Positions 1-60,810 of a DNA stretch of 60,810 bases are shown piece after piece. Made by a program: the position numbers and the translations under genes. How positions within the stretch are numbered: position 1 is the first letter of the stretch; every line of letters starts with the position of its first letter. Origin of the DNA: Desulfosarcina sp. (GTDB lineage: Bacteria; Desulfobacterota; Desulfobacteria; Desulfobacterales; Desulfosarcinaceae). Where the stretch lies: assembly GCA_014237405.1 (NCBI GenBank), contig JABZFO010000159.1:1-60810 (forward strand), in the 5' to 3' direction. The notes below the pieces were generated by a model that ran no database searches, was not told the DNA's origin, and was given only the letters and a program-made list of their open reading frames with translations.

Positions 1-2262
<2,262 letters not shown>

Positions 2263-3295
2263 ACCCGCTGTTTTCCTTTCGCCGGGCCGGGGGACCGGCG
2301 CTCAGTTGGGTTCGAACCTGAAACCTTCCTTTTGATGAAGCTCAAGGCAGGCATCCACCACGTCGGGCGCGTAGCGCACGCCGCGGTGGTTGGATATTTC
2401 CTCCAGGGCCACGTCAACACCCCGGGCCGGGCGGTAGGGTCGGTATGAACTGCCGGCCTCCACCACGTCGGACACGGTCAGGATCGTGGCCTCGCGCAGG
2501 ATCTGGTCCCCTTTCAGGCCCCGCGGGTAGCCCGAACCGTCCAGGCGCTCGTGGTGCTGGTAGACGATTTCTGCCAGCGGCCAGGGGGCCGGGATGTTTT
2601 CGAGGATTTCGAAACCGACATGGGGGTGCAGCTTAATCATCTCCATCTCCACGTCCAGCAGCCGGCCGGGGCGGTTGAGGATCGAGGTCGGGATGCGAAT
2701 CTTGCCGATGTCGTGCAGGCTTCCGGCAAAGTGAATGGCCTGGAGCTGCTCATCGGAGAGCGCCAGCTTTTTGGCGATGGCGCAGGCCAGGTGTGCCACC
2801 CGCTGCTGGTGGCCGGCGGTGTAAGGGTCGCGCATTTCAAGGGCCAGCGCCATGGTCTTGACCGTGGCGTTGAGCATTTCCTGGAGTTCGGCGGTTTTTT
2901 CCCTGACCTTTCTCTCCAGCACAATGTTCTGGTTGCTGAGGTCCTCCCGCATCTGCCTGAGGGCCAGGTGGGTTCGGACCCGGGCTTTGACCTCGGCGGC
3001 GTGAAACGGTTTGGTCACGTAGTCGACCCCGCCGACCTCGAACCCGTGGGTCTTGTGGCCCGGTTCGTCCAGGGCGGTGATGAAAATCACGGGGATTTTC
3101 ATGGTGGAGGGATCGTTCTGGAGGTGGGCGCAGACCTCGTAGCCGTTCATCTCCGGCATCATGATATCCAGCAGGATCAGGTCCGGGTGGTGCCGTGCTG
3201 TATACTCCAGGGCCTTGGGGCCGTTTTTGGCGATACCCAGCCGGTAGTCTTCCTTGAGGGTGTTCACCAGCAGGTCGATGTTGGTGGCGTTGTCG

Positions 3296-8125
<4,830 letters not shown>

Positions 8126-8127
8126 TC

Positions 8128-8343
8128 CTATTTCCTCGGCTTCTCTTGGTCTGCGCTGTCGGTCGACGACGGCCGGCAGTGGCGTGCGATAACCGCCAGC
8201 AGCACCACCAGGGCGGACCATGTCAGGTAAAAGTACAGAAAACCGGCCGTTGGGCGGGTCTTCTCGATCAGGGTCAGCAGGGGCCAGTTAAAAAGCAGGA
8301 AAAAGAGGCAGAAAAGAAAAAGGTGGAATTCCGTCTTGCGCAT
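8128..8343 (-). CDS. Small two-TM protein, symporter small-subunit-like
   Basis: A 71-residue protein with two predicted TM helices ([18 protein letters not shown] and [19 protein letters not shown]) and a charged C-terminal tail. It lies 2 nt upstream of the SSS-kinase start, the place where small membrane partners of solute:sodium symporters are usually encoded, so it is probably a partner of that protein. I prefer ATG 8343 (MRKTEFHLF) to an upstream TTG at 8388, because that TTG lies just outside a good promoter and the extension looks unlike the family. The ribosome-binding site at 8343 is weak. The function is inferred from position and topology only. Confidence 0.75.
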
Positions 8344-8353
8344 CCGCTTAAAA

Positions 8354-8382
8354 AGAATATGAAAAACGACTCTTGCTGTCAA
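8354..8382 (-). promoter_or_regulatory. Predicted sigma-70 promoter for the symporter-kinase operon
   Basis: On the minus strand TTGACA (8382-8377), a 17-nt spacer and TATTCT (8359-8354) form a good housekeeping promoter. The predicted transcript start is so close to ATG 8343 that the mRNA would be nearly leaderless. Either the promoter is fortuitous or the small gene is translated from a very short leader. Confidence 0.4.
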
Positions 8383-8575
8383 GGACAACCGCCCGGCGGC
8401 GGCCTGGGGCCGGCGGGCAAAGGCTCAATAGGCGGCTGACGGGGCGGGGAGGCGCTGAGGTGACCCACGACCACTCGCGGTTTGAATATGATCTGGGCCG
8501 GACCGTGGAGGAACTTCGTTCAGGATACAGTTTCGATGTATCCTGCCAGGCTCATCCTCGCATTTTGAAAAAAGG

Positions 8576-8602
8576 TGAACTTTTTCCGGTCACCGGTGTC
8601 TA
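8576..8602 (+). promoter_or_regulatory. ECF-sigma promoter copy 1 (for the His-rich exported protein)
   Basis: TGAACTTTTT (8576-8585), 9 nt, then GGTGTCTA (8595-8602). The same two blocks with the same 9-nt spacing occur at 10001-10027 and 11675-11701. Read as GAACTT-N15-GTCTA, it fits the general RpoE/ECF pattern. The ATG of the downstream gene lies 31 nt beyond the -10 element. Confidence 0.8.
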
Positions 8603-8632
8603 TCGTTTCAAACAATGCAAAGGAGGCTGAAA

Positions 8633-9064
8633 ATGACAAGAAAGTTGATTATAGCGGTTACAGCGGTTTTAAGTTTTTGTCTGATATCCACCTCGGCCTG
8701 GGCAGGGTCCAAACAGCAGCATCGGTGGGAAGGGGTGGCCATCGGTATCGGTGCGGCGATCGTTGGCAGTGCCCTCATCAACCACCATGCCACCGGCTAT
8801 CCTGGGGGACCGCCGATGGCGTTTTCATTTAACTACCGTGAACATCATCGGCATTCCGCAAGGCATCACGGCCATTGGAAACCCCACTATTACGGTCACC
8901 ATAACCATTGGCGCCCCCATTACCGGGGACACCATTATCGAGGTCATCACCCGCATCGGAGCACCCATGGCAATTGGCGCAAGGGGAGCTGGAAATCACA
9001 TGACCGAGGGCATCACGGTGGTCAGAGAAGCCATCGCCGCGGTCACGGGGGACGGGGGATGTAG
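8633..9064 (+). CDS. Exported glycine-zipper/histidine-rich protein, ECF regulon member 1
   Basis: A 143-residue protein beginning at ATG 8633 behind a strong AGGAGG site. A classical signal peptide (MTRKLIIAVTAVLSF to SAWA) is followed by the block AGSKQQHRWEGVAIG and a short Gly/Ala-rich helix (IGAAIVGSALI). The remainder is extremely rich in His, Arg, Gly and Tyr (HHRHSARHHGHW, repeated GHH units), which could bind metal or polyanions. The first 25 mature residues are nearly the same as those of the protein at 11735-12073; the C-terminal parts are unrelated. The ECF promoter copy upstream and the terminator downstream make it a single-gene transcription unit. No characterised family was recognised, and metal binding is only an inference from composition. 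Confidence 0.85.
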   Translation: MTRKLIIAVTAVLSFCLISTSAWAGSKQQHRWEGVAIGIGAAIVGSALINHHATGYPGGPPMAFSFNYREHHRHSARHHGHWKPHYYGHHNHWRPHYRGHHYRGHHPHRSTHGNWRKGSWKSHDRGHHGGQRSHRRGHGGRGM

Positions 9065-9105
9065 GTGTGTGTCCTTCCGCAACATGCGTGAACTGACTCA
9101 AGATC

Positions 9106-9150
9106 AGCAACCCGGGACATCAGCAGGATTGGTGCCCCGGGTTGCTTTTA
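9106..9150 (+). terminator. Intrinsic terminator after the His-rich gene
   Basis: An 11-bp perfect stem (AGCAACCCGGG at 9106-9116 with CCCGGGTTGCT at 9136-9146) with a 19-nt loop, followed by TTTTA. It closes the unit begun by promoter copy 1. Confidence 0.8.
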
Positions 9151-9354
9151 AAAAAGCTTAGACATCCACGCTTCCCTGATTTATATTACCGCCGCGTTGG
9201 AGATGTATGTCATCTTGATTGTCAGGGGTTAAGATTTCATCCGGAGAAGCATTCACCTTCTGAGATTTGATTTGACCCTGCAAACTCCGAGAACTGGTGA
9301 TTTTGCAGGGCAATGAACACAAGTATTTTTAAAATGAGGAAGGAAAACGCAGCA

Positions 9355-9912
9355 ATGAGAAGATTGATCCTGATCGGTATGATAGGGGTGTTCGCATTGA
9401 GCGGCTGTGCCGCACCGCAGACCAAAACCGGAAAGGGGGCTGCCTATGGTGCCGCCGGCGGCGCAGTGGCCGGTGCCGTATTGGGCCAGGCCATTGGTGG
9501 CAATACGGAAGCGACACTCCTCGGTGCGGCGGCCGGTGCTGCCGTGGGTGCTGCCGCCGGTGCCGGTGTCGGCCACATGATTGTCAGCTTCGATCTGGAT
9601 TCCGATTTAGTCAGGCCCGGCCTTTACAATGAATTGGACCGAATCGCCCAGGTCCTGATCAAGTATCCCCAAACCTCGATTCTGGTGGAAGGCCACACGG
9701 ACAGCACCGGTTCAGACACCTACAACCAGCAGCTCTCCGAACGCCGTGCCAACAGCGTGAAGAATCTTTTGGTGCAGCGCGGGGTCCAGGTCTACCGGAT
9801 CAATACCATCGGTTACGGAGAAAGCCGCCCGGTGGCCACCAACGCCACACCGGAAGGGCGCCAGATGAACCGTCGAGTGGAAATCCGCATCAATCCCAAT
9901 GCCCAAGGATGA
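9355..9912 (+). CDS. OmpA/Pal-like outer-membrane lipoprotein with glycine-zipper domain
   Basis: A 185-residue lipoprotein. The start ATG 9355 gives a lipoprotein signal peptide with lipobox LSGC; upstream in-frame ATGs would bury it. Residues ~30-80 form a Gly/Ala glycine-zipper segment (GAAYGAAGGAVAGAVLG). Residues ~85-180 are an OmpA C-terminal peptidoglycan-binding domain (VEGHTDSTG, QLSERRANSVKNLL, GYGESRPVATN, NRRVEI). YiaD/Pal-type proteins anchor the outer membrane to the cell wall. It sits between the two ECF-controlled units, but I see no ECF promoter motif in front of it, so it may be independently expressed. Confidence 0.92.
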   Translation: MRRLILIGMIGVFALSGCAAPQTKTGKGAAYGAAGGAVAGAVLGQAIGGNTEATLLGAAAGAAVGAAAGAGVGHMIVSFDLDSDLVRPGLYNELDRIAQVLIKYPQTSILVEGHTDSTGSDTYNQQLSERRANSVKNLLVQRGVQVYRINTIGYGESRPVATNATPEGRQMNRRVEIRINPNAQG

Positions 9913-10000
9913 TGACGCGTTTTTTTTACCCTTTTGATCGGATCGAAATCGACCGGATATTGCCGCACCGTCTGTAGTGCGCCATTAAACCCGAAAATAT

Positions 10001-10027
10001 TGAACTTTTTCTTCTGAGCGGTGTCTA
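10001..10027 (+). promoter_or_regulatory. ECF-sigma promoter copy 2 (autoregulatory, for the sigma operon)
   Basis: TGAACTTTTT (10001-10010), 9 nt, GGTGTCTA (10020-10027). Spacing and sequence are the same as in copies 1 and 3. It lies immediately before the sigma factor, implying that the sigma factor transcribes its own gene. Confidence 0.82.
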
Positions 10028-10047
10028 AAACCATACAAAACAGAATT

Positions 10048-10623
10048 GTGCACGACGAGGAGCTGGTTTTCCAGCTGCAACGGGGTGACGAATGGGCGTT
10101 TCAGCTGCTGGTCCGCCGGTTTCGCAAAAAGATCTTTTCCATTGCCTTCGGAATCACCCTTAACGTCGAGGAGAGCCAGGATATCGTGCAGGAGGTTTTT
10201 TTGCAGGTTTATCGGACCATCGGCAATTTCAGGGGAGATGCGTCGCTGTCCACCTGGCTTCACCGCATCACGGTGAACCGGTGCCTCAACTGGAAGCGGC
10301 GATGGGTCCGGCGGTTCAAGTGGCCGCACGTTTCTACCGACAGCACCGATGGACAGCCGGCAGCAGAGCCTGAAAGCGATCTGCCCACACCGGAAACCCG
10401 GGTGGTTAGCGCACAAACCCGGCAGCAGATAGACAATGCCCTGAAAATGCTGCCGGATCAGGCCAGAACGGTTTTCGTGTTCAGGGAACTGGATGGCCTT
10501 TCCTACGAAGAGATCGCAGATGCCACCGGAATTAAGCTGGGAACCGTGCGATCCCGGTTGTTCCATGCACGCAGGCGACTCAAAGAGATCCTGCAGCCGC
10601 TGGTGGAGGAGGAGGAAAAATGA
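10048..10623 (+). CDS. ECF-family RNA polymerase sigma factor (RpoE-like)
   Basis: A 191-residue sigma factor. Region 2 is at ~10-80 (QRGDEWAFQLLVRRF, SQDIVQEVFLQVYRTIGNF, STWLHRITVNRCLN) and region 4 at ~130-180 (LPDQARTVFVFRELDGLSYEEIAD, GTVRSRLFHARRRL). An open reading frame begins with GTG 10021, but that codon lies inside the predicted -10 element, so GTG 10048 is the better start although its ribosome site is weak. Its stop overlaps the anti-sigma start (ATGA). The promoter copies upstream of this gene and of two exported-protein genes define its likely regulon. Confidence 0.93.
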   Translation: MHDEELVFQLQRGDEWAFQLLVRRFRKKIFSIAFGITLNVEESQDIVQEVFLQVYRTIGNFRGDASLSTWLHRITVNRCLNWKRRWVRRFKWPHVSTDSTDGQPAAEPESDLPTPETRVVSAQTRQQIDNALKMLPDQARTVFVFRELDGLSYEEIADATGIKLGTVRSRLFHARRRLKEILQPLVEEEEK

Positions 10624-11120
10624 CGAATCCATATTCAAACGCCTGCGATGAAGCCCTGCTGGACCGATATCTGGACGGAGACCTGAGCGCCGATGAAAAG
10701 GCGCGGATGGAAGCCCATCTTGAAGGTTGCCGGCAATGCCGCCGCCAGGTGGCCGCCATAGCGGCCTTTTCACAAGACCTTCGTGACCGGGTTCAGCAGG
10801 CCACCGATTCGGTGGATTTTATGGCCCTTGAAAAACAGGTGCTGAACAAAGCCCTTCGGCAGCGTCGCTCTCGAGGCGGCTTATCCACCTTTATCGGCTC
10901 CCTGAAGTATACCATCCCGGCCGCTGCCACGGCCGGTCTGCTGCTCTTTTTTGCCTATTCCAACTACATGCCTAAAACGGCGCCGGTACCCAGCGCAATT
11001 ATAAATTCTTTTACAGGATCAATGTCATCTGTTATGATTTTTGAAACTCCCGAAACGCGACAAACCATCCTCTGGTACAATGAAGACACGAACACGGAAA
11101 GTGAACAAGATGCGGTTTAG
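10620..11120 (+). CDS. Zinc-type anti-sigma factor, single-pass membrane protein
   Basis: A 166-residue protein that overlaps the sigma gene by 4 nt, the usual arrangement for a sigma/anti-sigma pair. The N-terminal cytoplasmic domain carries the anti-sigma zinc motif H-x3-C-x2-C (AHLEGCRQC, ~33-41). A TM helix follows at ~100-118 (YTIPAAATAGLLLFFAYS), leaving a ~48-residue periplasmic tail. It should hold the sigma factor inactive at the membrane until a signal arrives. The signal could be redox or zinc state, as in ZAS proteins, or envelope stress through the tail. Its 3' end overlaps the next gene. Confidence 0.88.
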   Translation: MTNPYSNACDEALLDRYLDGDLSADEKARMEAHLEGCRQCRRQVAAIAAFSQDLRDRVQQATDSVDFMALEKQVLNKALRQRRSRGGLSTFIGSLKYTIPAAATAGLLLFFAYSNYMPKTAPVPSAIINSFTGSMSSVMIFETPETRQTILWYNEDTNTESEQDAV

Positions 11121-11565
11121 ATTTCCCTGTTTGCTGATGTTTGCGATATTGATGCTCTCATGGTACGGCGCCCCTGACTCCCTGTTGGCCAAAGAAAGCT
11201 GCCGGATCAGCGTGGATACCATCCTTGCCGCGCGTAATGACTCCGGGATCGATCCGCAACTGAAACGGCACATCGGCGAATTGCAATCCATGTTCAACTA
11301 CACCTCGTACCGTCTGCTCAGCAGCGAAAGCCTCAACCTGAGAGTGGGCCAGTCGGGCATGGTGTCTCTGCCCGGTGATCGCCGACTGAAGATCACTCTC
11401 CACCAAATCCACAGCCGCCGGGCTGACATCTCTTTGCAGATGATGAAGCAGAAACGGACTGTTTTCCAGACGCAGATCCAACTCCTCAACCGGGGAAGCC
11501 TGTTCGTCGGTGGCCCTAAATATCAAAACGGCAATCTTATCTTCAAAATCTCCAGTGCTTATTAA
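11110..11565 (+). CDS. Exported protein of unknown function, third gene of the sigma operon
   Basis: A 151-residue protein. The start ATG 11110 overlaps the anti-sigma stop and gives a signal peptide (RFPCLLMFAILMLSWYG). The mature part has a helical segment (DPQLKRHIGELQSMFNYTSYRLL) and a beta-rich end (MVSLPGDRRLKITLHQI, FKISSAY). The family was not recognised. Overlap with the anti-sigma gene suggests that it acts in the same signalling path, perhaps as a periplasmic partner of the anti-sigma tail, which is an inference from position. Confidence 0.8.
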   Translation: MRFRFPCLLMFAILMLSWYGAPDSLLAKESCRISVDTILAARNDSGIDPQLKRHIGELQSMFNYTSYRLLSSESLNLRVGQSGMVSLPGDRRLKITLHQIHSRRADISLQMMKQKRTVFQTQIQLLNRGSLFVGGPKYQNGNLIFKISSAY

Positions 11566-11674
11566 GGACAATCCTGGACGGATCTGCACGAAGATATTTA
11601 AATATCAATAGGTTACATGTGGTTAAATTTGCCGTCGGATGCCATTTAGCGCCTTGAAAAAACGCCAACCCGGT

Positions 11675-11701
11675 TGAACTTTTTTGGAAATGCGGTGTCT
11701 A
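11675..11701 (+). promoter_or_regulatory. ECF-sigma promoter copy 3 (for the second exported paralog)
   Basis: TGAACTTTTT (11675-11684), 9 nt, GGTGTCTA (11694-11701), the same architecture as copies 1 and 2. The start codon of the downstream gene is 34 nt beyond. Confidence 0.8.
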
Positions 11702-11734
11702 AAGGGGTAAAGGTAACGCTAAAGGAGATTCGCC

Positions 11735-12073
11735 ATGAAAACGAAAAAGCTGCTCATCAGCCTGATAATGGTCGTGTTCGGAATCACGCTGGTTTCATCA
11801 TCCGCGATGGCAGGAAGCAAACAAAGACACCGATGGGAGGGGGTTGCCATCGGCGTGGGGGCCGCGATCCTAGGCAATGCCATTTACCAGGCCCATAGGG
11901 CCGAGCAGCGGCCACAGGTGGTCTATGTTGAGCCGGAACCGACCTGTCGGTACCGGCGCCACTACAATCGAAAGGGCCATTGGGTGCCGGGACACTGGAT
12001 TGAGGTAAAAACCGAAGATGGTCATTGGACTCAGGAACGGGTATGGGTCGCCAGAAATCACAGCCCTTACTAA
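11735..12073 (+). CDS. Exported glycine-zipper protein, ECF regulon member 2
   Basis: A 112-residue protein starting at ATG 11735 behind AAAGGAG. A signal peptide (KKLLISLIMVVFGITLVSSSAMA) is followed by AGSKQRHRWEGVAIG and a Gly/Ala helix (GAAILGNAIYQA), closely matching the protein at 8633-9064. The C-terminal half is different: it carries GHWVPGHW and GHWTQERVW units like those of many Gram-negative periplasmic proteins of unknown role. Sharing of signal peptide type, mature N-terminus and promoter indicates duplication followed by exchange or divergence of the C-terminal half. Confidence 0.85.
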   Translation: MKTKKLLISLIMVVFGITLVSSSAMAGSKQRHRWEGVAIGVGAAILGNAIYQAHRAEQRPQVVYVEPEPTCRYRRHYNRKGHWVPGHWIEVKTEDGHWTQERVWVARNHSPY

Positions 12074-12180
12074 TTCAGACAAAGGAAACCGGTCAGGTTG
12101 ATCTTGTCGGAGATGAGTATTGCAAAGCTGTCGTCGAAGAGGGGGTCAAAGATATACGTAAAGCTTGACCCGAGCGTCTG

Positions 12181-12210
12181 GCGCGCTCGCCATGGTTATG
12201 GTGAGCGCGC
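12181..12210 (+). terminator. Strong hairpin between the ECF regulon and recC
   Basis: A 13-bp stem with one G-T pair and a GGTT loop (GCGCGCTCGCCAT / ATGGTGAGCGCGC). A T5 run follows only 15 nt later, so it is a terminator-like hairpin rather than a textbook intrinsic terminator. It is the main structure in the 320-nt gap at 12074-12394; nothing else is evident there. Confidence 0.5.
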
Positions 12211-12394
12211 ACAAGATCAGTTTTTGAGACCCTAACCTTCTCCTTTCCCGCCTTCCATTTACACCCCTGCCAACCCCTTCAAATGAAATTGCAAAATATG
12301 GCCCGAACTGATATTTTGCGGTTCAGTTTTTGCCCTTTTCCCAAACAATCCAAGTCGCAGGCAACCGGCGATTTCCTTACTGGAAACACAGACC

Positions 12395-15300
12395 ATGGGC
12401 TTAGAACTTTATTTCAGCAACCAGTTAATGCCGCTGGCGGACAAGCTTCACGAAAATCTGATGCCGAAAGATGCCAGCGCTAACATCCTGGACCCGCCGG
12501 TGGTGATCGTTCCCAACATGAACCTCTCCAAGTGGCTCAAGCTCACCCTCGCCCGCAAAACCGCCATTTTCATGAACGTGGAGTTTCAGTACCTGGAAAC
12601 CGGGCTGTGGCAGATGATCCGGTCCTTGGACCCAAATCCAGACCCCGCGTCCGAGCTGCTGGACAGCGACAGCCTGAAAATCCTGCTGTTTTTCATCCTC
12701 ATGGCCCCGGACCGGGAGGCACCGGATCTAATTCCCGTCAACCAATATCTTCGCTTGGCCGATGGCGGGGAGCGCGGCGATCTTGAAATCCGCTGCTGGC
12801 AGCTTTCCGAGGAACTCGCCCGACTGTTCCAGGAGTATGAATACCACCGGTCGGACATGGTCCAACGCTGGCTGGACGACAGCCCAACAACCGATCCCAT
12901 GGAAGGATGTCAGAAATGGATTTACCGGAAGATGCGGGTTCTAAAAGACCAGCTGGACCGGTCGACTGACCGGCCGCTTCGCTCTATGGTCGAATACGCC
13001 CGGGAGGTCCTCTTCTGCGATACCGCTGGAAAACGAAATGGCTGTCACTCGCTTTCACGGGTCCATTTTTTCGGGTTGTCTCAGATATCCCCCTTTCATT
13101 TGCAGCTGCTGGACCGGCTCAAATCATGTTTCGAGATCCACATATACAGCCTCAACCCGTCTCGTGAATATTGGGAAGACATCAAGACACCATTTGAAAA
13201 AAAATGGATCGAACGGAAAAAGGTCAATGGTCTGAAGCTCAGTGAAGATGAACTGTCAGCCGGCGATCTTTTTTCGGAAGCGGACCATGCCCTGCTGTCC
13301 GCCTGGGGAAAAACCGGCCGGGAGAGCATTCGTCTGCTTTGCCAGCTGACCGATTACGATTTTAACGCCGGATTTTCCGAAACCCCGCAGCGGGACAGCG
13401 TGCTCACCGCCATCGGGCATGGGCTGCTCACCCTTGAGGGGCAGGGCGACAGCCCATTGCCGCTGGTGCAGGACACCTCTCTTCAGATGATGGCCTGCCC
13501 GGGAATTCGACGGGAAGTGGAAACCGTTTACAACAGCATCCTTTACAACCTGGAGAAGGATCCGGACCTGCGCATGACCGATATCGCCGTGATGGTATCC
13601 GGACGGAAAGTGTTTTTGCCCGGGCGGTGCTGGCTGTCATGGAGCTGTCCCGTGGCAACTTTTCCAGAAAACAGGTATTCGACCTGCTGCGAAACCCCTG
13701 TGTCATGCAGCGGTGGGGCTACGGGCCGGAAGTGCTTTCCATCTGGATCGGCTGGGCCGACGCCTTAGGCATCTTTCATGGTTATGAAAACGAGAAGGCC
13801 CAAGCCGAAGATACCCCTTCGGGGGGGCGCTTTTCCTGGCGGCAGGGACTGGAACGGTTGCGGATCTCCCGCATCATGACGTCGCCCGCCACCACCGCCG
13901 GTTCTCCCAAACCCCATTTCAACGGTATCGTTCCATTTGCCGACATCAACACGGGAGACGACCGGCTTTTAGAAAAATTCTGCCAGATTGTGGAATCCCT
14001 GCATGGGGCCATGGGGTCCCTCAAGATGGCATCGGCGTCGGCGCAGGCCTGGCGGGACGCCTTTTTCCGCGTGGTGGATCAGTTCTTCGAGATATCTGCG
14101 GACATGCGGGGAGAGGAGACCGTCTTTCAATCCCTGGTCCGTGCCTTTGACCATTTCATACGATACGATGAACTGGGGCAGGTGCAGCCCGCCCGCCCGC
14201 TGACGGCCGATGCGCTGTGGGCCTTTGTGCGGGCCCATCTGGAGGGGATCACCGGCGGGCAGGGAGACTACCTCACCGGCGGTGTGACCGTCTCCGCCCT
14301 GATGCCCATGCGGCCTATTCCCTTTAAAGTGGTTTATGTGCTGGGGCTGGAAGAGGGGCGCTTTCCCGGACGTGTGCCCGAAAGCCTGCTGGATTTGAGG
14401 AGCAGAAAACGCCACATCGGCGATATCACCCTTGCCGAACGCAATCGCTACCTGTTCCTGGAAATTCTGATTTCCGTGCGCCGCAAGCTTTATCTGGGCT
14501 ATGTGTCCCGGGATCTTCAAAAGGACCGGGACCTGGCCCCCTGTTCAGTGGTCCACCAGCTGCGGCGGTACGTGGAGCAGCAGATGTTGGGTGGCCGATC
14601 GTTCAAGATCAGCCAGATCCCCATCAAGGCAGATAGCCCGGCCTACATCGCCCCCGATGCCGCCAACGCCTGGTCGGACGTTATGGTCAACACCAGTGCT
14701 GCCCAAGGGCTCAGCTGTTATCGCCGCAGCGGACTGTGGGATGCATTTGTGGGTCAGGCGACATCCGCAGACTTGGAGACGGCTGCACGGTACCGCCCGG
14801 ATTTTTCATTGCCTGACCATTCGCCGGAAACCGAAGCTGCCGAGGTCGTTCCCATGATCATCGGCCTTCTGCGACGCTTTCTGCTGGACCCGGTTGAGGT
14901 TGTCGGACGATATCACCTGGGGATCGGTGAGCAGACGGACCCCACGGCCGAACTGGCTGAAATGGAGGATGAACCCCTTTCATCCCAATTCCCGATAGAC
15001 TTTGAAATTCGCACCACACCGGTGCAAAACTGGCTGGTGGCCCAGTTGAGTGATTTGTGTGGCGAACCGTCAAGGGCTCGATTGGAGAGGGAATTCGAAT
15101 CAGTGTATGCGGATCTGTCACGTAAAAGTCTGGTCCCGGCCGGCGCTTTTGCCGTCCATGACAAATCCGAATTAAAACAGCAGGTACTGGCCGTGGGAGA
15201 GAACCTGTATCCTTTCGTCGACCAGATGCGATCGGCCCGCCAACTGTTTTCCGCCGTTGTGGTGGGGACGGCCATGGACGATATGGTAGAGACCGGCGGC

Positions 15301-15888
15301 GTTCACCTCAGTTTCAATCCGGTTTCGATCGATCTGCCTGATTCCGGTACCAACCCGTTTTTGCAGACCGTTCAACTCAGCGGCGGCATGCCATGGGTCT
15401 GGCAGACGTCCGATGACGCCTGGCACTGCCTAGTGGTCACCGGTTCCAATAAAAGATCCAGGTTCCCGGATAAATACGTTATCGCCCCCCTGTTGACACT
15501 CATGGCTATTTCCGCCGGCGGTGAACCGTATCCGTGGTCCGATGTCAACCGGATGGCCGTGCATGTCGTCTACCGGGAGCATGTGCTTAATCTCGATTAC
15601 CCATTGGATCCGAAGCGATCCGCAGACTATCTGGCCGGGCTGGTTGTAGACTTTTTTACATCGTTTCCGCTGGTGTGGCTGCCTTTCGAGGCCCTCTTTA
15701 CTCACGCCGGCCTGCGGGCATTCATCGATCAGGATGAGGTGAATGATGGCGACCGAAAGGTTTTTTACGAATCAATGGTTGAAACCATGAATGCGGCGGC
15801 GGATATGAGGGCCGAACTGATCGGGGCTGTCGTGACGCCGGACATCCTGGACCGGGCCCGGCGGCGTTTCAGGGTGTTTTTACCCTAG
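12395..15888 (+). pseudogene. recC: recC, exodeoxyribonuclease V gamma subunit, with internal loss and frameshift near 13600
   Basis: The first part (12395 to ~13600) begins with MGLELYFSNQL and runs through the RecC N-terminal helicase-like domain to MTDIAVMVS. The second part, in a different frame, resumes at about 13603 with TESVFARAVLAVMELSRGNF and continues through RecC motifs (VYVLGLEEGRFPGR, DITLAERNRYLFLEIL) to the stop at 15888. Compared with RecC proteins, a few tens of residues between AVMV and SVFARAV are missing, and the lost length is not a multiple of three. No full-length protein can be made from this sequence. The gene leads a recC-recB-recD cluster. Either the genome has lost RecBCD function or the junction is an assembly gap. 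Confidence 0.88.
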
Positions 15889-15976
15889 TCGCAAACCCGT
15901 TGCCGCGAATCGTTTAATCGCCCCTGGGTAAAAGGGCCGGGGCGAGCGGAAAAAGCAACCTTGAGGGATATCCGAT

Positions 15977-18900
15977 TTGAACGGTAACCCATCCACATCC
16001 TTTCTCCCCATAGGCGACATCGACGCGGTGGATCTTTCCCGTCATGCCCTGGTGGAGGCCTCTGCCGGTACGGGAAAGACGTATACCATTGAGAATCTGG
16101 TGGTCCGCCTGTTGAAAGAATCCCCGGATTTGAACCTGAAAAACATCCTGCTGGTGACCTTTACGGAAAAAGCCACCAGCGAACTGAAGCTGCGCATCCG
16201 CCAGAAAATTGAACAGACCCTGGACGGCGATCAAGGTTTGACCGATGCCGTCCGAAAAAAGTTGGGGGAGACTCTGGACGGATTTGACAATGCCGCCATC
16301 TACACCATCCACGGTTTCTGTCACACGCTGCTGAAGGAATTTCCCTTTGAAACCGGAAACCTGTTTCAACAGGAGGTGATCGACGACGGCCCGCTGCTGG
16401 AGAAACTGCTCAAAGCGCAGATGCGCACGGACTGGCCACGCAGATACGGCCATCGCCTGGAAGCGCTGCTGACCCTTTCCAACTTTTCAGCCAACGCAGA
16501 TGTATTTGTGGAGACTGCCGTCAACCTGGCTCAGCGGCTTTCCGATGACCCGGTCTGTGAAATGCTGATTCCTGATCCTGCGGAGATGGATGTGGACGAC
16601 CTGTGGCAAGCGGCCCAGCAGACGGTGCTGGCACTCAAGAGGCTGGTGGGGACGCCACCACGATTTTCTGGCGGTTATGGCCGGCTCAACATCAACGCAC
16701 GGACCAAAGCCGCCATCATCCGGGATATGGTGGAACCCATCGAACGGGCGCTTGAACAGGCGGATGTCGATTCCTGCCAGCTCTCCAAATTTATGACGGT
16801 TGTTGAAACCCTTGGCGCTCGTCATTCATCAGGTGAGGCGAACATTGACCGTCTGATTCCCAAAAAATGGCTGAAAGCCGGGGAAAACCTGCATGAATGC
16901 CCCAACCTGGTGGCGATCAAGGACCGACTCGACGAGTTGGTCAGGCTGTTCGTTCGCCTTTCCCATGTTCTGATGCTGACATCGGTGGGCCAGTTGCGGA
17001 AAGACGCCTACGCCATGAAGGGGCGAAACGGGTGGATCAGCTACCAGGACATGCTTACCCGTGTGGCGGATTTTCTGATGGGGGAGGGGGCCGACGAAGG
17101 AATCCGTAAAATCCGCAACCGATATCGAGTGGCCTTTGTGGATGAATTCCAGGACACCGATGAAGTGCAATGGCGGATATTCAGCACCCTGTTCCTCGAT
17201 GGTTGCGATGATGCTCCGGACAACCGGCTTTTTCTTATCGGTGACCCCAAACAGGCCATTTACGCGTTCCGTGGGGCCGACGTGTTCACCTATCTGGGTG
17301 CCCGGCAACGGATGAAAACCCTTGCTGGCAAAGGGCTGGCCAATCTGTATGATCTGACGGTGAACTGGCGCAGCACACCGGGTCTGGTGGAAACCTTCAA
17401 TCAGATTTTTTCACAGGACGCCTGGTTCGGCACCCGGGAACAGCAAGGCCCCTTCGAGATCGGCTACACACCGGCAGGTTCACCGGATGCGAATCAACTG
17501 CCTGCCCCGATTACCTGCGACCGGTCACAACGGCCGCCATTCAATGTCATGGACCTGACTGCTGCGAAAAGCCATGCATCCGCCAAAGTGCTGCTGGCCG
17601 GCTTTATTTGCCGGGAGATCCGTTACCTGGTGGGGCAGGGGGGAATCCGTATTACCGATCGCGATGGTCGTGATCGGGTGCTTCATTTTGGTGATATTGC
17701 CATTCTGGTGAGAAGCCAATCGGAATTCGCCCTGATCGAACCCCTTCTGAACGAATTGTCTATCCCTTACGCCTACTACCGAAAGCCCGGGCTGTTTCAA
17801 TGCCAGGAAGCCCGTTGGCTGGGCATGGTGCTCCGTGCGGTCTGCAACCCGGAACAGGCCGCCACGGTCAGACTGGTGCTGCTGACCCCCTTCTTCGATA
17901 TTTCCCCGGCATCGTTGGAAAAATGGCAGGAACTGCCGTCGAACCATACCAGCCAGATGTTGCTGCAGCGATGGCACGTCCATGCACAAAGACGGCACTG
18001 GGGGCCGCTGTTCCAGTCGCTGATGGAAGATTCCGGCCTGATTTTCCGTCACTGCATGGATCCCGGATGGGGGCGCGCCGAAACCAATTTCCAGCAGCTC
18101 TTCGATTATCTGGAGGCATCGGCGCACACCATGAATCTGGATCTGGGCGGCCTGGTGGCAATGCTGGACAGCCTGCGCCTTTCCGACATCGGCACCGGAT
18201 CCGATGCTGATATACATCAGATCGAGGGCGAGGGAGACAAAGTCCAGATCCTGACCATGCATGTGAGTAAGGGATTGGAGTTTCCGATGGTTTTCATTGC
18301 CGGCGGGTTGACCGTCCGCAACAACAACGGCGGCATTCATGTGTATCACATCGCGGATGCAGCGTATCCCGAACGGGGTTACCGGAAGGTGATTGACCTG
18401 ACGGCCAGCACCGGAAAGGAACAGGTGGCAAAAGAATATGAAGACGAAAATAAACGGCTTTATTATGTGGCACTGACCCGCGCACGGGTCAAGCTTTATG
18501 TTCCCTACTATCCCGACAGCAGAAACTACAGATGGCTCGGACCCATCTGCCGGTTCATCTCCCAAAGCATCGGCCAGACGTTTATGAATGCCGGAAACAC
18601 GCCCCTTCCCGGTGGATGGCATGAAGTTGCCGACAATGCAGCGAGGACGCCAGACACCAAGCCCGCCAGGGACGGAAACGGGAAGACGGCAATACGTTTG
18701 CCGGCCGATCATCTACTGCCGACGCCTGCTGACTTCCGGCATCGAAAAGTCTCCCTGGAATCCTTTTCCAGCATCGGCCACCGCATCCGCCAATCGCGTG
18801 ACGTCCACGGCCGGCCGGCCCCTTTTTGCCTGATAGACGCGATTCGGCGGGAAGATGACGAGCCCGCCGCGAGCGCGCACCCCGAACCGATGGAACCGGC

Positions 18901-19630
18901 CCTGTCTGATGGGCTTCCCGGCGGAACGCGCATGGGGTCCATGTTCCACCACATCTTCGAAAACATCGATTTTCAGGCGGTGATGACCGGACCGGCGGAT
19001 ATCCTGGCGAATGATGGCGCCCGGTTCGTTATTGAGTCGGCGATCGCGCTTTACCGGATAGAGCCGCGATGGTCGCCGCAGATTGCCTGGATGATTGCCA
19101 CCACCTTAAGAACGCCCATCGACGCCAATGGCACGTCTTTCGTCCTGGGGCGGCTTACCCCGACACAGCGGCGGCATGAAATGGAATTCTATTTTCCCCT
19201 GGTGGCTTCTTTGCCGACACGTGTACCGGTTCCCGGATGTACCGCATCCGGCGACCCTTCCAGGGAGATGTTTATCCGGGGGTTCATCGACTTGGTGTTT
19301 TCATGGCAGGGGCGCTATTATATTGCTGACTGGAAATCCAACCGGCTGGAGGAGGGATTTCATCAAGCAGCCATGGCCCGGGAGATGGCATCGGCCGGTT
19401 ACGAACTCCAGTACCAGCTGTACACCGTCGCCGCGCTGAGATGGCTGAAGCGCCAGCTCGGGGACCGCTTTGACCCATATCACCATTTCGGGGGGGCATT
19501 CTACTTTTTTATCCGGGGTGTGGGCGCCGGTGGGCAGGACGGCATTTTTCATGTGACACCGGAACAGCTGCTGCCTTTGGGAGCCCTTCAGAAAACCATA
19601 CAACAACAGATTGCGGGTCTTAAATGGTAA
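15977..19630 (+). CDS. recB: RecB, exodeoxyribonuclease V beta subunit (UvrD-type helicase plus nuclease)
   Basis: A 1217-residue UvrD-family helicase with C-terminal nuclease. The start is TTG 15977 with GAGGGA upstream. Walker A is VEASAGTGKTYTIE (~28-41); other motifs are LLVTFTEKATSEL, FVDEFQDTDEVQW (Walker B), IGDPKQAIYAFRGAD, TMHVSKGLEFPMV and LYYVALTRARVKL. The nuclease region near the C-terminus has GFIDLVF and YYIADWKSN, with the Asp and Lys expected for the RecB nuclease. Unlike its neighbours recC and recD it is intact. The gene begins 88 nt after recC and ends 6 nt before recD, so the three form one operon. RecB alone lacks the processive RecBCD activity. Confidence 0.95.
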   Translation: MNGNPSTSFLPIGDIDAVDLSRHALVEASAGTGKTYTIENLVVRLLKESPDLNLKNILLVTFTEKATSELKLRIRQKIEQTLDGDQGLTDAVRKKLGETLDGFDNAAIYTIHGFCHTLLKEFPFETGNLFQQEVIDDGPLLEKLLKAQMRTDWPRRYGHRLEALLTLSNFSANADVFVETAVNLAQRLSDDPVCEMLIPDPAEMDVDDLWQAAQQTVLALKRLVGTPPRFSGGYGRLNINARTKAAIIRDMVEPIERALEQADVDSCQLSKFMTVVETLGARHSSGEANIDRLIPKKWLKAGENLHECPNLVAIKDRLDELVRLFVRLSHVLMLTSVGQLRKDAYAMKGRNGWISYQDMLTRVADFLMGEGADEGIRKIRNRYRVAFVDEFQDTDEVQWRIFSTLFLDGCDDAPDNRLFLIGDPKQAIYAFRGADVFTYLGARQRMKTLAGKGLANLYDLTVNWRSTPGLVETFNQIFSQDAWFGTREQQGPFEIGYTPAGSPDANQLPAPITCDRSQRPPFNVMDLTAAKSHASAKVLLAGFICREIRYLVGQGGIRITDRDGRDRVLHFGDIAILVRSQSEFALIEPLLNELSIPYAYYRKPGLFQCQEARWLGMVLRAVCNPEQAATVRLVLLTPFFDISPASLEKWQELPSNHTSQMLLQRWHVHAQRRHWGPLFQSLMEDSGLIFRHCMDPGWGRAETNFQQLFDYLEASAHTMNLDLGGLVAMLDSLRLSDIGTGSDADIHQIEGEGDKVQILTMHVSKGLEFPMVFIAGGLTVRNNNGGIHVYHIADAAYPERGYRKVIDLTASTGKEQVAKEYEDENKRLYYVALTRARVKLYVPYYPDSRNYRWLGPICRFISQSIGQTFMNAGNTPLPGGWHEVADNAARTPDTKPARDGNGKTAIRLPADHLLPTPADFRHRKVSLESFSSIGHRIRQSRDVHGRPAPFCLIDAIRREDDEPAASAHPEPMEPALSDGLPGGTRMGSMFHHIFENIDFQAVMTGPADILANDGARFVIESAIALYRIEPRWSPQIAWMIATTLRTPIDANGTSFVLGRLTPTQRRHEMEFYFPLVASLPTRVPVPGCTASGDPSREMFIRGFIDLVFSWQGRYYIADWKSNRLEEGFHQAAMAREMASAGYELQYQLYTVAALRWLKRQLGDRFDPYHHFGGAFYFFIRGVGAGGQDGIFHVTPEQLLPLGALQKTIQQQIAGLKW

Positions 19631-19636
19631 TTAAGC

Positions 19637-21479
19637 ATGCAAAACGAAACTTTGCGGGAGAGACTCCGACGCTACGGTATCGATGCCGGACGAAAGGAGA
19701 GGAATGCTTTGCCAATCCTGTTCGAGGGACTTGACCTTTCCGACCTGGACCTGATGACCATTCGGGATCTGGCGCGGTACGGCACTGAACCTGACGATGA
19801 CTATTTCATCGGGATGCTGGGATTGATGTTTTCGGCCCTTGGTGAAGGCAGCTTATGTGTGTCCCTGAACAGAGATTGTCTGCATGAAATCGGGCTGAAA
19901 ACAGCCGATCCTGCCGTGGTAAACCTGGTGACCGAATTTATTCGGCGCCTTGATGAAGGCCGGTACGACAATCTGATCGACCGCACCGGCAACGGTGACT
20001 TCAAACCCATGGTGATAGATGGCACCACCGGCCGCCGGCTGCTCTATTTTCAGAAATTCCATTATCATGAGAGGCGGCTGAAGCAGCGATTGGAATCCTT
20101 TTTGTCGCTGCGCGGAGACCGGAAACTGCCCGACGAAACCATACTGGCGGTGATTGACGAGCTTTACCGTGAAGGGGCGGTGATCCGAAAGGGTGCCGGT
20201 GGCGACCCGATCGTCCGGGATCCGTTTCAGGTCGATGCAATCCGGGCGGCGCTGACCACCTCACTCCTCGTCGTTTCCGGCGGGCCGGGCACCGGCAAAA
20301 CATCTATGCTGGTGAACATTCTCAGGGCCCTGGTGCGAACCGGCACCGATCCTGGGGCGGTTGAGTGGATCCACCTTGCACAAGCTTCTGGCTTACCGCA
20401 GCCGCACCGGCAGCTTTTTATACGGCGAGCGGCGTCCCATACCGGCCGATGTGATCGCCGTTGACGAGGTGTCCATGGTTGACGTGGTGATGATGGACCG
20501 GCTCTTCCAGGCCATCGACCCGGGTCGCACCCGGGTGATCCTGTTGGGGGACAAGGACCAGCTGCCTTCTGTGGAGGCCGGATCGGTGCTGGCAGATATG
20601 AGTCCGGCTGTCGGCAGCGCGTTTGCCCACCATTTCGTAGTGCTGCGCAATGTTTACCGTTCTGCCGGGAAGCTGCTCAAACTGGCGCAGGCTATTAACG
20701 CCGGTCATCCGGTGCCTTTGCGACCGATGGATTTCGACCGGGCGTTGACCCTGGAAGCAGGGCGGTGGGCATTTGTGACAGCCGGAGATGGCGGCACGAT
20801 GGACCGGCATATAGATCGGTGGGTAATGCACCACTATATCCAACAAAAAAAAGGAGATATCGATAGCTACGTGGACCTGGTGCTTCAGCTCAACCGTTCG
20901 GTGGATCCGTCGGAAACCACCATGGACGTGGATGAACGGACAGAACTGCTCAACCGGCTTTTCACGTTTGCCTACCGATGCCGAATCTTGACATTGCTGC
21001 GCCATGGTCGCACCGGTGCGCGATGGGTTAACGACCGGATTTCCGTCGGTTTGAGGCGGATCCTCGATCCTGGCAGCAACCCGGACAACCGTCTGTTCAA
21101 CGGCGCATTGATGATGGTCACCCGCAACGACTACACCCGGGACTTGTACAACGGGGATGTGGGGGTGGTGCTGCGGCAGCCCGACGGTATCTATCAGGTC
21201 TGTTTCAAGCGTTCCGGCGGGGTTGTGGCTTTTCCCGCCTCCGGGCTATCCGATTGGGACCTTGCCTTTGCCATGACCGTTCACAAAAGCCAGGGTTCGG
21301 AATTTGACGACACGTTGCTGTTTCTGCCCGAAGATCCAGGGCATCGGCTGCTGACCCGGGAAATCATTTATACGGCTACCACACGCGCCTCCCGACGTCT
21401 TATTGTTTACGGGACAACGGCTGCATTTCAAACTGCCCTGAAACGAGAAATCCATCGGCAATCCGGGTTGATGGCTTAA
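19637..21479 (+). pseudogene. recD: recD, exodeoxyribonuclease V alpha subunit, with internal loss and frameshift near 20360
   Basis: The first part (19637 to ~20355) contains the N-terminal domain and Walker A (VVSGGPGTGKTSM). Soon after RALVRTGTDPG the frame is lost. The RecD sequence resumes in another frame at about 20365 with SGSTLHKLLAYRSR, then Walker B (VIAVDEVSMVD), LLGDKDQLPSVEAGSVL, MTVHKSQGSEFD and YTATTRASRRL. The missing segment is where other RecD proteins carry the helicase Ia motif (APTGKA type), so roughly 40-60 residues are gone. The same kind of break is seen in recC upstream, while recB between them is intact. Confidence 0.88.
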
Positions 21480-21676
21480 GGGCCGCGGAAAAATCTCCCC
21501 AACGTAGGAAAAAAAACTCTCAATTTCTGTGATAGGATAGTGTTGGTATCATCCATAACGGAGAAGTAAAAATAATTTAACATATTGAAATATTATTAAA
21601 TACAGTTTTTTTAACAAACTGGCCCATGACTTGCTGAGATAATTGAAGTTCCAACGCAATTGAAGAAAGGCGGGTT

Positions 21677-22003
21677 ATGGGAATCGAACGATGGTGGGTG
21701 AATCTGGGCAGACTATTTGGGTTGAAACCGGACTCGGAAATGGTATATGACCGATCAGACAAACGCAACCAATGTCTGATCACTTCAGAGTTCGGCTATT
21801 TCGGATATGTGGATTCAGCACTGATAAGAAATTTGAATCGCTCGGGAGCCTTTGTTGAAACCCGACAAAGATTTCACGTAGGTGAAGTGGTCCGGCTGAA
21901 ATTCCCGCTGCACTACCTCGATCCACCGGTGGAGGTAACGGGTGTGATCGCATGGACTGGTTCCGGCGGAGTCGGGGTGAAGTTTAACCAAACTGAATTT
22001 TAG
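21677..22003 (+). CDS. PilZ-domain-like protein
   Basis: A 108-residue protein starting at ATG 21677 behind GAAGAAAGGCGGG. Features of the atypical PilZ/TIGR02266 type are a basic N-terminal part (RSDKRNQC), RNLNRSGAFVET, a G-x-x-V-x-L-x-F strand (VGEVVRLKF) and GVIAWTGSGGVGVKF. Such proteins bind cyclic di-GMP or serve as degenerate adaptors. The canonical RxxxR is not clear, so binding is uncertain. The 197 nt upstream (21480-21676) is AT-rich with no recognised element. Confidence 0.7.
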   Translation: MGIERWWVNLGRLFGLKPDSEMVYDRSDKRNQCLITSEFGYFGYVDSALIRNLNRSGAFVETRQRFHVGEVVRLKFPLHYLDPPVEVTGVIAWTGSGGVGVKFNQTEF

Positions 22004-22047
22004 GCGGAGCCGTTCCAATAAAAAACGGCAATGGGATCATCCACCCG

Positions 22048-22076
22048 TTGACAAGCCGCCGATAAACTTTTACGAT
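22048..22076 (+). promoter_or_regulatory. Sigma-70 promoter for the HU/IHF gene
   Basis: TTGACA (22048-22053), a 17-nt spacer and TACGAT (22071-22076). It lies 34 nt before the HU-like start codon. Confidence 0.7.
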
Positions 22077-22110
22077 ACTGATATAATTCACGATACCAAG
22101 GGGGGTAGAC

Positions 22111-22395
22111 ATGAACAAGGGGGATCTGATCGAAGCACTGAAAAGAAAAAACGGCTTTACTCGAGAGAAAGCTGAGCGGGTGATCGATCTCTTTTTCGGA
22201 GAGATGGCCAATGCGCTCGTCAATGGCGACCGTGTAGAGATCAGGGGGTTCGGCAGCATCTTTGTGAAACATTATGATGCCTATAGGGGGCGAAATCCAA
22301 AGACGGGTGAATCGGTCATGGTTAAGTCCAAGCGCCTGCCTTTTTTCAGGTGTGGAAAGGAACTTAAAGAGCGGGTGGACAATCTAAACAACTGA
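22111..22395 (+). CDS. HU/IHF-family DNA-bending protein
   Basis: A 94-residue nucleoid protein. The fold is complete: N-terminal helices (MNKGDLIEALKRKNGFTREKAERVIDLFF), the GDRVEIRGFGSIFVK strand, the flexible arm with the conserved RNPKTGE motif and proline, and a basic C-terminal helix. A GGGG-containing ribosome site precedes ATG 22111. The subtype (HU-beta versus IHF-beta) cannot be settled by eye. Confidence 0.93.
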   Translation: MNKGDLIEALKRKNGFTREKAERVIDLFFGEMANALVNGDRVEIRGFGSIFVKHYDAYRGRNPKTGESVMVKSKRLPFFRCGKELKERVDNLNN

Positions 22396-22548
22396 TTGTC
22401 CGCACCCAGTTATCCCCTTCTTGTTGTAACTTGGCCGCCAAGGCAATACATCTTTAGAAAAACACCTTATGGGCCTGCCTTTCGATGCCCATTCAGGGCA
22501 CGGGAAGTCCATTCCCACCGGCCATGTGTGTGCCTGTCCACCCGACTG

Positions 22549-22606
22549 AGGGTCTGTCCGAAAATAAGTGGTGCAAGATGGCGGCAGTTGTTTTTAGACA
22601 GGCCCT
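22549..22606 (+). repeat. 58-bp MITE-like palindromic element
   Basis: Imperfect terminal inverted repeats AGGGTCTGTCCGAAAA (22549-22564) and TTTTTAGACAGGCCCT (22591-22606) enclose only 26 nt. Such ends are typical of insertion-sequence termini, so this is a minimal non-autonomous element or the fused ends of a lost IS. It lies between the HU gene and the CULT-domain gene; nothing else is evident in 22396-22624. Confidence 0.6.
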
Positions 22607-22624
22607 AAAGACCGACAGACGACG

Positions 22625-23089
22625 ATGAACAGACCGCTTGTACAGGCTGGCTGCTTCTGGCCCTATCCGTTATCGCAAAACCGGTTCCTGTATCTGTTTC
22701 GACCGGACCCCAAGCCGGAAAAGGTGGACGTTGATTCGTTTGGTGCGCCTCAAGGCAACAAATCACCGGCAACCGCGAATGCAATTGTCTGCCGCCAATG
22801 CCTTCACGTGATCACCTCGTCCGCCGAGCGCAAAGTCATCGACGGCGCGCACTCGCATACCTTTGCCAACCCGGAAGGCATCGTTTTTGAAATCGCCTGT
22901 TACCGGGATGCATGGGGCTGCGGCTATGTGGGGCCTGCATCGCCCGAATTCACATGGTTTGTCGGTTACGTCTGGCGCATTGCTGTTTGTGCCAGTTGCC
23001 ATGTTCACCTTGGATGGCGCTTCTCCGCACCTGATGGCCATTTTTTTCACGGGTTGATCGCCAGTCGACTCATCGTCAAGGATGCCTGA
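22625..23089 (+). CDS. CULT-domain (cereblon thalidomide-binding-like) protein
   Basis: A 154-residue protein whose residues ~52-150 match the CULT fold. Zinc-binding Cys pairs are seen in CRQC and CASC. The block HSHTFANPEGIVFEIACY follows the first pair. The three Trp of the aromatic cage lie in FTWFVGYVWRIAVC and HLGW. Eukaryotic cereblon uses this pocket to bind thalidomide-type glutarimides and C-terminal cyclic imides of proteins; stand-alone bacterial versions exist and their natural role is not settled. The N-terminal ~45 residues look unstructured, and the ribosome site at 22625 is weak, so the true start could be a little further in. Confidence 0.82.
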   Translation: MNRPLVQAGCFWPYPLSQNRFLYLFRPDPKPEKVDVDSFGAPQGNKSPATANAIVCRQCLHVITSSAERKVIDGAHSHTFANPEGIVFEIACYRDAWGCGYVGPASPEFTWFVGYVWRIAVCASCHVHLGWRFSAPDGHFFHGLIASRLIVKDA

Positions 23090-23155
23090 AGGAGAGAGTT
23101 GGTAACGGTCGGATCTTGATAAATAATATATAATAATGGGAGTAATTTTTCGGAT

Positions 23156-23338
23156 ATGTCCATCATTAAAGCAATCCCGATCCTCGTGGCCGCGTTTTTT
23201 CTCGGCAACTGGTTTCTTTCCGAAGCCAGAAGGGCCAAAGCGGCCAGAAAACCCTGGTATGCGCCCTACCTCACGATCCCGGGAATTTTGATCATTATCA
23301 CATTCATGATTCCCGTCTACATTCGATTTTTTCATTAA
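23156..23338 (+). CDS. Small two-TM membrane protein
   Basis: A 60-residue protein with two hydrophobic helices (IIKAIPILVAAFFLGNWFL and LTIPGILIIITFMIPVYI) joined by a basic loop (ARRAKAARKPWY). No family recognised. It ends 17 nt before the helicase gene on the same strand and may be co-transcribed with it. Confidence 0.65.
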   Translation: MSIIKAIPILVAAFFLGNWFLSEARRAKAARKPWYAPYLTIPGILIIITFMIPVYIRFFH

Positions 23339-23355
23339 TCCGGTGAGAGTCTGCT

Positions 23356-24771
23356 TTGTGTGCTGAAAAAACTGAAAATGGTGAATTGCAAATCACCATT
23401 GATCATTCCCTGAAGCTGAATCATGCCCCTGTCAAACTGCTGGAAATGCTGGCGGAGCGGTTCCAGATGACCAACCCCAAATGGCTGGAGAATGAACGCA
23501 TGGGGCGCTGGAACCGGGGAACGAAAAAGATTCTCCGCTTTTACCGGCGGTTCGGGAAAAACGGGATCATCATACCCCGCGGATATGCCCGCCAGCTGAT
23601 TCTTTTGCTCAAACGGGAGAATCTTTCCTATTGCATTGATGATCAGCGCCGACTGCTGCCTGAGGTGGCCTTTACCTTCAACGGTACGCTTAAATCGTTC
23701 CAGTCAGCGGCCGTTTCGGAAATGGTGAAAAAGGATTTCGGCACATTGAATGCACCGACGGGAAGCGGCAAAACCGTTATGGGACTCTATCTGATTGCCC
23801 AGCGGCGTCAGCCGACCGTGGTGGTGGTGCACACCAAGGATCTGGCCTTTCAATGGATCCAGCGCATCGAGCAGTTTTTCGGTATCCCTTCGGACCAGGT
23901 GGGGTTGATCGGTGCGGGAAAGAAAAGAATCGGTGACCGGATTACCGTGGCGCTTGTTCAAACCCTTTACCGGTGCACTGATGAAATCGTTCCCCACACG
24001 GGCCACATCGTAGTAGACGAATGCCACCGGGCCCCCAGCCGAACATTCACCGAGGCGGTCACGGCCTTCGACTGCCGCTACATGCTGGGACTTTCCGCCA
24101 CTCCGTGGCGGCGGGACAAGTTGTCCAAGCTCATTTTCTGGCATCTGGGGGATGTGCACCACGAGGTGGATAAAGTCCAGCTGGAGGAAAAAGGCCATAT
24201 TCTAAAGGCAGATGTGGTTGTTCGACTTACCTCATTCGAGCCCTATTTCGACCCGGTCAACGAATACACCCGCATGCTGTCCGAACTGACCGCCGATGAT
24301 GAGCGCAACCGGCTCATCGCATCGGATGTGAAAAAAGAGGTGCGGTCCGGCGCGGGAGTTTGCCTGGTGTTGTCCGACCGCAAAAAGCACTGTGAAACCC
24401 TTCAAGGAATCCTGCGGTACAAGTTTAACGTTCATTCGGAACTGCTCACCGGTGATCTGAACGATGACGCGCGAAAGACGGTACTGGAGCGTCTCAATCA
24501 GGGTCAGGTTAAGGTGCTGATTGCCACCGGCCAGTTGATCGGCGAGGGCTTTGACTGTTCAGATCTGTCCACCTTGTTCATGGCCACCCCCATCCGATTC
24601 AGTGGGCGGGTGGTGCAATACCTCGGGCGGATCTTGAGGCCTGCCCAGGGAAAAGCCCGGGCCCGGGTTTATGATTATGTGGACGAGCGGGTGGCACCGC
24701 TGGTGGCGGCGGCAAAGGCCCGGCAGCGGGTATATGGCGGCGGTACAGGGGAGATATTCCAAAAAAGATGA
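23356..24771 (+). CDS. XPB/Rad25-like superfamily 2 DNA helicase
   Basis: A 471-residue SF2 helicase starting at TTG 23356. After an N-terminal damage-recognition-like region come the Q-like segment (LKSFQSAAVSEM), Walker A (NAPTGSGKTVMGL), motif Ia (VVVVHTKDLAFQW), the DEAH-type box as VVDECHRAP, motif III (LGLSATPWRRD), motif V (IATGQLIGEGFDCSDL) and motif VI (QYLGRILRPAQGK). This set fits bacterial XPB/ComF-type helicases acting on DNA. The genomic partner is not obvious; the CULT protein and small membrane protein upstream are on the same strand. Confidence 0.88.
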   Translation: MCAEKTENGELQITIDHSLKLNHAPVKLLEMLAERFQMTNPKWLENERMGRWNRGTKKILRFYRRFGKNGIIIPRGYARQLILLLKRENLSYCIDDQRRLLPEVAFTFNGTLKSFQSAAVSEMVKKDFGTLNAPTGSGKTVMGLYLIAQRRQPTVVVVHTKDLAFQWIQRIEQFFGIPSDQVGLIGAGKKRIGDRITVALVQTLYRCTDEIVPHTGHIVVDECHRAPSRTFTEAVTAFDCRYMLGLSATPWRRDKLSKLIFWHLGDVHHEVDKVQLEEKGHILKADVVVRLTSFEPYFDPVNEYTRMLSELTADDERNRLIASDVKKEVRSGAGVCLVLSDRKKHCETLQGILRYKFNVHSELLTGDLNDDARKTVLERLNQGQVKVLIATGQLIGEGFDCSDLSTLFMATPIRFSGRVVQYLGRILRPAQGKARARVYDYVDERVAPLVAAAKARQRVYGGGTGEIFQKR

Positions 24772-25114
24772 AACAAGCGTGGGATGCAGAAACCGTCGTA
24801 TTCCACAGCGATGATGGCAAAGCCTTTCCTCCGCCGACTCCGAAAAAGGAGGAAAGATTCCCGCTGCCGCTCACCAGTTTACACCAGGGGCGAAACCGGC
24901 TTCCGGGCAGGGAAAAGAGGCTCTTGGTGTTCGGTAAAACCCTCTGCAATCCCACGCCTGTTTGCTGAAGTGAATGCGCCGAACCCGAATTTCACTAAAT
25001 ATGCATTCGGTGGTGCATGGGTGATTGGGGCAAGGTCAGTAAGTACGGACCGGCCAAAAGGATGAAGGCGTGCCTTTAGGCTAAGATAGGCCCCACCCTT
25101 TGTCAAGCATAAAC
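24772..25114. other. 343-nt gap between convergent genes
   Basis: Between the helicase and the convergent ppiA gene. A 66-codon frame (24768-24968) overlaps the helicase stop as ATGA but has Pro/Arg-rich, unstructured content and no family signature. I do not regard it as a supported gene. No clear terminator was seen. Confidence 0.4.
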
Positions 25115-25693
25115 CTATTTGCCCGAAACCAATGTCGCCTGCTTGATGACCACAGGCTCTTTTGGCAGGTCCCGCATACCCGAGCGTGATGTGGTGGGCA
25201 CGTTTTCGATCGCCCGCACCACGTTCATTCCGTCCACCACCTTACCGAATACACAATACCCCCAGCCCTGGGATGTCTTGCTTCGGTGATTCAGAAAGCC
25301 GTTGTCTTTCACATTGATGAAGAATTGGGCGCTGGCCGAATGGGGATCCGACGTCCGGGCCATGGCAATGGTACCGATTCGGTTGGTCAGCCCGTTGTCG
25401 GCTTCGTTGGGAATAGGCGGCCGGGCGGCCTTGCGCTTCATGTTCGCGTCAAACCCGCCGCCCTGAATCATGAACCCGGCGATCACCCGGTGAAAAATGG
25501 TGCCGTTGTAAAAGCCATCTCTGACGTAGGATAGAAAATTGTCCACGGTTTTGGGCGCGGCGGCGCTGTCCAGTTCCACCACAATATCGCCCCGGCTGGT
25601 GGTCAGTTTCACCCGGGGCAGGGGATCCGAAGCAAGGGCCGAGCCCGTGCAAACCAACAGGACCGAAATCATCATCACAAACCATCGTTTCAT
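25115..25693 (-). CDS. ppiA: Periplasmic peptidyl-prolyl cis-trans isomerase, cyclophilin type
   Basis: A 192-residue cyclophilin with a signal peptide ([20 protein letters not shown]) and the full catalytic domain: [31 protein letters not shown] (active-site Arg in FHRVI), [17 protein letters not shown], and [11 protein letters not shown]. It should assist folding of exported proteins. It follows the radical SAM gene by 72 nt on the same strand. Confidence 0.93.
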
Positions 25694-25765
25694 CTCAACC
25701 TCTCTTGAATTGTTGTGTGTAAAGGAGACTGGCCCAAAGGACCAGGCTCTCTAAAGATAAATATA

Positions 25766-26681
25766 TTACCACCCTTGAAACACCCGTCGGGGTTTGTCTA
25801 GGCGGTTAATGCCCGCAGCTTTCGCTTCCTTTACGGCCTGATCATATTCTGCAGTGGACAGGGCGACGGCAAGCACCTTCATATCCCGAGCACGGCCGCA
25901 GGGGCGATATTGGGACATGACATTGACATAGGTGTTCCGGGACAGTGATTTGGCCAGAAATGCCATGACCTTTGCCGTCCCCGCCAATCCGCCGGGAAGC
26001 ACCAGATGACGCACCAGCACGCCTTTGAAGGCCAGCCCGCTCGCTTCGTCGATGCACAAGTCTCCCACCTGGCGGTGCATTTCGATCAGCGCGCTCTTTG
26101 CCACTTCAGGATAGTCGGGGGCATCGCAGGTGTCCTGTGCCACTTTTGAATCCCAGAATTTGAAGTCCGGCATGTAGATATCCACGATGCCGTGCAGCAG
26201 CTTCAATGTTTCCACGCGATCGTAGCCACCGCAATTATACACCAGCGGCACCGTCAGCCCCCGTTGGGCGGCCAGATAAACGGCCGAGAGAATCTGGGGC
26301 ACCACATGGCTGGGGGTGACGAAGTTGATGTTGTGACACCCAGTTTGTTGAAGGGCCAGCATGATTTCCGCTAACTGGTCGTCATCCAACGGGCTGCCTT
26401 CTCCCATGTGGCTGATTTCATAATTCTGGCAGAAATTGCAAAGCAGATTGCAATGGGTGAAGAAAATGGTCCCCGAACCGTTGTTGCCCACCAGGGGCGC
26501 CTCTTCGCCAAAATGGGCGCTATAGGAGGCCACGACGGCCCGGCGTCCGGTTTTGCAGATTCCGGTTTCCCCGGCAGTTCGGTCCACGCCGCAGCGGCGC
26601 GGGCACAGGGTGCAGTGGGCCAGTGCCTCGAGACCCTGGTTTGCCCGGCGTTCGAGGGTACCGGTCTTCAGGGCGTTCAGA
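25766..26681 (-). pseudogene. Radical SAM protein (AmrS/PflA-like) with disrupted 5' end
   Basis: From GTG 26587 to the stop an intact radical SAM domain is read, with the cluster motif C-x3-C-x2-C in CNLLCNFCQNYEIS, GSGTIFF and NINFVTPSHVVPQIL. Upstream in the same frame lies the conserved HCTLCPRRCG block that should be part of the protein. Further upstream the expected N-terminus (YLNALKTGTLERRA) is in another frame, separated by a one-base shift at an A4/T4 run near 26640. No ATG, GTG or TTG precedes it, because the K+ channel gene is joined directly there. The protein may still be made from GTG 26587 without the CxLCPRRC motif. A sequencing error plus a missing segment is the likelier explanation. 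Confidence 0.75.
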
Positions 26682-27561
26682 TATGCGGGGGGACCAGGGT
26701 GTCGTCAGTCTCGATGCGGGTGTCTGCCTTGGGATTGAAAATCATGGTGCCGTCCGCCTTTTTAATGGTGAGGATGATCAGGTCCAACTGCTGGCGGATA
26801 CCCGAATCCTTGAGTGCAACATTCAGTAGACGGGAGTTGGAGTACACATGGATCTCCTCCAACTGGATGTCCGTGCTGTCGTCGATAAAGGCCAGTTCGA
26901 GAAACTTGATCACCGTGGGCCGCAAGATGGCATGGGCCATTCGCCTGGCGCCAAGGTCGTAAGGAGAGATGACCTTGTTGGCCCCTGCGGCCTCAAGGGT
27001 CCGTTTGGCGGTGTTCTGGATCGCCCGGGCCACGATGAACAGGCTGGGGTTGAGGTGTTTGGCGATAAGCGTCAGGAAAACGTTGTCTGCATCGGTGGCC
27101 ACGACGGTCATCAGCGCTTTGGCATCCTTGATTCCGGCTTTGAGCAGAAGGTTTTCGTCCGAGGCTTCGCCCACCAGGTAGAGCACGCCGTCTTCATCCA
27201 TGGCCGCTTGGCGGGCAGCATTTTTTTCGATGACCACCACATTCAGGTATCGTTTGGTGAGATAGCGAGCCAGCACTCGGCCGATCCTGCCATACCCGCA
27301 GATGATGTAATGGTCTTTGAGCTTGGCGATCTGCTTGTCCAATTTGCGCCTCCCAAAAATGACTCTGATCCGGTCTTCCACCAGAAACTGTACAATATTG
27401 CCGCCCACATACATAAAATAGCCGACACCCATAAAGATGAGGAAGACGGTGAAGATCCGCCCGACCTGGCTGACCTGGTGCACTTCACCATAGCCGACCG
27501 TGGCCAGGGTAATGACGGTCATGTACATGGCATCGCCCAATCCCCATCCTTCGATGATCAT
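26677..27561 (-). CDS. K+ channel with TrkA-N and TrkA-C domains, apparently truncated at both ends
   Basis: Residues from the pore onwards are clear: MIIEGWGLGDAMYM, the selectivity filter TLATVGYGEVH, a second TM (IFTVFLIFMGVGYFMYVGG), a Rossmann RCK/TrkA-N domain (IICGYGRIGRVLARYL, VVVIEKN) and a TrkA-C domain. MthK-type channels begin with a TM helix before the pore, and none is encoded upstream in this frame. A TTG frame (27602 region, SRNQNRE) runs for a few codons and then shifts out, as if the first helix were lost. At the C-terminus TrkA-C stops at DTLVPPHI, earlier than usual, exactly where the radical SAM gene is joined. Two further junctions of the kind seen in recC/recD are suspected. 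Confidence 0.75.
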   Translation of the reverse strand: MIIEGWGLGDAMYMTVITLATVGYGEVHQVSQVGRIFTVFLIFMGVGYFMYVGGNIVQFLVEDRIRVIFGRRKLDKQIAKLKDHYIICGYGRIGRVLARYLTKRYLNVVVIEKNAARQAAMDEDGVLYLVGEASDENLLLKAGIKDAKALMTVVATDADNVFLTLIAKHLNPSLFIVARAIQNTAKRTLEAAGANKVISPYDLGARRMAHAILRPTVIKFLELAFIDDSTDIQLEEIHVYSNSRLLNVALKDSGIRQQLDLIILTIKKADGTMIFNPKADTRIETDDTLVPPHI

Positions 27562-27629
27562 GTACCCGGCGGTAAGGGCTCGCGGTTTTGATTCCTGGAC
27601 AATCCGGCTTGATTTGGTGTTGCGTTGCG

Positions 27630-27658
27630 ACTATAAAAAAACATGTGTTTGGTGTCAA
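27630..27658 (-). promoter_or_regulatory. Sigma-70 promoter for the K+ channel operon
   Basis: On the minus strand TTGACA (27658-27653), a 17-nt spacer and TATAGT (27635-27630), close to consensus. It implies a transcript leading into the channel gene, and shows that the channel's original start lay close downstream, upstream of the present ATG 27561. Confidence 0.75.
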
Positions 27659-27746
27659 CCGTCAAACAAATGCAACTCCTTTTTTTTAAATAATATTCTT
27701 TCAAAAGGGAAACCTTTAAGGCCGCACGAGACAAGTCCGTTTAATC

Positions 27747-28631
27747 ATGAGACCACTACTCGAGATCATCGATATCGAAAAATATTACAAGCGGCTTTGT
27801 GCAGTGAATGGCGTGAGTCTGACCATCACGCGGGGAAGCTGTTTCGGCCTGCTGGGACCCAACGGTGCAGGAAAGACCACCCTTATCGAGATTATCGAGG
27901 ACATCATTTCCCCCACTTCCGGAACCATTCTGTACAAAGGCGAGAGCAGGGCAGCACAGTTCCGGCAGGAGGTCGGTATCATGTTCCAACAGACCGCCTT
28001 GTTTTCGTTTTTAACGGTGGCTGAAACCCTGGAAACCTTCAGCCGGCTGTACGATAGCACCGAGACCGTTGGCCACCTCATCCAATTGTGCCACCTGGAC
28101 GAAGTCAAGAATCAGTTGAACGACAGGATCTCCGGGGGCCAGAAACAGCGCCTGTTGCTGGCACTTGCCCTGGTGAACCGTCCACAACTGGTATTTCTGG
28201 ATGAACCGTCCACCGGATTGGATCCCCAGGCCCGGCGCAACCTGTGGGATATCGTCAAAACGGTAAAATCCCAGGGGCGCACCATCGTGCTTACCACCCA
28301 CTACATGGAAGAGGCGGAAAAGCTCTGCGACGACATCGTTATCATGGACAGAGGGCGAATCATTGCCCGCGGCGCCCCCCAGGACCTGATCCGGACCCAT
28401 TGCAAACGGGCGACGCTGTCGGTGCCAAAAGACCGGTTTCCTGAAAAGATAGACGGCCTGCAAGGATTCAGCAGAGAGCGGGGAGACCGGATTCAGATTC
28501 GAACGGAAAACGTCACCGCGATCATCGAACAGCTGTTGTCCCACGGTGTGGATATGCGTGGTGTGGACGTAAAAACACCTACTCTGGAGGATGTTTTTTT
28601 GAAGCTGACCGGGCGAAGCCTGCGGGAGTGA
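27747..28631 (+). CDS. ABC-2-type exporter, ATP-binding subunit
   Basis: A 294-residue ATPase of the NodI/DrrA/CcmA type: Walker A GPNGAGKTTLIE, Q-loop MFQQTALF, a signature variant ISGGQKQRL, Walker B LVFLDEPSTGLDP and switch His in VLTTHYMEEAE. A C-terminal ~70-residue extension typical of multidrug/polysaccharide exporters follows. The permease begins 12 nt downstream. The substrate is unknown. Confidence 0.92.
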   Translation: MRPLLEIIDIEKYYKRLCAVNGVSLTITRGSCFGLLGPNGAGKTTLIEIIEDIISPTSGTILYKGESRAAQFRQEVGIMFQQTALFSFLTVAETLETFSRLYDSTETVGHLIQLCHLDEVKNQLNDRISGGQKQRLLLALALVNRPQLVFLDEPSTGLDPQARRNLWDIVKTVKSQGRTIVLTTHYMEEAEKLCDDIVIMDRGRIIARGAPQDLIRTHCKRATLSVPKDRFPEKIDGLQGFSRERGDRIQIRTENVTAIIEQLLSHGVDMRGVDVKTPTLEDVFLKLTGRSLRE

Positions 28632-28643
28632 TATGGAGAATGA

Positions 28644-29696
28644 ATGCGATTTAAGCGACTTTGGGCCATTTTTAATGCCAGAAACCGTGAATTTTTCCGG
28701 GACCGCGAGGCATTCGGCTGGAACTTCCTTTTTCCCTTTCTGATCATCCTGGGTTTTGGTGTCATCTTCAAAGGCGACTACAAATCTCAGTTCAAAGTGG
28801 GGGTGTTCCCGATACCCCATGGCGTTTCCGTCCACCAGTCAGTTGACAACCTTCCCGATTCGTTTGCAGCATTCAAGGCCATCTCCTTTGTGGGGTTCGA
28901 AACCAGGATCCAGGGGATGGATAAGCTCAAGCACCATAAAATAGACCTGCTGATAGAGGCGGGAACCAAGCCGGTCCGATACTGGGTCAGCGATTCATCC
29001 CCTTCCGGAGCAATTGTCGAAAGGCTTCTAAAGGGTGCCCTGGCGCCGCCGGATACCGGCAGCCGATTCGAAAAAAAAGACATTCAGGGATTACAGATCC
29101 GCTACATTGACTGGCTGTTTCCCGGGGTGCTGGGCATGAACATGATGTTCAGCGCCCTGTACGGTGTTGGCTGGGTGGTGGTGCGCTACCGCAAGAACGG
29201 GGTGCTCAAGCGGCTAAAGGCCACCCCTTTAACGGCGTTTGAATATCTGTCTGCCCAACTGCTTTCGCGGATTTTTCTGCTTATGTTCACCCTGGTGATC
29301 GTATGGGTGGGAAGCGATCTGATTCTTCACTTCAGAATTTATGGCCGTCTGATGGACCTGCTCATCGTGTTTCTGGCAGGCAGCGCCTGCATGACCGCAC
29401 TGGGGTTGGTTATCGCCTCCCGCGGGACCAGCGAGGAGTTTACCAACGGCGTCCTTAATTTTATCTGCTGGCCCATGATGTTTCTATCCGAAGTGTGGTT
29501 CTCCATTGAGGGGGCACCGGCGTGGCTGAAGGCGTCAGCGAAGATCTTTCCACTGACTCACCTGTTGACGGCGGCACGAAAAGTGATGAACGAGGGTAGC
29601 GGTCTGATCACCGTGATGCCTGAAATAGCTGTCCTTTGTGCCATGACCATGGGGTTTCTTATCATCGGGGCGGTGGCTTTTTCGTGGAATAAATAG
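28644..29696 (+). CDS. ABC-2-type exporter, permease subunit
   Basis: A 350-residue membrane protein starting at ATG 28644 behind GGAG. One TM helix near the N-terminus (NFLFPFLIILGFGVIF), a ~130-residue extracytoplasmic domain, then five TM helices (from WLFPGVLGMNMMFSALYGVGW to the C-terminal IAVLCAMTMGFLIIGAVAFSW). This is the YhgE/DrrB-like exporter layout. It forms the membrane half of the transporter with the preceding ATPase. Confidence 0.9.
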   Translation: MRFKRLWAIFNARNREFFRDREAFGWNFLFPFLIILGFGVIFKGDYKSQFKVGVFPIPHGVSVHQSVDNLPDSFAAFKAISFVGFETRIQGMDKLKHHKIDLLIEAGTKPVRYWVSDSSPSGAIVERLLKGALAPPDTGSRFEKKDIQGLQIRYIDWLFPGVLGMNMMFSALYGVGWVVVRYRKNGVLKRLKATPLTAFEYLSAQLLSRIFLLMFTLVIVWVGSDLILHFRIYGRLMDLLIVFLAGSACMTALGLVIASRGTSEEFTNGVLNFICWPMMFLSEVWFSIEGAPAWLKASAKIFPLTHLLTAARKVMNEGSGLITVMPEIAVLCAMTMGFLIIGAVAFSWNK

Positions 29697-29762
29697 CTGG
29701 GAGCCGGGAAAAGTGCTTGCGAATGGTGGCCGCCTCCGAAGACTTGGGCACCTCGCTCAATG

Positions 29763-29903
29763 CAGATGGTGCGCTATTATGGCTACTATTCGAACAAATC
29801 TCGCGGTATGCGCAAAATGTTAGCAAAAAGGCAGTCCTTGAAAATGCCGTCCGTTATTATGTTGAAAAGATCGAGGCGGAAAAGAAAAGCAGGGTCACCC
29901 TGA
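29763..29903 (+). pseudogene. IS91-family transposase C-terminal remnant
   Basis: A 46-codon fragment reads QMVRYYGYYSNKSRGMRKM, the conserved C-terminal block of Y2/IS91-type transposases, then degenerates to a stop. No start, catalytic tyrosines or terminal ori/ter ends were seen. It marks a decayed insertion between the exporter and importer operons. Confidence 0.65.
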
Positions 29904-29912
29904 TTTGTGCGC

Positions 29913-31610
29913 TTATTCTCCTTCTTCGACAGGCTTGAATTTCATACCCACTAATGTCGCTAAGAGCACCAGGGCGGTGGAGATGAATATCATCATAATG
30001 CCCAGGGCAGACAGCTGGCCCCACAAACCATCCTCGGCAAAGCGGAAAATCTGGACTGCAAGAACTTCGGTGCCCGGTCGCGAGAGCACTACCGAGAGGG
30101 TCAGTTCCCGAACGAACATGGTGGCCATGAGTATCCACCCGGAGACGATACCTGGAATGAGCAGGGGGATGACGATGCGGCGCATGGTAGTGAATGAGCC
30201 TGCGCCGCAGACCTGGGAAGATTCCTCCAGATGGCTGTGGACCTGGACGAAGGCACTGGCCAGGGGTCGGACGCCGTAGGGCAGATAAGTGGCGATATAG
30301 CCGATGAGAAGGGCCCAGATGGTGGCGTACAATGGCGTGCGAACAAAAAACCACATGAATCCCACACCGATGACGATCCCCGGGAAGGAGAAAGATAGAA
30401 AGGAGAGCGACTCAAGAATGCCGGAGGCATGGGATCGGATCTTGACGATGACGTACGCCACGAATACGGACAACATCACCCCGAGGGTCGCGCCGACTAC
30501 CCCGAGGAACACACTGTTTTTCAGAGACAATAGAGAGATCGGGTCATTGACCACCTCGATCCAATGCTTCCAACTCATCATGGAGAAGGCCTTGGCGCTA
30601 GGGATCATGGAATAGGGCACCAGCGAGGTGTAGAACAGCACCAGTACCGGCAGAACGATGAGGATCATAGAAAGGATGCCCACAACGCTGAACAGAGGAT
30701 ACTTGGCCCCTTTAAGTTCTATTACGGTAGGCCGGTATCCACGGCTGGAGATAGTAACGTATTTTTCTCCTTCCGAGGTCAGGTAGCGGTAGATGTAGAT
30801 CAGTGTGATGGAGGTTGCCAGGACGCTCATGCCGATGGCCGCCGCCTTGCCGAAATCCGCTGCAAATCCGGTGGCGATAGACTGGTAGATGTGTGTGGCC
30901 AGAACGTAGATTCGCCCAGGCATACCGATAACAGAGGGCACGGCAAAGGAGGCAAGGCTGCGAACGAGCGACAGGATGAAGGCGGCCAGGATCGCAGGTC
31001 TCAGCACGGGTAGGGTAACCCGGAACAGGGTGCGCAGTGTGGTACCCCCGCAGACTTTGGAAGACTCCTCCAGTGCGATATCGAAGGAAGCCATGGCCGG
31101 CGCAAGGATGAGATAAGCGATGGGCAGGTCGAGGAGTCCCTCTACAAGGATCATCCCCGGTAGGGAATAGATATTGATAGCCAGATCCTCGAAACCGGGA
31201 ATCTGGCGCAGAAACAGGTTGATCAGCCCGTTGGACGGATTCAACAGGAGCACCCAACTGACAGAGAACAGGATGTGTGGGATCATCATCGGGATGATGG
31301 AGATAATCCTGAACAAAAATTTGAAAGGGATATCCGTGCGCGTGTTCAGGTAGGCCAGGAAAAGCGCCAGGCCGGTGGCCACCATGGAGGACCCGAGTAC
31401 GAAAATGATCGTATTGACGATAATTCCGCCTAATTCGGGATCGGTGTATCCCAGGATGTACTTGTCCAGGGTGAATTCGCCAAAGGCTCCCAGGCCCGTT
31501 GAAAAGCTTCCGAAGACCAGCATGACAATGGGACATACGGTCAGGAAGCCGACGATGGCGATCAAGGTCGGCGTCAAGACCGATCGTTTCTTGACCATTG
31601 TTTTTTCCAT
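29913..31610 (-). CDS. Fe(III)/polyamine-type ABC importer, fused permease (two BPD domains)
   Basis: A 565-residue inner-membrane protein with about 12 TM helices and two binding-protein-dependent transport modules. The EAA loops are EESSKVCGGTTLRTLFRVTLP (first 20 residues shown in part) around residue 180 and EESSQVCGAGSFTTMRRIVI around residue 480. This FbpB/AfuB-type duplicated permease is usual for ferric iron and related importers. The start ATG 31610 is 3 nt after the ATPase gene. It is the third gene of a binding protein-ATPase-permease operon. Confidence 0.9.
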   Translation of the reverse strand: MEKTMVKKRSVLTPTLIAIVGFLTVCPIVMLVFGSFSTGLGAFGEFTLDKYILGYTDPELGGIIVNTIIFVLGSSMVATGLALFLAYLNTRTDIPFKFLFRIISIIPMMIPHILFSVSWVLLLNPSNGLINLFLRQIPGFEDLAINIYSLPGMILVEGLLDLPIAYLILAPAMASFDIALEESSKVCGGTTLRTLFRVTLPVLRPAILAAFILSLVRSLASFAVPSVIGMPGRIYVLATHIYQSIATGFAADFGKAAAIGMSVLATSITLIYIYRYLTSEGEKYVTISSRGYRPTVIELKGAKYPLFSVVGILSMILIVLPVLVLFYTSLVPYSMIPSAKAFSMMSWKHWIEVVNDPISLLSLKNSVFLGVVGATLGVMLSVFVAYVIVKIRSHASGILESLSFLSFSFPGIVIGVGFMWFFVRTPLYATIWALLIGYIATYLPYGVRPLASAFVQVHSHLEESSQVCGAGSFTTMRRIVIPLLIPGIVSGWILMATMFVRELTLSVVLSRPGTEVLAVQIFRFAEDGLWGQLSALGIMMIFISTALVLLATLVGMKFKPVEEGE

Positions 31611-31613
31611 TTC

Positions 31614-32702
31614 CTACCTGGTGACCAGCAGGCAATGGTCCGGGTCAACGGTGAAGTTGGCACGGTCCCCCACCTCGATATCGGAGTGTGGTTCGGTCTT
31701 GATAAAGAGTTGCGATTCATGAATGGTGATCTCGCCTTCGAATGCTTCACCGATGAAAACCAGTGACTTGATCTGCCCGTTGAAGACATTCTGTGCCTCA
31801 CTTGCATTGCCTCGCTTCAGACGGATGAATTCTGGGCGCAGGCAGAGTGTCACCCTGTCTCCGGGTTTTATGTCGGCCCGCTTGCGGCATGCGAGCCTGC
31901 CGATGGCACAGTCCACGGTGGTCACGGATTCCTCCTGGGATGTCACCGTGGCCTCGATCAGATTGGTGCGTCCGATGAAGTCGGCCACAAAGCGGTGGTT
32001 AGCGTTTAAATAAATATTCCGGGGTTCGCCTGTTTCGACAATTTGACCCTTATTCATCACCGCAACGATGTCGGACAGGGATAAAGCCTCGATCCGATCA
32101 TGGGTCACATAGATGGCGGTGATCTGAAGTTCGGTGAGAAAGACACGCAGATCTTTTCGGGTTTCTTCTCTGAGTTTCGCATCCAGGTTGGAAAGTGGCT
32201 CGTCAAAGAGGATGACTTTGGGTTCGGCCACAAGCGCACGGGCCAAGGCCACGCGCTGCTGCTGCCCGCCGGAAAGCTTGGTTGCCGGCCGGTCCTCGAA
32301 GCCCTCCAGCTGCACGAAGCGCAGCGTTTTTTCGACCTTGCTGCGGATGATATCCTTAGGCACCTTGCGGGTCTGGAGCGGATAGGCCACGTTGTTGAAG
32401 ACGTTCATGTGCGGCCAAATGGCGTAGGTCTGAAAGACCATGCCAAGACCCCGGTTCTCCGTGGGAACGAAGATATTTTTTTCAGTGGACAAAACCACGT
32501 CATCGCCGATTTCGATTTCCCCGGTGTCCGGGGCTTCCAGGCCGACGATGCAGCGCAAGAGAGTGGTCTTGCCACATCCGCTCGGGCCGAGAAGGGTGAA
32601 TATCCGGTTGGCCGGAATAGACAAGCTCACGTTGTCCAGAGCCTTGATGGTCTTGCCCCCGGAGTAATAATATTTGCTGAGGTTCTTGATCTTGATTTCC
32701 AT
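31614..32702 (-). CDS. Fe(III)/polyamine-type ABC importer, ATP-binding subunit
   Basis: A 362-residue ATPase: Walker A GPSGCGKTTLLR, Q-loop VFQTYAIWPHM, signature LSGGQQQRVALARAL, Walker B VILFDEPLSNLD, switch His in YVTHDRIEALSLSD, plus a C-terminal TOBE-type regulatory domain. The usual THDQxEA motif reads THDRIEA here. ATG 32702 is preferred over a TTG two codons upstream. FbpC/PotA type. Confidence 0.92.
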   Translation of the reverse strand: MEIKIKNLSKYYYSGGKTIKALDNVSLSIPANRIFTLLGPSGCGKTTLLRCIVGLEAPDTGEIEIGDDVVLSTEKNIFVPTENRGLGMVFQTYAIWPHMNVFNNVAYPLQTRKVPKDIIRSKVEKTLRFVQLEGFEDRPATKLSGGQQQRVALARALVAEPKVILFDEPLSNLDAKLREETRKDLRVFLTELQITAIYVTHDRIEALSLSDIVAVMNKGQIVETGEPRNIYLNANHRFVADFIGRTNLIEATVTSQEESVTTVDCAIGRLACRKRADIKPGDRVTLCLRPEFIRLKRGNASEAQNVFNGQIKSLVFIGEAFEGEITIHESQLFIKTEPHSDIEVGDRANFTVDPDHCLLVTR

Positions 32703-32837
32703 AAGCAATTCGGAGTGCTATTTTTGACGGGGCTCCCGAGCTGCCTGGCCTGAAGCAGGGCTTACAGGCCCTGCTGTGCCCGGCGCCGACCGCCTGCCCG
32801 ATTTTCATCCTTCATCGGGCAGGCCCGGGATTGTTGT

Positions 32838-33836
32838 TTATGGCAGTTCGAATATTTTCTTGAACATGGCGCCATAACTGCCGATTTCCTTTTCGGACAA
32901 GGTGCGGATGGGGATGACCTCGGCCTTTGCCATGCCGTCGATGGGTGGAAACACACCGGGAGCCAGGACATATTCACCTACCTCCGTTGACAGCTTGCCC
33001 ATGGCCGGTTTGGTCAGCCAGAAGTCAACGAACAGCTTTGCGGCATTCGGGTTCTTGGCACTGGAAGAGATGGCTATGCCGCGAGGCGTTCCCATCAGAG
33101 GCTGTTCCACCCTGGCCCAGTCGAGGGGGGCCGGGGCTTTGGTGATGATGTACTTAGGCATGGAGATAGCGATGTGTTTTTCGCCACTCTCAACGGGTGC
33201 CGGTGTGGGGCCGAACGATTTAACAAGCATGGGTCTGTTCGCCGCGAGTCCCTTAAGGAACTGCATCCATTCGGTTTCGGACTTGAAGACATTTTCCTTC
33301 AGCCCGACCAGCCATGAAATCGTGGTTGCATGGGCCCCCGGGTTGGCCATGACGATTTTATTCTTCCATTTAGGATCAGTGAGATCCTCATAGCGCTTGG
33401 GAACATCGTTTGGTTTGACAAGTTCCTTATTGTAGATCAGACCCACATACTCGATGCCGAACGTTTGGATCTGGTTGTCCTTACGGGTCCAGGCAGGGTA
33501 GCTGGCGGCGGCCGGGGATGTGTAGGGAGCTAAGACACCCTTTGCCTTGAGCATTTGCATAACAGGTAATGGCGCCTGCAATACATCAGCCATGAGCTTA
33601 CCGGCCTGGAACTCAGTTAACACCGTGGGCAGAAATTTAGAGGTGGAAATGCGTGTATATTTACCCTTGAGGCCTGTTTGTGTGTTGAACACATCCATGA
33701 TCGGCTGGATAGCCGTCATGTTCGCGTAAAATGACACCTGTCCCTCAGCCTTGGCCTTCTTTGCGAGCCCGGAATCTGCGGCAAACGCCGAAGGCGCCAG
33801 AATCAGAGCCGACAATACAATCAATAGCCTTTTCAT
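32838..33836 (-). CDS. Fe(III)-type ABC importer, periplasmic substrate-binding protein
   Basis: A 332-residue extracellular solute-binding protein (family 1/FbpA-like) with signal peptide MKRLLIVLSALILAPSAFA. Motifs of the fold include GQVSFYANM, LMADVLQAP, GIEYVGLIYNKEL and a C-terminal LAPGVFPPIDG. The two adjacent ferric-binding tyrosines of FbpA are not evident, so the ligand may be iron, a phosphonate, a polyamine or another small molecule. It leads the operon; 135 nt separate it from the ATPase. Confidence 0.88.
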   Translation of the reverse strand: MKRLLIVLSALILAPSAFAADSGLAKKAKAEGQVSFYANMTAIQPIMDVFNTQTGLKGKYTRISTSKFLPTVLTEFQAGKLMADVLQAPLPVMQMLKAKGVLAPYTSPAAASYPAWTRKDNQIQTFGIEYVGLIYNKELVKPNDVPKRYEDLTDPKWKNKIVMANPGAHATTISWLVGLKENVFKSETEWMQFLKGLAANRPMLVKSFGPTPAPVESGEKHIAISMPKYIITKAPAPLDWARVEQPLMGTPRGIAISSSAKNPNAAKLFVDFWLTKPAMGKLSTEVGEYVLAPGVFPPIDGMAKAEVIPIRTLSEKEIGSYGAMFKKIFELP

Positions 33837-33968
33837 TTGTAAACCTCCTTTGGTTTTGTGTTCTCAATATGAAGGATCAAATTCGGTAATCGGGGGGAAC
33901 TCTGTATGCCGTAAAAGGCGACCCCGTGGTATGGACCCGGGGTAAATAAAGCAAATACCATTAGAAAA

Positions 33969-34063
33969 ATTGATTGGTATCCCTTAAAAGACATCAAAAT
34001 GAGGATCAATTTTTCATTAAAGACTTGAAAAACCAATCAATCTAACTGTAATCCTTAATGAAA
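33969..34063. promoter_or_regulatory. Two interleaved inverted repeats upstream of the importer operon
   Basis: ATTGATTGGT (33969-33978) pairs with ACCAATCAAT (34032-34041), and TTTCATTAA (34012-34020) pairs with TTAATGAAA (34055-34063). The four arms alternate within 95 nt, about 135 nt upstream of the binding-protein start. They could be operator sites for a dimeric regulator. No standard Fur box was seen. Confidence 0.4.
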
Positions 34064-34152
34064 TCATTTGGCATGTCAAGAAGAAAACTGAGATAACCAG
34101 CCATAAGGTGAAAATATCATCCGTCTAAACAAACCTGTGATATGTCTGACAT

Positions 34153-34377
34153 TTGGGAGAAAATATCATCCGTTTCGGTGACAGCCTGACCTTCGGCACC
34201 GGTGTTGCTGAAAATATGGACTATCCCTGCCAGCTATCCCGTATGATTTCAAAGCCGATCGGTGATCCAATCGGCTCCCATGCCGAAACAGGCCATGGCC
34301 TTTCGTTTCAAGGCCGACAACCAGTGGTGCTGGTGGGATGTGGACAAGGCGGCATTCCACTATTGATGAAGTCGTAA
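34153..34377 (+). pseudogene. SGNH-hydrolase (arylesterase-like) N-terminal fragment
   Basis: The frame opens with IIRFGDSLTFGTGVAENMDYP, the block I catalytic-Ser motif (GDSLT) and following residues of SGNH/GDSL lysophospholipase-like esterases (20 residues shown in part). After about 35 codons similarity ends, and the remaining blocks (including the GxND and DxxH motifs) are absent. No signal peptide precedes it. It is best read as a decayed fragment beside a repeat element. Confidence 0.55.
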
Positions 34378-34397
34378 AAAGTCGCGTTTCAGGCGGG

Positions 34398-34531
34398 TTC
34401 GTAAAAAGCCCGAGATCAAGGCTTGCGAGTCCCTAGGAATACCGCTATCGCGGGTGCCGTAGGCAGTGTACTTAGCGTACTCCGCAGTGACGAGGGATGA
34501 AGCGTAACGCAGATATCGGACTTTTTACGAA
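34398..34531. repeat. 134-bp palindromic intergenic repeat
   Basis: Perfect 11-bp terminal arms TTCGTAAAAAG (34398-34408) and CTTTTTACGAA (34521-34531) enclose a GC-rich core without coding sense. A half copy (GTCGTAAAAAGTC) sits just upstream near 34370-34382. It looks like a dispersed REP/MITE-type repeat; the rest of 34532-34643 shows nothing recognisable. Confidence 0.65.
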
Positions 34532-34643
34532 TCCGTCACTATTGGTATGTAATCTTAACCTGGGTAACTGCCTGACCCCCAACGATGAGAGTCGCGTCGC
34601 CATTTAATAGCTGCTGTCATGGAGTGACCCTGGCTGGAGACGA

Positions 34644-34988
34644 CTATTCAACCGTCTGCCGCAAGCGCTTCATCCGGCCCAGGGCAAAATCGTACTCAAT
34701 CCGGTGATCCATATACGACATCAGTGCTTCCCGGTAATGCCTGATGGCTCCGGCCACGTCACCACTGCCTTCAGCCCACAGGCCCAGTGCTGTATGTCCG
34801 GTCAAAAGATTTTCCGGGCTATCACCGGCTTTGGCTGTGACCGCCACTTGAAGTTCGGGATCCAGCAGGCACCCGCTCAAAGCCCGGTACCATGGGTCGG
34901 CAATGCGTTCGTGGAAGGCTTTCAGGCGGTCGTGGGCCTGTGCGGTCTCGCCCTGTCTGTTGAGGATTTCGGGTTCGAGCAGTCCCAC
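34644..34988 (-). CDS. Small helical (TPR-like) protein after the pseudokinase-protease gene
   Basis: A 114-residue protein starting at GTG 34988, 2 nt after the stop of the large upstream gene. It is helix-rich with a TPR-like unit (GHTALGLWAEGSGDVAGAIRHY, shown in part; ~68-100). No family recognised. Its position suggests joint translation and function with the protease, whose own C-terminal half is also helical-repeat-like. It could originally have been its C-terminal end. Confidence 0.6.
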   Translation of the reverse strand: MGLLEPEILNRQGETAQAHDRLKAFHERIADPWYRALSGCLLDPELQVAVTAKAGDSPENLLTGHTALGLWAEGSGDVAGAIRHYREALMSYMDHRIEYDFALGRMKRLRQTVE

Positions 34989-34990
34989 GC

Positions 34991-37684
34991 TTAACTTGCC
35001 GGCATTTGTTCGCCCGCGATTAGAATGTCACTGTTGTCACGGTCGGTATCGTGGAGGTTCTTCAACAGCGATCGCTGTGTTTCAAGATCGATTTCGCTTC
35101 GTTGGAGCGCCAATATGATGGGGGCCATTTTGGTGCTCAGCTCTTCCTTGGCGGCAATGGCCTGTTCCAACCGGCCTTCGAAGGCTTGCAACTGAGTCTG
35201 GTAATCCCGACGCGTGGAACTATCGATCGACTGCACCATGCGCCAACGCTGGATCCGATCCAACTGGGACAGCGCAAGGTAAAGGCTCCAGTCATCGGTG
35301 TCGGCGCTTAACGCCGCCTTTTCCAGAAGGGACCAGGCCGCGTCCATGTTCTCGCGGCGCACCTCAACCAAACCGGCGATCAGGTGCAGCCAGCTTTTTT
35401 CGGCGAAGCTATAGCCACCAACGATTGCCTCTTGCGCATTCACTTCACCGGCCAGTATTTTCGTCAGGTACCCCAAAAACTCGTCAGGCGAGCGCCAGTC
35501 CAGTGCCGTCAAGGACTGCCGGTAGCCTTCGGTTAATTCTCGTTCATCGAGCCAATCGGTCAGCAGGATCATCAGGCGGGCCATGTTCTTCTCCGGATCG
35601 ATGGACAGAACCTGGTCGAACAGCCGCCGGCCGCCGGCATGATCGCCGGCGCACAGGTGTATCACGGCCGCGGCCATGACCAGGGGCGGTGTTCGCGTCT
35701 CTTCAATCGCCTTGTCCGCCAGATCGCGTGCATCGTCCCAATCGCGCCGGTGCGCGGTGTCCGTTATCTGCTTCAGGCGCTGTTCCAATGCCACATCGAT
35801 TTCTCCGTTCCACTTGATCTTTCCGGCTCCGATTTCATCCAGAAACGCGGCTGCCTTGGTTATCGGAAGTACCAGGCCGATATCGGAGAGCGGTGTGGCG
35901 ACGGGTATCGGTCCTCTGGCCCACGCGATAGCAACGATGGTTGCCAACCCGACCACCCGTCCCTGCGCGTCGATAAACGGCCCCCCGCTGTTGCCGGGAT
36001 GCAGCGAGGTGTCCACCTGGAACATGTTTTCAAAGGTGCGGCGCACATGTCCTGTCGTCACGCTTACGTTGATTGTCTCGGCCTGGGTTTTGCTGCCCAG
36101 AGGGAAACCCAGGGTCATCAGGGGGGTCAGTTTGGGAATGCTACCGGTACTGAATCCTTTTGCCAGGGGAAGTGGCTGCAGGCCCGGTGGGACCGTATCG
36201 ATCTTTAGAACGGCAAAGTCATCGCGCAACGGCGAACGGACCTGCTCCCGAGTTTTCACCGGCGCCGGGGCCACACCAGCGATCCATACCCGGCGGGGAC
36301 CTTGTGTGCTGAAGGCCGACTCGGTGATATACAGGTCTTCCACCTCATCGCTGTCAGCCAGGGCCGGCAAACGGCTGAAGGCGCGCTGGCCATCGAACCA
36401 CAGGTAAAGCCGGTAGCCGAAATGCAGTTTCTCCGGATGTTGTCCCAACATACCGATAAGCACCGTCAGCCGTCCGTCTTCCAGCCACGGGCAGGCCACA
36501 TGGCGGTTGGTCAGCAAATGCCCCTTATCGTCCGCCAGAAACGCAGTTCCTTCTGCCCGGTTGCGGTATATTTTGCGGTCCCCCAACTGCAGCCAGTAGT
36601 CCACTACGACAAAAGCCACCGATCCGGCGTACTGGTTGGCGTAACCAACCAAGGCGACCTCGCTATCTTGGCGCAATGCATTCAAGTGGTACCAGAGCAC
36701 ACTGCCGGCTGCGATCACTGCGGCCAGCAGAACCGCCATTAGCCCCAATCGTACGTTCACGCGCCGCAACAGTGCCCGGGGTGCCGTCCTGGTTTCATCC
36801 TCGTGCATTTGCGCGGCGGCCTGGATGGCCCAGTCGTCAACCCGCGCCAGGGTGGCGGCGACGTCAGCCATCGAGCGCGGTCGCAGTTCGGGATCGTCGC
36901 TGAGCATCAGCCGGATCAAGGTCCGGACTTCCGTCGGCACGGGTAGGTCGTCCACCCTGTTCTGCAAATCCACTACGCCGGGATCGGCACAGAGAATTTC
37001 GACAAAGACTTTGCCCAGGGACCAGATGTCGCTGTGACGGTCCAGGGGGCGCCGGTTGACGATATCCGGATGCATGGCGAGTAAGCGGGCCAGCATCGAT
37101 CCGGGCCGGTCCAATTGCGGATCGAGGAAGCGGGAGAGCTTGTAGTCGATCTTGATCTTGAGTGCTCCGGCGTCGTCCTCGTAAAAAAGAATATCGTCAA
37201 GGATCAGGTGGGGAATGATGTGGCCGATGCGATGCAGTCCATCAAGAATCGAGGCGATCTGACCAAACAATCGCAGTGTGGTGCGGGAATCTTTCAGACG
37301 CCCTGTGGATAGAAGGGTTCCCCAGTTCAAGGCATCGACCCATTCGCTGATGCGATACCACAGACCGTCGGTGGATTGCCTGATGGCCAAATGTCGCACA
37401 AAATAGGTATCCGGGAGGGCTTGGAGCTCTTCCAACTCGTGCTTGAGTCGATCGGCCAGGTGGGCATCGACCCCGGAGTTCGGGGTAAAAATGCGAATCA
37501 TCACCGGCGTGTCTTCCCCATCCCGGCGCGCCTTGCACAAAGTGCTGGAATAGCCCTCGTGCAGCACCTCCAGGATGCGAAAGTCTTCGATGGCGGTGCG
37601 GCCGGCGACCACCTCGGCGCCGCAAGCAGGGCACATATTAACCTTTTCGGCCACAACCTGACCACATTGACTGCAGATCTTCAT
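34991..37684 (-). CDS. Membrane protein fusing a zinc ribbon, a protein pseudokinase, a trypsin-like protease and helical repeats
   Basis: An 897-residue protein starting at ATG 37684 (GGAG upstream). Residues 3-25 form a zinc ribbon (CSQCGQ, CPACG). Residues ~35-280 have the protein-kinase fold, but the catalytic HRD loop reads IIPHLILDD and the DFG position reads DYKLS, so catalysis is doubtful. A TM helix (~330-350, LGLMAVLLAAVIAAGSVLWY) leads to a periplasmic trypsin-like domain with catalytic His (LLTNRHVA), Asp (DFAVLKID) and Ser (GNSGGPFID). The last ~280 residues are helical repeats. A kinase-like sensor inside the cell may thus control, or be controlled by, a protease outside. The small TPR-like gene follows by 2 nt. 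Confidence 0.85.
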   Translation of the reverse strand: MKICSQCGQVVAEKVNMCPACGAEVVAGRTAIEDFRILEVLHEGYSSTLCKARRDGEDTPVMIRIFTPNSGVDAHLADRLKHELEELQALPDTYFVRHLAIRQSTDGLWYRISEWVDALNWGTLLSTGRLKDSRTTLRLFGQIASILDGLHRIGHIIPHLILDDILFYEDDAGALKIKIDYKLSRFLDPQLDRPGSMLARLLAMHPDIVNRRPLDRHSDIWSLGKVFVEILCADPGVVDLQNRVDDLPVPTEVRTLIRLMLSDDPELRPRSMADVAATLARVDDWAIQAAAQMHEDETRTAPRALLRRVNVRLGLMAVLLAAVIAAGSVLWYHLNALRQDSEVALVGYANQYAGSVAFVVVDYWLQLGDRKIYRNRAEGTAFLADDKGHLLTNRHVACPWLEDGRLTVLIGMLGQHPEKLHFGYRLYLWFDGQRAFSRLPALADSDEVEDLYITESAFSTQGPRRVWIAGVAPAPVKTREQVRSPLRDDFAVLKIDTVPPGLQPLPLAKGFSTGSIPKLTPLMTLGFPLGSKTQAETINVSVTTGHVRRTFENMFQVDTSLHPGNSGGPFIDAQGRVVGLATIVAIAWARGPIPVATPLSDIGLVLPITKAAAFLDEIGAGKIKWNGEIDVALEQRLKQITDTAHRRDWDDARDLADKAIEETRTPPLVMAAAVIHLCAGDHAGGRRLFDQVLSIDPEKNMARLMILLTDWLDERELTEGYRQSLTALDWRSPDEFLGYLTKILAGEVNAQEAIVGGYSFAEKSWLHLIAGLVEVRRENMDAAWSLLEKAALSADTDDWSLYLALSQLDRIQRWRMVQSIDSSTRRDYQTQLQAFEGRLEQAIAAKEELSTKMAPIILALQRSEIDLETQRSLLKNLHDTDRDNSDILIAGEQMPAS

Positions 37685-37965
37685 GCAACGATCTCCGTAC
37701 CGTCGGCTTTTTACCGGCACACGGGAACATAAACCGTCATGCCGTCCCTTATGTGCAATTATACTGATGGGGAAGTTGGATCGTCAATTGTCAATCCGAT
37801 CGAAGCTCGGTATGTAGCCCCCAAAAAGCTTCAACGAAACCGTTGGCACATGATTTGGTATTCCCTTGGAAACAGGGAGCGTGTGGTGATTGGTTTGCAG
37901 CGATGAACACAAGTTGTTCGATTTTGACAGCGCATTGAAAGGGGCTGGATCAAGGTCTGAGGCAG

Positions 37966-38346
37966 TCAGTATAAAACTTTGACGCCGTATTCGGCAAAAC
38001 GCCGATCCGTGGTCACGACCGGCATGCCTCGAAGTATAGCTGCTGCGATGATGAAGCGGTCGCAAGGATCTTTGTGGATAGGAGGTAGTGCCGAAGCCCG
38101 CAGGCACATTTCCAGATCCAATTGAATGACCTCAAGCTGATGAAACTCGATAGCTAAGTTGATCCACTCACTTGGTGTCGTGGCCAGGTGCAGTTTGCCG
38201 ACCTGATACTTTAAACCGATCTCAAATCCGGTGATCGATACTATGTTTACCACAGGCGCTTGCTCGATCTTGCCCAAAGCCTCTTCCGAAATTCGATTGT
38301 GTTCACCACCAGCCAACCAAAGTAAAGCACAGGTATCAAGGATCAT
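37966..38346 (-). CDS. VapC-type PIN-domain toxin
   Basis: A 126-residue PIN ribonuclease from ATG 38346, which overlaps the antitoxin stop (ATGA). Acidic residues of the PIN active site are in MILDTCALLWL, SEEAL, the central acidic region and DPCDRFIIAA plus TTDRRFAEYG. It should cleave RNA when free of its antitoxin. No gene lies in 37721-37965. Confidence 0.9.
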   Translation of the reverse strand: MILDTCALLWLAGGEHNRISEEALGKIEQAPVVNIVSITGFEIGLKYQVGKLHLATTPSEWINLAIEFHQLEVIQLDLEMCLRASALPPIHKDPCDRFIIAAAILRGMPVVTTDRRFAEYGVKVLY

Positions 38347-38585
38347 TCGATTTTTCCCCACTCCTCTTCTGTTAGATCTTCGGCTGGATCATAATTTATC
38401 TGAATGTCGCTCAGCATCGGATGCACACCAAGCCGGCTGCCTTGGCGTTTCTTCAAGGGACCAATTTCTGCTACTGGAGTGCCGTTGCGGCAGATAACAA
38501 AGCTCTCACCAGTTTTTTCAATCTGCATCAAAACAGCTGAGAGCTTGGTTTTGGCTTCGTGAATGTTTAGCATTTGAGCACTCAT
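38343..38585 (-). CDS. Phd/YefM-family antitoxin
   Basis: An 80-residue antitoxin. The N-terminal DNA-binding part is typical (MLNIHEAKTKLSAVLMQIE, FVICRNGTPVAEIGPL), followed by an acidic toxin-neutralising tail (DPAEDLTEEEWGKIE). A GAGGGG site precedes ATG 38585. It overlaps the toxin gene by 4 nt, and the pair should autoregulate from the promoter at 38621-38649. Confidence 0.9.
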   Translation of the reverse strand: MSAQMLNIHEAKTKLSAVLMQIEKTGESFVICRNGTPVAEIGPLKKRQGSRLGVHPMLSDIQINYDPAEDLTEEEWGKIE

Positions 38586-38620
38586 GGCATATACCCCTCT
38601 TCCGCAGATTAGTTCAACTT

Positions 38621-38649
38621 AGTCTAGTCTTTATAGTGAGCTTTGTCAA
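38621..38649 (-). promoter_or_regulatory. Sigma-70 promoter of the toxin-antitoxin pair
   Basis: Minus strand TTGACA (38649-38644), a 17-nt spacer and TAGACT (38626-38621). Short TAGT/ACTA half-sites around the -10 element could be the antitoxin operator. Confidence 0.65.
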
Positions 38650-38739
38650 GACTGCCGCCAAAACGCGTGGTTCTTGGATATAAACTCTGCGGATCAGATT
38701 TTTGCGAGGCACAGATCATTCTCTAATCCTTTTCATCCG

Positions 38740-40113
38740 TCAATTGACGAGGCTGTGAATGGGTGACGGAATCAGTCCGCCGCGGCGCAGGAACCGGTTT
38801 TCGCCGGTAGCGTTGTTCACCGGCATGATGATGGATTCACCCAGCAGGCCGCCGAAAAAGGCGTGGTCACCGGCCTTTTTACCGGGTACGGGAATCAGGC
38901 GGGTGGCGGTGGTTTTTTTGTTGATAACGCCGATGGCCATTTCATCGGCGATGATGGCGGCCAGGGTCTCTTCGCTGGTGTCGCCGGGTATGGCCACCAT
39001 GTCCAGGCCCACCGAGCACACACAGGTCATGGCCTCGAGCTTTTCGATGGACAGGTGGCCCTGGGCGGCCGCCTGAGAGATGTTCAGGTCCTCGCTGACC
39101 GGGATGAAGGCGCCGCTCAGGCCGCCGACTTTTGAGCTGGCAAAGGCACCGCCTTTTTTCACCGCGTCGTTCAACAGGGCCAGGGCTACCGTGCTGCCGG
39201 GCACGCCGATGCTGGCCAGACCCAGGCTCTGGAAAATCTCTCCCACGCTGTCGCCCACGTTGGGGGTGGGGGCCAGGGAAAGGTCCACCACGCCGAATTT
39301 GATGCCCAGGTGCTGGGCCACTTCGCGGCCGATGAGCTCGCCGATTCGGGTAACCTTGTAGGCGGTGTGTTTGATGATTTCGCTGACCTGCCCCAGGTTC
39401 AGATCTGGGTTGGATCCCACCGCGCGGTCGATGGCTTTTTTCACCACGCCGGGGCCGCTGACTCCCACGTTGATAACCGCATCGGCCTCGCCCACGCCCA
39501 GGTAGGCGCCGGCCATAAACGGGATATCCTGGGGAATGTTGGCAAACACGCACAGTTTGGCGCAGGCCAGACCGTCCCGGTCAGCGGTGAGGCGGGCTGC
39601 CTCTTTGATCGTCTTGCCCATGAGCAGCACCGCATCGATGTTGATGCCCGCCCGGGTGGAGGCCACATTGACTGACGCACAGACCCGCTGGGTGTCGGTC
39701 AATGCCTGGGGCATGGCCTCGATCAGTGCCCGATCGCCCCGGGCGATGCCCTTTTCCACCAGGGCGGAAAACCCGCCGATGAAATCCACGCGGACATCGG
39801 TGGCCGCTTCATTCAGGGTTTTGGCCACGATCAGCATCTGTTCGGCGTTGAATGGGGCGCCGGCCACGGCAATGGGGCTTACTGAGATGCGCTTGTTCAC
39901 CACCGGGATTCCGTACTTGTCTTCCACCTCGTCGCATTCCTTAACCAGGTTTCTGGCGGCGCCGGTGATGCGGGCGTAAACGTTGTCCGTAAAGCGGCCG
40001 ATGTCGTCGCTGGCGCAATCCAACAGGTTGATCCCTAAGGTGACTGCCCGAACATCCAGGTTTTCATTTTTCAGCATCTCCACGACGGAGAGGATTTCTC
40101 GTTCACTGAACAT
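38740..40113 (-). CDS. UPF0210 (DUF711) protein
   Basis: A 457-residue cytoplasmic protein of the conserved UPF0210 family. It has the characteristic N-terminus (REILSVVEMLKNENLDVRAV), FIGGFSALVEKG, PFMAGAYLGVGEAD and glycine-rich C-terminal blocks, at the usual length for the family. Biochemical function is unknown. It lies 11 nt after the double-ACT gene, a pairing found across bacteria and archaea. Confidence 0.93.
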   Translation of the reverse strand: MFSEREILSVVEMLKNENLDVRAVTLGINLLDCASDDIGRFTDNVYARITGAARNLVKECDEVEDKYGIPVVNKRISVSPIAVAGAPFNAEQMLIVAKTLNEAATDVRVDFIGGFSALVEKGIARGDRALIEAMPQALTDTQRVCASVNVASTRAGINIDAVLLMGKTIKEAARLTADRDGLACAKLCVFANIPQDIPFMAGAYLGVGEADAVINVGVSGPGVVKKAIDRAVGSNPDLNLGQVSEIIKHTAYKVTRIGELIGREVAQHLGIKFGVVDLSLAPTPNVGDSVGEIFQSLGLASIGVPGSTVALALLNDAVKKGGAFASSKVGGLSGAFIPVSEDLNISQAAAQGHLSIEKLEAMTCVCSVGLDMVAIPGDTSEETLAAIIADEMAIGVINKKTTATRLIPVPGKKAGDHAFFGGLLGESIIMPVNNATGENRFLRRGGLIPSPIHSLVN

Positions 40114-40124
40114 GGCAAAGGTCC

Positions 40125-40679
40125 TTATATGCGATTGATCGCTTCAAAAATCAGTTTGTGCTGAATGGAGATATCAAGGGACAACGCCAGGGCCTTTTCC
40201 CGCAGCTCCTGACGAAGGGCTTGGTGGTTGGCGTCGTTGGGGATGTCAACTTCGTAGATCATGATGTTGGCATAAGGGTCGTCGCCCCCTTTGAAGACTG
40301 CCTGCAGGTTGGTCACATTCACCCGATGGCTTGCCATGATGGCGGTGATGGCCGCCACCAACCCCTTGCGATCCGGCCCCATGGTGGTGACCACGAAGGG
40401 CTCGCTTTCAACGGCGGTCCGAGATTCATTGGCTTCAGAAAGCCGTTTTTCATAAACATGCAGCCCCATGGGGGAGAGCCCGTCATCCAAATGCCGGTGC
40501 AAGTCAGCTTCCGACAGGGATTTGGGGACGCCGACAATGAAAATACCGGAGAATTCATTTTGAAGGATGGTCTGGCTGACATTTTCGATGTTGCAGTTCT
40601 GTTCGAACAGAATACGGGTGACGGCGGCGATAATGCCGGGCCGGTCTTTGCCCAGGACCGAAATGATCATTTTCTTCAT
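40125..40679 (-). CDS. Double-ACT-domain regulatory protein (UPF0237/GcvR-like)
   Basis: A 184-residue protein with two ACT domains (ISVLGKDRPGIIAAVTRIL and VTTMGPDRKGLVAAITAIM). The start ATG 40679 is preceded by GGAG; a longer frame from 40733 has no domain content. ACT domains bind amino acids and control partner enzymes; the neighbouring UPF0210 gene is the probable partner. Confidence 0.9.
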   Translation of the reverse strand: MKKMIISVLGKDRPGIIAAVTRILFEQNCNIENVSQTILQNEFSGIFIVGVPKSLSEADLHRHLDDGLSPMGLHVYEKRLSEANESRTAVESEPFVVTTMGPDRKGLVAAITAIMASHRVNVTNLQAVFKGGDDPYANIMIYEVDIPNDANHQALRQELREKALALSLDISIQHKLIFEAINRI

Positions 40680-40769
40680 AGAATGGACTCCAAAGGGGGT
40701 GACAGGTGGCAACGAAGCATCCTTATGGAACAATTGGAGGTGACTGTCAATACACGGGAAGGGTAGCCG

Positions 40770-40985
40770 TTCAGAGGTTCAACGGTTCAGGGTTCAAGGG
40801 TTCACCGAAAACTTCAGCTAAGTGACCATTAATTGCAAACGCTGATCCGGTGAACGGTTACATGCAGGAGATACTCGCGCTGCGATTCGAGGTTTCATCT
40901 GGAACTTGGTAGACTACGAGCAAGGTCAACGAATGAAATCAAACCCAGAACGCTGAACCTGTGAACGCTTACGAAAAAAGACTGT
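40770..40985. repeat. GGTTCA-type degenerate short repeats in a 450-nt intergenic region
   Basis: Within 40680-41129 several imperfect units of the type GGTTCAACGGTTCAGGGTTC, GGTGAACGGTTACA and CTGAACCTGTGAACG appear in both orientations. A similar block occurs at 56725-56757 upstream of the other minus-strand operon end. They may form cruciforms; no gene or promoter was recognised here. Confidence 0.4.
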
Positions 40986-41129
40986 GCACAAAAGCCCCGC
41001 TGTGGTAAATTACCCATTCCATTTGAACACATGTCCCATTGGTTTTGTCTGTATGGTGGCCATCGGAAAAACAAGAATCTTAACCGCACGCCTTGCGGTG
41101 CCGCTGAAAGGGTTGCAGGGAAACCCACT

Positions 41130-41960
41130 GTGAAAACGATGCGCATCAGTAATTTGATCCAGGAAAACAAGACCCTGTTCATTATTATCATCGTTGGGTT
41201 GTTTCTGCTGGAACTGGAGATCTTCGCCCTAGCCGCCATGAAATCCGGAAGAAAATCGTGGCTGCAGGTGATCGATGCCAACGGCAATGTCATCCATGAG
41301 ACCAGCGGCAAGAACCTCAGCGAATTCAACAAGTACTATTTCGAAAAGACCTTCGGCCCCTTCGAGAACTACCAGGTCCGGCTGGAAACCCGGGAAAACC
41401 CGTTCCCGTTTCGGGCGTGGTTCGTGGCGGCCATCGGCATCCCGGTGGGCGCCATGCTGCTCTTCGGCTTCGTGGTGAAGGCTTACGTGGCCATTTTCCA
41501 CGGCAGCGAACTGCAGGGGGATGAATCCGAGCCCGCCGGTGAACCGGGGTATGAATCCCGCTTGGAATCGATCCTGTACCGCATCAGCCGGATGAACATT
41601 TTCATCATCGGGTTTCTGATTTTCGTTGGGGTGATTTCCTACTGGATTATCCCCAACATGATCACCTTCATTGGTCGCACCGGCATCGATGCCATCATCC
41701 GGTTCAAGTGGGTGTTCATCACCCTGGGGGCGGTGGTGGCGGGCATTGGTGTCTGGATTGTCTATCTTCGCTACCTGCTGGCCAAAAAGAGTATCGAGAG
41801 CCGGACGGAAATCGAAAAACACCGCCTGGCTCTTGAATACAAGGCCCAACACGGTTTGCCGCTGCAACTGAATGCACCTTCAGCGGATAACGGTCCACGG
41901 GATTCCCTAGACTGGGATCATTCCGACAAAAAACATCTCTCGTCCGCCGATTCTCACTGA
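41130..41960 (+). CDS. Membrane protein of unknown function, four TM helices
   Basis: A 276-residue protein from GTG 41130 (AGGGAAA upstream); ATG 41139 is equally possible. TM1 lies at ~18-38 (LFIIIIVGLFLLELEIFALAA), followed by a ~50-residue extracytoplasmic segment. TM2 (AAIGIPVGAMLLFGFVVKAYV), TM3 (MNIFIIGFLIFVGVISYWII) and TM4 (WVFITLGAVVAGIGVWIVYL) follow, then a charged cytoplasmic tail. I know no family. It lies 118 nt before the DHH-CBS gene on the same strand. Confidence 0.75.
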   Translation: MKTMRISNLIQENKTLFIIIIVGLFLLELEIFALAAMKSGRKSWLQVIDANGNVIHETSGKNLSEFNKYYFEKTFGPFENYQVRLETRENPFPFRAWFVAAIGIPVGAMLLFGFVVKAYVAIFHGSELQGDESEPAGEPGYESRLESILYRISRMNIFIIGFLIFVGVISYWIIPNMITFIGRTGIDAIIRFKWVFITLGAVVAGIGVWIVYLRYLLAKKSIESRTEIEKHRLALEYKAQHGLPLQLNAPSADNGPRDSLDWDHSDKKHLSSADSH

Positions 41961-42078
41961 CGGGTCAGCCACTTCGATAAGCGCCATCCGGGGCGTTAAC
42001 GGAAGGCGGTGACGGAAGATTAGAAAACAACCCATTTCAGTTGGATAAAGCACGTATTGACCAACGGCTGACTGATCC

Positions 42079-43386
42079 ATGACTCAGATCATCACGACCC
42101 ACAAGAATACCGACTTTGACGCCTTTGCTTCCCTGGTCGCCGCCACGCTGATCTATCCCGAGGCCATTGCCGCAGTTCCCAAGACAGTAAATCCCAATGT
42201 TCGAACCTTCATATCCATCCACAAGGATATCTTCGACTATGTGGACCGCTGGCGCATCGAGACCGGAAAGGTGAGCCGCCTCATCGTAGTGGACACGGCA
42301 GAATGGGCGCGACTGGGCCCCATCGCCAAGCTGAAACAACGAACGGACCTGGAGGTGCTGGTGTGGGATCACCATACCGGTGGGGATATCAATGCAGCGT
42401 GGAAATGCCAGGAAGCCGTCGGTGCCACCGTCACCCTGATGGTGCGCCGGCTCAAAGCTATGGGAAAGCTGATCACCCCCATCCAGGCCACGCTTTTCCT
42501 GGCCGGTCTGTACGAAGATACCGGCAACCTGACCTTCTCCTCCTGCACAGCTGAAGATGCTTATGCCGCCGGCTGGCTGCTGGATCGAAAAGCGGACCTC
42601 GCCCTGGTGAACAAGTTTCTTCGGCCCGCTTATGGGGAAAAACAGAAGGACGTGCTCTTCGAGATGCTGCAAAACACCAAACGTTTGAAAATAAACGGCT
42701 ATTCGGTGAGCATCAGCCGGATCCATATCCACGGTCACGTGGGCAACCTGGCCCTGGTGGTGCGCATGTACCGGGACATCATCAACGTGGATGTCGCTTT
42801 CGGTCTGTTCGTGAGCGATGATAAAAACGACAACCGTAAATGCATGGTCATCGGCCGGAGTGACAACGACGGACTGGACGTGGGCACCCTCATGAAAAGT
42901 CTGGGCGGCGGCGGCCACCCCGGTGCCGGCAGTGCCATACTCAAAGGCGTCAATCCTGAAGCAGCCGAACAGATGATCGTCGATCTCATCGAGGGCAACC
43001 AGCAGTCGTCGGTTCAGATCAGCGACCTCATGTCGTTTCCCGTTTTTTCGGTTCCATCGGATACCATCATGGCAGAGGCGGCGAAAATACTACGTCAGCG
43101 GGGCTGTACCGGCCTGCCGGTGGTGGACGATGAGATGCTGATAGGCGTTATCTCCCGGCGGGATTTCAAAAAAATCCGCAAGGAAACGCAACTCCAGGCG
43201 CCGGTCAAGGCCTTCATGAGCACCCGGGTTATCACCATCGAACCGGGTAAAAGCCCCATTCAGGCGACCAGGATTATGGTGAGCAATGACATCGGCCGTA
43301 TTCCCGTGGTGGAGGATGGCCGGATTATCGGAATTATTACCCGTTCCGATGTCATGATGTATTTTTACGACCTGCTGCCGGGCTGA
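42079..43386 (+). CDS. DHH/DHHA1 phosphoesterase with two CBS domains
   Basis: A 435-residue protein. The DHH module has THKNTDFDAFAS, VDTAEW, VWDHHTGG and LYEDTGNLTFSS; the DHHA1 module has SLGGGGHPGAGSA. Two CBS domains (~312-430, DLMSFPVFSVPSDT and FMSTRVITIEPGKSP) are expected to bind adenine nucleotides. The same order is known at the front of large CCA-adding enzymes, but here the nucleotidyltransferase domain is absent. It probably cleaves short oligonucleotides or cyclic dinucleotides such as pApA, which is an inference from the family. Confidence 0.88.
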   Translation: MTQIITTHKNTDFDAFASLVAATLIYPEAIAAVPKTVNPNVRTFISIHKDIFDYVDRWRIETGKVSRLIVVDTAEWARLGPIAKLKQRTDLEVLVWDHHTGGDINAAWKCQEAVGATVTLMVRRLKAMGKLITPIQATLFLAGLYEDTGNLTFSSCTAEDAYAAGWLLDRKADLALVNKFLRPAYGEKQKDVLFEMLQNTKRLKINGYSVSISRIHIHGHVGNLALVVRMYRDIINVDVAFGLFVSDDKNDNRKCMVIGRSDNDGLDVGTLMKSLGGGGHPGAGSAILKGVNPEAAEQMIVDLIEGNQQSSVQISDLMSFPVFSVPSDTIMAEAAKILRQRGCTGLPVVDDEMLIGVISRRDFKKIRKETQLQAPVKAFMSTRVITIEPGKSPIQATRIMVSNDIGRIPVVEDGRIIGIITRSDVMMYFYDLLPG

Positions 43387-43429
43387 TGTTTAAAACTGGT
43401 TTCTGACCCGCAACCGAAGAAAAACCAAA

Positions 43430-43978
43430 ATGGATGATCAACATCTGCTCGACCAATTTTTCACGCACCCCGACTGCCGTAAAGTCCGCAGCTGCATCCA
43501 GTGCGGCACCTGCAGCGGATCCTGTCCGCTTGCCGCTGAAATGGATCACGCGCCCAGGGAGCTTTTTGCGCTGATTCGTGATGGCGAAATAGATATCGCC
43601 CTGCGCTCCAATACGCCCTGGTACTGCGTCTCCTGCTACCAGTGCATGGACCGTTGCCCCCAGGAAATCCCGGTGGCGGATATCATGTACCGACTCAAAC
43701 AGATGGCCATCGCCGCCGGCTGCCAGCCCCGGTCCCACAAACTTCCCGATTTTTATCGTGCCTTTGCCGACGACATGGGCAGAAACGGCCGCATGACCGA
43801 AACCCATGTCATGGCACGTTACAGCCTGAAGCACCCCATGGATGCGGCCGCCAACATGGCTACGGCGTTGAAGCTGCTGGCCCGCGGCCGCCTGGACCTA
43901 ATTCCCAACCGGACCCACCATCCCGCACAGATCGCCGCCCTGACGACCATGTGCCGCAAAAGGGGGAGTGACTCGTGA
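43430..43978 (+). CDS. hdrC: HdrC-like heterodisulfide reductase subunit C
   Basis: A 182-residue iron-sulfur protein with two 4Fe-4S motifs: CIQCGTCSGSCPLA (~27-40) and CVSCYQCMDRCPQEIP (~68-83). It passes electrons between HdrA and HdrB. The stop overlaps the hdrB start by 4 nt (GTGA). It begins an hdrC-hdrB-hdrA operon. Confidence 0.93.
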   Translation: MDDQHLLDQFFTHPDCRKVRSCIQCGTCSGSCPLAAEMDHAPRELFALIRDGEIDIALRSNTPWYCVSCYQCMDRCPQEIPVADIMYRLKQMAIAAGCQPRSHKLPDFYRAFADDMGRNGRMTETHVMARYSLKHPMDAAANMATALKLLARGRLDLIPNRTHHPAQIAALTTMCRKRGSDS

Positions 43979-44832
43979 CGGTCTATGCCTTTTTCCCCGG
44001 ATGCGCCTATCAAAGTGCCGCCGGCTACAGGGAGTCGGTGGATGCCCTCAACGCCCGATTGGACATCCAGCTGCAAGAACTGGACGACTGGAACTGCTGC
44101 GGCGCCACCGCGGCCTTCAGCCTTGACGAGCCGGACGGGCTGGCCCTGTGCGGGCGACTCTTCGCCCTGGCCCAAAAAGAAGGGTTTTCCCGGATCGTCA
44201 CCGTGTGCAACGCTTGCTACACCACGCTTCTCAAAGCCAGGAAGCGCATGGAAAAAGATCCGCAAAAGCTTGCGGCGGTGGCCCATACGCTGGCCGATCA
44301 GGGGCTTGAACTTGCCGATTCGCTGCCCGATGTGCGCCACTATCTGGATGTGCTGGTCGCGGATGTTTCCGATGTTCTGGAAAAAGCAGCCGCTGACAAT
44401 GGTGATACGGCAGGGGCGGTGGCCGTTTATTACGGGTGCCAGTACACCCGCCCCTGGATCAGCGGGCCGGATGCCCAGCGCCCCCGCATGCTGGAGCGTT
44501 TGTTTACAAAAATAGGCATTCACGCCGTGGACCATTCCGCCGGCACCCTGTGCTGCGGCGCCTCCCACGCTGTGCCCTATGCCGACGCCTGCGGCCCCAT
44601 GATCCGGCGGATCGTCCGGGAGATCCGCAACAAAGGGGGGGGGATCATCACCACCATCTGCCCCATGTGCCAGTTCAACCTGGACGCCGGACAGACGGAT
44701 CGGCAAACCGATCCCCTGCCGGTGACCTATTTTACGCAAATCATCGGACTGGCCCTTGGCATCGCCCCAAAGGATTTGGGATTGAACAAGCTGCTGATTC
44801 CCCTGCGTACTGAAAAGAAGAAGGCTTCATGA
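43975..44832 (+). CDS. hdrB: HdrB-like heterodisulfide reductase subunit B (two CCG domains)
   Basis: A 285-residue protein starting at GTG 43975, which overlaps hdrC. Two complete cysteine-rich CCG domains are present: FFPGC, WNCCGA, VCNAC (first) and YYGCQ, LCCGAS, ICPMC (second). These hold the non-cubane [4Fe-4S] clusters that reduce disulfides in HdrB. It overlaps hdrA by 4 nt. No selenocysteine codon is used here. Confidence 0.93.
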   Translation: MTVYAFFPGCAYQSAAGYRESVDALNARLDIQLQELDDWNCCGATAAFSLDEPDGLALCGRLFALAQKEGFSRIVTVCNACYTTLLKARKRMEKDPQKLAAVAHTLADQGLELADSLPDVRHYLDVLVADVSDVLEKAAADNGDTAGAVAVYYGCQYTRPWISGPDAQRPRMLERLFTKIGIHAVDHSAGTLCCGASHAVPYADACGPMIRRIVREIRNKGGGIITTICPMCQFNLDAGQTDRQTDPLPVTYFTQIIGLALGIAPKDLGLNKLLIPLRTEKKKAS

Positions 44833-46799
44833 ACCCGAGTGACCCGAAAATCGGCGTTTACGTCTGCCACTGCGGCATGAATATCGCCCCCAAAGTGGAT
44901 GTGGAAAAAGTGGCGGGTTTTGCCGGTACTCTGAACCACGTGGCCGTGACCCGTGACTACAAGTTCATGTGCTCCAATCCCGGGCAGGAGATGATCATAG
45001 CGGATATCAAGAACCATGGCTTGAACCGGGTGGTGGTGGCCTCCTGCTCCCCGCGCATGCACGAGCCCACCTTCAGAAAGGCCTGCCAGAGCGCCGGCAT
45101 CAATCCCCACTATTTTCAGATGGCCAACATCCGCGAGCATGTCTCCTGGGTGACCCAGGATTCGCAGCAGGCCACCATCAAGGCCATGGACCTGGTCAAA
45201 GGGGCCGTGGCCCGGGTAGTCAACCACCGTCCCCTGGAATCCCGGGAGGTAAAGGTGGAAAAGGTCGTTCTGGTTGTCGGCGGCGGCATCGCCGGCATGC
45301 AGGCAGCCATCACGGCCGCAGATGCCGGCTATAAAATCTATCTGGTGGAGCGGGAGCCGTCCATCGGCGGCCACATGGCCAAGTTCGACAAGACCTTTCC
45401 CACCCTGGACTGCGCCGCCTGCATCATGACTCCCAAGATGGTGGTGGTGGACCAGCACCCGGGCATCACCATTTACACGTACAGCGAGGTGACCGGCATT
45501 TCCGGGTTCGTAGGCAACTACACGGCCACCATCCGCAAGAAGCCGCGGTATGTGATCGAAGACCGCTGCACTGGCTGCGGCACCTGCATGGAAAAATGCC
45601 CCTCCCGAAAAATCCCCAGCGAATTCAACGAGGGGCTGGGAAACCGCACGGCCATCTATTCGCCCTTTCCCCAAGCCGTGCCCAAGACCCCGGTGATCGA
45701 TCCGGACACCTGTCGGGTGCTGGCGCTGAACAAGCGCTGCGGGGCCTGTGCAAAATTCTGTGAGGCCGACGCCATCGATTTTGACCAGCAGTCCGAGAAT
45801 ATCGAAATCAGCGTGGGATCGGTGATCGTTGCCACAGGGTTTCAGGCCTTCGACCCCACGCCGCTGGCCAGCTACGGCTACGGCATCTACCCCGAGGTTT
45901 ATACCAGTCTGGCTTTCGAACGGCTCAACAACGCCACCGGTCCTACCGCCGGTGCCATCACCATGCAAGACGGCCGGGTGCCCGCGCGCGTGGCCATCAT
46001 CCACTGCGTGGGGTCCAGGGACACGCGCCATCATACCTACTGCAGCCGCGTCTGCTGCATGTATTCGATGAAATTCGCCCACCTGATCCGGGAAAAGACA
46101 GGCGCCGAGGTGTGGGAGTTTTACATTGATGTGCGCAGCCCCGGTAAACTGTACGAAGAATTTTACAACCGCGTCCAGGAGGAGGGTGTCCATTTCGTGC
46201 GCGGCCGTGTGGCCGAAGTGACGGACATCGCGGAGCGGGAAGCGGACCAGGGGCGGTTGACCGTGGTGGCCGAAAACACCCTGACCCGCAAAACCATGCG
46301 CCTGCCTGTGGATATGGTGATCCTGAGCGTGGGGCTGGAGCCGGCCACAGGGGCCAAGGAATTGAGCCGGCTGTTGAACATTTCCATGGATGGCGACGGC
46401 TGGTTTACCGAACTGCACGCCAAACTGGCGCCTGTGGCCACGGCTACCGGCGGCATTTTCCTGGCCGGCTGCTGCCAGGGACCCAAAGATATCCCCGACA
46501 CGGTAGCCCAGGCATCGGCGGCGGCGGGTGAGGTCATCGCCCTGCTGGCCAGGGGCACCGTGACCACCCGGGCGGAAATCTCCCATATCGATCCGGACCT
46601 GTGCAGTGGTTGCCGGCTTTGCCTGAACACCTGCATCTATTCGGCCATCACCTTCGACGAAGGCTTGAATGTGGCCCAGGTGAACGAAGCCCTGTGCCAG
46701 GGATGCGGGGCATGTTCGGCCATCTGTCCCAGCAGTTCGGCCTCTGTGGACCATTTCACCGATCGCCAGGTGATGGACGAACTGGAGGCAATATTATAG
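44829..46799 (+). CDS. hdrA: HdrA-like flavin-containing heterodisulfide reductase subunit A
   Basis: A 656-residue flavoprotein, likely the electron-bifurcating subunit. It has the N-terminal IGVYVCHCG block, the VASCSPRMHEPTF motif, an FAD dinucleotide fold (VVGGGIAGMQAAI, ~145) and the Cys-containing TLDCAACIMTPKM and HCVGSRDTR-YCSRVCCMY blocks. It also carries 4Fe-4S motifs at ~245 (CTGCGTCMEKC), ~300 (CGACAKFC), ~592 (CSGCRLCLNTC) and ~623 (CQGCGACSAIC). With HdrB and HdrC it forms the first Hdr complex in this window; its disulfide substrate in this organism is not known. Confidence 0.94.
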   Translation: MNPSDPKIGVYVCHCGMNIAPKVDVEKVAGFAGTLNHVAVTRDYKFMCSNPGQEMIIADIKNHGLNRVVVASCSPRMHEPTFRKACQSAGINPHYFQMANIREHVSWVTQDSQQATIKAMDLVKGAVARVVNHRPLESREVKVEKVVLVVGGGIAGMQAAITAADAGYKIYLVEREPSIGGHMAKFDKTFPTLDCAACIMTPKMVVVDQHPGITIYTYSEVTGISGFVGNYTATIRKKPRYVIEDRCTGCGTCMEKCPSRKIPSEFNEGLGNRTAIYSPFPQAVPKTPVIDPDTCRVLALNKRCGACAKFCEADAIDFDQQSENIEISVGSVIVATGFQAFDPTPLASYGYGIYPEVYTSLAFERLNNATGPTAGAITMQDGRVPARVAIIHCVGSRDTRHHTYCSRVCCMYSMKFAHLIREKTGAEVWEFYIDVRSPGKLYEEFYNRVQEEGVHFVRGRVAEVTDIAEREADQGRLTVVAENTLTRKTMRLPVDMVILSVGLEPATGAKELSRLLNISMDGDGWFTELHAKLAPVATATGGIFLAGCCQGPKDIPDTVAQASAAAGEVIALLARGTVTTRAEISHIDPDLCSGCRLCLNTCIYSAITFDEGLNVAQVNEALCQGCGACSAICPSSSASVDHFTDRQVMDELEAIL

Positions 46800-46812
46800 G
46801 TGGATCGATAAT

Positions 46813-47125
46813 CTATCCTGCTGCGCTGTGATAGGCTTCCTCGATCCGGGCTTCCACATACGCTGCCAGCTTGTCGTCGGGCTCTGTTATATCGAAGCAA
46901 TATCCATCCTCACCAAGCAGGCCGCCGGGAATCAGGTCTAACATACAAGGATCTATCTTTCTGGCTGGGGTGCGCTGCGCGAAGTGAGTAGCTTACTCCT
47001 TGCCTGGCATTGAATGAAAGGTTAGCTTCCTTTTGGGCCGCAAGAAAGCTCTTCATTCGAAGGAATATGCTTTTCATGCCGTTAGTATCCTGCCAGGATT
47101 CGATAAAATGTTCCATCTCCTGCAT
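46813..47125 (-). pseudogene. Conserved hypothetical protein, internal loss and frameshift near 46943
   Basis: From ATG 47125 (GGAGG 8 nt upstream) the protein MQEMEHFIESWQDTNGMKS runs through an all-helical N-terminal part to KDRSLYV. The frame then goes out of phase. A second frame (~46943 to stop 46813) reads DLIPGGLLGEDGYCFDITEP and ends EARIEEAYHSAAG. Together they look like one ~110-120 residue protein from which some 20-30 residues are missing. I recall such proteins next to PocR genes, but do not know a function. The break is of the same kind as in recC, recD and nadE. Confidence 0.65.
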
Positions 47126-47150
47126 AACTGTTGCCTCCAATCGGTATGAT

Positions 47151-47660
47151 TTACTTCGATTCATACCGGCTTACAATTTCCGCGATGCGTGCAGCGATGT
47201 AGTCAGCAAACTCCTTGGCCTGGGTCTCGGACATTGTCGCGATGCCGTCCGCCAGCTCAAAGATCTTTTCTTCCTCCAATCCGGTTGTTTTATGGACCAT
47301 AAACGCTTCCACCTCCCCATCCTCAGGAAGAAGGCCGCATCCACCGGCCGTACCAAGAAAGGTGTCACCCACGAAAATCGGAACAGCCACTTTAATCAGG
47401 GCGAGATCGCACTCTCCGATCATCGGTTTTCGGGTCGCCTTCGTTTCCGCAGTAAAATTCTGCGCTGCCACAGCACAGATGGCCCCGATTGCCTCGGGTT
47501 TCCTCTTGATGACCGGACAAATCCGGTTGCACCAGTTTTCATAATGGCTCACGTGAGCACCCGCCGCGTCCGAGACCGCACAGCATATGCCAAACTTCTC
47601 ATGGAGGTCTTTTACAAAATTGTTCCACTCATTTTCACCTAACAGGTCCGTTAGTGTCAT
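47151..47660 (-). CDS. Stand-alone PocR sensory-domain protein
   Basis: A 169-residue single-domain protein: LTDLLGENEWNNFVKDLHEK, WCNRICPVIK, and FVGDTFLGTAGGCGLLPEDGEV. PocR domains bind small ligands and are usually fused to regulators or chemoreceptors; the free-standing form is likely a sensor or ligand-binding accessory. A second copy is at 56102-56611. A short gap separates it from the broken gene downstream. Confidence 0.88.
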   Translation of the reverse strand: MTLTDLLGENEWNNFVKDLHEKFGICCAVSDAAGAHVSHYENWCNRICPVIKRKPEAIGAICAVAAQNFTAETKATRKPMIGECDLALIKVAVPIFVGDTFLGTAGGCGLLPEDGEVEAFMVHKTTGLEEEKIFELADGIATMSETQAKEFADYIAARIAEIVSRYESK

Positions 47661-47962
47661 GGTTACTGCTCCTTCTATTTCCCTGTTCCCGGCCTATTAA
47701 TAAGAAACCACCGACGTGTCAAATAAATCGGTAAGGTAACAAAATTGAATATCGGCTGTAGGTCGTGTTGTCAACCAGCTCTTTTTTTTCTTTGTTTGGA
47801 CGATTAAATTGTGGCCGTACTGCCGCGCATGGCGGCATGAATCTTTTGTAGAAAACTTCGGATTGACCATTAACGAGGTATGTATTAACGTTTTCGAGAA
47901 TCGATTTTGGCAGAGGTTACCCGATTGATTTGGACATATACTAAAAAATGGAAGGCTCCAGC

Positions 47963-48385
47963 ATGGCCACTCGCGAACCGAAAATTATTGCCCTGGTCTG
48001 CAACTGGTGCACTTACACGGCCGCCGACCTGGCCGGCACGTCGCGATTGATCTATCCGGCCAACGTACGCATGGTCAGGTTTATGTGTACGGGTATGATC
48101 GACGTCAAGTACATCATCAAGGCTTTTCTCGAAGGCGCCGACGGTGTTTTCGTGGGCGGATGCCACCCGGGGGACTGCCATTATATCAACGGCAATGTCA
48201 AAGCTGAACGTCGAATCTCCGGGCTGCAGGTTTTGCTGGAGCAGTTCGGCATTGACCCCAAGCGGTTCACACTCAAATGGATCGGCGCCAGCGAGGGGCC
48301 CGAATTTCAGAGAAACATGCAAGAATTCACCCGGACCATCGCCGAACTGGGTCCCCAGATTGAATCCGATATGATGATATTATAG
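47963..48385 (+). CDS. mvhD: MvhD/FrhD-like iron-sulfur protein (2Fe-2S delta subunit)
   Basis: A 140-residue protein from ATG 47963 (GGAAGG upstream; ATG 47948 lacks a site). Cysteines typical of MvhD are present: LVCNWCTYTAAD, VRFMCTGMID and GGCHPGDCHYINGN. MvhD carries electrons from a donor enzyme to HdrA. It heads the second module (mvhD, FrhB-like, tandem hdrA, HdrD-like). In some relatives one of these positions is selenocysteine; here all are Cys. Confidence 0.9.
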   Translation: MATREPKIIALVCNWCTYTAADLAGTSRLIYPANVRMVRFMCTGMIDVKYIIKAFLEGADGVFVGGCHPGDCHYINGNVKAERRISGLQVLLEQFGIDPKRFTLKWIGASEGPEFQRNMQEFTRTIAELGPQIESDMMIL

Positions 48386-48435
48386 TAAGATAATTAACAT
48401 TGTTGAATGCATGACATGAATAAGGAACAACTTGG

Positions 48436-49530
48436 ATGATTGTCGAATTTGAAAACACGTTGAACACGCCTGATGCGGTTCGCGCCTTTTTAAAACGGCT
48501 GCTCGATGACGCTTTAGCTGACGCGGTCCTGACGGCCTTCGCTTCCCCCCATTCGCCATTGCCCATGCCCACCCTGATGATCGACTCGCAGCTTCTGGAT
48601 CGGGCCGTCCCCCTTGCGCCGGCAGCCCCTTTAAATACCGCCCGCATGGCAGCCCGGGTGCTGTCCAAAGATATCGGAAAACGTATCGCGGTGGTCCTGC
48701 GACCCTGTGAGATCCGGGCTTTGATCGAAATGGAAAAATTGAGTCAGTGCACCCTGGATCCGGCGATTCTTATTTCCATGGACTGCTTCGGCCGGATGGA
48801 AAACGATCGATACCTGGAACTGGCTGCGACCCAAGACGATCCTGAAAGTGCCTTTTATGCGACACCGGATTTGCAGGAGGCCGTCTGCCCCAGCTGCCGT
48901 GCCTGTTTGCGGTTCATTCCCGAAAATGTCGATGTAACCCTTTGCCTGGCGGGGCAATCGGACAAAAAGGGAGTCACGCTCGTGTCCGGCAGCCTCAAGG
49001 GGGAAAAGGTGCTGAAGAAACTGGGCGGTACATCGACGGATCTGCCCCTCGGCCGCCAGGCGGATATCGACCGCATCATGGCCCGGCGGCAGACCCATCG
49101 CGAGGAAATGACAACGGGGGCCGCCGCGCGCATGGCGGACATGGCCGTCTTTCAGCAGACCATCGCCAACTGCCTCAACTGTTACAACTGCCGGGTGGCC
49201 TGCCCGGTGTGCTACTGCAAGGAGTGTGTCTTCGTCACCGACGTATTTGCCCACCGGCCGGAGATCCTGATGGGCCGGGCCATGAAAAAGGGGGCCGTGA
49301 AGATTCCCACGGACACCACCATGTTTCATTTGACCCGTATGGCCCACATCGCCCATGCCTGCGTAGGCTGCGGCCAGTGCTCCAGCGTTTGCCCCAGCAG
49401 CATCCCGGTGGCGGACCTGTTCATCACCGTATCGGAGAAAGTTCAGGAGCATTACGGATACATCCCCGGGCAGGATCCCCAGCGTCCCTGGCCGTTTCTG
49501 GTGGTCGAAACTGACAAGCAAGTAGAATAG
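48436..49530 (+). CDS. FrhB/FdhB-like iron-sulfur flavoprotein subunit
   Basis: A 364-residue protein with an N-terminal FrhB/FdhB-like region (ARVLSKDIGKRIAVVLRPCE, shown in part; SMDCFGRMEN), a Cys-rich VCPSCRACLRF segment, CLNCYNCRVACPVCYCKEC and a 4Fe-4S motif CVGCGQCSSVCPSS near the C-terminus. Such subunits link HdrA to NAD(P)H, ferredoxin or F420-type donors. The gene lies 50 nt after mvhD and 7 nt before the tandem-HdrA gene. Confidence 0.85.
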   Translation: MIVEFENTLNTPDAVRAFLKRLLDDALADAVLTAFASPHSPLPMPTLMIDSQLLDRAVPLAPAAPLNTARMAARVLSKDIGKRIAVVLRPCEIRALIEMEKLSQCTLDPAILISMDCFGRMENDRYLELAATQDDPESAFYATPDLQEAVCPSCRACLRFIPENVDVTLCLAGQSDKKGVTLVSGSLKGEKVLKKLGGTSTDLPLGRQADIDRIMARRQTHREEMTTGAAARMADMAVFQQTIANCLNCYNCRVACPVCYCKECVFVTDVFAHRPEILMGRAMKKGAVKIPTDTTMFHLTRMAHIAHACVGCGQCSSVCPSSIPVADLFITVSEKVQEHYGYIPGQDPQRPWPFLVVETDKQVE

Positions 49531-49537
49531 CGATATC

Positions 49538-52510
49538 GTGGAAAAGACCAAATCCCAATTTCTCGTTCTCGGCGCCGGTGTCGGCGGCATCTGCAGTGCC
49601 ATCGACTTGGCCGAGACCGGATATTCGGTGACTCTGGTGGAAAAGGGGCCGCGTACCGGCGGCATTATGCCTCAGTTAGATCACCAGTTTCCCGACGACC
49701 ACTGCGGCATGTGCCGCATGCTGCCCATGGTGGATCGGGAACCTGGGGCACAGACTTGCCTGAAGCGTGGACTTTCCCATCCTAATATCCGTATTCTCAC
49801 CCACACCACCTTGACCGATCTGAGCGGAAATCCGGGGGACTACACGGCTGTATTGACCAGTGTCTCCCGCGGTGTCGATGCGCTGCGCTGTACCCGCTGC
49901 ATGGCCTGCATCGACGTCTGCCCGGTAAGTGTCCTCGATGCCTTCAACGATCGGGCCGGTGACCGCAATGCCATTTACCAGCCCTTTTTCGGCAACCCCG
50001 AAGCGCTGCCCACCATCGACTGGGACAACTGCACCCGCTGCGGTGAATGCGCCCAAGCCTGCCCCAACAGTGCCATCGATCTGGAGCGCGTCGAACTCAC
50101 CGAAAGCGTGGCACCCGTGTCCGGTGTCATCGTGGCCGGCGGAAACCCCCTTTACGACCCTGCCGTGACCGATCTTTACGGCTACGGTGTGCTTCCCAAC
50201 GTGGTCACGGCCACGGCCTTCGAGCGCATCTTAAGTGGCAGCGGACCCTTTCGGGGGCAACCGGTGCGGCCCTCGGACGGCCATCCCATCCGCCGGGTGG
50301 CCTGGATCCAATGTGTGGGGTCCAGGAATGTGATGATCGGCGCCGGCCACTGCTCTTCCACCTGCTGCATGTTTGCCGTCAAGGAGGCGCTGCTGGCCAA
50401 GAAGACGCTGGGTTCGGACACCGATACGACCATCTTTTACATGGACATGCGCACCTACGGGCGCGACTCCCAGCGCTATCGTGACCGGGCTGAGGAAGAA
50501 TCCGGCGTGCGCTTCATCCGTTGCCGGATCCACAGCGTGGATCCAGCCGACGATCCCGGCGATCTGAAGCTGACCTATCTGGACGATCTGGGCCAGCCGG
50601 GCGAAGCGACCTTCGACATGGTCGTGCTCTCCACGGGAGCTGGTGTCCAAAAAGAGTTACCGCCGTTATTGGCAGACAAGACCGATCAGGGGGCTGTGGT
50701 TACCATCGGCCCCGAAGCCGGGCTGCAGGACATCCGGGAAACCGTGCTGCGGGCCCATGGCGCGGTGTCGTCTCTGCTGGAAAAGCTCAATATGGACAGC
50801 CGCGCAAAAACGATACCAAAAACGGGCAGGGCAGGGGATAAGTCTGTCAATCGGTTCATGCAGCAGCCAGTGATTCAGGTACTGGTCCTGGACAACGGTG
50901 TCGTCAAAGCGCCGCAGGTGGAGTGGCCGGCCATCGAAGGGAGACTTGAGCGGTCGCCTGGAAATATCTTCGTGAACCGCCTGTCCATCATAGATGGCAA
51001 GGATCTGTCGCTTGAACTGGAAACGGTGCTGAAAGAAACCCGGGGCAACCGGCTGCTGGTCGTATCCAACCATATAGCCGGATACCGGGCCACGCTGACC
51101 AAACGGTTCGAAGAAGCAGGATTCAGTGCACCGCTGGTGGAATGGGTGGACCTGAACCGCAACGACGTCAGTATGGGCACTGAAACCATCCAACCGGACG
51201 CCGCCATGAAGCCCATCCAGGTGGCCTTGATGCGTCTGCTGCACAAACGGCCCAGTCGGGGAATGGCCCAGGTTGTGGAAAACAGCGCCCTGGTGATCGG
51301 TGCCGGTCCCGCCGGGCTCAGCGCAGCCGTGTCCCTGGCCGAACAGGGAGTGGTCGTCCACCTGGTGGAAAAGGAAATAAGCATTGGTGGAAACGGCCCC
51401 CGTATCCAGGACGAACATCAGCGCCGGCCCATCGACCAGTTGATAGTCCGGGCAAAAGGCCACCCCAATATTTCCATTCACACCGGTGCCACGCTGGGCG
51501 CTCTGTCCGGACGACCGGGACATTTCGAGGGCTGGGTCGTGAAGGAAAATATGGAGATACCTCTTTCCTTTGGGGCGGCGATCATCGCCACCGGCGGCAC
51601 ACCGGCCATCACCGAGGCATACGGCATGGGAAAACACCCGCCGTTGGTGAGCCATTTCGACTTCGAGAAAAAAGTCCTCGATCCCCGGTTTGCCGAAGAC
51701 ACGCTAAACACCGTCGTGATGATCCAGTGCGCCGGCTCCCGGGAAGAGCCCCGCAACTACTGCAGCCGCACCTGCTGCGTCAAAGCCCTGGACAACGCCC
51801 TGCGGGTTCGGCAACTGTTTCCCCATGCCCGCATTGTGATCTTTTACCGGGATATCATGACCTATGGCAAGTCCGAGGAATTGTACGCCAAGGCACGCAC
51901 CCGGCGGATCCGGTTTATCCCTTTCAACAAGTCAAAACCACCAGTGGTTCGCACCGAAGGGGACACAGTGGTCGTGGACGGATTCGACCCGGTCATGGGC
52001 GAAGCGGTTCACTTGAAGGCGGACTGGGTATCCCTGGCCGTGGGTATGGTGCCTAAGCCGATTCACGACCTTTGCCGGCTGCTGGAGGTCCCGGTCACCC
52101 CGGATGGATTCGTGCACGAGGCGGACGCCAAGTGGCGGCCGGTGGATACGATCAATCCCGGTGTCTTCGTCTGCGGACTGGCCAAGGGGCCACTGCGTGC
52201 CGACGAGGCCGTGGCCGAAGGAACTGCCGCGGCCCTGCGCGCCCTGCGCCTGCTCAACCGGACCGAACTGGCCCCCCAGCGCCACAGCGCCGTGGTGCGC
52301 CACGCCATTTGTTCTCGCTGCTACCTGTGCGTGGATTCGTGCCCCTATGGGGCGCGTTTCGTGGAACCGGTACTTGGACAGGTGGAAGTAGACCCGGTCG
52401 CCTGCCAGGGCTGCGGCACCTGCGCGTCGGTCTGCCCCAACAGCGCCACGGTGATGGGGGAGAATGAAGATTTTACGGTGATGAATGTTATCGAAGCGGC
52501 ACTAATGTAG
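49538..52510 (+). CDS. Tandem HdrA-like flavoprotein (two HdrA modules in one chain)
   Basis: A 990-residue protein from GTG 49538. The first module has an FAD fold (VLGAGVGGICSAIDLAE), a Cys-containing HCGMCRM block, 4Fe-4S motifs CTRCMACIDVC and CTRCGECAQAC, and IQCVGSRN-HCSSTCCMF. The second (~585 on) has VIGAGPAGLSAAVSLAE, IQCAGSRE-YCSRTCCVK, and C-terminal motifs CSRCYLCVDSC and CQGCGTCASVC. A central part (LLVVSNHIAGYRATLTKRF) resembles a worn N-terminal HdrA domain. Two FADs in one chain are reported for BamE-type and related proteins, which fits a bifurcating role. It is 124 nt from the HdrD-like gene. Confidence 0.9.
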   Translation: MEKTKSQFLVLGAGVGGICSAIDLAETGYSVTLVEKGPRTGGIMPQLDHQFPDDHCGMCRMLPMVDREPGAQTCLKRGLSHPNIRILTHTTLTDLSGNPGDYTAVLTSVSRGVDALRCTRCMACIDVCPVSVLDAFNDRAGDRNAIYQPFFGNPEALPTIDWDNCTRCGECAQACPNSAIDLERVELTESVAPVSGVIVAGGNPLYDPAVTDLYGYGVLPNVVTATAFERILSGSGPFRGQPVRPSDGHPIRRVAWIQCVGSRNVMIGAGHCSSTCCMFAVKEALLAKKTLGSDTDTTIFYMDMRTYGRDSQRYRDRAEEESGVRFIRCRIHSVDPADDPGDLKLTYLDDLGQPGEATFDMVVLSTGAGVQKELPPLLADKTDQGAVVTIGPEAGLQDIRETVLRAHGAVSSLLEKLNMDSRAKTIPKTGRAGDKSVNRFMQQPVIQVLVLDNGVVKAPQVEWPAIEGRLERSPGNIFVNRLSIIDGKDLSLELETVLKETRGNRLLVVSNHIAGYRATLTKRFEEAGFSAPLVEWVDLNRNDVSMGTETIQPDAAMKPIQVALMRLLHKRPSRGMAQVVENSALVIGAGPAGLSAAVSLAEQGVVVHLVEKEISIGGNGPRIQDEHQRRPIDQLIVRAKGHPNISIHTGATLGALSGRPGHFEGWVVKENMEIPLSFGAAIIATGGTPAITEAYGMGKHPPLVSHFDFEKKVLDPRFAEDTLNTVVMIQCAGSREEPRNYCSRTCCVKALDNALRVRQLFPHARIVIFYRDIMTYGKSEELYAKARTRRIRFIPFNKSKPPVVRTEGDTVVVDGFDPVMGEAVHLKADWVSLAVGMVPKPIHDLCRLLEVPVTPDGFVHEADAKWRPVDTINPGVFVCGLAKGPLRADEAVAEGTAAALRALRLLNRTELAPQRHSAVVRHAICSRCYLCVDSCPYGARFVEPVLGQVEVDPVACQGCGTCASVCPNSATVMGENEDFTVMNVIEAALM

Positions 52511-52634
52511 CGAATTCCGAATTTTGGAATTAGGGAATTTTGGGATTGGAAATCAAATGATAACTTTTTTTAAAGTCAGTTGAATCCTTAATTCCCAAAT
52601 ACCTTAATTCCTGAATTCCACAATTGAGATAACT
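52511..52634. repeat. AATTCC-rich inverted repeats between tandem-hdrA and the selenoprotein gene
   Basis: Blocks such as GAATTCCGAATTTTGGAATT and GGGAATTTTGGGATT face AATTCCCAAATACCTTAATTCC and GAATTCCACAATTG (each shown in part) and can fold on themselves. The spacer is AT-rich compared with its neighbours. It may attenuate or protect the mRNA, or be a mere repeat. Confidence 0.4.
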
Positions 52635-53870
52635 ATGGAAATATGCACCCCTGATAATACCACTTCATCTATTCTACAATCAGCACCTCGGCGACCGGTG
52701 GACAGCCCCACCCCCCTGTGCCTTTCCTGCGGCACCTGCTCGGCCGGTTGCCCCATTACGGGACAGAGCGGCTTCGATCCACGAAAGATCGTCCAGATGG
52801 TGCTGGCCGGCCGGGATAAGGAGCTGGTGAAATCCAACCTGCCCTGGCTGTGCACCCTGTGCGGCAAGTGTGAGTACGCCTGTCCCATGGGCATCAATAT
52901 TATCAGCATCATCAGAACGGCCAGGGGCCTTGTGGATCGGGACAAAGTGCCGGGGCAGATCCACAAGGGGGTGGAACTGGGGCTGAAAACCGGCAACAAC
53001 CTGGGTCTGCCCCAAGAGGACTTCACTTTCATCATCGAGGATGTGGGCGAAGAACTGTCCGCCGAATCCGGATTCGAGGATTTTATGGTGCCCATCGATA
53101 AAAAGGGCGCCCGCATGCTGCATACCCTGCACAACAAGCTGGTCAACACCCAGAATGAGGACCTGGTGCACTGGTGGAAGATTTTCCATGTGGCCAGTGA
53201 GAGCTGGACCATCCCTTCGGTCAATTGGGAAGGCGTGAACTGGGGCCTGTTTTCCGGGGACAACGATGCCATGAAAACCTTCGTGGACCGTATCGCCCAT
53301 CACATGCAGGCCTTGGAACTCTCCTGCCTCATGTATCCGGAATGAGGGCATGCGTATCTGACAACCCGGTACGGGTTGGAAAAATGGCACCCTGAATTTT
53401 TTGATCGGTACGAAACCGCCACCGTCTTCGACCTGTTGATCGAATACCTCAAGTCCGGTCGTATCCGGGTGGACAAGTCCGTCAACAACGTCCGTGCTGC
53501 CTACCACGACCCGTGCAACTACGGACGCAAATCCCAGGAGCTCTTCGGTCATGGCTATTTTGACGAGCCCCGCTGGGTGATGGACCAGTGCATGAGCGAC
53601 TGGGTGGACTTGTTTCCGTCCCGGGGCAATCAGTACTGCTGTGGTGGTGGCGGCGGAACCCTGCTGACGCCCTTCAAGGACGAACGCACCCATTATGGCC
53701 GAAAAAAGATAGAGCAGATCCGGCGGACCGGCGTGGGGACCATCGTGGTTCCCTGCCACAGTTGCCACGGACAGATCAAGGCCATAGCCGCCGCCTACGA
53801 TATGCCGGACCTGACCGTGAAATACCTGTGGGAAGTGGTGGCCGATGCCCTGGTGATCGATCCGGATTGA
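52635..53870 (+). CDS. Selenocysteine-containing HdrD-like iron-sulfur protein (in-frame UGA at 53343)
   Basis: A 411-residue protein if UGA 53343-53345 is read as selenocysteine. N-terminal 4Fe-4S motifs are CLSCGTCSAGCPIT (~32-45) and CTLCGKCEYACPMG (~74-87). The UGA falls at MYPE-U-GHAYLTTRYG, where homologues carry Cys of the first CCG motif (PECGHA). The frame continues without break for 174 codons with the second CCG domain: HDPCNYGR, YCCGGGGG and PCHSCHGQ. A perfect hairpin 16 nt after UGA (53362-53378) meets bacterial SECIS rules. HdrD-type proteins hold the disulfide-active non-cubane cluster; Sec at a cluster-ligand or active position is expected to raise reactivity. It ends the second Hdr module. 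Confidence 0.85.
53362..53378 (+). ncRNA. Bacterial SECIS element
   Basis: CAACCC (53362-53367), loop GGTAC (53368-53372), GGGTTG (53373-53378): a perfect 6-bp stem with a loop starting GGU, as in known bacterial SECIS hairpins. The loop begins 22 nt after UGA, within the accepted range. It lies inside the coding sequence, as required in bacteria. Confidence 0.82.
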
Positions 53871-53957
53871 CATCAGCCAATAAGGAGCGGCAGTTTTTCA
53901 CGAGCGGCCACGAGCCAGGCGGGTAACCGCCCAGTTTTTCAATGAAGGGAGCGGTCC

Positions 53958-54664
53958 ATGCAAACCCAGCTTGTCATCGACCATATTGTCAAATGGCTCA
54001 CCCAGTATCTTGACCAATCGGGCATGAAAGGCTTTGTGGTGGGCGTTTCCGGCAGGCGCCGGATCAGGTAAGCCGGTCCGCCAATCATATCCAGTGGCTT
54101 CAAGGGCGTTACGCCAGCGTGGACGGCGTGACCGTAGACCTGACACCGGTATTTGAATCCCTGCAAAGCGCCCTTCCTGACGCCATCCAGGATGGTTTGA
54201 CCCTGGCCAACAGCAGAAGCCGGCTGCGCATGCTCACGCTCTACGCCTTTTCCACCCACCACCGCATGCTGGTGGCCGGCACCGGCAACAAGGTGGAGGA
54301 TTTCGGCGTGGGATTTTACACCAAGTACGGCGACGGTGGGGTGGACCTGTCGCCCATTGCCGACCTGAAGAAATCAGAGGTCTATGTCCTGGCAAAAGCG
54401 ATGGGTATTAGCGATGAGATCATCCAGGCGCCGCCCACGGACGGCTTATGGAACGATAACCGGTCCGATGAAAGCCAGATCGGAGCCACCTACGATGAAC
54501 TGGAGTGGGCCATGGCATTCAATGCCGGCAAGGGCGACGAACAGGCCCTTGAGCCCAGGCAGCGGGAGGTGCTCTCCATCTTCAGGAAATTCAACCGCAT
54601 CAACCGGCACAAGATGTCGCCGATACCCGTCTGCATCATTCCCGAACCCATTCGAAACGGTTAG
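53958..54664 (+). pseudogene. nadE: nadE, NAD+ synthetase, P-loop segment missing and frameshifted near 54049
   Basis: ATG 53958 (GGGAG upstream) reads QTQLVIDHIVKWLTQYL to GFVVGVSG, then the frame breaks. It resumes within a few bases as QAPDQVSRSANHIQWLQ and continues in the other frame through LANSRSRLRMLTLYAFS, the GTGNKVEDFGVGFYTKYGDG catalytic region and SQIGATYDELEWAM. Between GVSG and QAPDQ other NadE proteins have about 25-30 residues including the rest of the ATP-pyrophosphatase P-loop (SGGIDS), so the lost part is essential. NadE makes NAD+ from nicotinic acid adenine dinucleotide. A functional copy must exist elsewhere, or the junction is an assembly gap. Confidence 0.85.
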
Positions 54665-54689
54665 ATTGCGTTTCCTTGCAGACGGTTAG

Positions 54690-56102
54690 TCAATCGCCGG
54701 ACGAACTATCATCATCATTTGTTTTCTCAGATGCATTTCCCCAAAAACTTGATTCGGCAAGGCTGTCATGCCAGTAGATTGGAGCAATAGCTATGGCTGT
54801 ATCGGTAGATGCTGCAAGCACCAACAATTCGATATCAAATGAGAATGTTCTTACCTTGGTTTTCAAAAGTATCTGTCTTAAAAGTTTTGAATTAAACGCC
54901 TTGAGACCACATTGAGTATCTGTGATTTTTCCTGTTTGCGGAAACAGTTTTGAAAATACAAGTCCCCGCAAGCCGACCATTCGACGATCGAACTCAGTCA
55001 ACCCTTGAACTTCTCCGTTTTTCCCCCATGGACCGCGACAAATACTCCCCGCGTCATAGCGTGACGCAATAGCAAGCATGGTTTCATCGTCTTGTTTATC
55101 CAATAAAAACCCAATTTCATTAACAGGTGTTGCCATATCAGCATCTGTAAAGACAACTATATGCGGCTTGTCACCTTCGGAATATTTTTTCACTGCTTGC
55201 CACATACCATATTGAATAGATCCTCCTTTTCGGCTCTCACTTGTGGATTTTAATCCTTTAATAACCGCTGACTGTCTTTTGATGCCATCATCAAGATAAA
55301 GAACATTTACATTTTTGTATCCTTCTTTTTCAATAATTTCCTGTGCTTTTGTCCCACTCTGTTTTGGACAGCCATCATCAACAAGAATCATGTTGAAACT
55401 ATGAGGCGAATCTTTCAATAGCCACTCCATTTGTTTCATCTTGCGCCGGACAAAATCTTCACCATTGGGGTTATCACTGCTTTTGGGACGAATCCGATTG
55501 TGCTCATTATACATGGCGAGTACCAGTGATACATGGAGAGGACAATCTATTTGCTTCACATACATTTTGGAAAGAGCCTGCTTTGAAACCAGAAGCATTG
55601 CATTTTTGTACTTCTCTGGACGGGAAGTTATCCATCTGTCAAGATTCTGAAGAGCAGAGGTCTCCGGGAATTTGTTCAATAAGTCAGTGGCTGCTTCAAA
55701 AAAAAGAGTGTCCTGACTGCCGTCGGTTAGTTCTATTTCATTCGGGAGATTTTGAGAAAGCATTGCTATAGCAGGCTCCCATGAAGGGTCAACATCTGCC
55801 TCCGGATAGGATGTTGTCTTATCTTGTAGAATAACCCCATCCAGTATAAATGGTAAATTATTCGCTATCTTTTGAAACTCTTCAAACTTCAAATTTAAAA
55901 TAAAATCAGCAAGTTCCAAAATGGATAAAACATCATATCCTTCCGGTATCAAGTCCTGATATATATAAGCCATTTTAGCAAATTGCCGAGTCATTTTATA
56001 GTAATTGCTTATGCTTTCCGCACTTCCTTCTAGTGTGTTTGGCTGTGGAAAGTTTATTGTTTCTTTAAACAAGGTAACAAGCTGTTTTGCAGATACATTC
56101 AT
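54690..56102 (-). CDS. Family 2-type glycosyltransferase with long N-terminal domain
   Basis: A 470-residue protein from ATG 56102 (AAGGAA upstream, start overlaps the PocR stop by 1 nt). The first ~190 residues are a helical domain without known match. From ~192 there is a GT-A glycosyltransferase: LVLAMYNEHNRI, NMILVDDGCPKQ, IVVFTDADMATPVNEI (metal-binding DAD) and DTQCGLKAF. It resembles DPM1-type polyprenyl-phosphate or nucleotide-sugar transferases. It is visibly AT-richer than both neighbours, a sign of transfer. It is translationally coupled to the PocR gene. Confidence 0.85.
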   Translation of the reverse strand: MNVSAKQLVTLFKETINFPQPNTLEGSAESISNYYKMTRQFAKMAYIYQDLIPEGYDVLSILELADFILNLKFEEFQKIANNLPFILDGVILQDKTTSYPEADVDPSWEPAIAMLSQNLPNEIELTDGSQDTLFFEAATDLLNKFPETSALQNLDRWITSRPEKYKNAMLLVSKQALSKMYVKQIDCPLHVSLVLAMYNEHNRIRPKSSDNPNGEDFVRRKMKQMEWLLKDSPHSFNMILVDDGCPKQSGTKAQEIIEKEGYKNVNVLYLDDGIKRQSAVIKGLKSTSESRKGGSIQYGMWQAVKKYSEGDKPHIVVFTDADMATPVNEIGFLLDKQDDETMLAIASRYDAGSICRGPWGKNGEVQGLTEFDRRMVGLRGLVFSKLFPQTGKITDTQCGLKAFNSKLLRQILLKTKVRTFSFDIELLVLAASTDTAIAIAPIYWHDSLAESSFWGNASEKTNDDDSSSGD

Positions 56103-56611
56103 CAAAATTTTCCTTCTTTTGAAACGATCGCTTCGATTTTTTCCCAGATGAACTGGGCCACTTCCTCGGCCGAGTTTTTTTCGATCACGGCAAGATCTTC
56201 GCACAATGCTTCAATCTTTTCCTCGTCGATGCCCGTCATTTTATTTACCAGGAAGGAATCCACCTCGCCGTCGGCGAGCAGCAGGCCGCAGGCGCCGAAG
56301 GCGCCGATGAACTCGCCGTCTACAAAAATGGGCACCACGATTTTCATCAGCCCGGCGTCGCACTCCTCGATGACCGTTTTTCTTTCATCCCTGGCCTGAT
56401 TGGCCAGATTCATGTGGGCCGCGGCGCAGATGAACGCCTGGCCCTTGTCCGTGGCCTTGATGACCGGGCACAGCCGGTTGATCGAGATCTTGTTGTCGGT
56501 AAGCTGGATGCCGTCGGTGTTGAACACATTGGATTCCAGTCCCGAACGCGCATGAATTTCGTTTTCCAGCTCGACCCATTTTTCCAGGGGCAGAAGATCA
56601 GTCAATTCCAC
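56102..56611 (-). CDS. Stand-alone PocR sensory-domain protein, second copy
   Basis: A 169-residue single PocR domain: ELTDLLPLEKWVELENEIH, INRLCPVIKATDKG, ECDAGLMKIVVPIFVDGEF and GAFGACGLLLADGEVDSFL. The C-terminal helix runs EEVAQFIWEKIEAIVSKEGKF (shown in part). It is a paralogue of the gene at 47151. It shares 1 nt with the start of the glycosyltransferase, so the two are co-translated, although its GC content looks like the host rather than like the transferase. Confidence 0.88.
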   Translation of the reverse strand: MELTDLLPLEKWVELENEIHARSGLESNVFNTDGIQLTDNKISINRLCPVIKATDKGQAFICAAAHMNLANQARDERKTVIEECDAGLMKIVVPIFVDGEFIGAFGACGLLLADGEVDSFLVNKMTGIDEEKIEALCEDLAVIEKNSAEEVAQFIWEKIEAIVSKEGKF

Positions 56612-56724
56612 AGCACACTCCTTGGTTCGTTTGCATAGTCATATGATTCGCCCTTCAATCGCATTTATACTAATCCATTTCAACTTATCAGCTTATTGGC
56701 TTATCAGCTTTGCTCCGTGTAGGC

Positions 56725-56757
56725 GTTCACGGGTTCAGGGTTTACCGTTCAGGGTTG
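56725..56757. repeat. GGTTCA-type degenerate short repeat
   Basis: GCGTTCACGGGTTCAGGG and TACCGTTCAGGG echo the block at 40770-40985. It lies in the gap between oleD and the PocR gene; nothing else is evident in that ~190-nt gap. Confidence 0.35.
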
Positions 56758-56805
56758 CTTTTTTCTTTGATGTTGCGAGCAAAATTGGGGGACTATACCA
56801 TTTTT

Positions 56806-57846
56806 TTAAGGAGATGGGGAAGCGGATTTCGTCAGCCAGGCCTTTAGCCGCTGCATGCCTTCATCGATGGAAATTTCGGCTGTGTACCCCAGGTCCCGTT
56901 TGGCTGCAGAAATGTCGAACCAGTGGGAAGTGGCCAGCTCCCGGGCAACGAAGCGGGTCATCCTGGGCTCCCCGGAAATGCGGAAGGTGCGGTAGGCCCA
57001 CTCCAGTACAGTACCGATGCGATACGCCGCTAAAGGTGAAATGAACCGGGTTACCGGGGGCTTGCCGCCGGCATCCAGTATCCGGTTGACCATCTCCCAC
57101 AGGCCGATGGGGTTGTCGTCGCTGATAAAATAGACCCTGCCGGAAACCGTCGGGTTTTTCTCCAGCGCTTCCATGGCCAGCACGTGGGCACGGGCGGCGT
57201 TGTCGACGTATATCGTGTCCACGCGGTTTTTGCCGTCGCCTACTTGCCGCAGGCTTTCGGCACGGGCGATGATGCGCGGCACCAGGTGGTTATCCTCCGG
57301 TCCCCAGATCAGATGAGGCCGCAGGACAACGGTTTTCAGTTCATCATCGGCGGCGGCCATCACGGCCTGTTCGGCCATGGCCTTGGTTTGCGGGTAGGGC
57401 GCATGGTAATGGGCCGGGTAGGGGGCCGACTCATCCATCCCTTGCATATCCCCGCCGTCAAATACCACGCTGGGGCTGCTGGTATACACCAGCATGGGCA
57501 CCCGGCAGGATCGGCAGGCGGTGATAACATTGCGGGTGCCGGTTACATTGGGCCGAAAATAATCCTCGAACGCGCCCCATACGCCGGGTTTGGCAGCCAC
57601 ATGGAAAACGACATCCCTCCGGCGAAGGGCATCTTTTACTGCACCAGCATTGGCGATGTCACCGGAAAGCTGGTTGACGCCCAAGGCATCCAGTTGCGGG
57701 TATGCACTCCTCGAAAAACTGGCCACCCGATGTCCTTTGGCCAGCAGTTGCCGGATGATGGCTTGGCCCAGAAATCCTCCGCCGCCGGTGACCAGGATGT
57801 TTTTAGCGGCGCTGCTTGTCGGTGATTGGTGGGTTGTCGTGTTCAT
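56806..57846 (-). CDS. oleD: OleD-like NAD(P)H-dependent reductase/epimerase-dehydrogenase
   Basis: A 346-residue short-chain dehydrogenase of the extended 3-beta-HSD type: Rossmann motif LVTGGGGFLG, VFHVAAKPG, and the catalytic Tyr-x3-Lys as YPQTK; substrate-side LRPHLIWGPED. In olefinic hydrocarbon biosynthesis OleD reduces the 2-alkyl-3-keto acid from OleA to a beta-hydroxy acid. It is the last of the oleB-oleC-oleD series, 47 nt after oleC. Confidence 0.88.
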   Translation of the reverse strand: MNTTTHQSPTSSAAKNILVTGGGGFLGQAIIRQLLAKGHRVASFSRSAYPQLDALGVNQLSGDIANAGAVKDALRRRDVVFHVAAKPGVWGAFEDYFRPNVTGTRNVITACRSCRVPMLVYTSSPSVVFDGGDMQGMDESAPYPAHYHAPYPQTKAMAEQAVMAAADDELKTVVLRPHLIWGPEDNHLVPRIIARAESLRQVGDGKNRVDTIYVDNAARAHVLAMEALEKNPTVSGRVYFISDDNPIGLWEMVNRILDAGGKPPVTRFISPLAAYRIGTVLEWAYRTFRISGEPRMTRFVARELATSHWFDISAAKRDLGYTAEISIDEGMQRLKAWLTKSASPSP

Positions 57847-57893
57847 AACGTCTGCAATCTTTTGGAGATCCTTTCAGGTTTCATACCGGTTGG

Positions 57894-59564
57894 TTAAAGT
57901 TTCTTTTCCGCCCAGACGGCCAGCTTTTCCCTGAAAATCTTGGAATTGTGGCGGATATCCACGGGAAAGGCCCGGTGGAACAGAACCGTCTTGATGGTTT
58001 CGGTGATGGGTCTATCTTCGGCCAACGCCAGCAGTTCTTCTTTCAGGCCTTTTTTATCCTTGCCGCTGTCGTCGGGCTCCAGTTCGATACAGATGACCGG
58101 CTTCTGCTGCCCCGGGGGTCCCACGCCCACCAGCGCGCTGCGGAATACGCGGGGATGGTTGTTGAATATGGCTTCGCAGGGAATCGTGAACAGGGGCTTT
58201 TTTCCAGAGACCACCCGGTGGCTTTTACGGCCGCAGAACCAGATGCGGCCTTTTTTGTCCATCCAGCCCAGGTCTCCCATGCGGTGCCAGAATGTGTCCC
58301 CGTCGCCGATCTTGGCCAGGGCGTCGTCCCGGGGCCGTTCGAAGTAGCCGCGGGTGACCTGATCGCCGTGAACGGTGATTTCCCCGATCTCGCCGTCCGG
58401 TACTGCCAGATCGTCGGTCCAGCGGGCAATGGGGCTGTCGGTGATGCGGATGATGCGCACGTCGATGCCGGCAATGGGCTGGCCCACACACATGCCGTAG
58501 CCCTGCTCGCTGAGCTTGCGGGTTTCGCTGAGAATCTCGTCGCTGCCGAAAGAGCTGATCGGCATGGCCTCCGTGGCGCCGTACCCGGTATGGATCTGAG
58601 CGTCATCAGTGAGCATGGCGCTAAACTGTTCGATGTTGGCCGGCGTGGCCGGGGCACCGGCGGAGATTACCCGTTTCAAGGTGGGCAGTTTGATGCCTTT
58701 TTCCCTGCCGTAGCGGCCTACGCGATTGAGCAGGGCAGGGGAGGCGAACATGTTGGTGACGCCCTGATTGACAATGGCTTCGATGATTTTTTGCGGATTG
58801 ACTCGGGCCGGCTTGGTGGGGTCCATGTCCGGGATAATGGCCGTCATTCCCAGGGCCGGGTCGAACAAGGCGAAAAGCGGAAAAGTGGGCAGGTCGATCT
58901 CGTCCGGGGTGATGCCGTACTGGGCGCGGATATTGCGCACCTGGGCATCGATGACCCCGTGGGTGTAAAACACGCCTTTGGCCGGACCGGTGCTGCCGGT
59001 GGTAAAGAGGATGGCGGCAATTTCATCGGCCCGGGTGTCGGCCATGCTGTACGGCTCCCAGCGATTGCTGCGCACTTGGCGCAGGGTGAGTCCGCTCCAG
59101 AACCAGCGGCTGCCCACAGTGATGAAGGTTTTGACGCTCTTGAAATACGCGGGGGCAAGGGTGCGCAGCACGTGGGCCGGGGGGATACCGATCAGGGCTT
59201 GGGCCTGACTCTCCTTCAGGCAGTTTAACATTCGGGAGACACCCATACCCGGGTCCACCATCACGGGTACGGCACCCACCTTGAACAGGGCAAATACGAG
59301 GGCGAAGAAGTCCAGGCTGGGCTTGACCATGAGGATGGTGCGCAAGCCGCGACTGACGCCCGCATCGTCAAGGCCCTGGGCCAGACAATCCGATTCGATA
59401 TCCAACTGGCGAAAGGTGAGGTGGGTGTATGCCACCCGGCCTTCGCTGTCCCTGCCGCAAGGGCAGACCACGGCCCGCTTGTAGGGCTGGATACGGGCCA
59501 TGGTGCGTAGGTAAGTGGCCACATTGACGATACTGCGGTCAGGTCTTCTCGGATAATTTTTCAT
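57894..59564 (-). CDS. oleC: OleC-like beta-lactone synthetase (AMP-dependent)
   Basis: A 556-residue ANL-family enzyme. P-loop ILFTTGSTGPAKGVFYTHG, shown in part, at ~190; GYGATEAMP (A5) and a C-terminal domain with FHRMGDLGW and NSKIFREKLAVW. OleC turns the beta-hydroxy acid into a cis-beta-lactone with ATP. The distinguishing OleC partners oleB and oleD flank it, which raises confidence over a generic acyl-CoA ligase. Confidence 0.88.
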   Translation of the reverse strand: MKNYPRRPDRSIVNVATYLRTMARIQPYKRAVVCPCGRDSEGRVAYTHLTFRQLDIESDCLAQGLDDAGVSRGLRTILMVKPSLDFFALVFALFKVGAVPVMVDPGMGVSRMLNCLKESQAQALIGIPPAHVLRTLAPAYFKSVKTFITVGSRWFWSGLTLRQVRSNRWEPYSMADTRADEIAAILFTTGSTGPAKGVFYTHGVIDAQVRNIRAQYGITPDEIDLPTFPLFALFDPALGMTAIIPDMDPTKPARVNPQKIIEAIVNQGVTNMFASPALLNRVGRYGREKGIKLPTLKRVISAGAPATPANIEQFSAMLTDDAQIHTGYGATEAMPISSFGSDEILSETRKLSEQGYGMCVGQPIAGIDVRIIRITDSPIARWTDDLAVPDGEIGEITVHGDQVTRGYFERPRDDALAKIGDGDTFWHRMGDLGWMDKKGRIWFCGRKSHRVVSGKKPLFTIPCEAIFNNHPRVFRSALVGVGPPGQQKPVICIELEPDDSGKDKKGLKEELLALAEDRPITETIKTVLFHRAFPVDIRHNSKIFREKLAVWAEKKL

Positions 59565-59641
59565 ATTGCTATTGGGTGTTAAATATAAAACTTACACGTT
59601 TCTTCAATTTCGGTACGTCTTTACGGTGAACCTACGCTAAA

Positions 59642-60589
59642 TTAAACTGGGTGCCGGGTCAGGAATCTCTTTACCAATCCGATGATCCGATCCGGCACAT
59701 CCTCCAGCAGATAGTGGCCGGCATCGTCGAACAGGTGATTTTCGGCCTTTGGAAACCGCCGGCACCACTCGTTGTAGTAATCCATGTCGAACACGAAATC
59801 GTGCCGCCCCCACAGGATCAGCATGGGGATATCGGCCAGTGTGGACAGGCGCCTGTCCACCCGGTCGACAATGTCGAATCCGGGATCGCCGGGGGCCATG
59901 GGAATGTCCTGGACGAAGCGCAAGGAGGCTATCCGGTTTTGCGGGCAGTTATAGGGCGCCAGCAGCCCTTGTTTCACCTTCGCGGCAAGCCGTTTTTGTG
60001 GTGCCATGTGAACGGCTCCTCGGGCAAACAGATTGCCATAAAGGACTGCCGGCGTGGCCACGGCACTCAGGTTGCGAACGATCCACAACCGCAGGGGAAT
60101 TCGCTTTCGGCCCGGCGGAAAAAAGCCTGCCGTGTTGGTGATGATGAGCCGTGCCACCAGGTGCGGGTTGGCCACGGCCCAGGCTATGGCGATCATGCCG
60201 CCCCAGTCGTGGACCAGGAGGGTGATCCGGTCCAGTTCAAGATGATCCATCAATGCCGTAAAGTCCGCCACCCGGCTTTGCAGCCGGAAGTCGTAATGAC
60301 TGTCATCGGGTTTGTCCGAAAGGCCGCATCCCATGTGATCCGGGGCGATGGTGCGATAGTTAGGCGAAAGGGCGGCGATGATGCGGCGAAAGTAAAAAGA
60401 CCAGGTGGGGTTGCCGTGTACCATGACCACCGGATCGCCCGCCCCCTGGTCGACAAAGTGATAGCGCAGTCCGTTCCGATCCAGAAAATGGGATTGGAAC
60501 GGGTAGAGGTTCCGGTAGTCGTTCGGATCTATCGGTTTGTGTTTGGCCGGTTTGGATTTGGCCGGTTTGCTAAGATGTGTCATGGTCAC
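59642..60589 (-). CDS. oleB: OleB-like beta-lactone decarboxylase (haloalkane-dehalogenase family)
   Basis: A 315-residue alpha/beta-hydrolase: VMVHGNPTWSFYFRRI, nucleophile Asp in LLVHDWGGMIAIAWA, ILWGRHDFVFD and catalytic His in FDDAGHYLLED. OleB decarboxylates the beta-lactone to the long-chain cis-olefin. The N-terminal ~18 residues repeat KPAK units. GTG 60589 overlaps the upstream stop (GTGA); ATG 60583 is an alternative. It is 77 nt before oleC. Confidence 0.87.
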   Translation of the reverse strand: MTMTHLSKPAKSKPAKHKPIDPNDYRNLYPFQSHFLDRNGLRYHFVDQGAGDPVVMVHGNPTWSFYFRRIIAALSPNYRTIAPDHMGCGLSDKPDDSHYDFRLQSRVADFTALMDHLELDRITLLVHDWGGMIAIAWAVANPHLVARLIITNTAGFFPPGRKRIPLRLWIVRNLSAVATPAVLYGNLFARGAVHMAPQKRLAAKVKQGLLAPYNCPQNRIASLRFVQDIPMAPGDPGFDIVDRVDRRLSTLADIPMLILWGRHDFVFDMDYYNEWCRRFPKAENHLFDDAGHYLLEDVPDRIIGLVKRFLTRHPV

Positions 60590-60810
60590 GTGTTGTCGGC
60601 CGCTGGAACTAGGGCCAGTCCAAAATTTTCCATTTTGTAGATGGGCAGGCCGTCCACAGTAAGCAGGCCGTCGGCGCAGATTACCGGAGAGGGACCATCC
60701 TGTACCTGGGTGATCAGGGCCTCCACGGCAACGGTTTTGTTTTTCGGGATGATCTGCCCGCGATAGGTCCAGCTGTGGCGGCTGTCTTCCACCATGCGGA
60801 ACCGGTGGGA
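60586..60810 (-). CDS. C-terminal end of a FabA/PfaC-type hot-dog dehydratase (5' part outside the window)
   Basis: The 74 visible codons read SHRFRMVEDSRHSWTYRGQI, then NKTVAVEALITQ, CADGLLTVDGLPIYKMENFG and a stop. This matches the C-terminal hot-dog strand of dehydratase domains in polyunsaturated-fatty-acid synthases (PfaC-type) and of beta-hydroxyacyl-ACP dehydratases. It overlaps the oleB start by 4 nt, so this acyl-chain-building enzyme is translationally coupled to the ole genes. OleA would be the usual upstream neighbour and is not seen at this junction. Confidence 0.7.
   Translation of the reverse strand, partial: SHRFRMVEDSRHSWTYRGQIIPKNKTVAVEALITQVQDGPSPVICADGLLTVDGLPIYKMENFGLALVPAADNT

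Follow-up and report, generated by a model that had tools for sequence, protein, structure and literature searches.

A comparative study from 2006 counts Fe-S oxidoreductase (GlpC) among the selenoprotein families of deltaproteobacteria (PMC1794560), and a 2026 review gives the GlpC family the motif UGH and describes the functions of such proteins as largely uncharacterized (PMC13188914). As described there, the GlpC selenoproteins resemble the protein studied here in that they are Fe-S oxidoreductases with a Sec-Gly-His motif, encoded beside HdrA/MvhD-type genes in deltaproteobacteria (PMC1794560, PMC13188914); however, the operons published there have the order glpC-hdrA-frhD-frhG-frhA, whereas the neighbors at the present locus are FlpD (FrhD/MvhD-type), a dicluster protein resembling FrhB, and a double HdrA. 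For the sulfate reducer Desulfobacterium autotrophicum HRM2 two further selenocysteine (Sec) containing proteins, HdrD4 and HdrF2, are reported, both of them likewise described as HdrCB fusions (PMC2702500). A metagenome-assembled genome named Desulforapulum autotrophicum contains a relative of our Sec gene in the same gene order (locus L152).

Three better known systems serve as points of reference. DsrK, as well as HmcF and TmcB, has a similar architecture, and the ECGH motif of the DsrK encoded in the same genome aligns with the PE-U-GH of the Sec protein; the difference is that this DsrK has cysteine and not selenocysteine at the position. EtfD of Mycobacterium smegmatis (PDB 9ojn) is, unlike the Sec protein, membrane-bound and holds a linear [3Fe-4S] cluster, D1, in its CCG domain 1, with Cys581 as one of the ligands; in the Sec protein Cys581 is replaced by Sec and Cys584 by Ala. 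HdrB (PDB 5odc and 8rvu, and the HdrB encoded in the 60,810-nucleotide stretch of Desulfosarcina sp. DNA analyzed here, the window) differs in having two complete CCG motifs, that is, two catalytic noncubane clusters.

Results

The features of the locus are collected in Table 1. The Sec protein combines a 4Fe-4S dicluster (residues 29-87) with a CCG domain, which we take to be the definition of COG0247, and its UGA codon is followed by Gly-His as in the motif of the GlpC selenoproteins. Judged by these sequence features, the gene can be assigned to the already published Fe-S oxidoreductase-like (GlpC, COG0247; PTHR43551) selenoprotein family. The sequence-only reading of the window had proposed that the frame continues past the UGA with an intact second CCG domain, and this holds: 174 of the 411 codons lie 3' of the UGA, and the five CCG cysteines are all present. 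Together with the eight ferredoxin cysteines, they are found outside position 237.

Table 1. Coordinates in the window of the Sec gene, its parts and its neighbors
Feature	Position	Strand	Remarks
HdrC-like dicluster protein	43430..43978	+	named from motifs
HdrB	43975..44832	+	two intact CCG motifs
HdrA	44829..46799	+	
PocR-domain gene	47151-47660	opposite	between HdrA and FlpD
FlpD/MvhD	47948..48385	+	Cys form
FrhB/FdhB-C-like protein	48436..49530	+	with 4Fe-4S dicluster domain
Double HdrA-like flavin/Fe-S protein	49538..52510	+	990 aa, directly upstream of the Sec gene
hdrD-like selenoprotein gene (HdrD/DsrK-like)	52635..53870	+	411 codons plus stop, from ATG to terminal TGA (53868-53870); predicted Sec at codon 237
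HdrC-like half	52719..52895	+	two [4Fe-4S] ferredoxin motifs, Cys 29, 32, 35, 39, 73, 76, 79, 83
First HdrB-like (CCG) domain	53109..53489	+	degenerate, holds Sec237; residues about 159-285, boundaries approximate
In-frame UGA	53343..53345	+	predicted Sec, codon 237, motif PE-U-GHA
His239 codon	53349..53351	+	aligns with EtfD His583, a noncubane-cluster ligand in EtfD
Bacterial SECIS hairpin	53362..53378	+	CAACCC-GGUAC-GGGUUG; loop GGUAC 53368-53372
Second CCG domain	53499..53780	+	intact, Cys 294, 335, 336, 374, 377; residues 289-382; predicted noncubane [4Fe-4S] site

All 25 NCBIfam models listed for the Sec protein scored below their cut-offs. The best scores were those of HmcF (166.6 bits against a cut-off of 750; NF045711), TmcB (151.1 against 735; NF045724) and DsrK (133.5 against 400; NF045796), and we reject all three assignments. 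An HdrB or HdrD with two catalytic noncubane clusters is rejected as well, only the second CCG motif, with its five cysteines, being complete.

The column that corresponds to codon 237 is TGA in 56 of 58 related loci and TGC in the other two; these loci are the best-ranked ones from the two genome searches given below and are biased to close relatives. It is TGA also in all 15 loci of named genomes, three of which (L146, L148 and L152) repeat loci from the first set (L018, L019 and L020). Among 60 relative genomes, the own genome included, 26 matches had at least 44% identity; one is stop-free and the other 25 contain one or two in-frame TGA codons. A phylum-wide search of 297 genomes, in which at most six candidates were scored per genome, gave a match at E ≤ 1e-100 in 50 genomes and 77 matches in total, of which 28 are stop-free and 49 carry an in-frame TGA, accompanied in one case by a TAG. 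Of the 80 genome loci examined, 58 have UGA at position 237 and the remaining 22 have Cys, and the UGA members span 34-77% identity to the Sec protein. Among the 83 full-length public homologues, 68 have Cys in this column too, which bears out the earlier proposal that the UGA stands in place of a cysteine. In a quick tree of 90 sequences, Sec and Cys were interchanged at least four times, and one clade of 39 sampled sequences consists entirely of Sec genes.

In 14 of the 83 full-length public homologues the column holds Ser, Gly, Ala or Leu, with the other cluster cysteines kept. All of these belong to a kind (474-498 aa) that is fused to an HTH_17 domain, and they perhaps have a different job. 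Among the homologues listed from public collections, the 82 full-length ones of 456-513 aa (P0003, P0055, P0075 and others) have a DNA-binding HTH_17 (PF12728) N-terminal to the HdrD-like part, the exception among the full-length homologues being P0002 (329 aa). These HTH_17-fused proteins are possibly Fe-S redox-sensing regulators. A further variant is the Cys clade formed by L042 and L106-L119, whose motif is PDCGGG in place of PECGHA and which therefore is without the His of the UGH motif; the noncubane cluster may be open in these proteins.

The own genome contains 23 matches to the Sec protein. A UGA is present in the gene itself and in the two homologues that come closest to it (at 37 and 35% identity), both of which have a hairpin (z of -3.24 and -4.44); the remaining 20 matches, partial or distant, are stop-free. 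Another Sec HdrD-like gene of this genome was seen at L159 (G000:C93, 2105-9718), between a gene named metF-like from its sequence and a 1478-aa HdrA-FlpD fusion, a layout that is like a methylene-THF reductase-Hdr complex.

The hairpin had been recognized from the sequence, and it stands. It begins 16 nt past the UGA, and an alternative pairing that uses one base more gives 7 bp with a GUA loop. The rules for bacterial SECIS elements in the 2026 review give a loop of 3-9 nt with a G within its first two positions, a stem of 4-16 bp, 16-37 nt from UGA to loop and a minimum free energy of at most -7.5 kcal/mol (PMC13188914); the hairpin agrees with every one of them, with 22 nt from UGA to loop and -10.4 kcal/mol. 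Compared to dinucleotide shuffles, the folding energy has z-scores of -0.84 (43 nt), -2.27 (58 nt) and -0.67 (66 nt), which is unremarkable for the 43-nt and 66-nt pieces and lower for the 58-nt one, and the energy alone is therefore weak proof. An Rfam search returned nothing at gathering scores and one chance match (E 2.2). The case for a predicted Sec is carried by the comparison among relatives, not by the energy of the hairpin.

In this comparison the nucleotides 17-40 past the UGA were refolded after each of 1000 random synonymous changes of codons that leave the peptide as it is. All 56 UGA genes had a negative z (mean -2.58; rank ≤0.05 in 43), including the gene under study with -3.24. 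The mean z was -0.48 in 22 Cys genes (20 of the 28 stop-free phylum-wide matches, L042 and L043), with a rank ≤0.05 in two. The hairpin is thus under selection beyond the demands of the peptide in the UGA genes. It occurs in two registers, and in 55 of the 56 genes nucleotides 26-27 past the U of UGA are G-G. Compensatory changes are found in both registers: in the first, pair 24-31 changed from C-G to U-A in 6 of 34 genes and pair 25-30 from A-U to C-G in 4 of 34; in the second, pair 23-33 changed from C-G to U-A in 3 of 12 and pair 22-34 from A-U to G-C in 2 of 12, with pair 20-36 disrupted in 3 of the 12. Ten UGA genes match neither register at the required stem length. One of the two Cys genes with a rank ≤0.05, L101 (G310:C51:16639-17847), has a strong SECIS-like hairpin (z -3.33); it sits in a mixed clade of five Cys and two Sec genes and probably represents a recent change from Sec to Cys with the hairpin retained.

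Close relatives with a true stop and decayed sequence behind it would have spoken against Sec; the relatives instead keep the UGA and an intact continuation. Comparison with 12 relatives gave pN/pS values of 0.21-0.35 for the part before the UGA and 0.20-0.35 for the part after it (pS of 0.54-0.99, near saturation), and sequence identity is similar on the two sides; purifying selection acts on the sequence before the UGA as it does on the sequence behind it. The absence of the Sec machinery had been named beforehand as grounds for giving up the Sec reading, and all four genes are present above their cut-offs: selA (609.2 bits, cut-off 267.9), selB (366.9, cut-off 242.25), selC for tRNA-Sec (75.4, gathering score 47) and selD (374.6, cut-off 125). 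The selD of this genome (L048; G000:C8:65230-66156) contains one in-frame TGA, and the selenophosphate synthetase is probably itself a selenoprotein. The expectation that automatic annotation would split the gene was borne out for the upstream half, which stands alone in public collections: among 120 homologues listed in a search in which downstream halves would have been too short to appear, 37 are short and end in MYPE, at the residue just before the UGA. We conclude that the reading of the UGA as Sec is supported and that the features on which it was based are not due to chance; insertion of Sec at codon 237 is predicted from the sequences with near certainty.

Gene Neighborhood

The order FlpD, FrhB-like protein, double HdrA, Sec gene is found in 8 of the 15 named loci. 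Contig ends leave only the double HdrA beside the gene in three of the 15 and place the Sec gene itself at the end in two; L156 has a different Hdr cluster. No Hdr or FlpD neighbor was detected by tblastn at the last of the 15, L149 (Sec hdrD-like gene on an 18-kb contig, gene around 9001-10200, 9 kb before and 8 kb after it) or at L097. Among 20 further neighborhoods, three of which overlap the named loci, an HdrA-type gene is present in 19 and FlpD in 17. Seven neighboring proteins of the window were scanned, and none is an FrhA- or FrhG-type subunit. In the three relatives in which it was read (L144, 1039-4380; L148, 966-4331; L157, 1184-4543) the HdrA of the cluster carries a stop-free insert, which in L148, the one scanned with Pfam, contains Fer4_20 and Pyr_redox_2 and resembles the HdrL type described for D. 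autotrophicum (PMC2702500). Downstream of the Sec gene, nadE (53960-54664) looks broken: a short N-terminal piece, ended by a stop, precedes an ORF (54119-54664) that covers only positions 77-239 of the NAD synthase model, and the other NAD synthase match in the genome (C127) is single, weak and partial. This could be an assembly error.

The genome encodes DsrC and a separate true DsrK (716.7 bits), and the host is therefore likely a sulfate reducer. The gene context, together with the alignment of the DsrK ECGH motif to PE-U-GH, suggests that the most likely role of the Sec protein is to form the thiol/disulfide end of an electron-transfer complex built on HdrA.

Discussion

The selenoprotein family to which the gene is assigned is not new; what is new is the location of the Sec, which, from the alignments, coincides with a ligand of a cluster that has seemingly been lost. 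Sec237 aligns with Cys581 of EtfD, and its counterpart in HdrB is the cysteine that opens the CxxC. The next EtfD cysteine, Cys584, aligns with A240, and residues 155-236 contain no invariant Cys (33 of 57 rows have Cys at column 229, where the Sec protein has Leu); the EtfD alignment covers EtfD from residue 579 on, with Cys503 and Cys538 outside it. From A240 and residues 155-236 we therefore reject an EtfD-type linear [3Fe-4S] site with its four Cys ligands, and on the same grounds a D1-like cluster seems to have been lost from the Sec protein. Sec237 lies two residues from His239, whose EtfD counterpart is a ligand of the neighboring noncubane cluster. By analogy with EtfD, Sec237 would thus be near the noncubane cluster.

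We find a redox-active role for Sec237, as a selenol adjacent to a single noncubane cluster, more likely than a role as a cluster ligand, and give this reading a probability of about 0.55. It is favored because the 13 ferredoxin and CCG cysteines are present elsewhere in the protein and because column 237 is variable in the HTH-fused homologues. In the mechanism that we propose, the five CCG cysteines would hold one noncubane [4Fe-4S] cluster, at which His239 would sit as His583 does in EtfD. The first CCG domain would be without a cluster of its own, and Sec237, at the place of the former ligand, would face the remaining cluster. Electrons would then pass from the two ferredoxin-type clusters to the noncubane cluster and on to a selenosulfide that joins Sec237 to the substrate, so that the Sec protein would serve as the electron link between the HdrA-type flavoproteins encoded in the gene cluster and a thiol/disulfide substrate. 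Several observations speak against this model. In EtfD, His583 completes the noncubane cluster and renders it non-catalytic, and the cluster may be a mere relay here too; the Cys clade of L042 is without the His; the rows with a substituted position 237 are all HTH_17-fused, and the genome loci have UGA or Cys exclusively; and the genes at L149 and L097 appear without an Hdr or FlpD neighbor.

A less probable explanation is that Sec237 is a direct ligand, binding one iron in the noncubane cluster or anchoring what is left of the first CCG cluster, and adjusts the potential or lability of that cluster with no reaction with substrate. The alignment with a ligand of D1 and with the HdrB CxxC speaks for this explanation, and the restriction of the genome loci to UGA and Cys is consistent with it. 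However, the partner Cys584 is A240, residues 155-236 offer no invariant Cys as a further ligand, and the 14 HTH-fused homologues with Ser, Gly, Ala or Leu keep their other cluster cysteines. The sequence-only reading had held that Sec replaces either a cluster-ligand or an active-site Cys: the replacement of a Cys is supported by the relatives, and of the two options the evidence favors a residue next to the cluster, not a ligand.

It is also conceivable, at rather long odds, that selenium serves mainly in protection from oxidation or matters only under certain selenium supplies, with the Cys forms catalyzing the same reaction, and that the protein is an electron relay with no chemistry at position 237. 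The repeated interchange of Sec and Cys and the hairpin retained in the Cys gene L101 fit such an explanation, as does the role of the neighboring noncubane cluster of EtfD as a relay; nevertheless, the conservation of the UGA in members as diverged as 34-77% identity and the all-Sec clade of the sample suggest a lasting advantage of selenium. A true stop, leaving a pseudogene or two separate genes, is very improbable: the ordinary hairpin energy and the separate upstream half in public collections would agree with it, but it is contradicted by the UGA in the same column, the covarying hairpin, the equal purifying selection on both sides and the full Sec machinery.

The GlpC-type family has been catalogued as a predicted selenoprotein family without an assigned role, and the mapping onto EtfD and HdrB gives the Sec a concrete, testable place and job. 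It also links the Sec to the ECGH cysteine of the DsrK in the same genome. As public collections truncate the family at the UGA, surveys of Hdr-type electron transfer in sulfate reducers that draw on such annotations miss the CCG domain. Tentatively, a selenol might in this widespread family replace a whole Fe-S cluster, one noncubane cluster and a selenol doing what two noncubane clusters do when heterodisulfide reductase splits a disulfide. If the selenol is indeed the second reactive center, then the ECGH position of DsrK would be the catalytic thiol of sulfate respiration.
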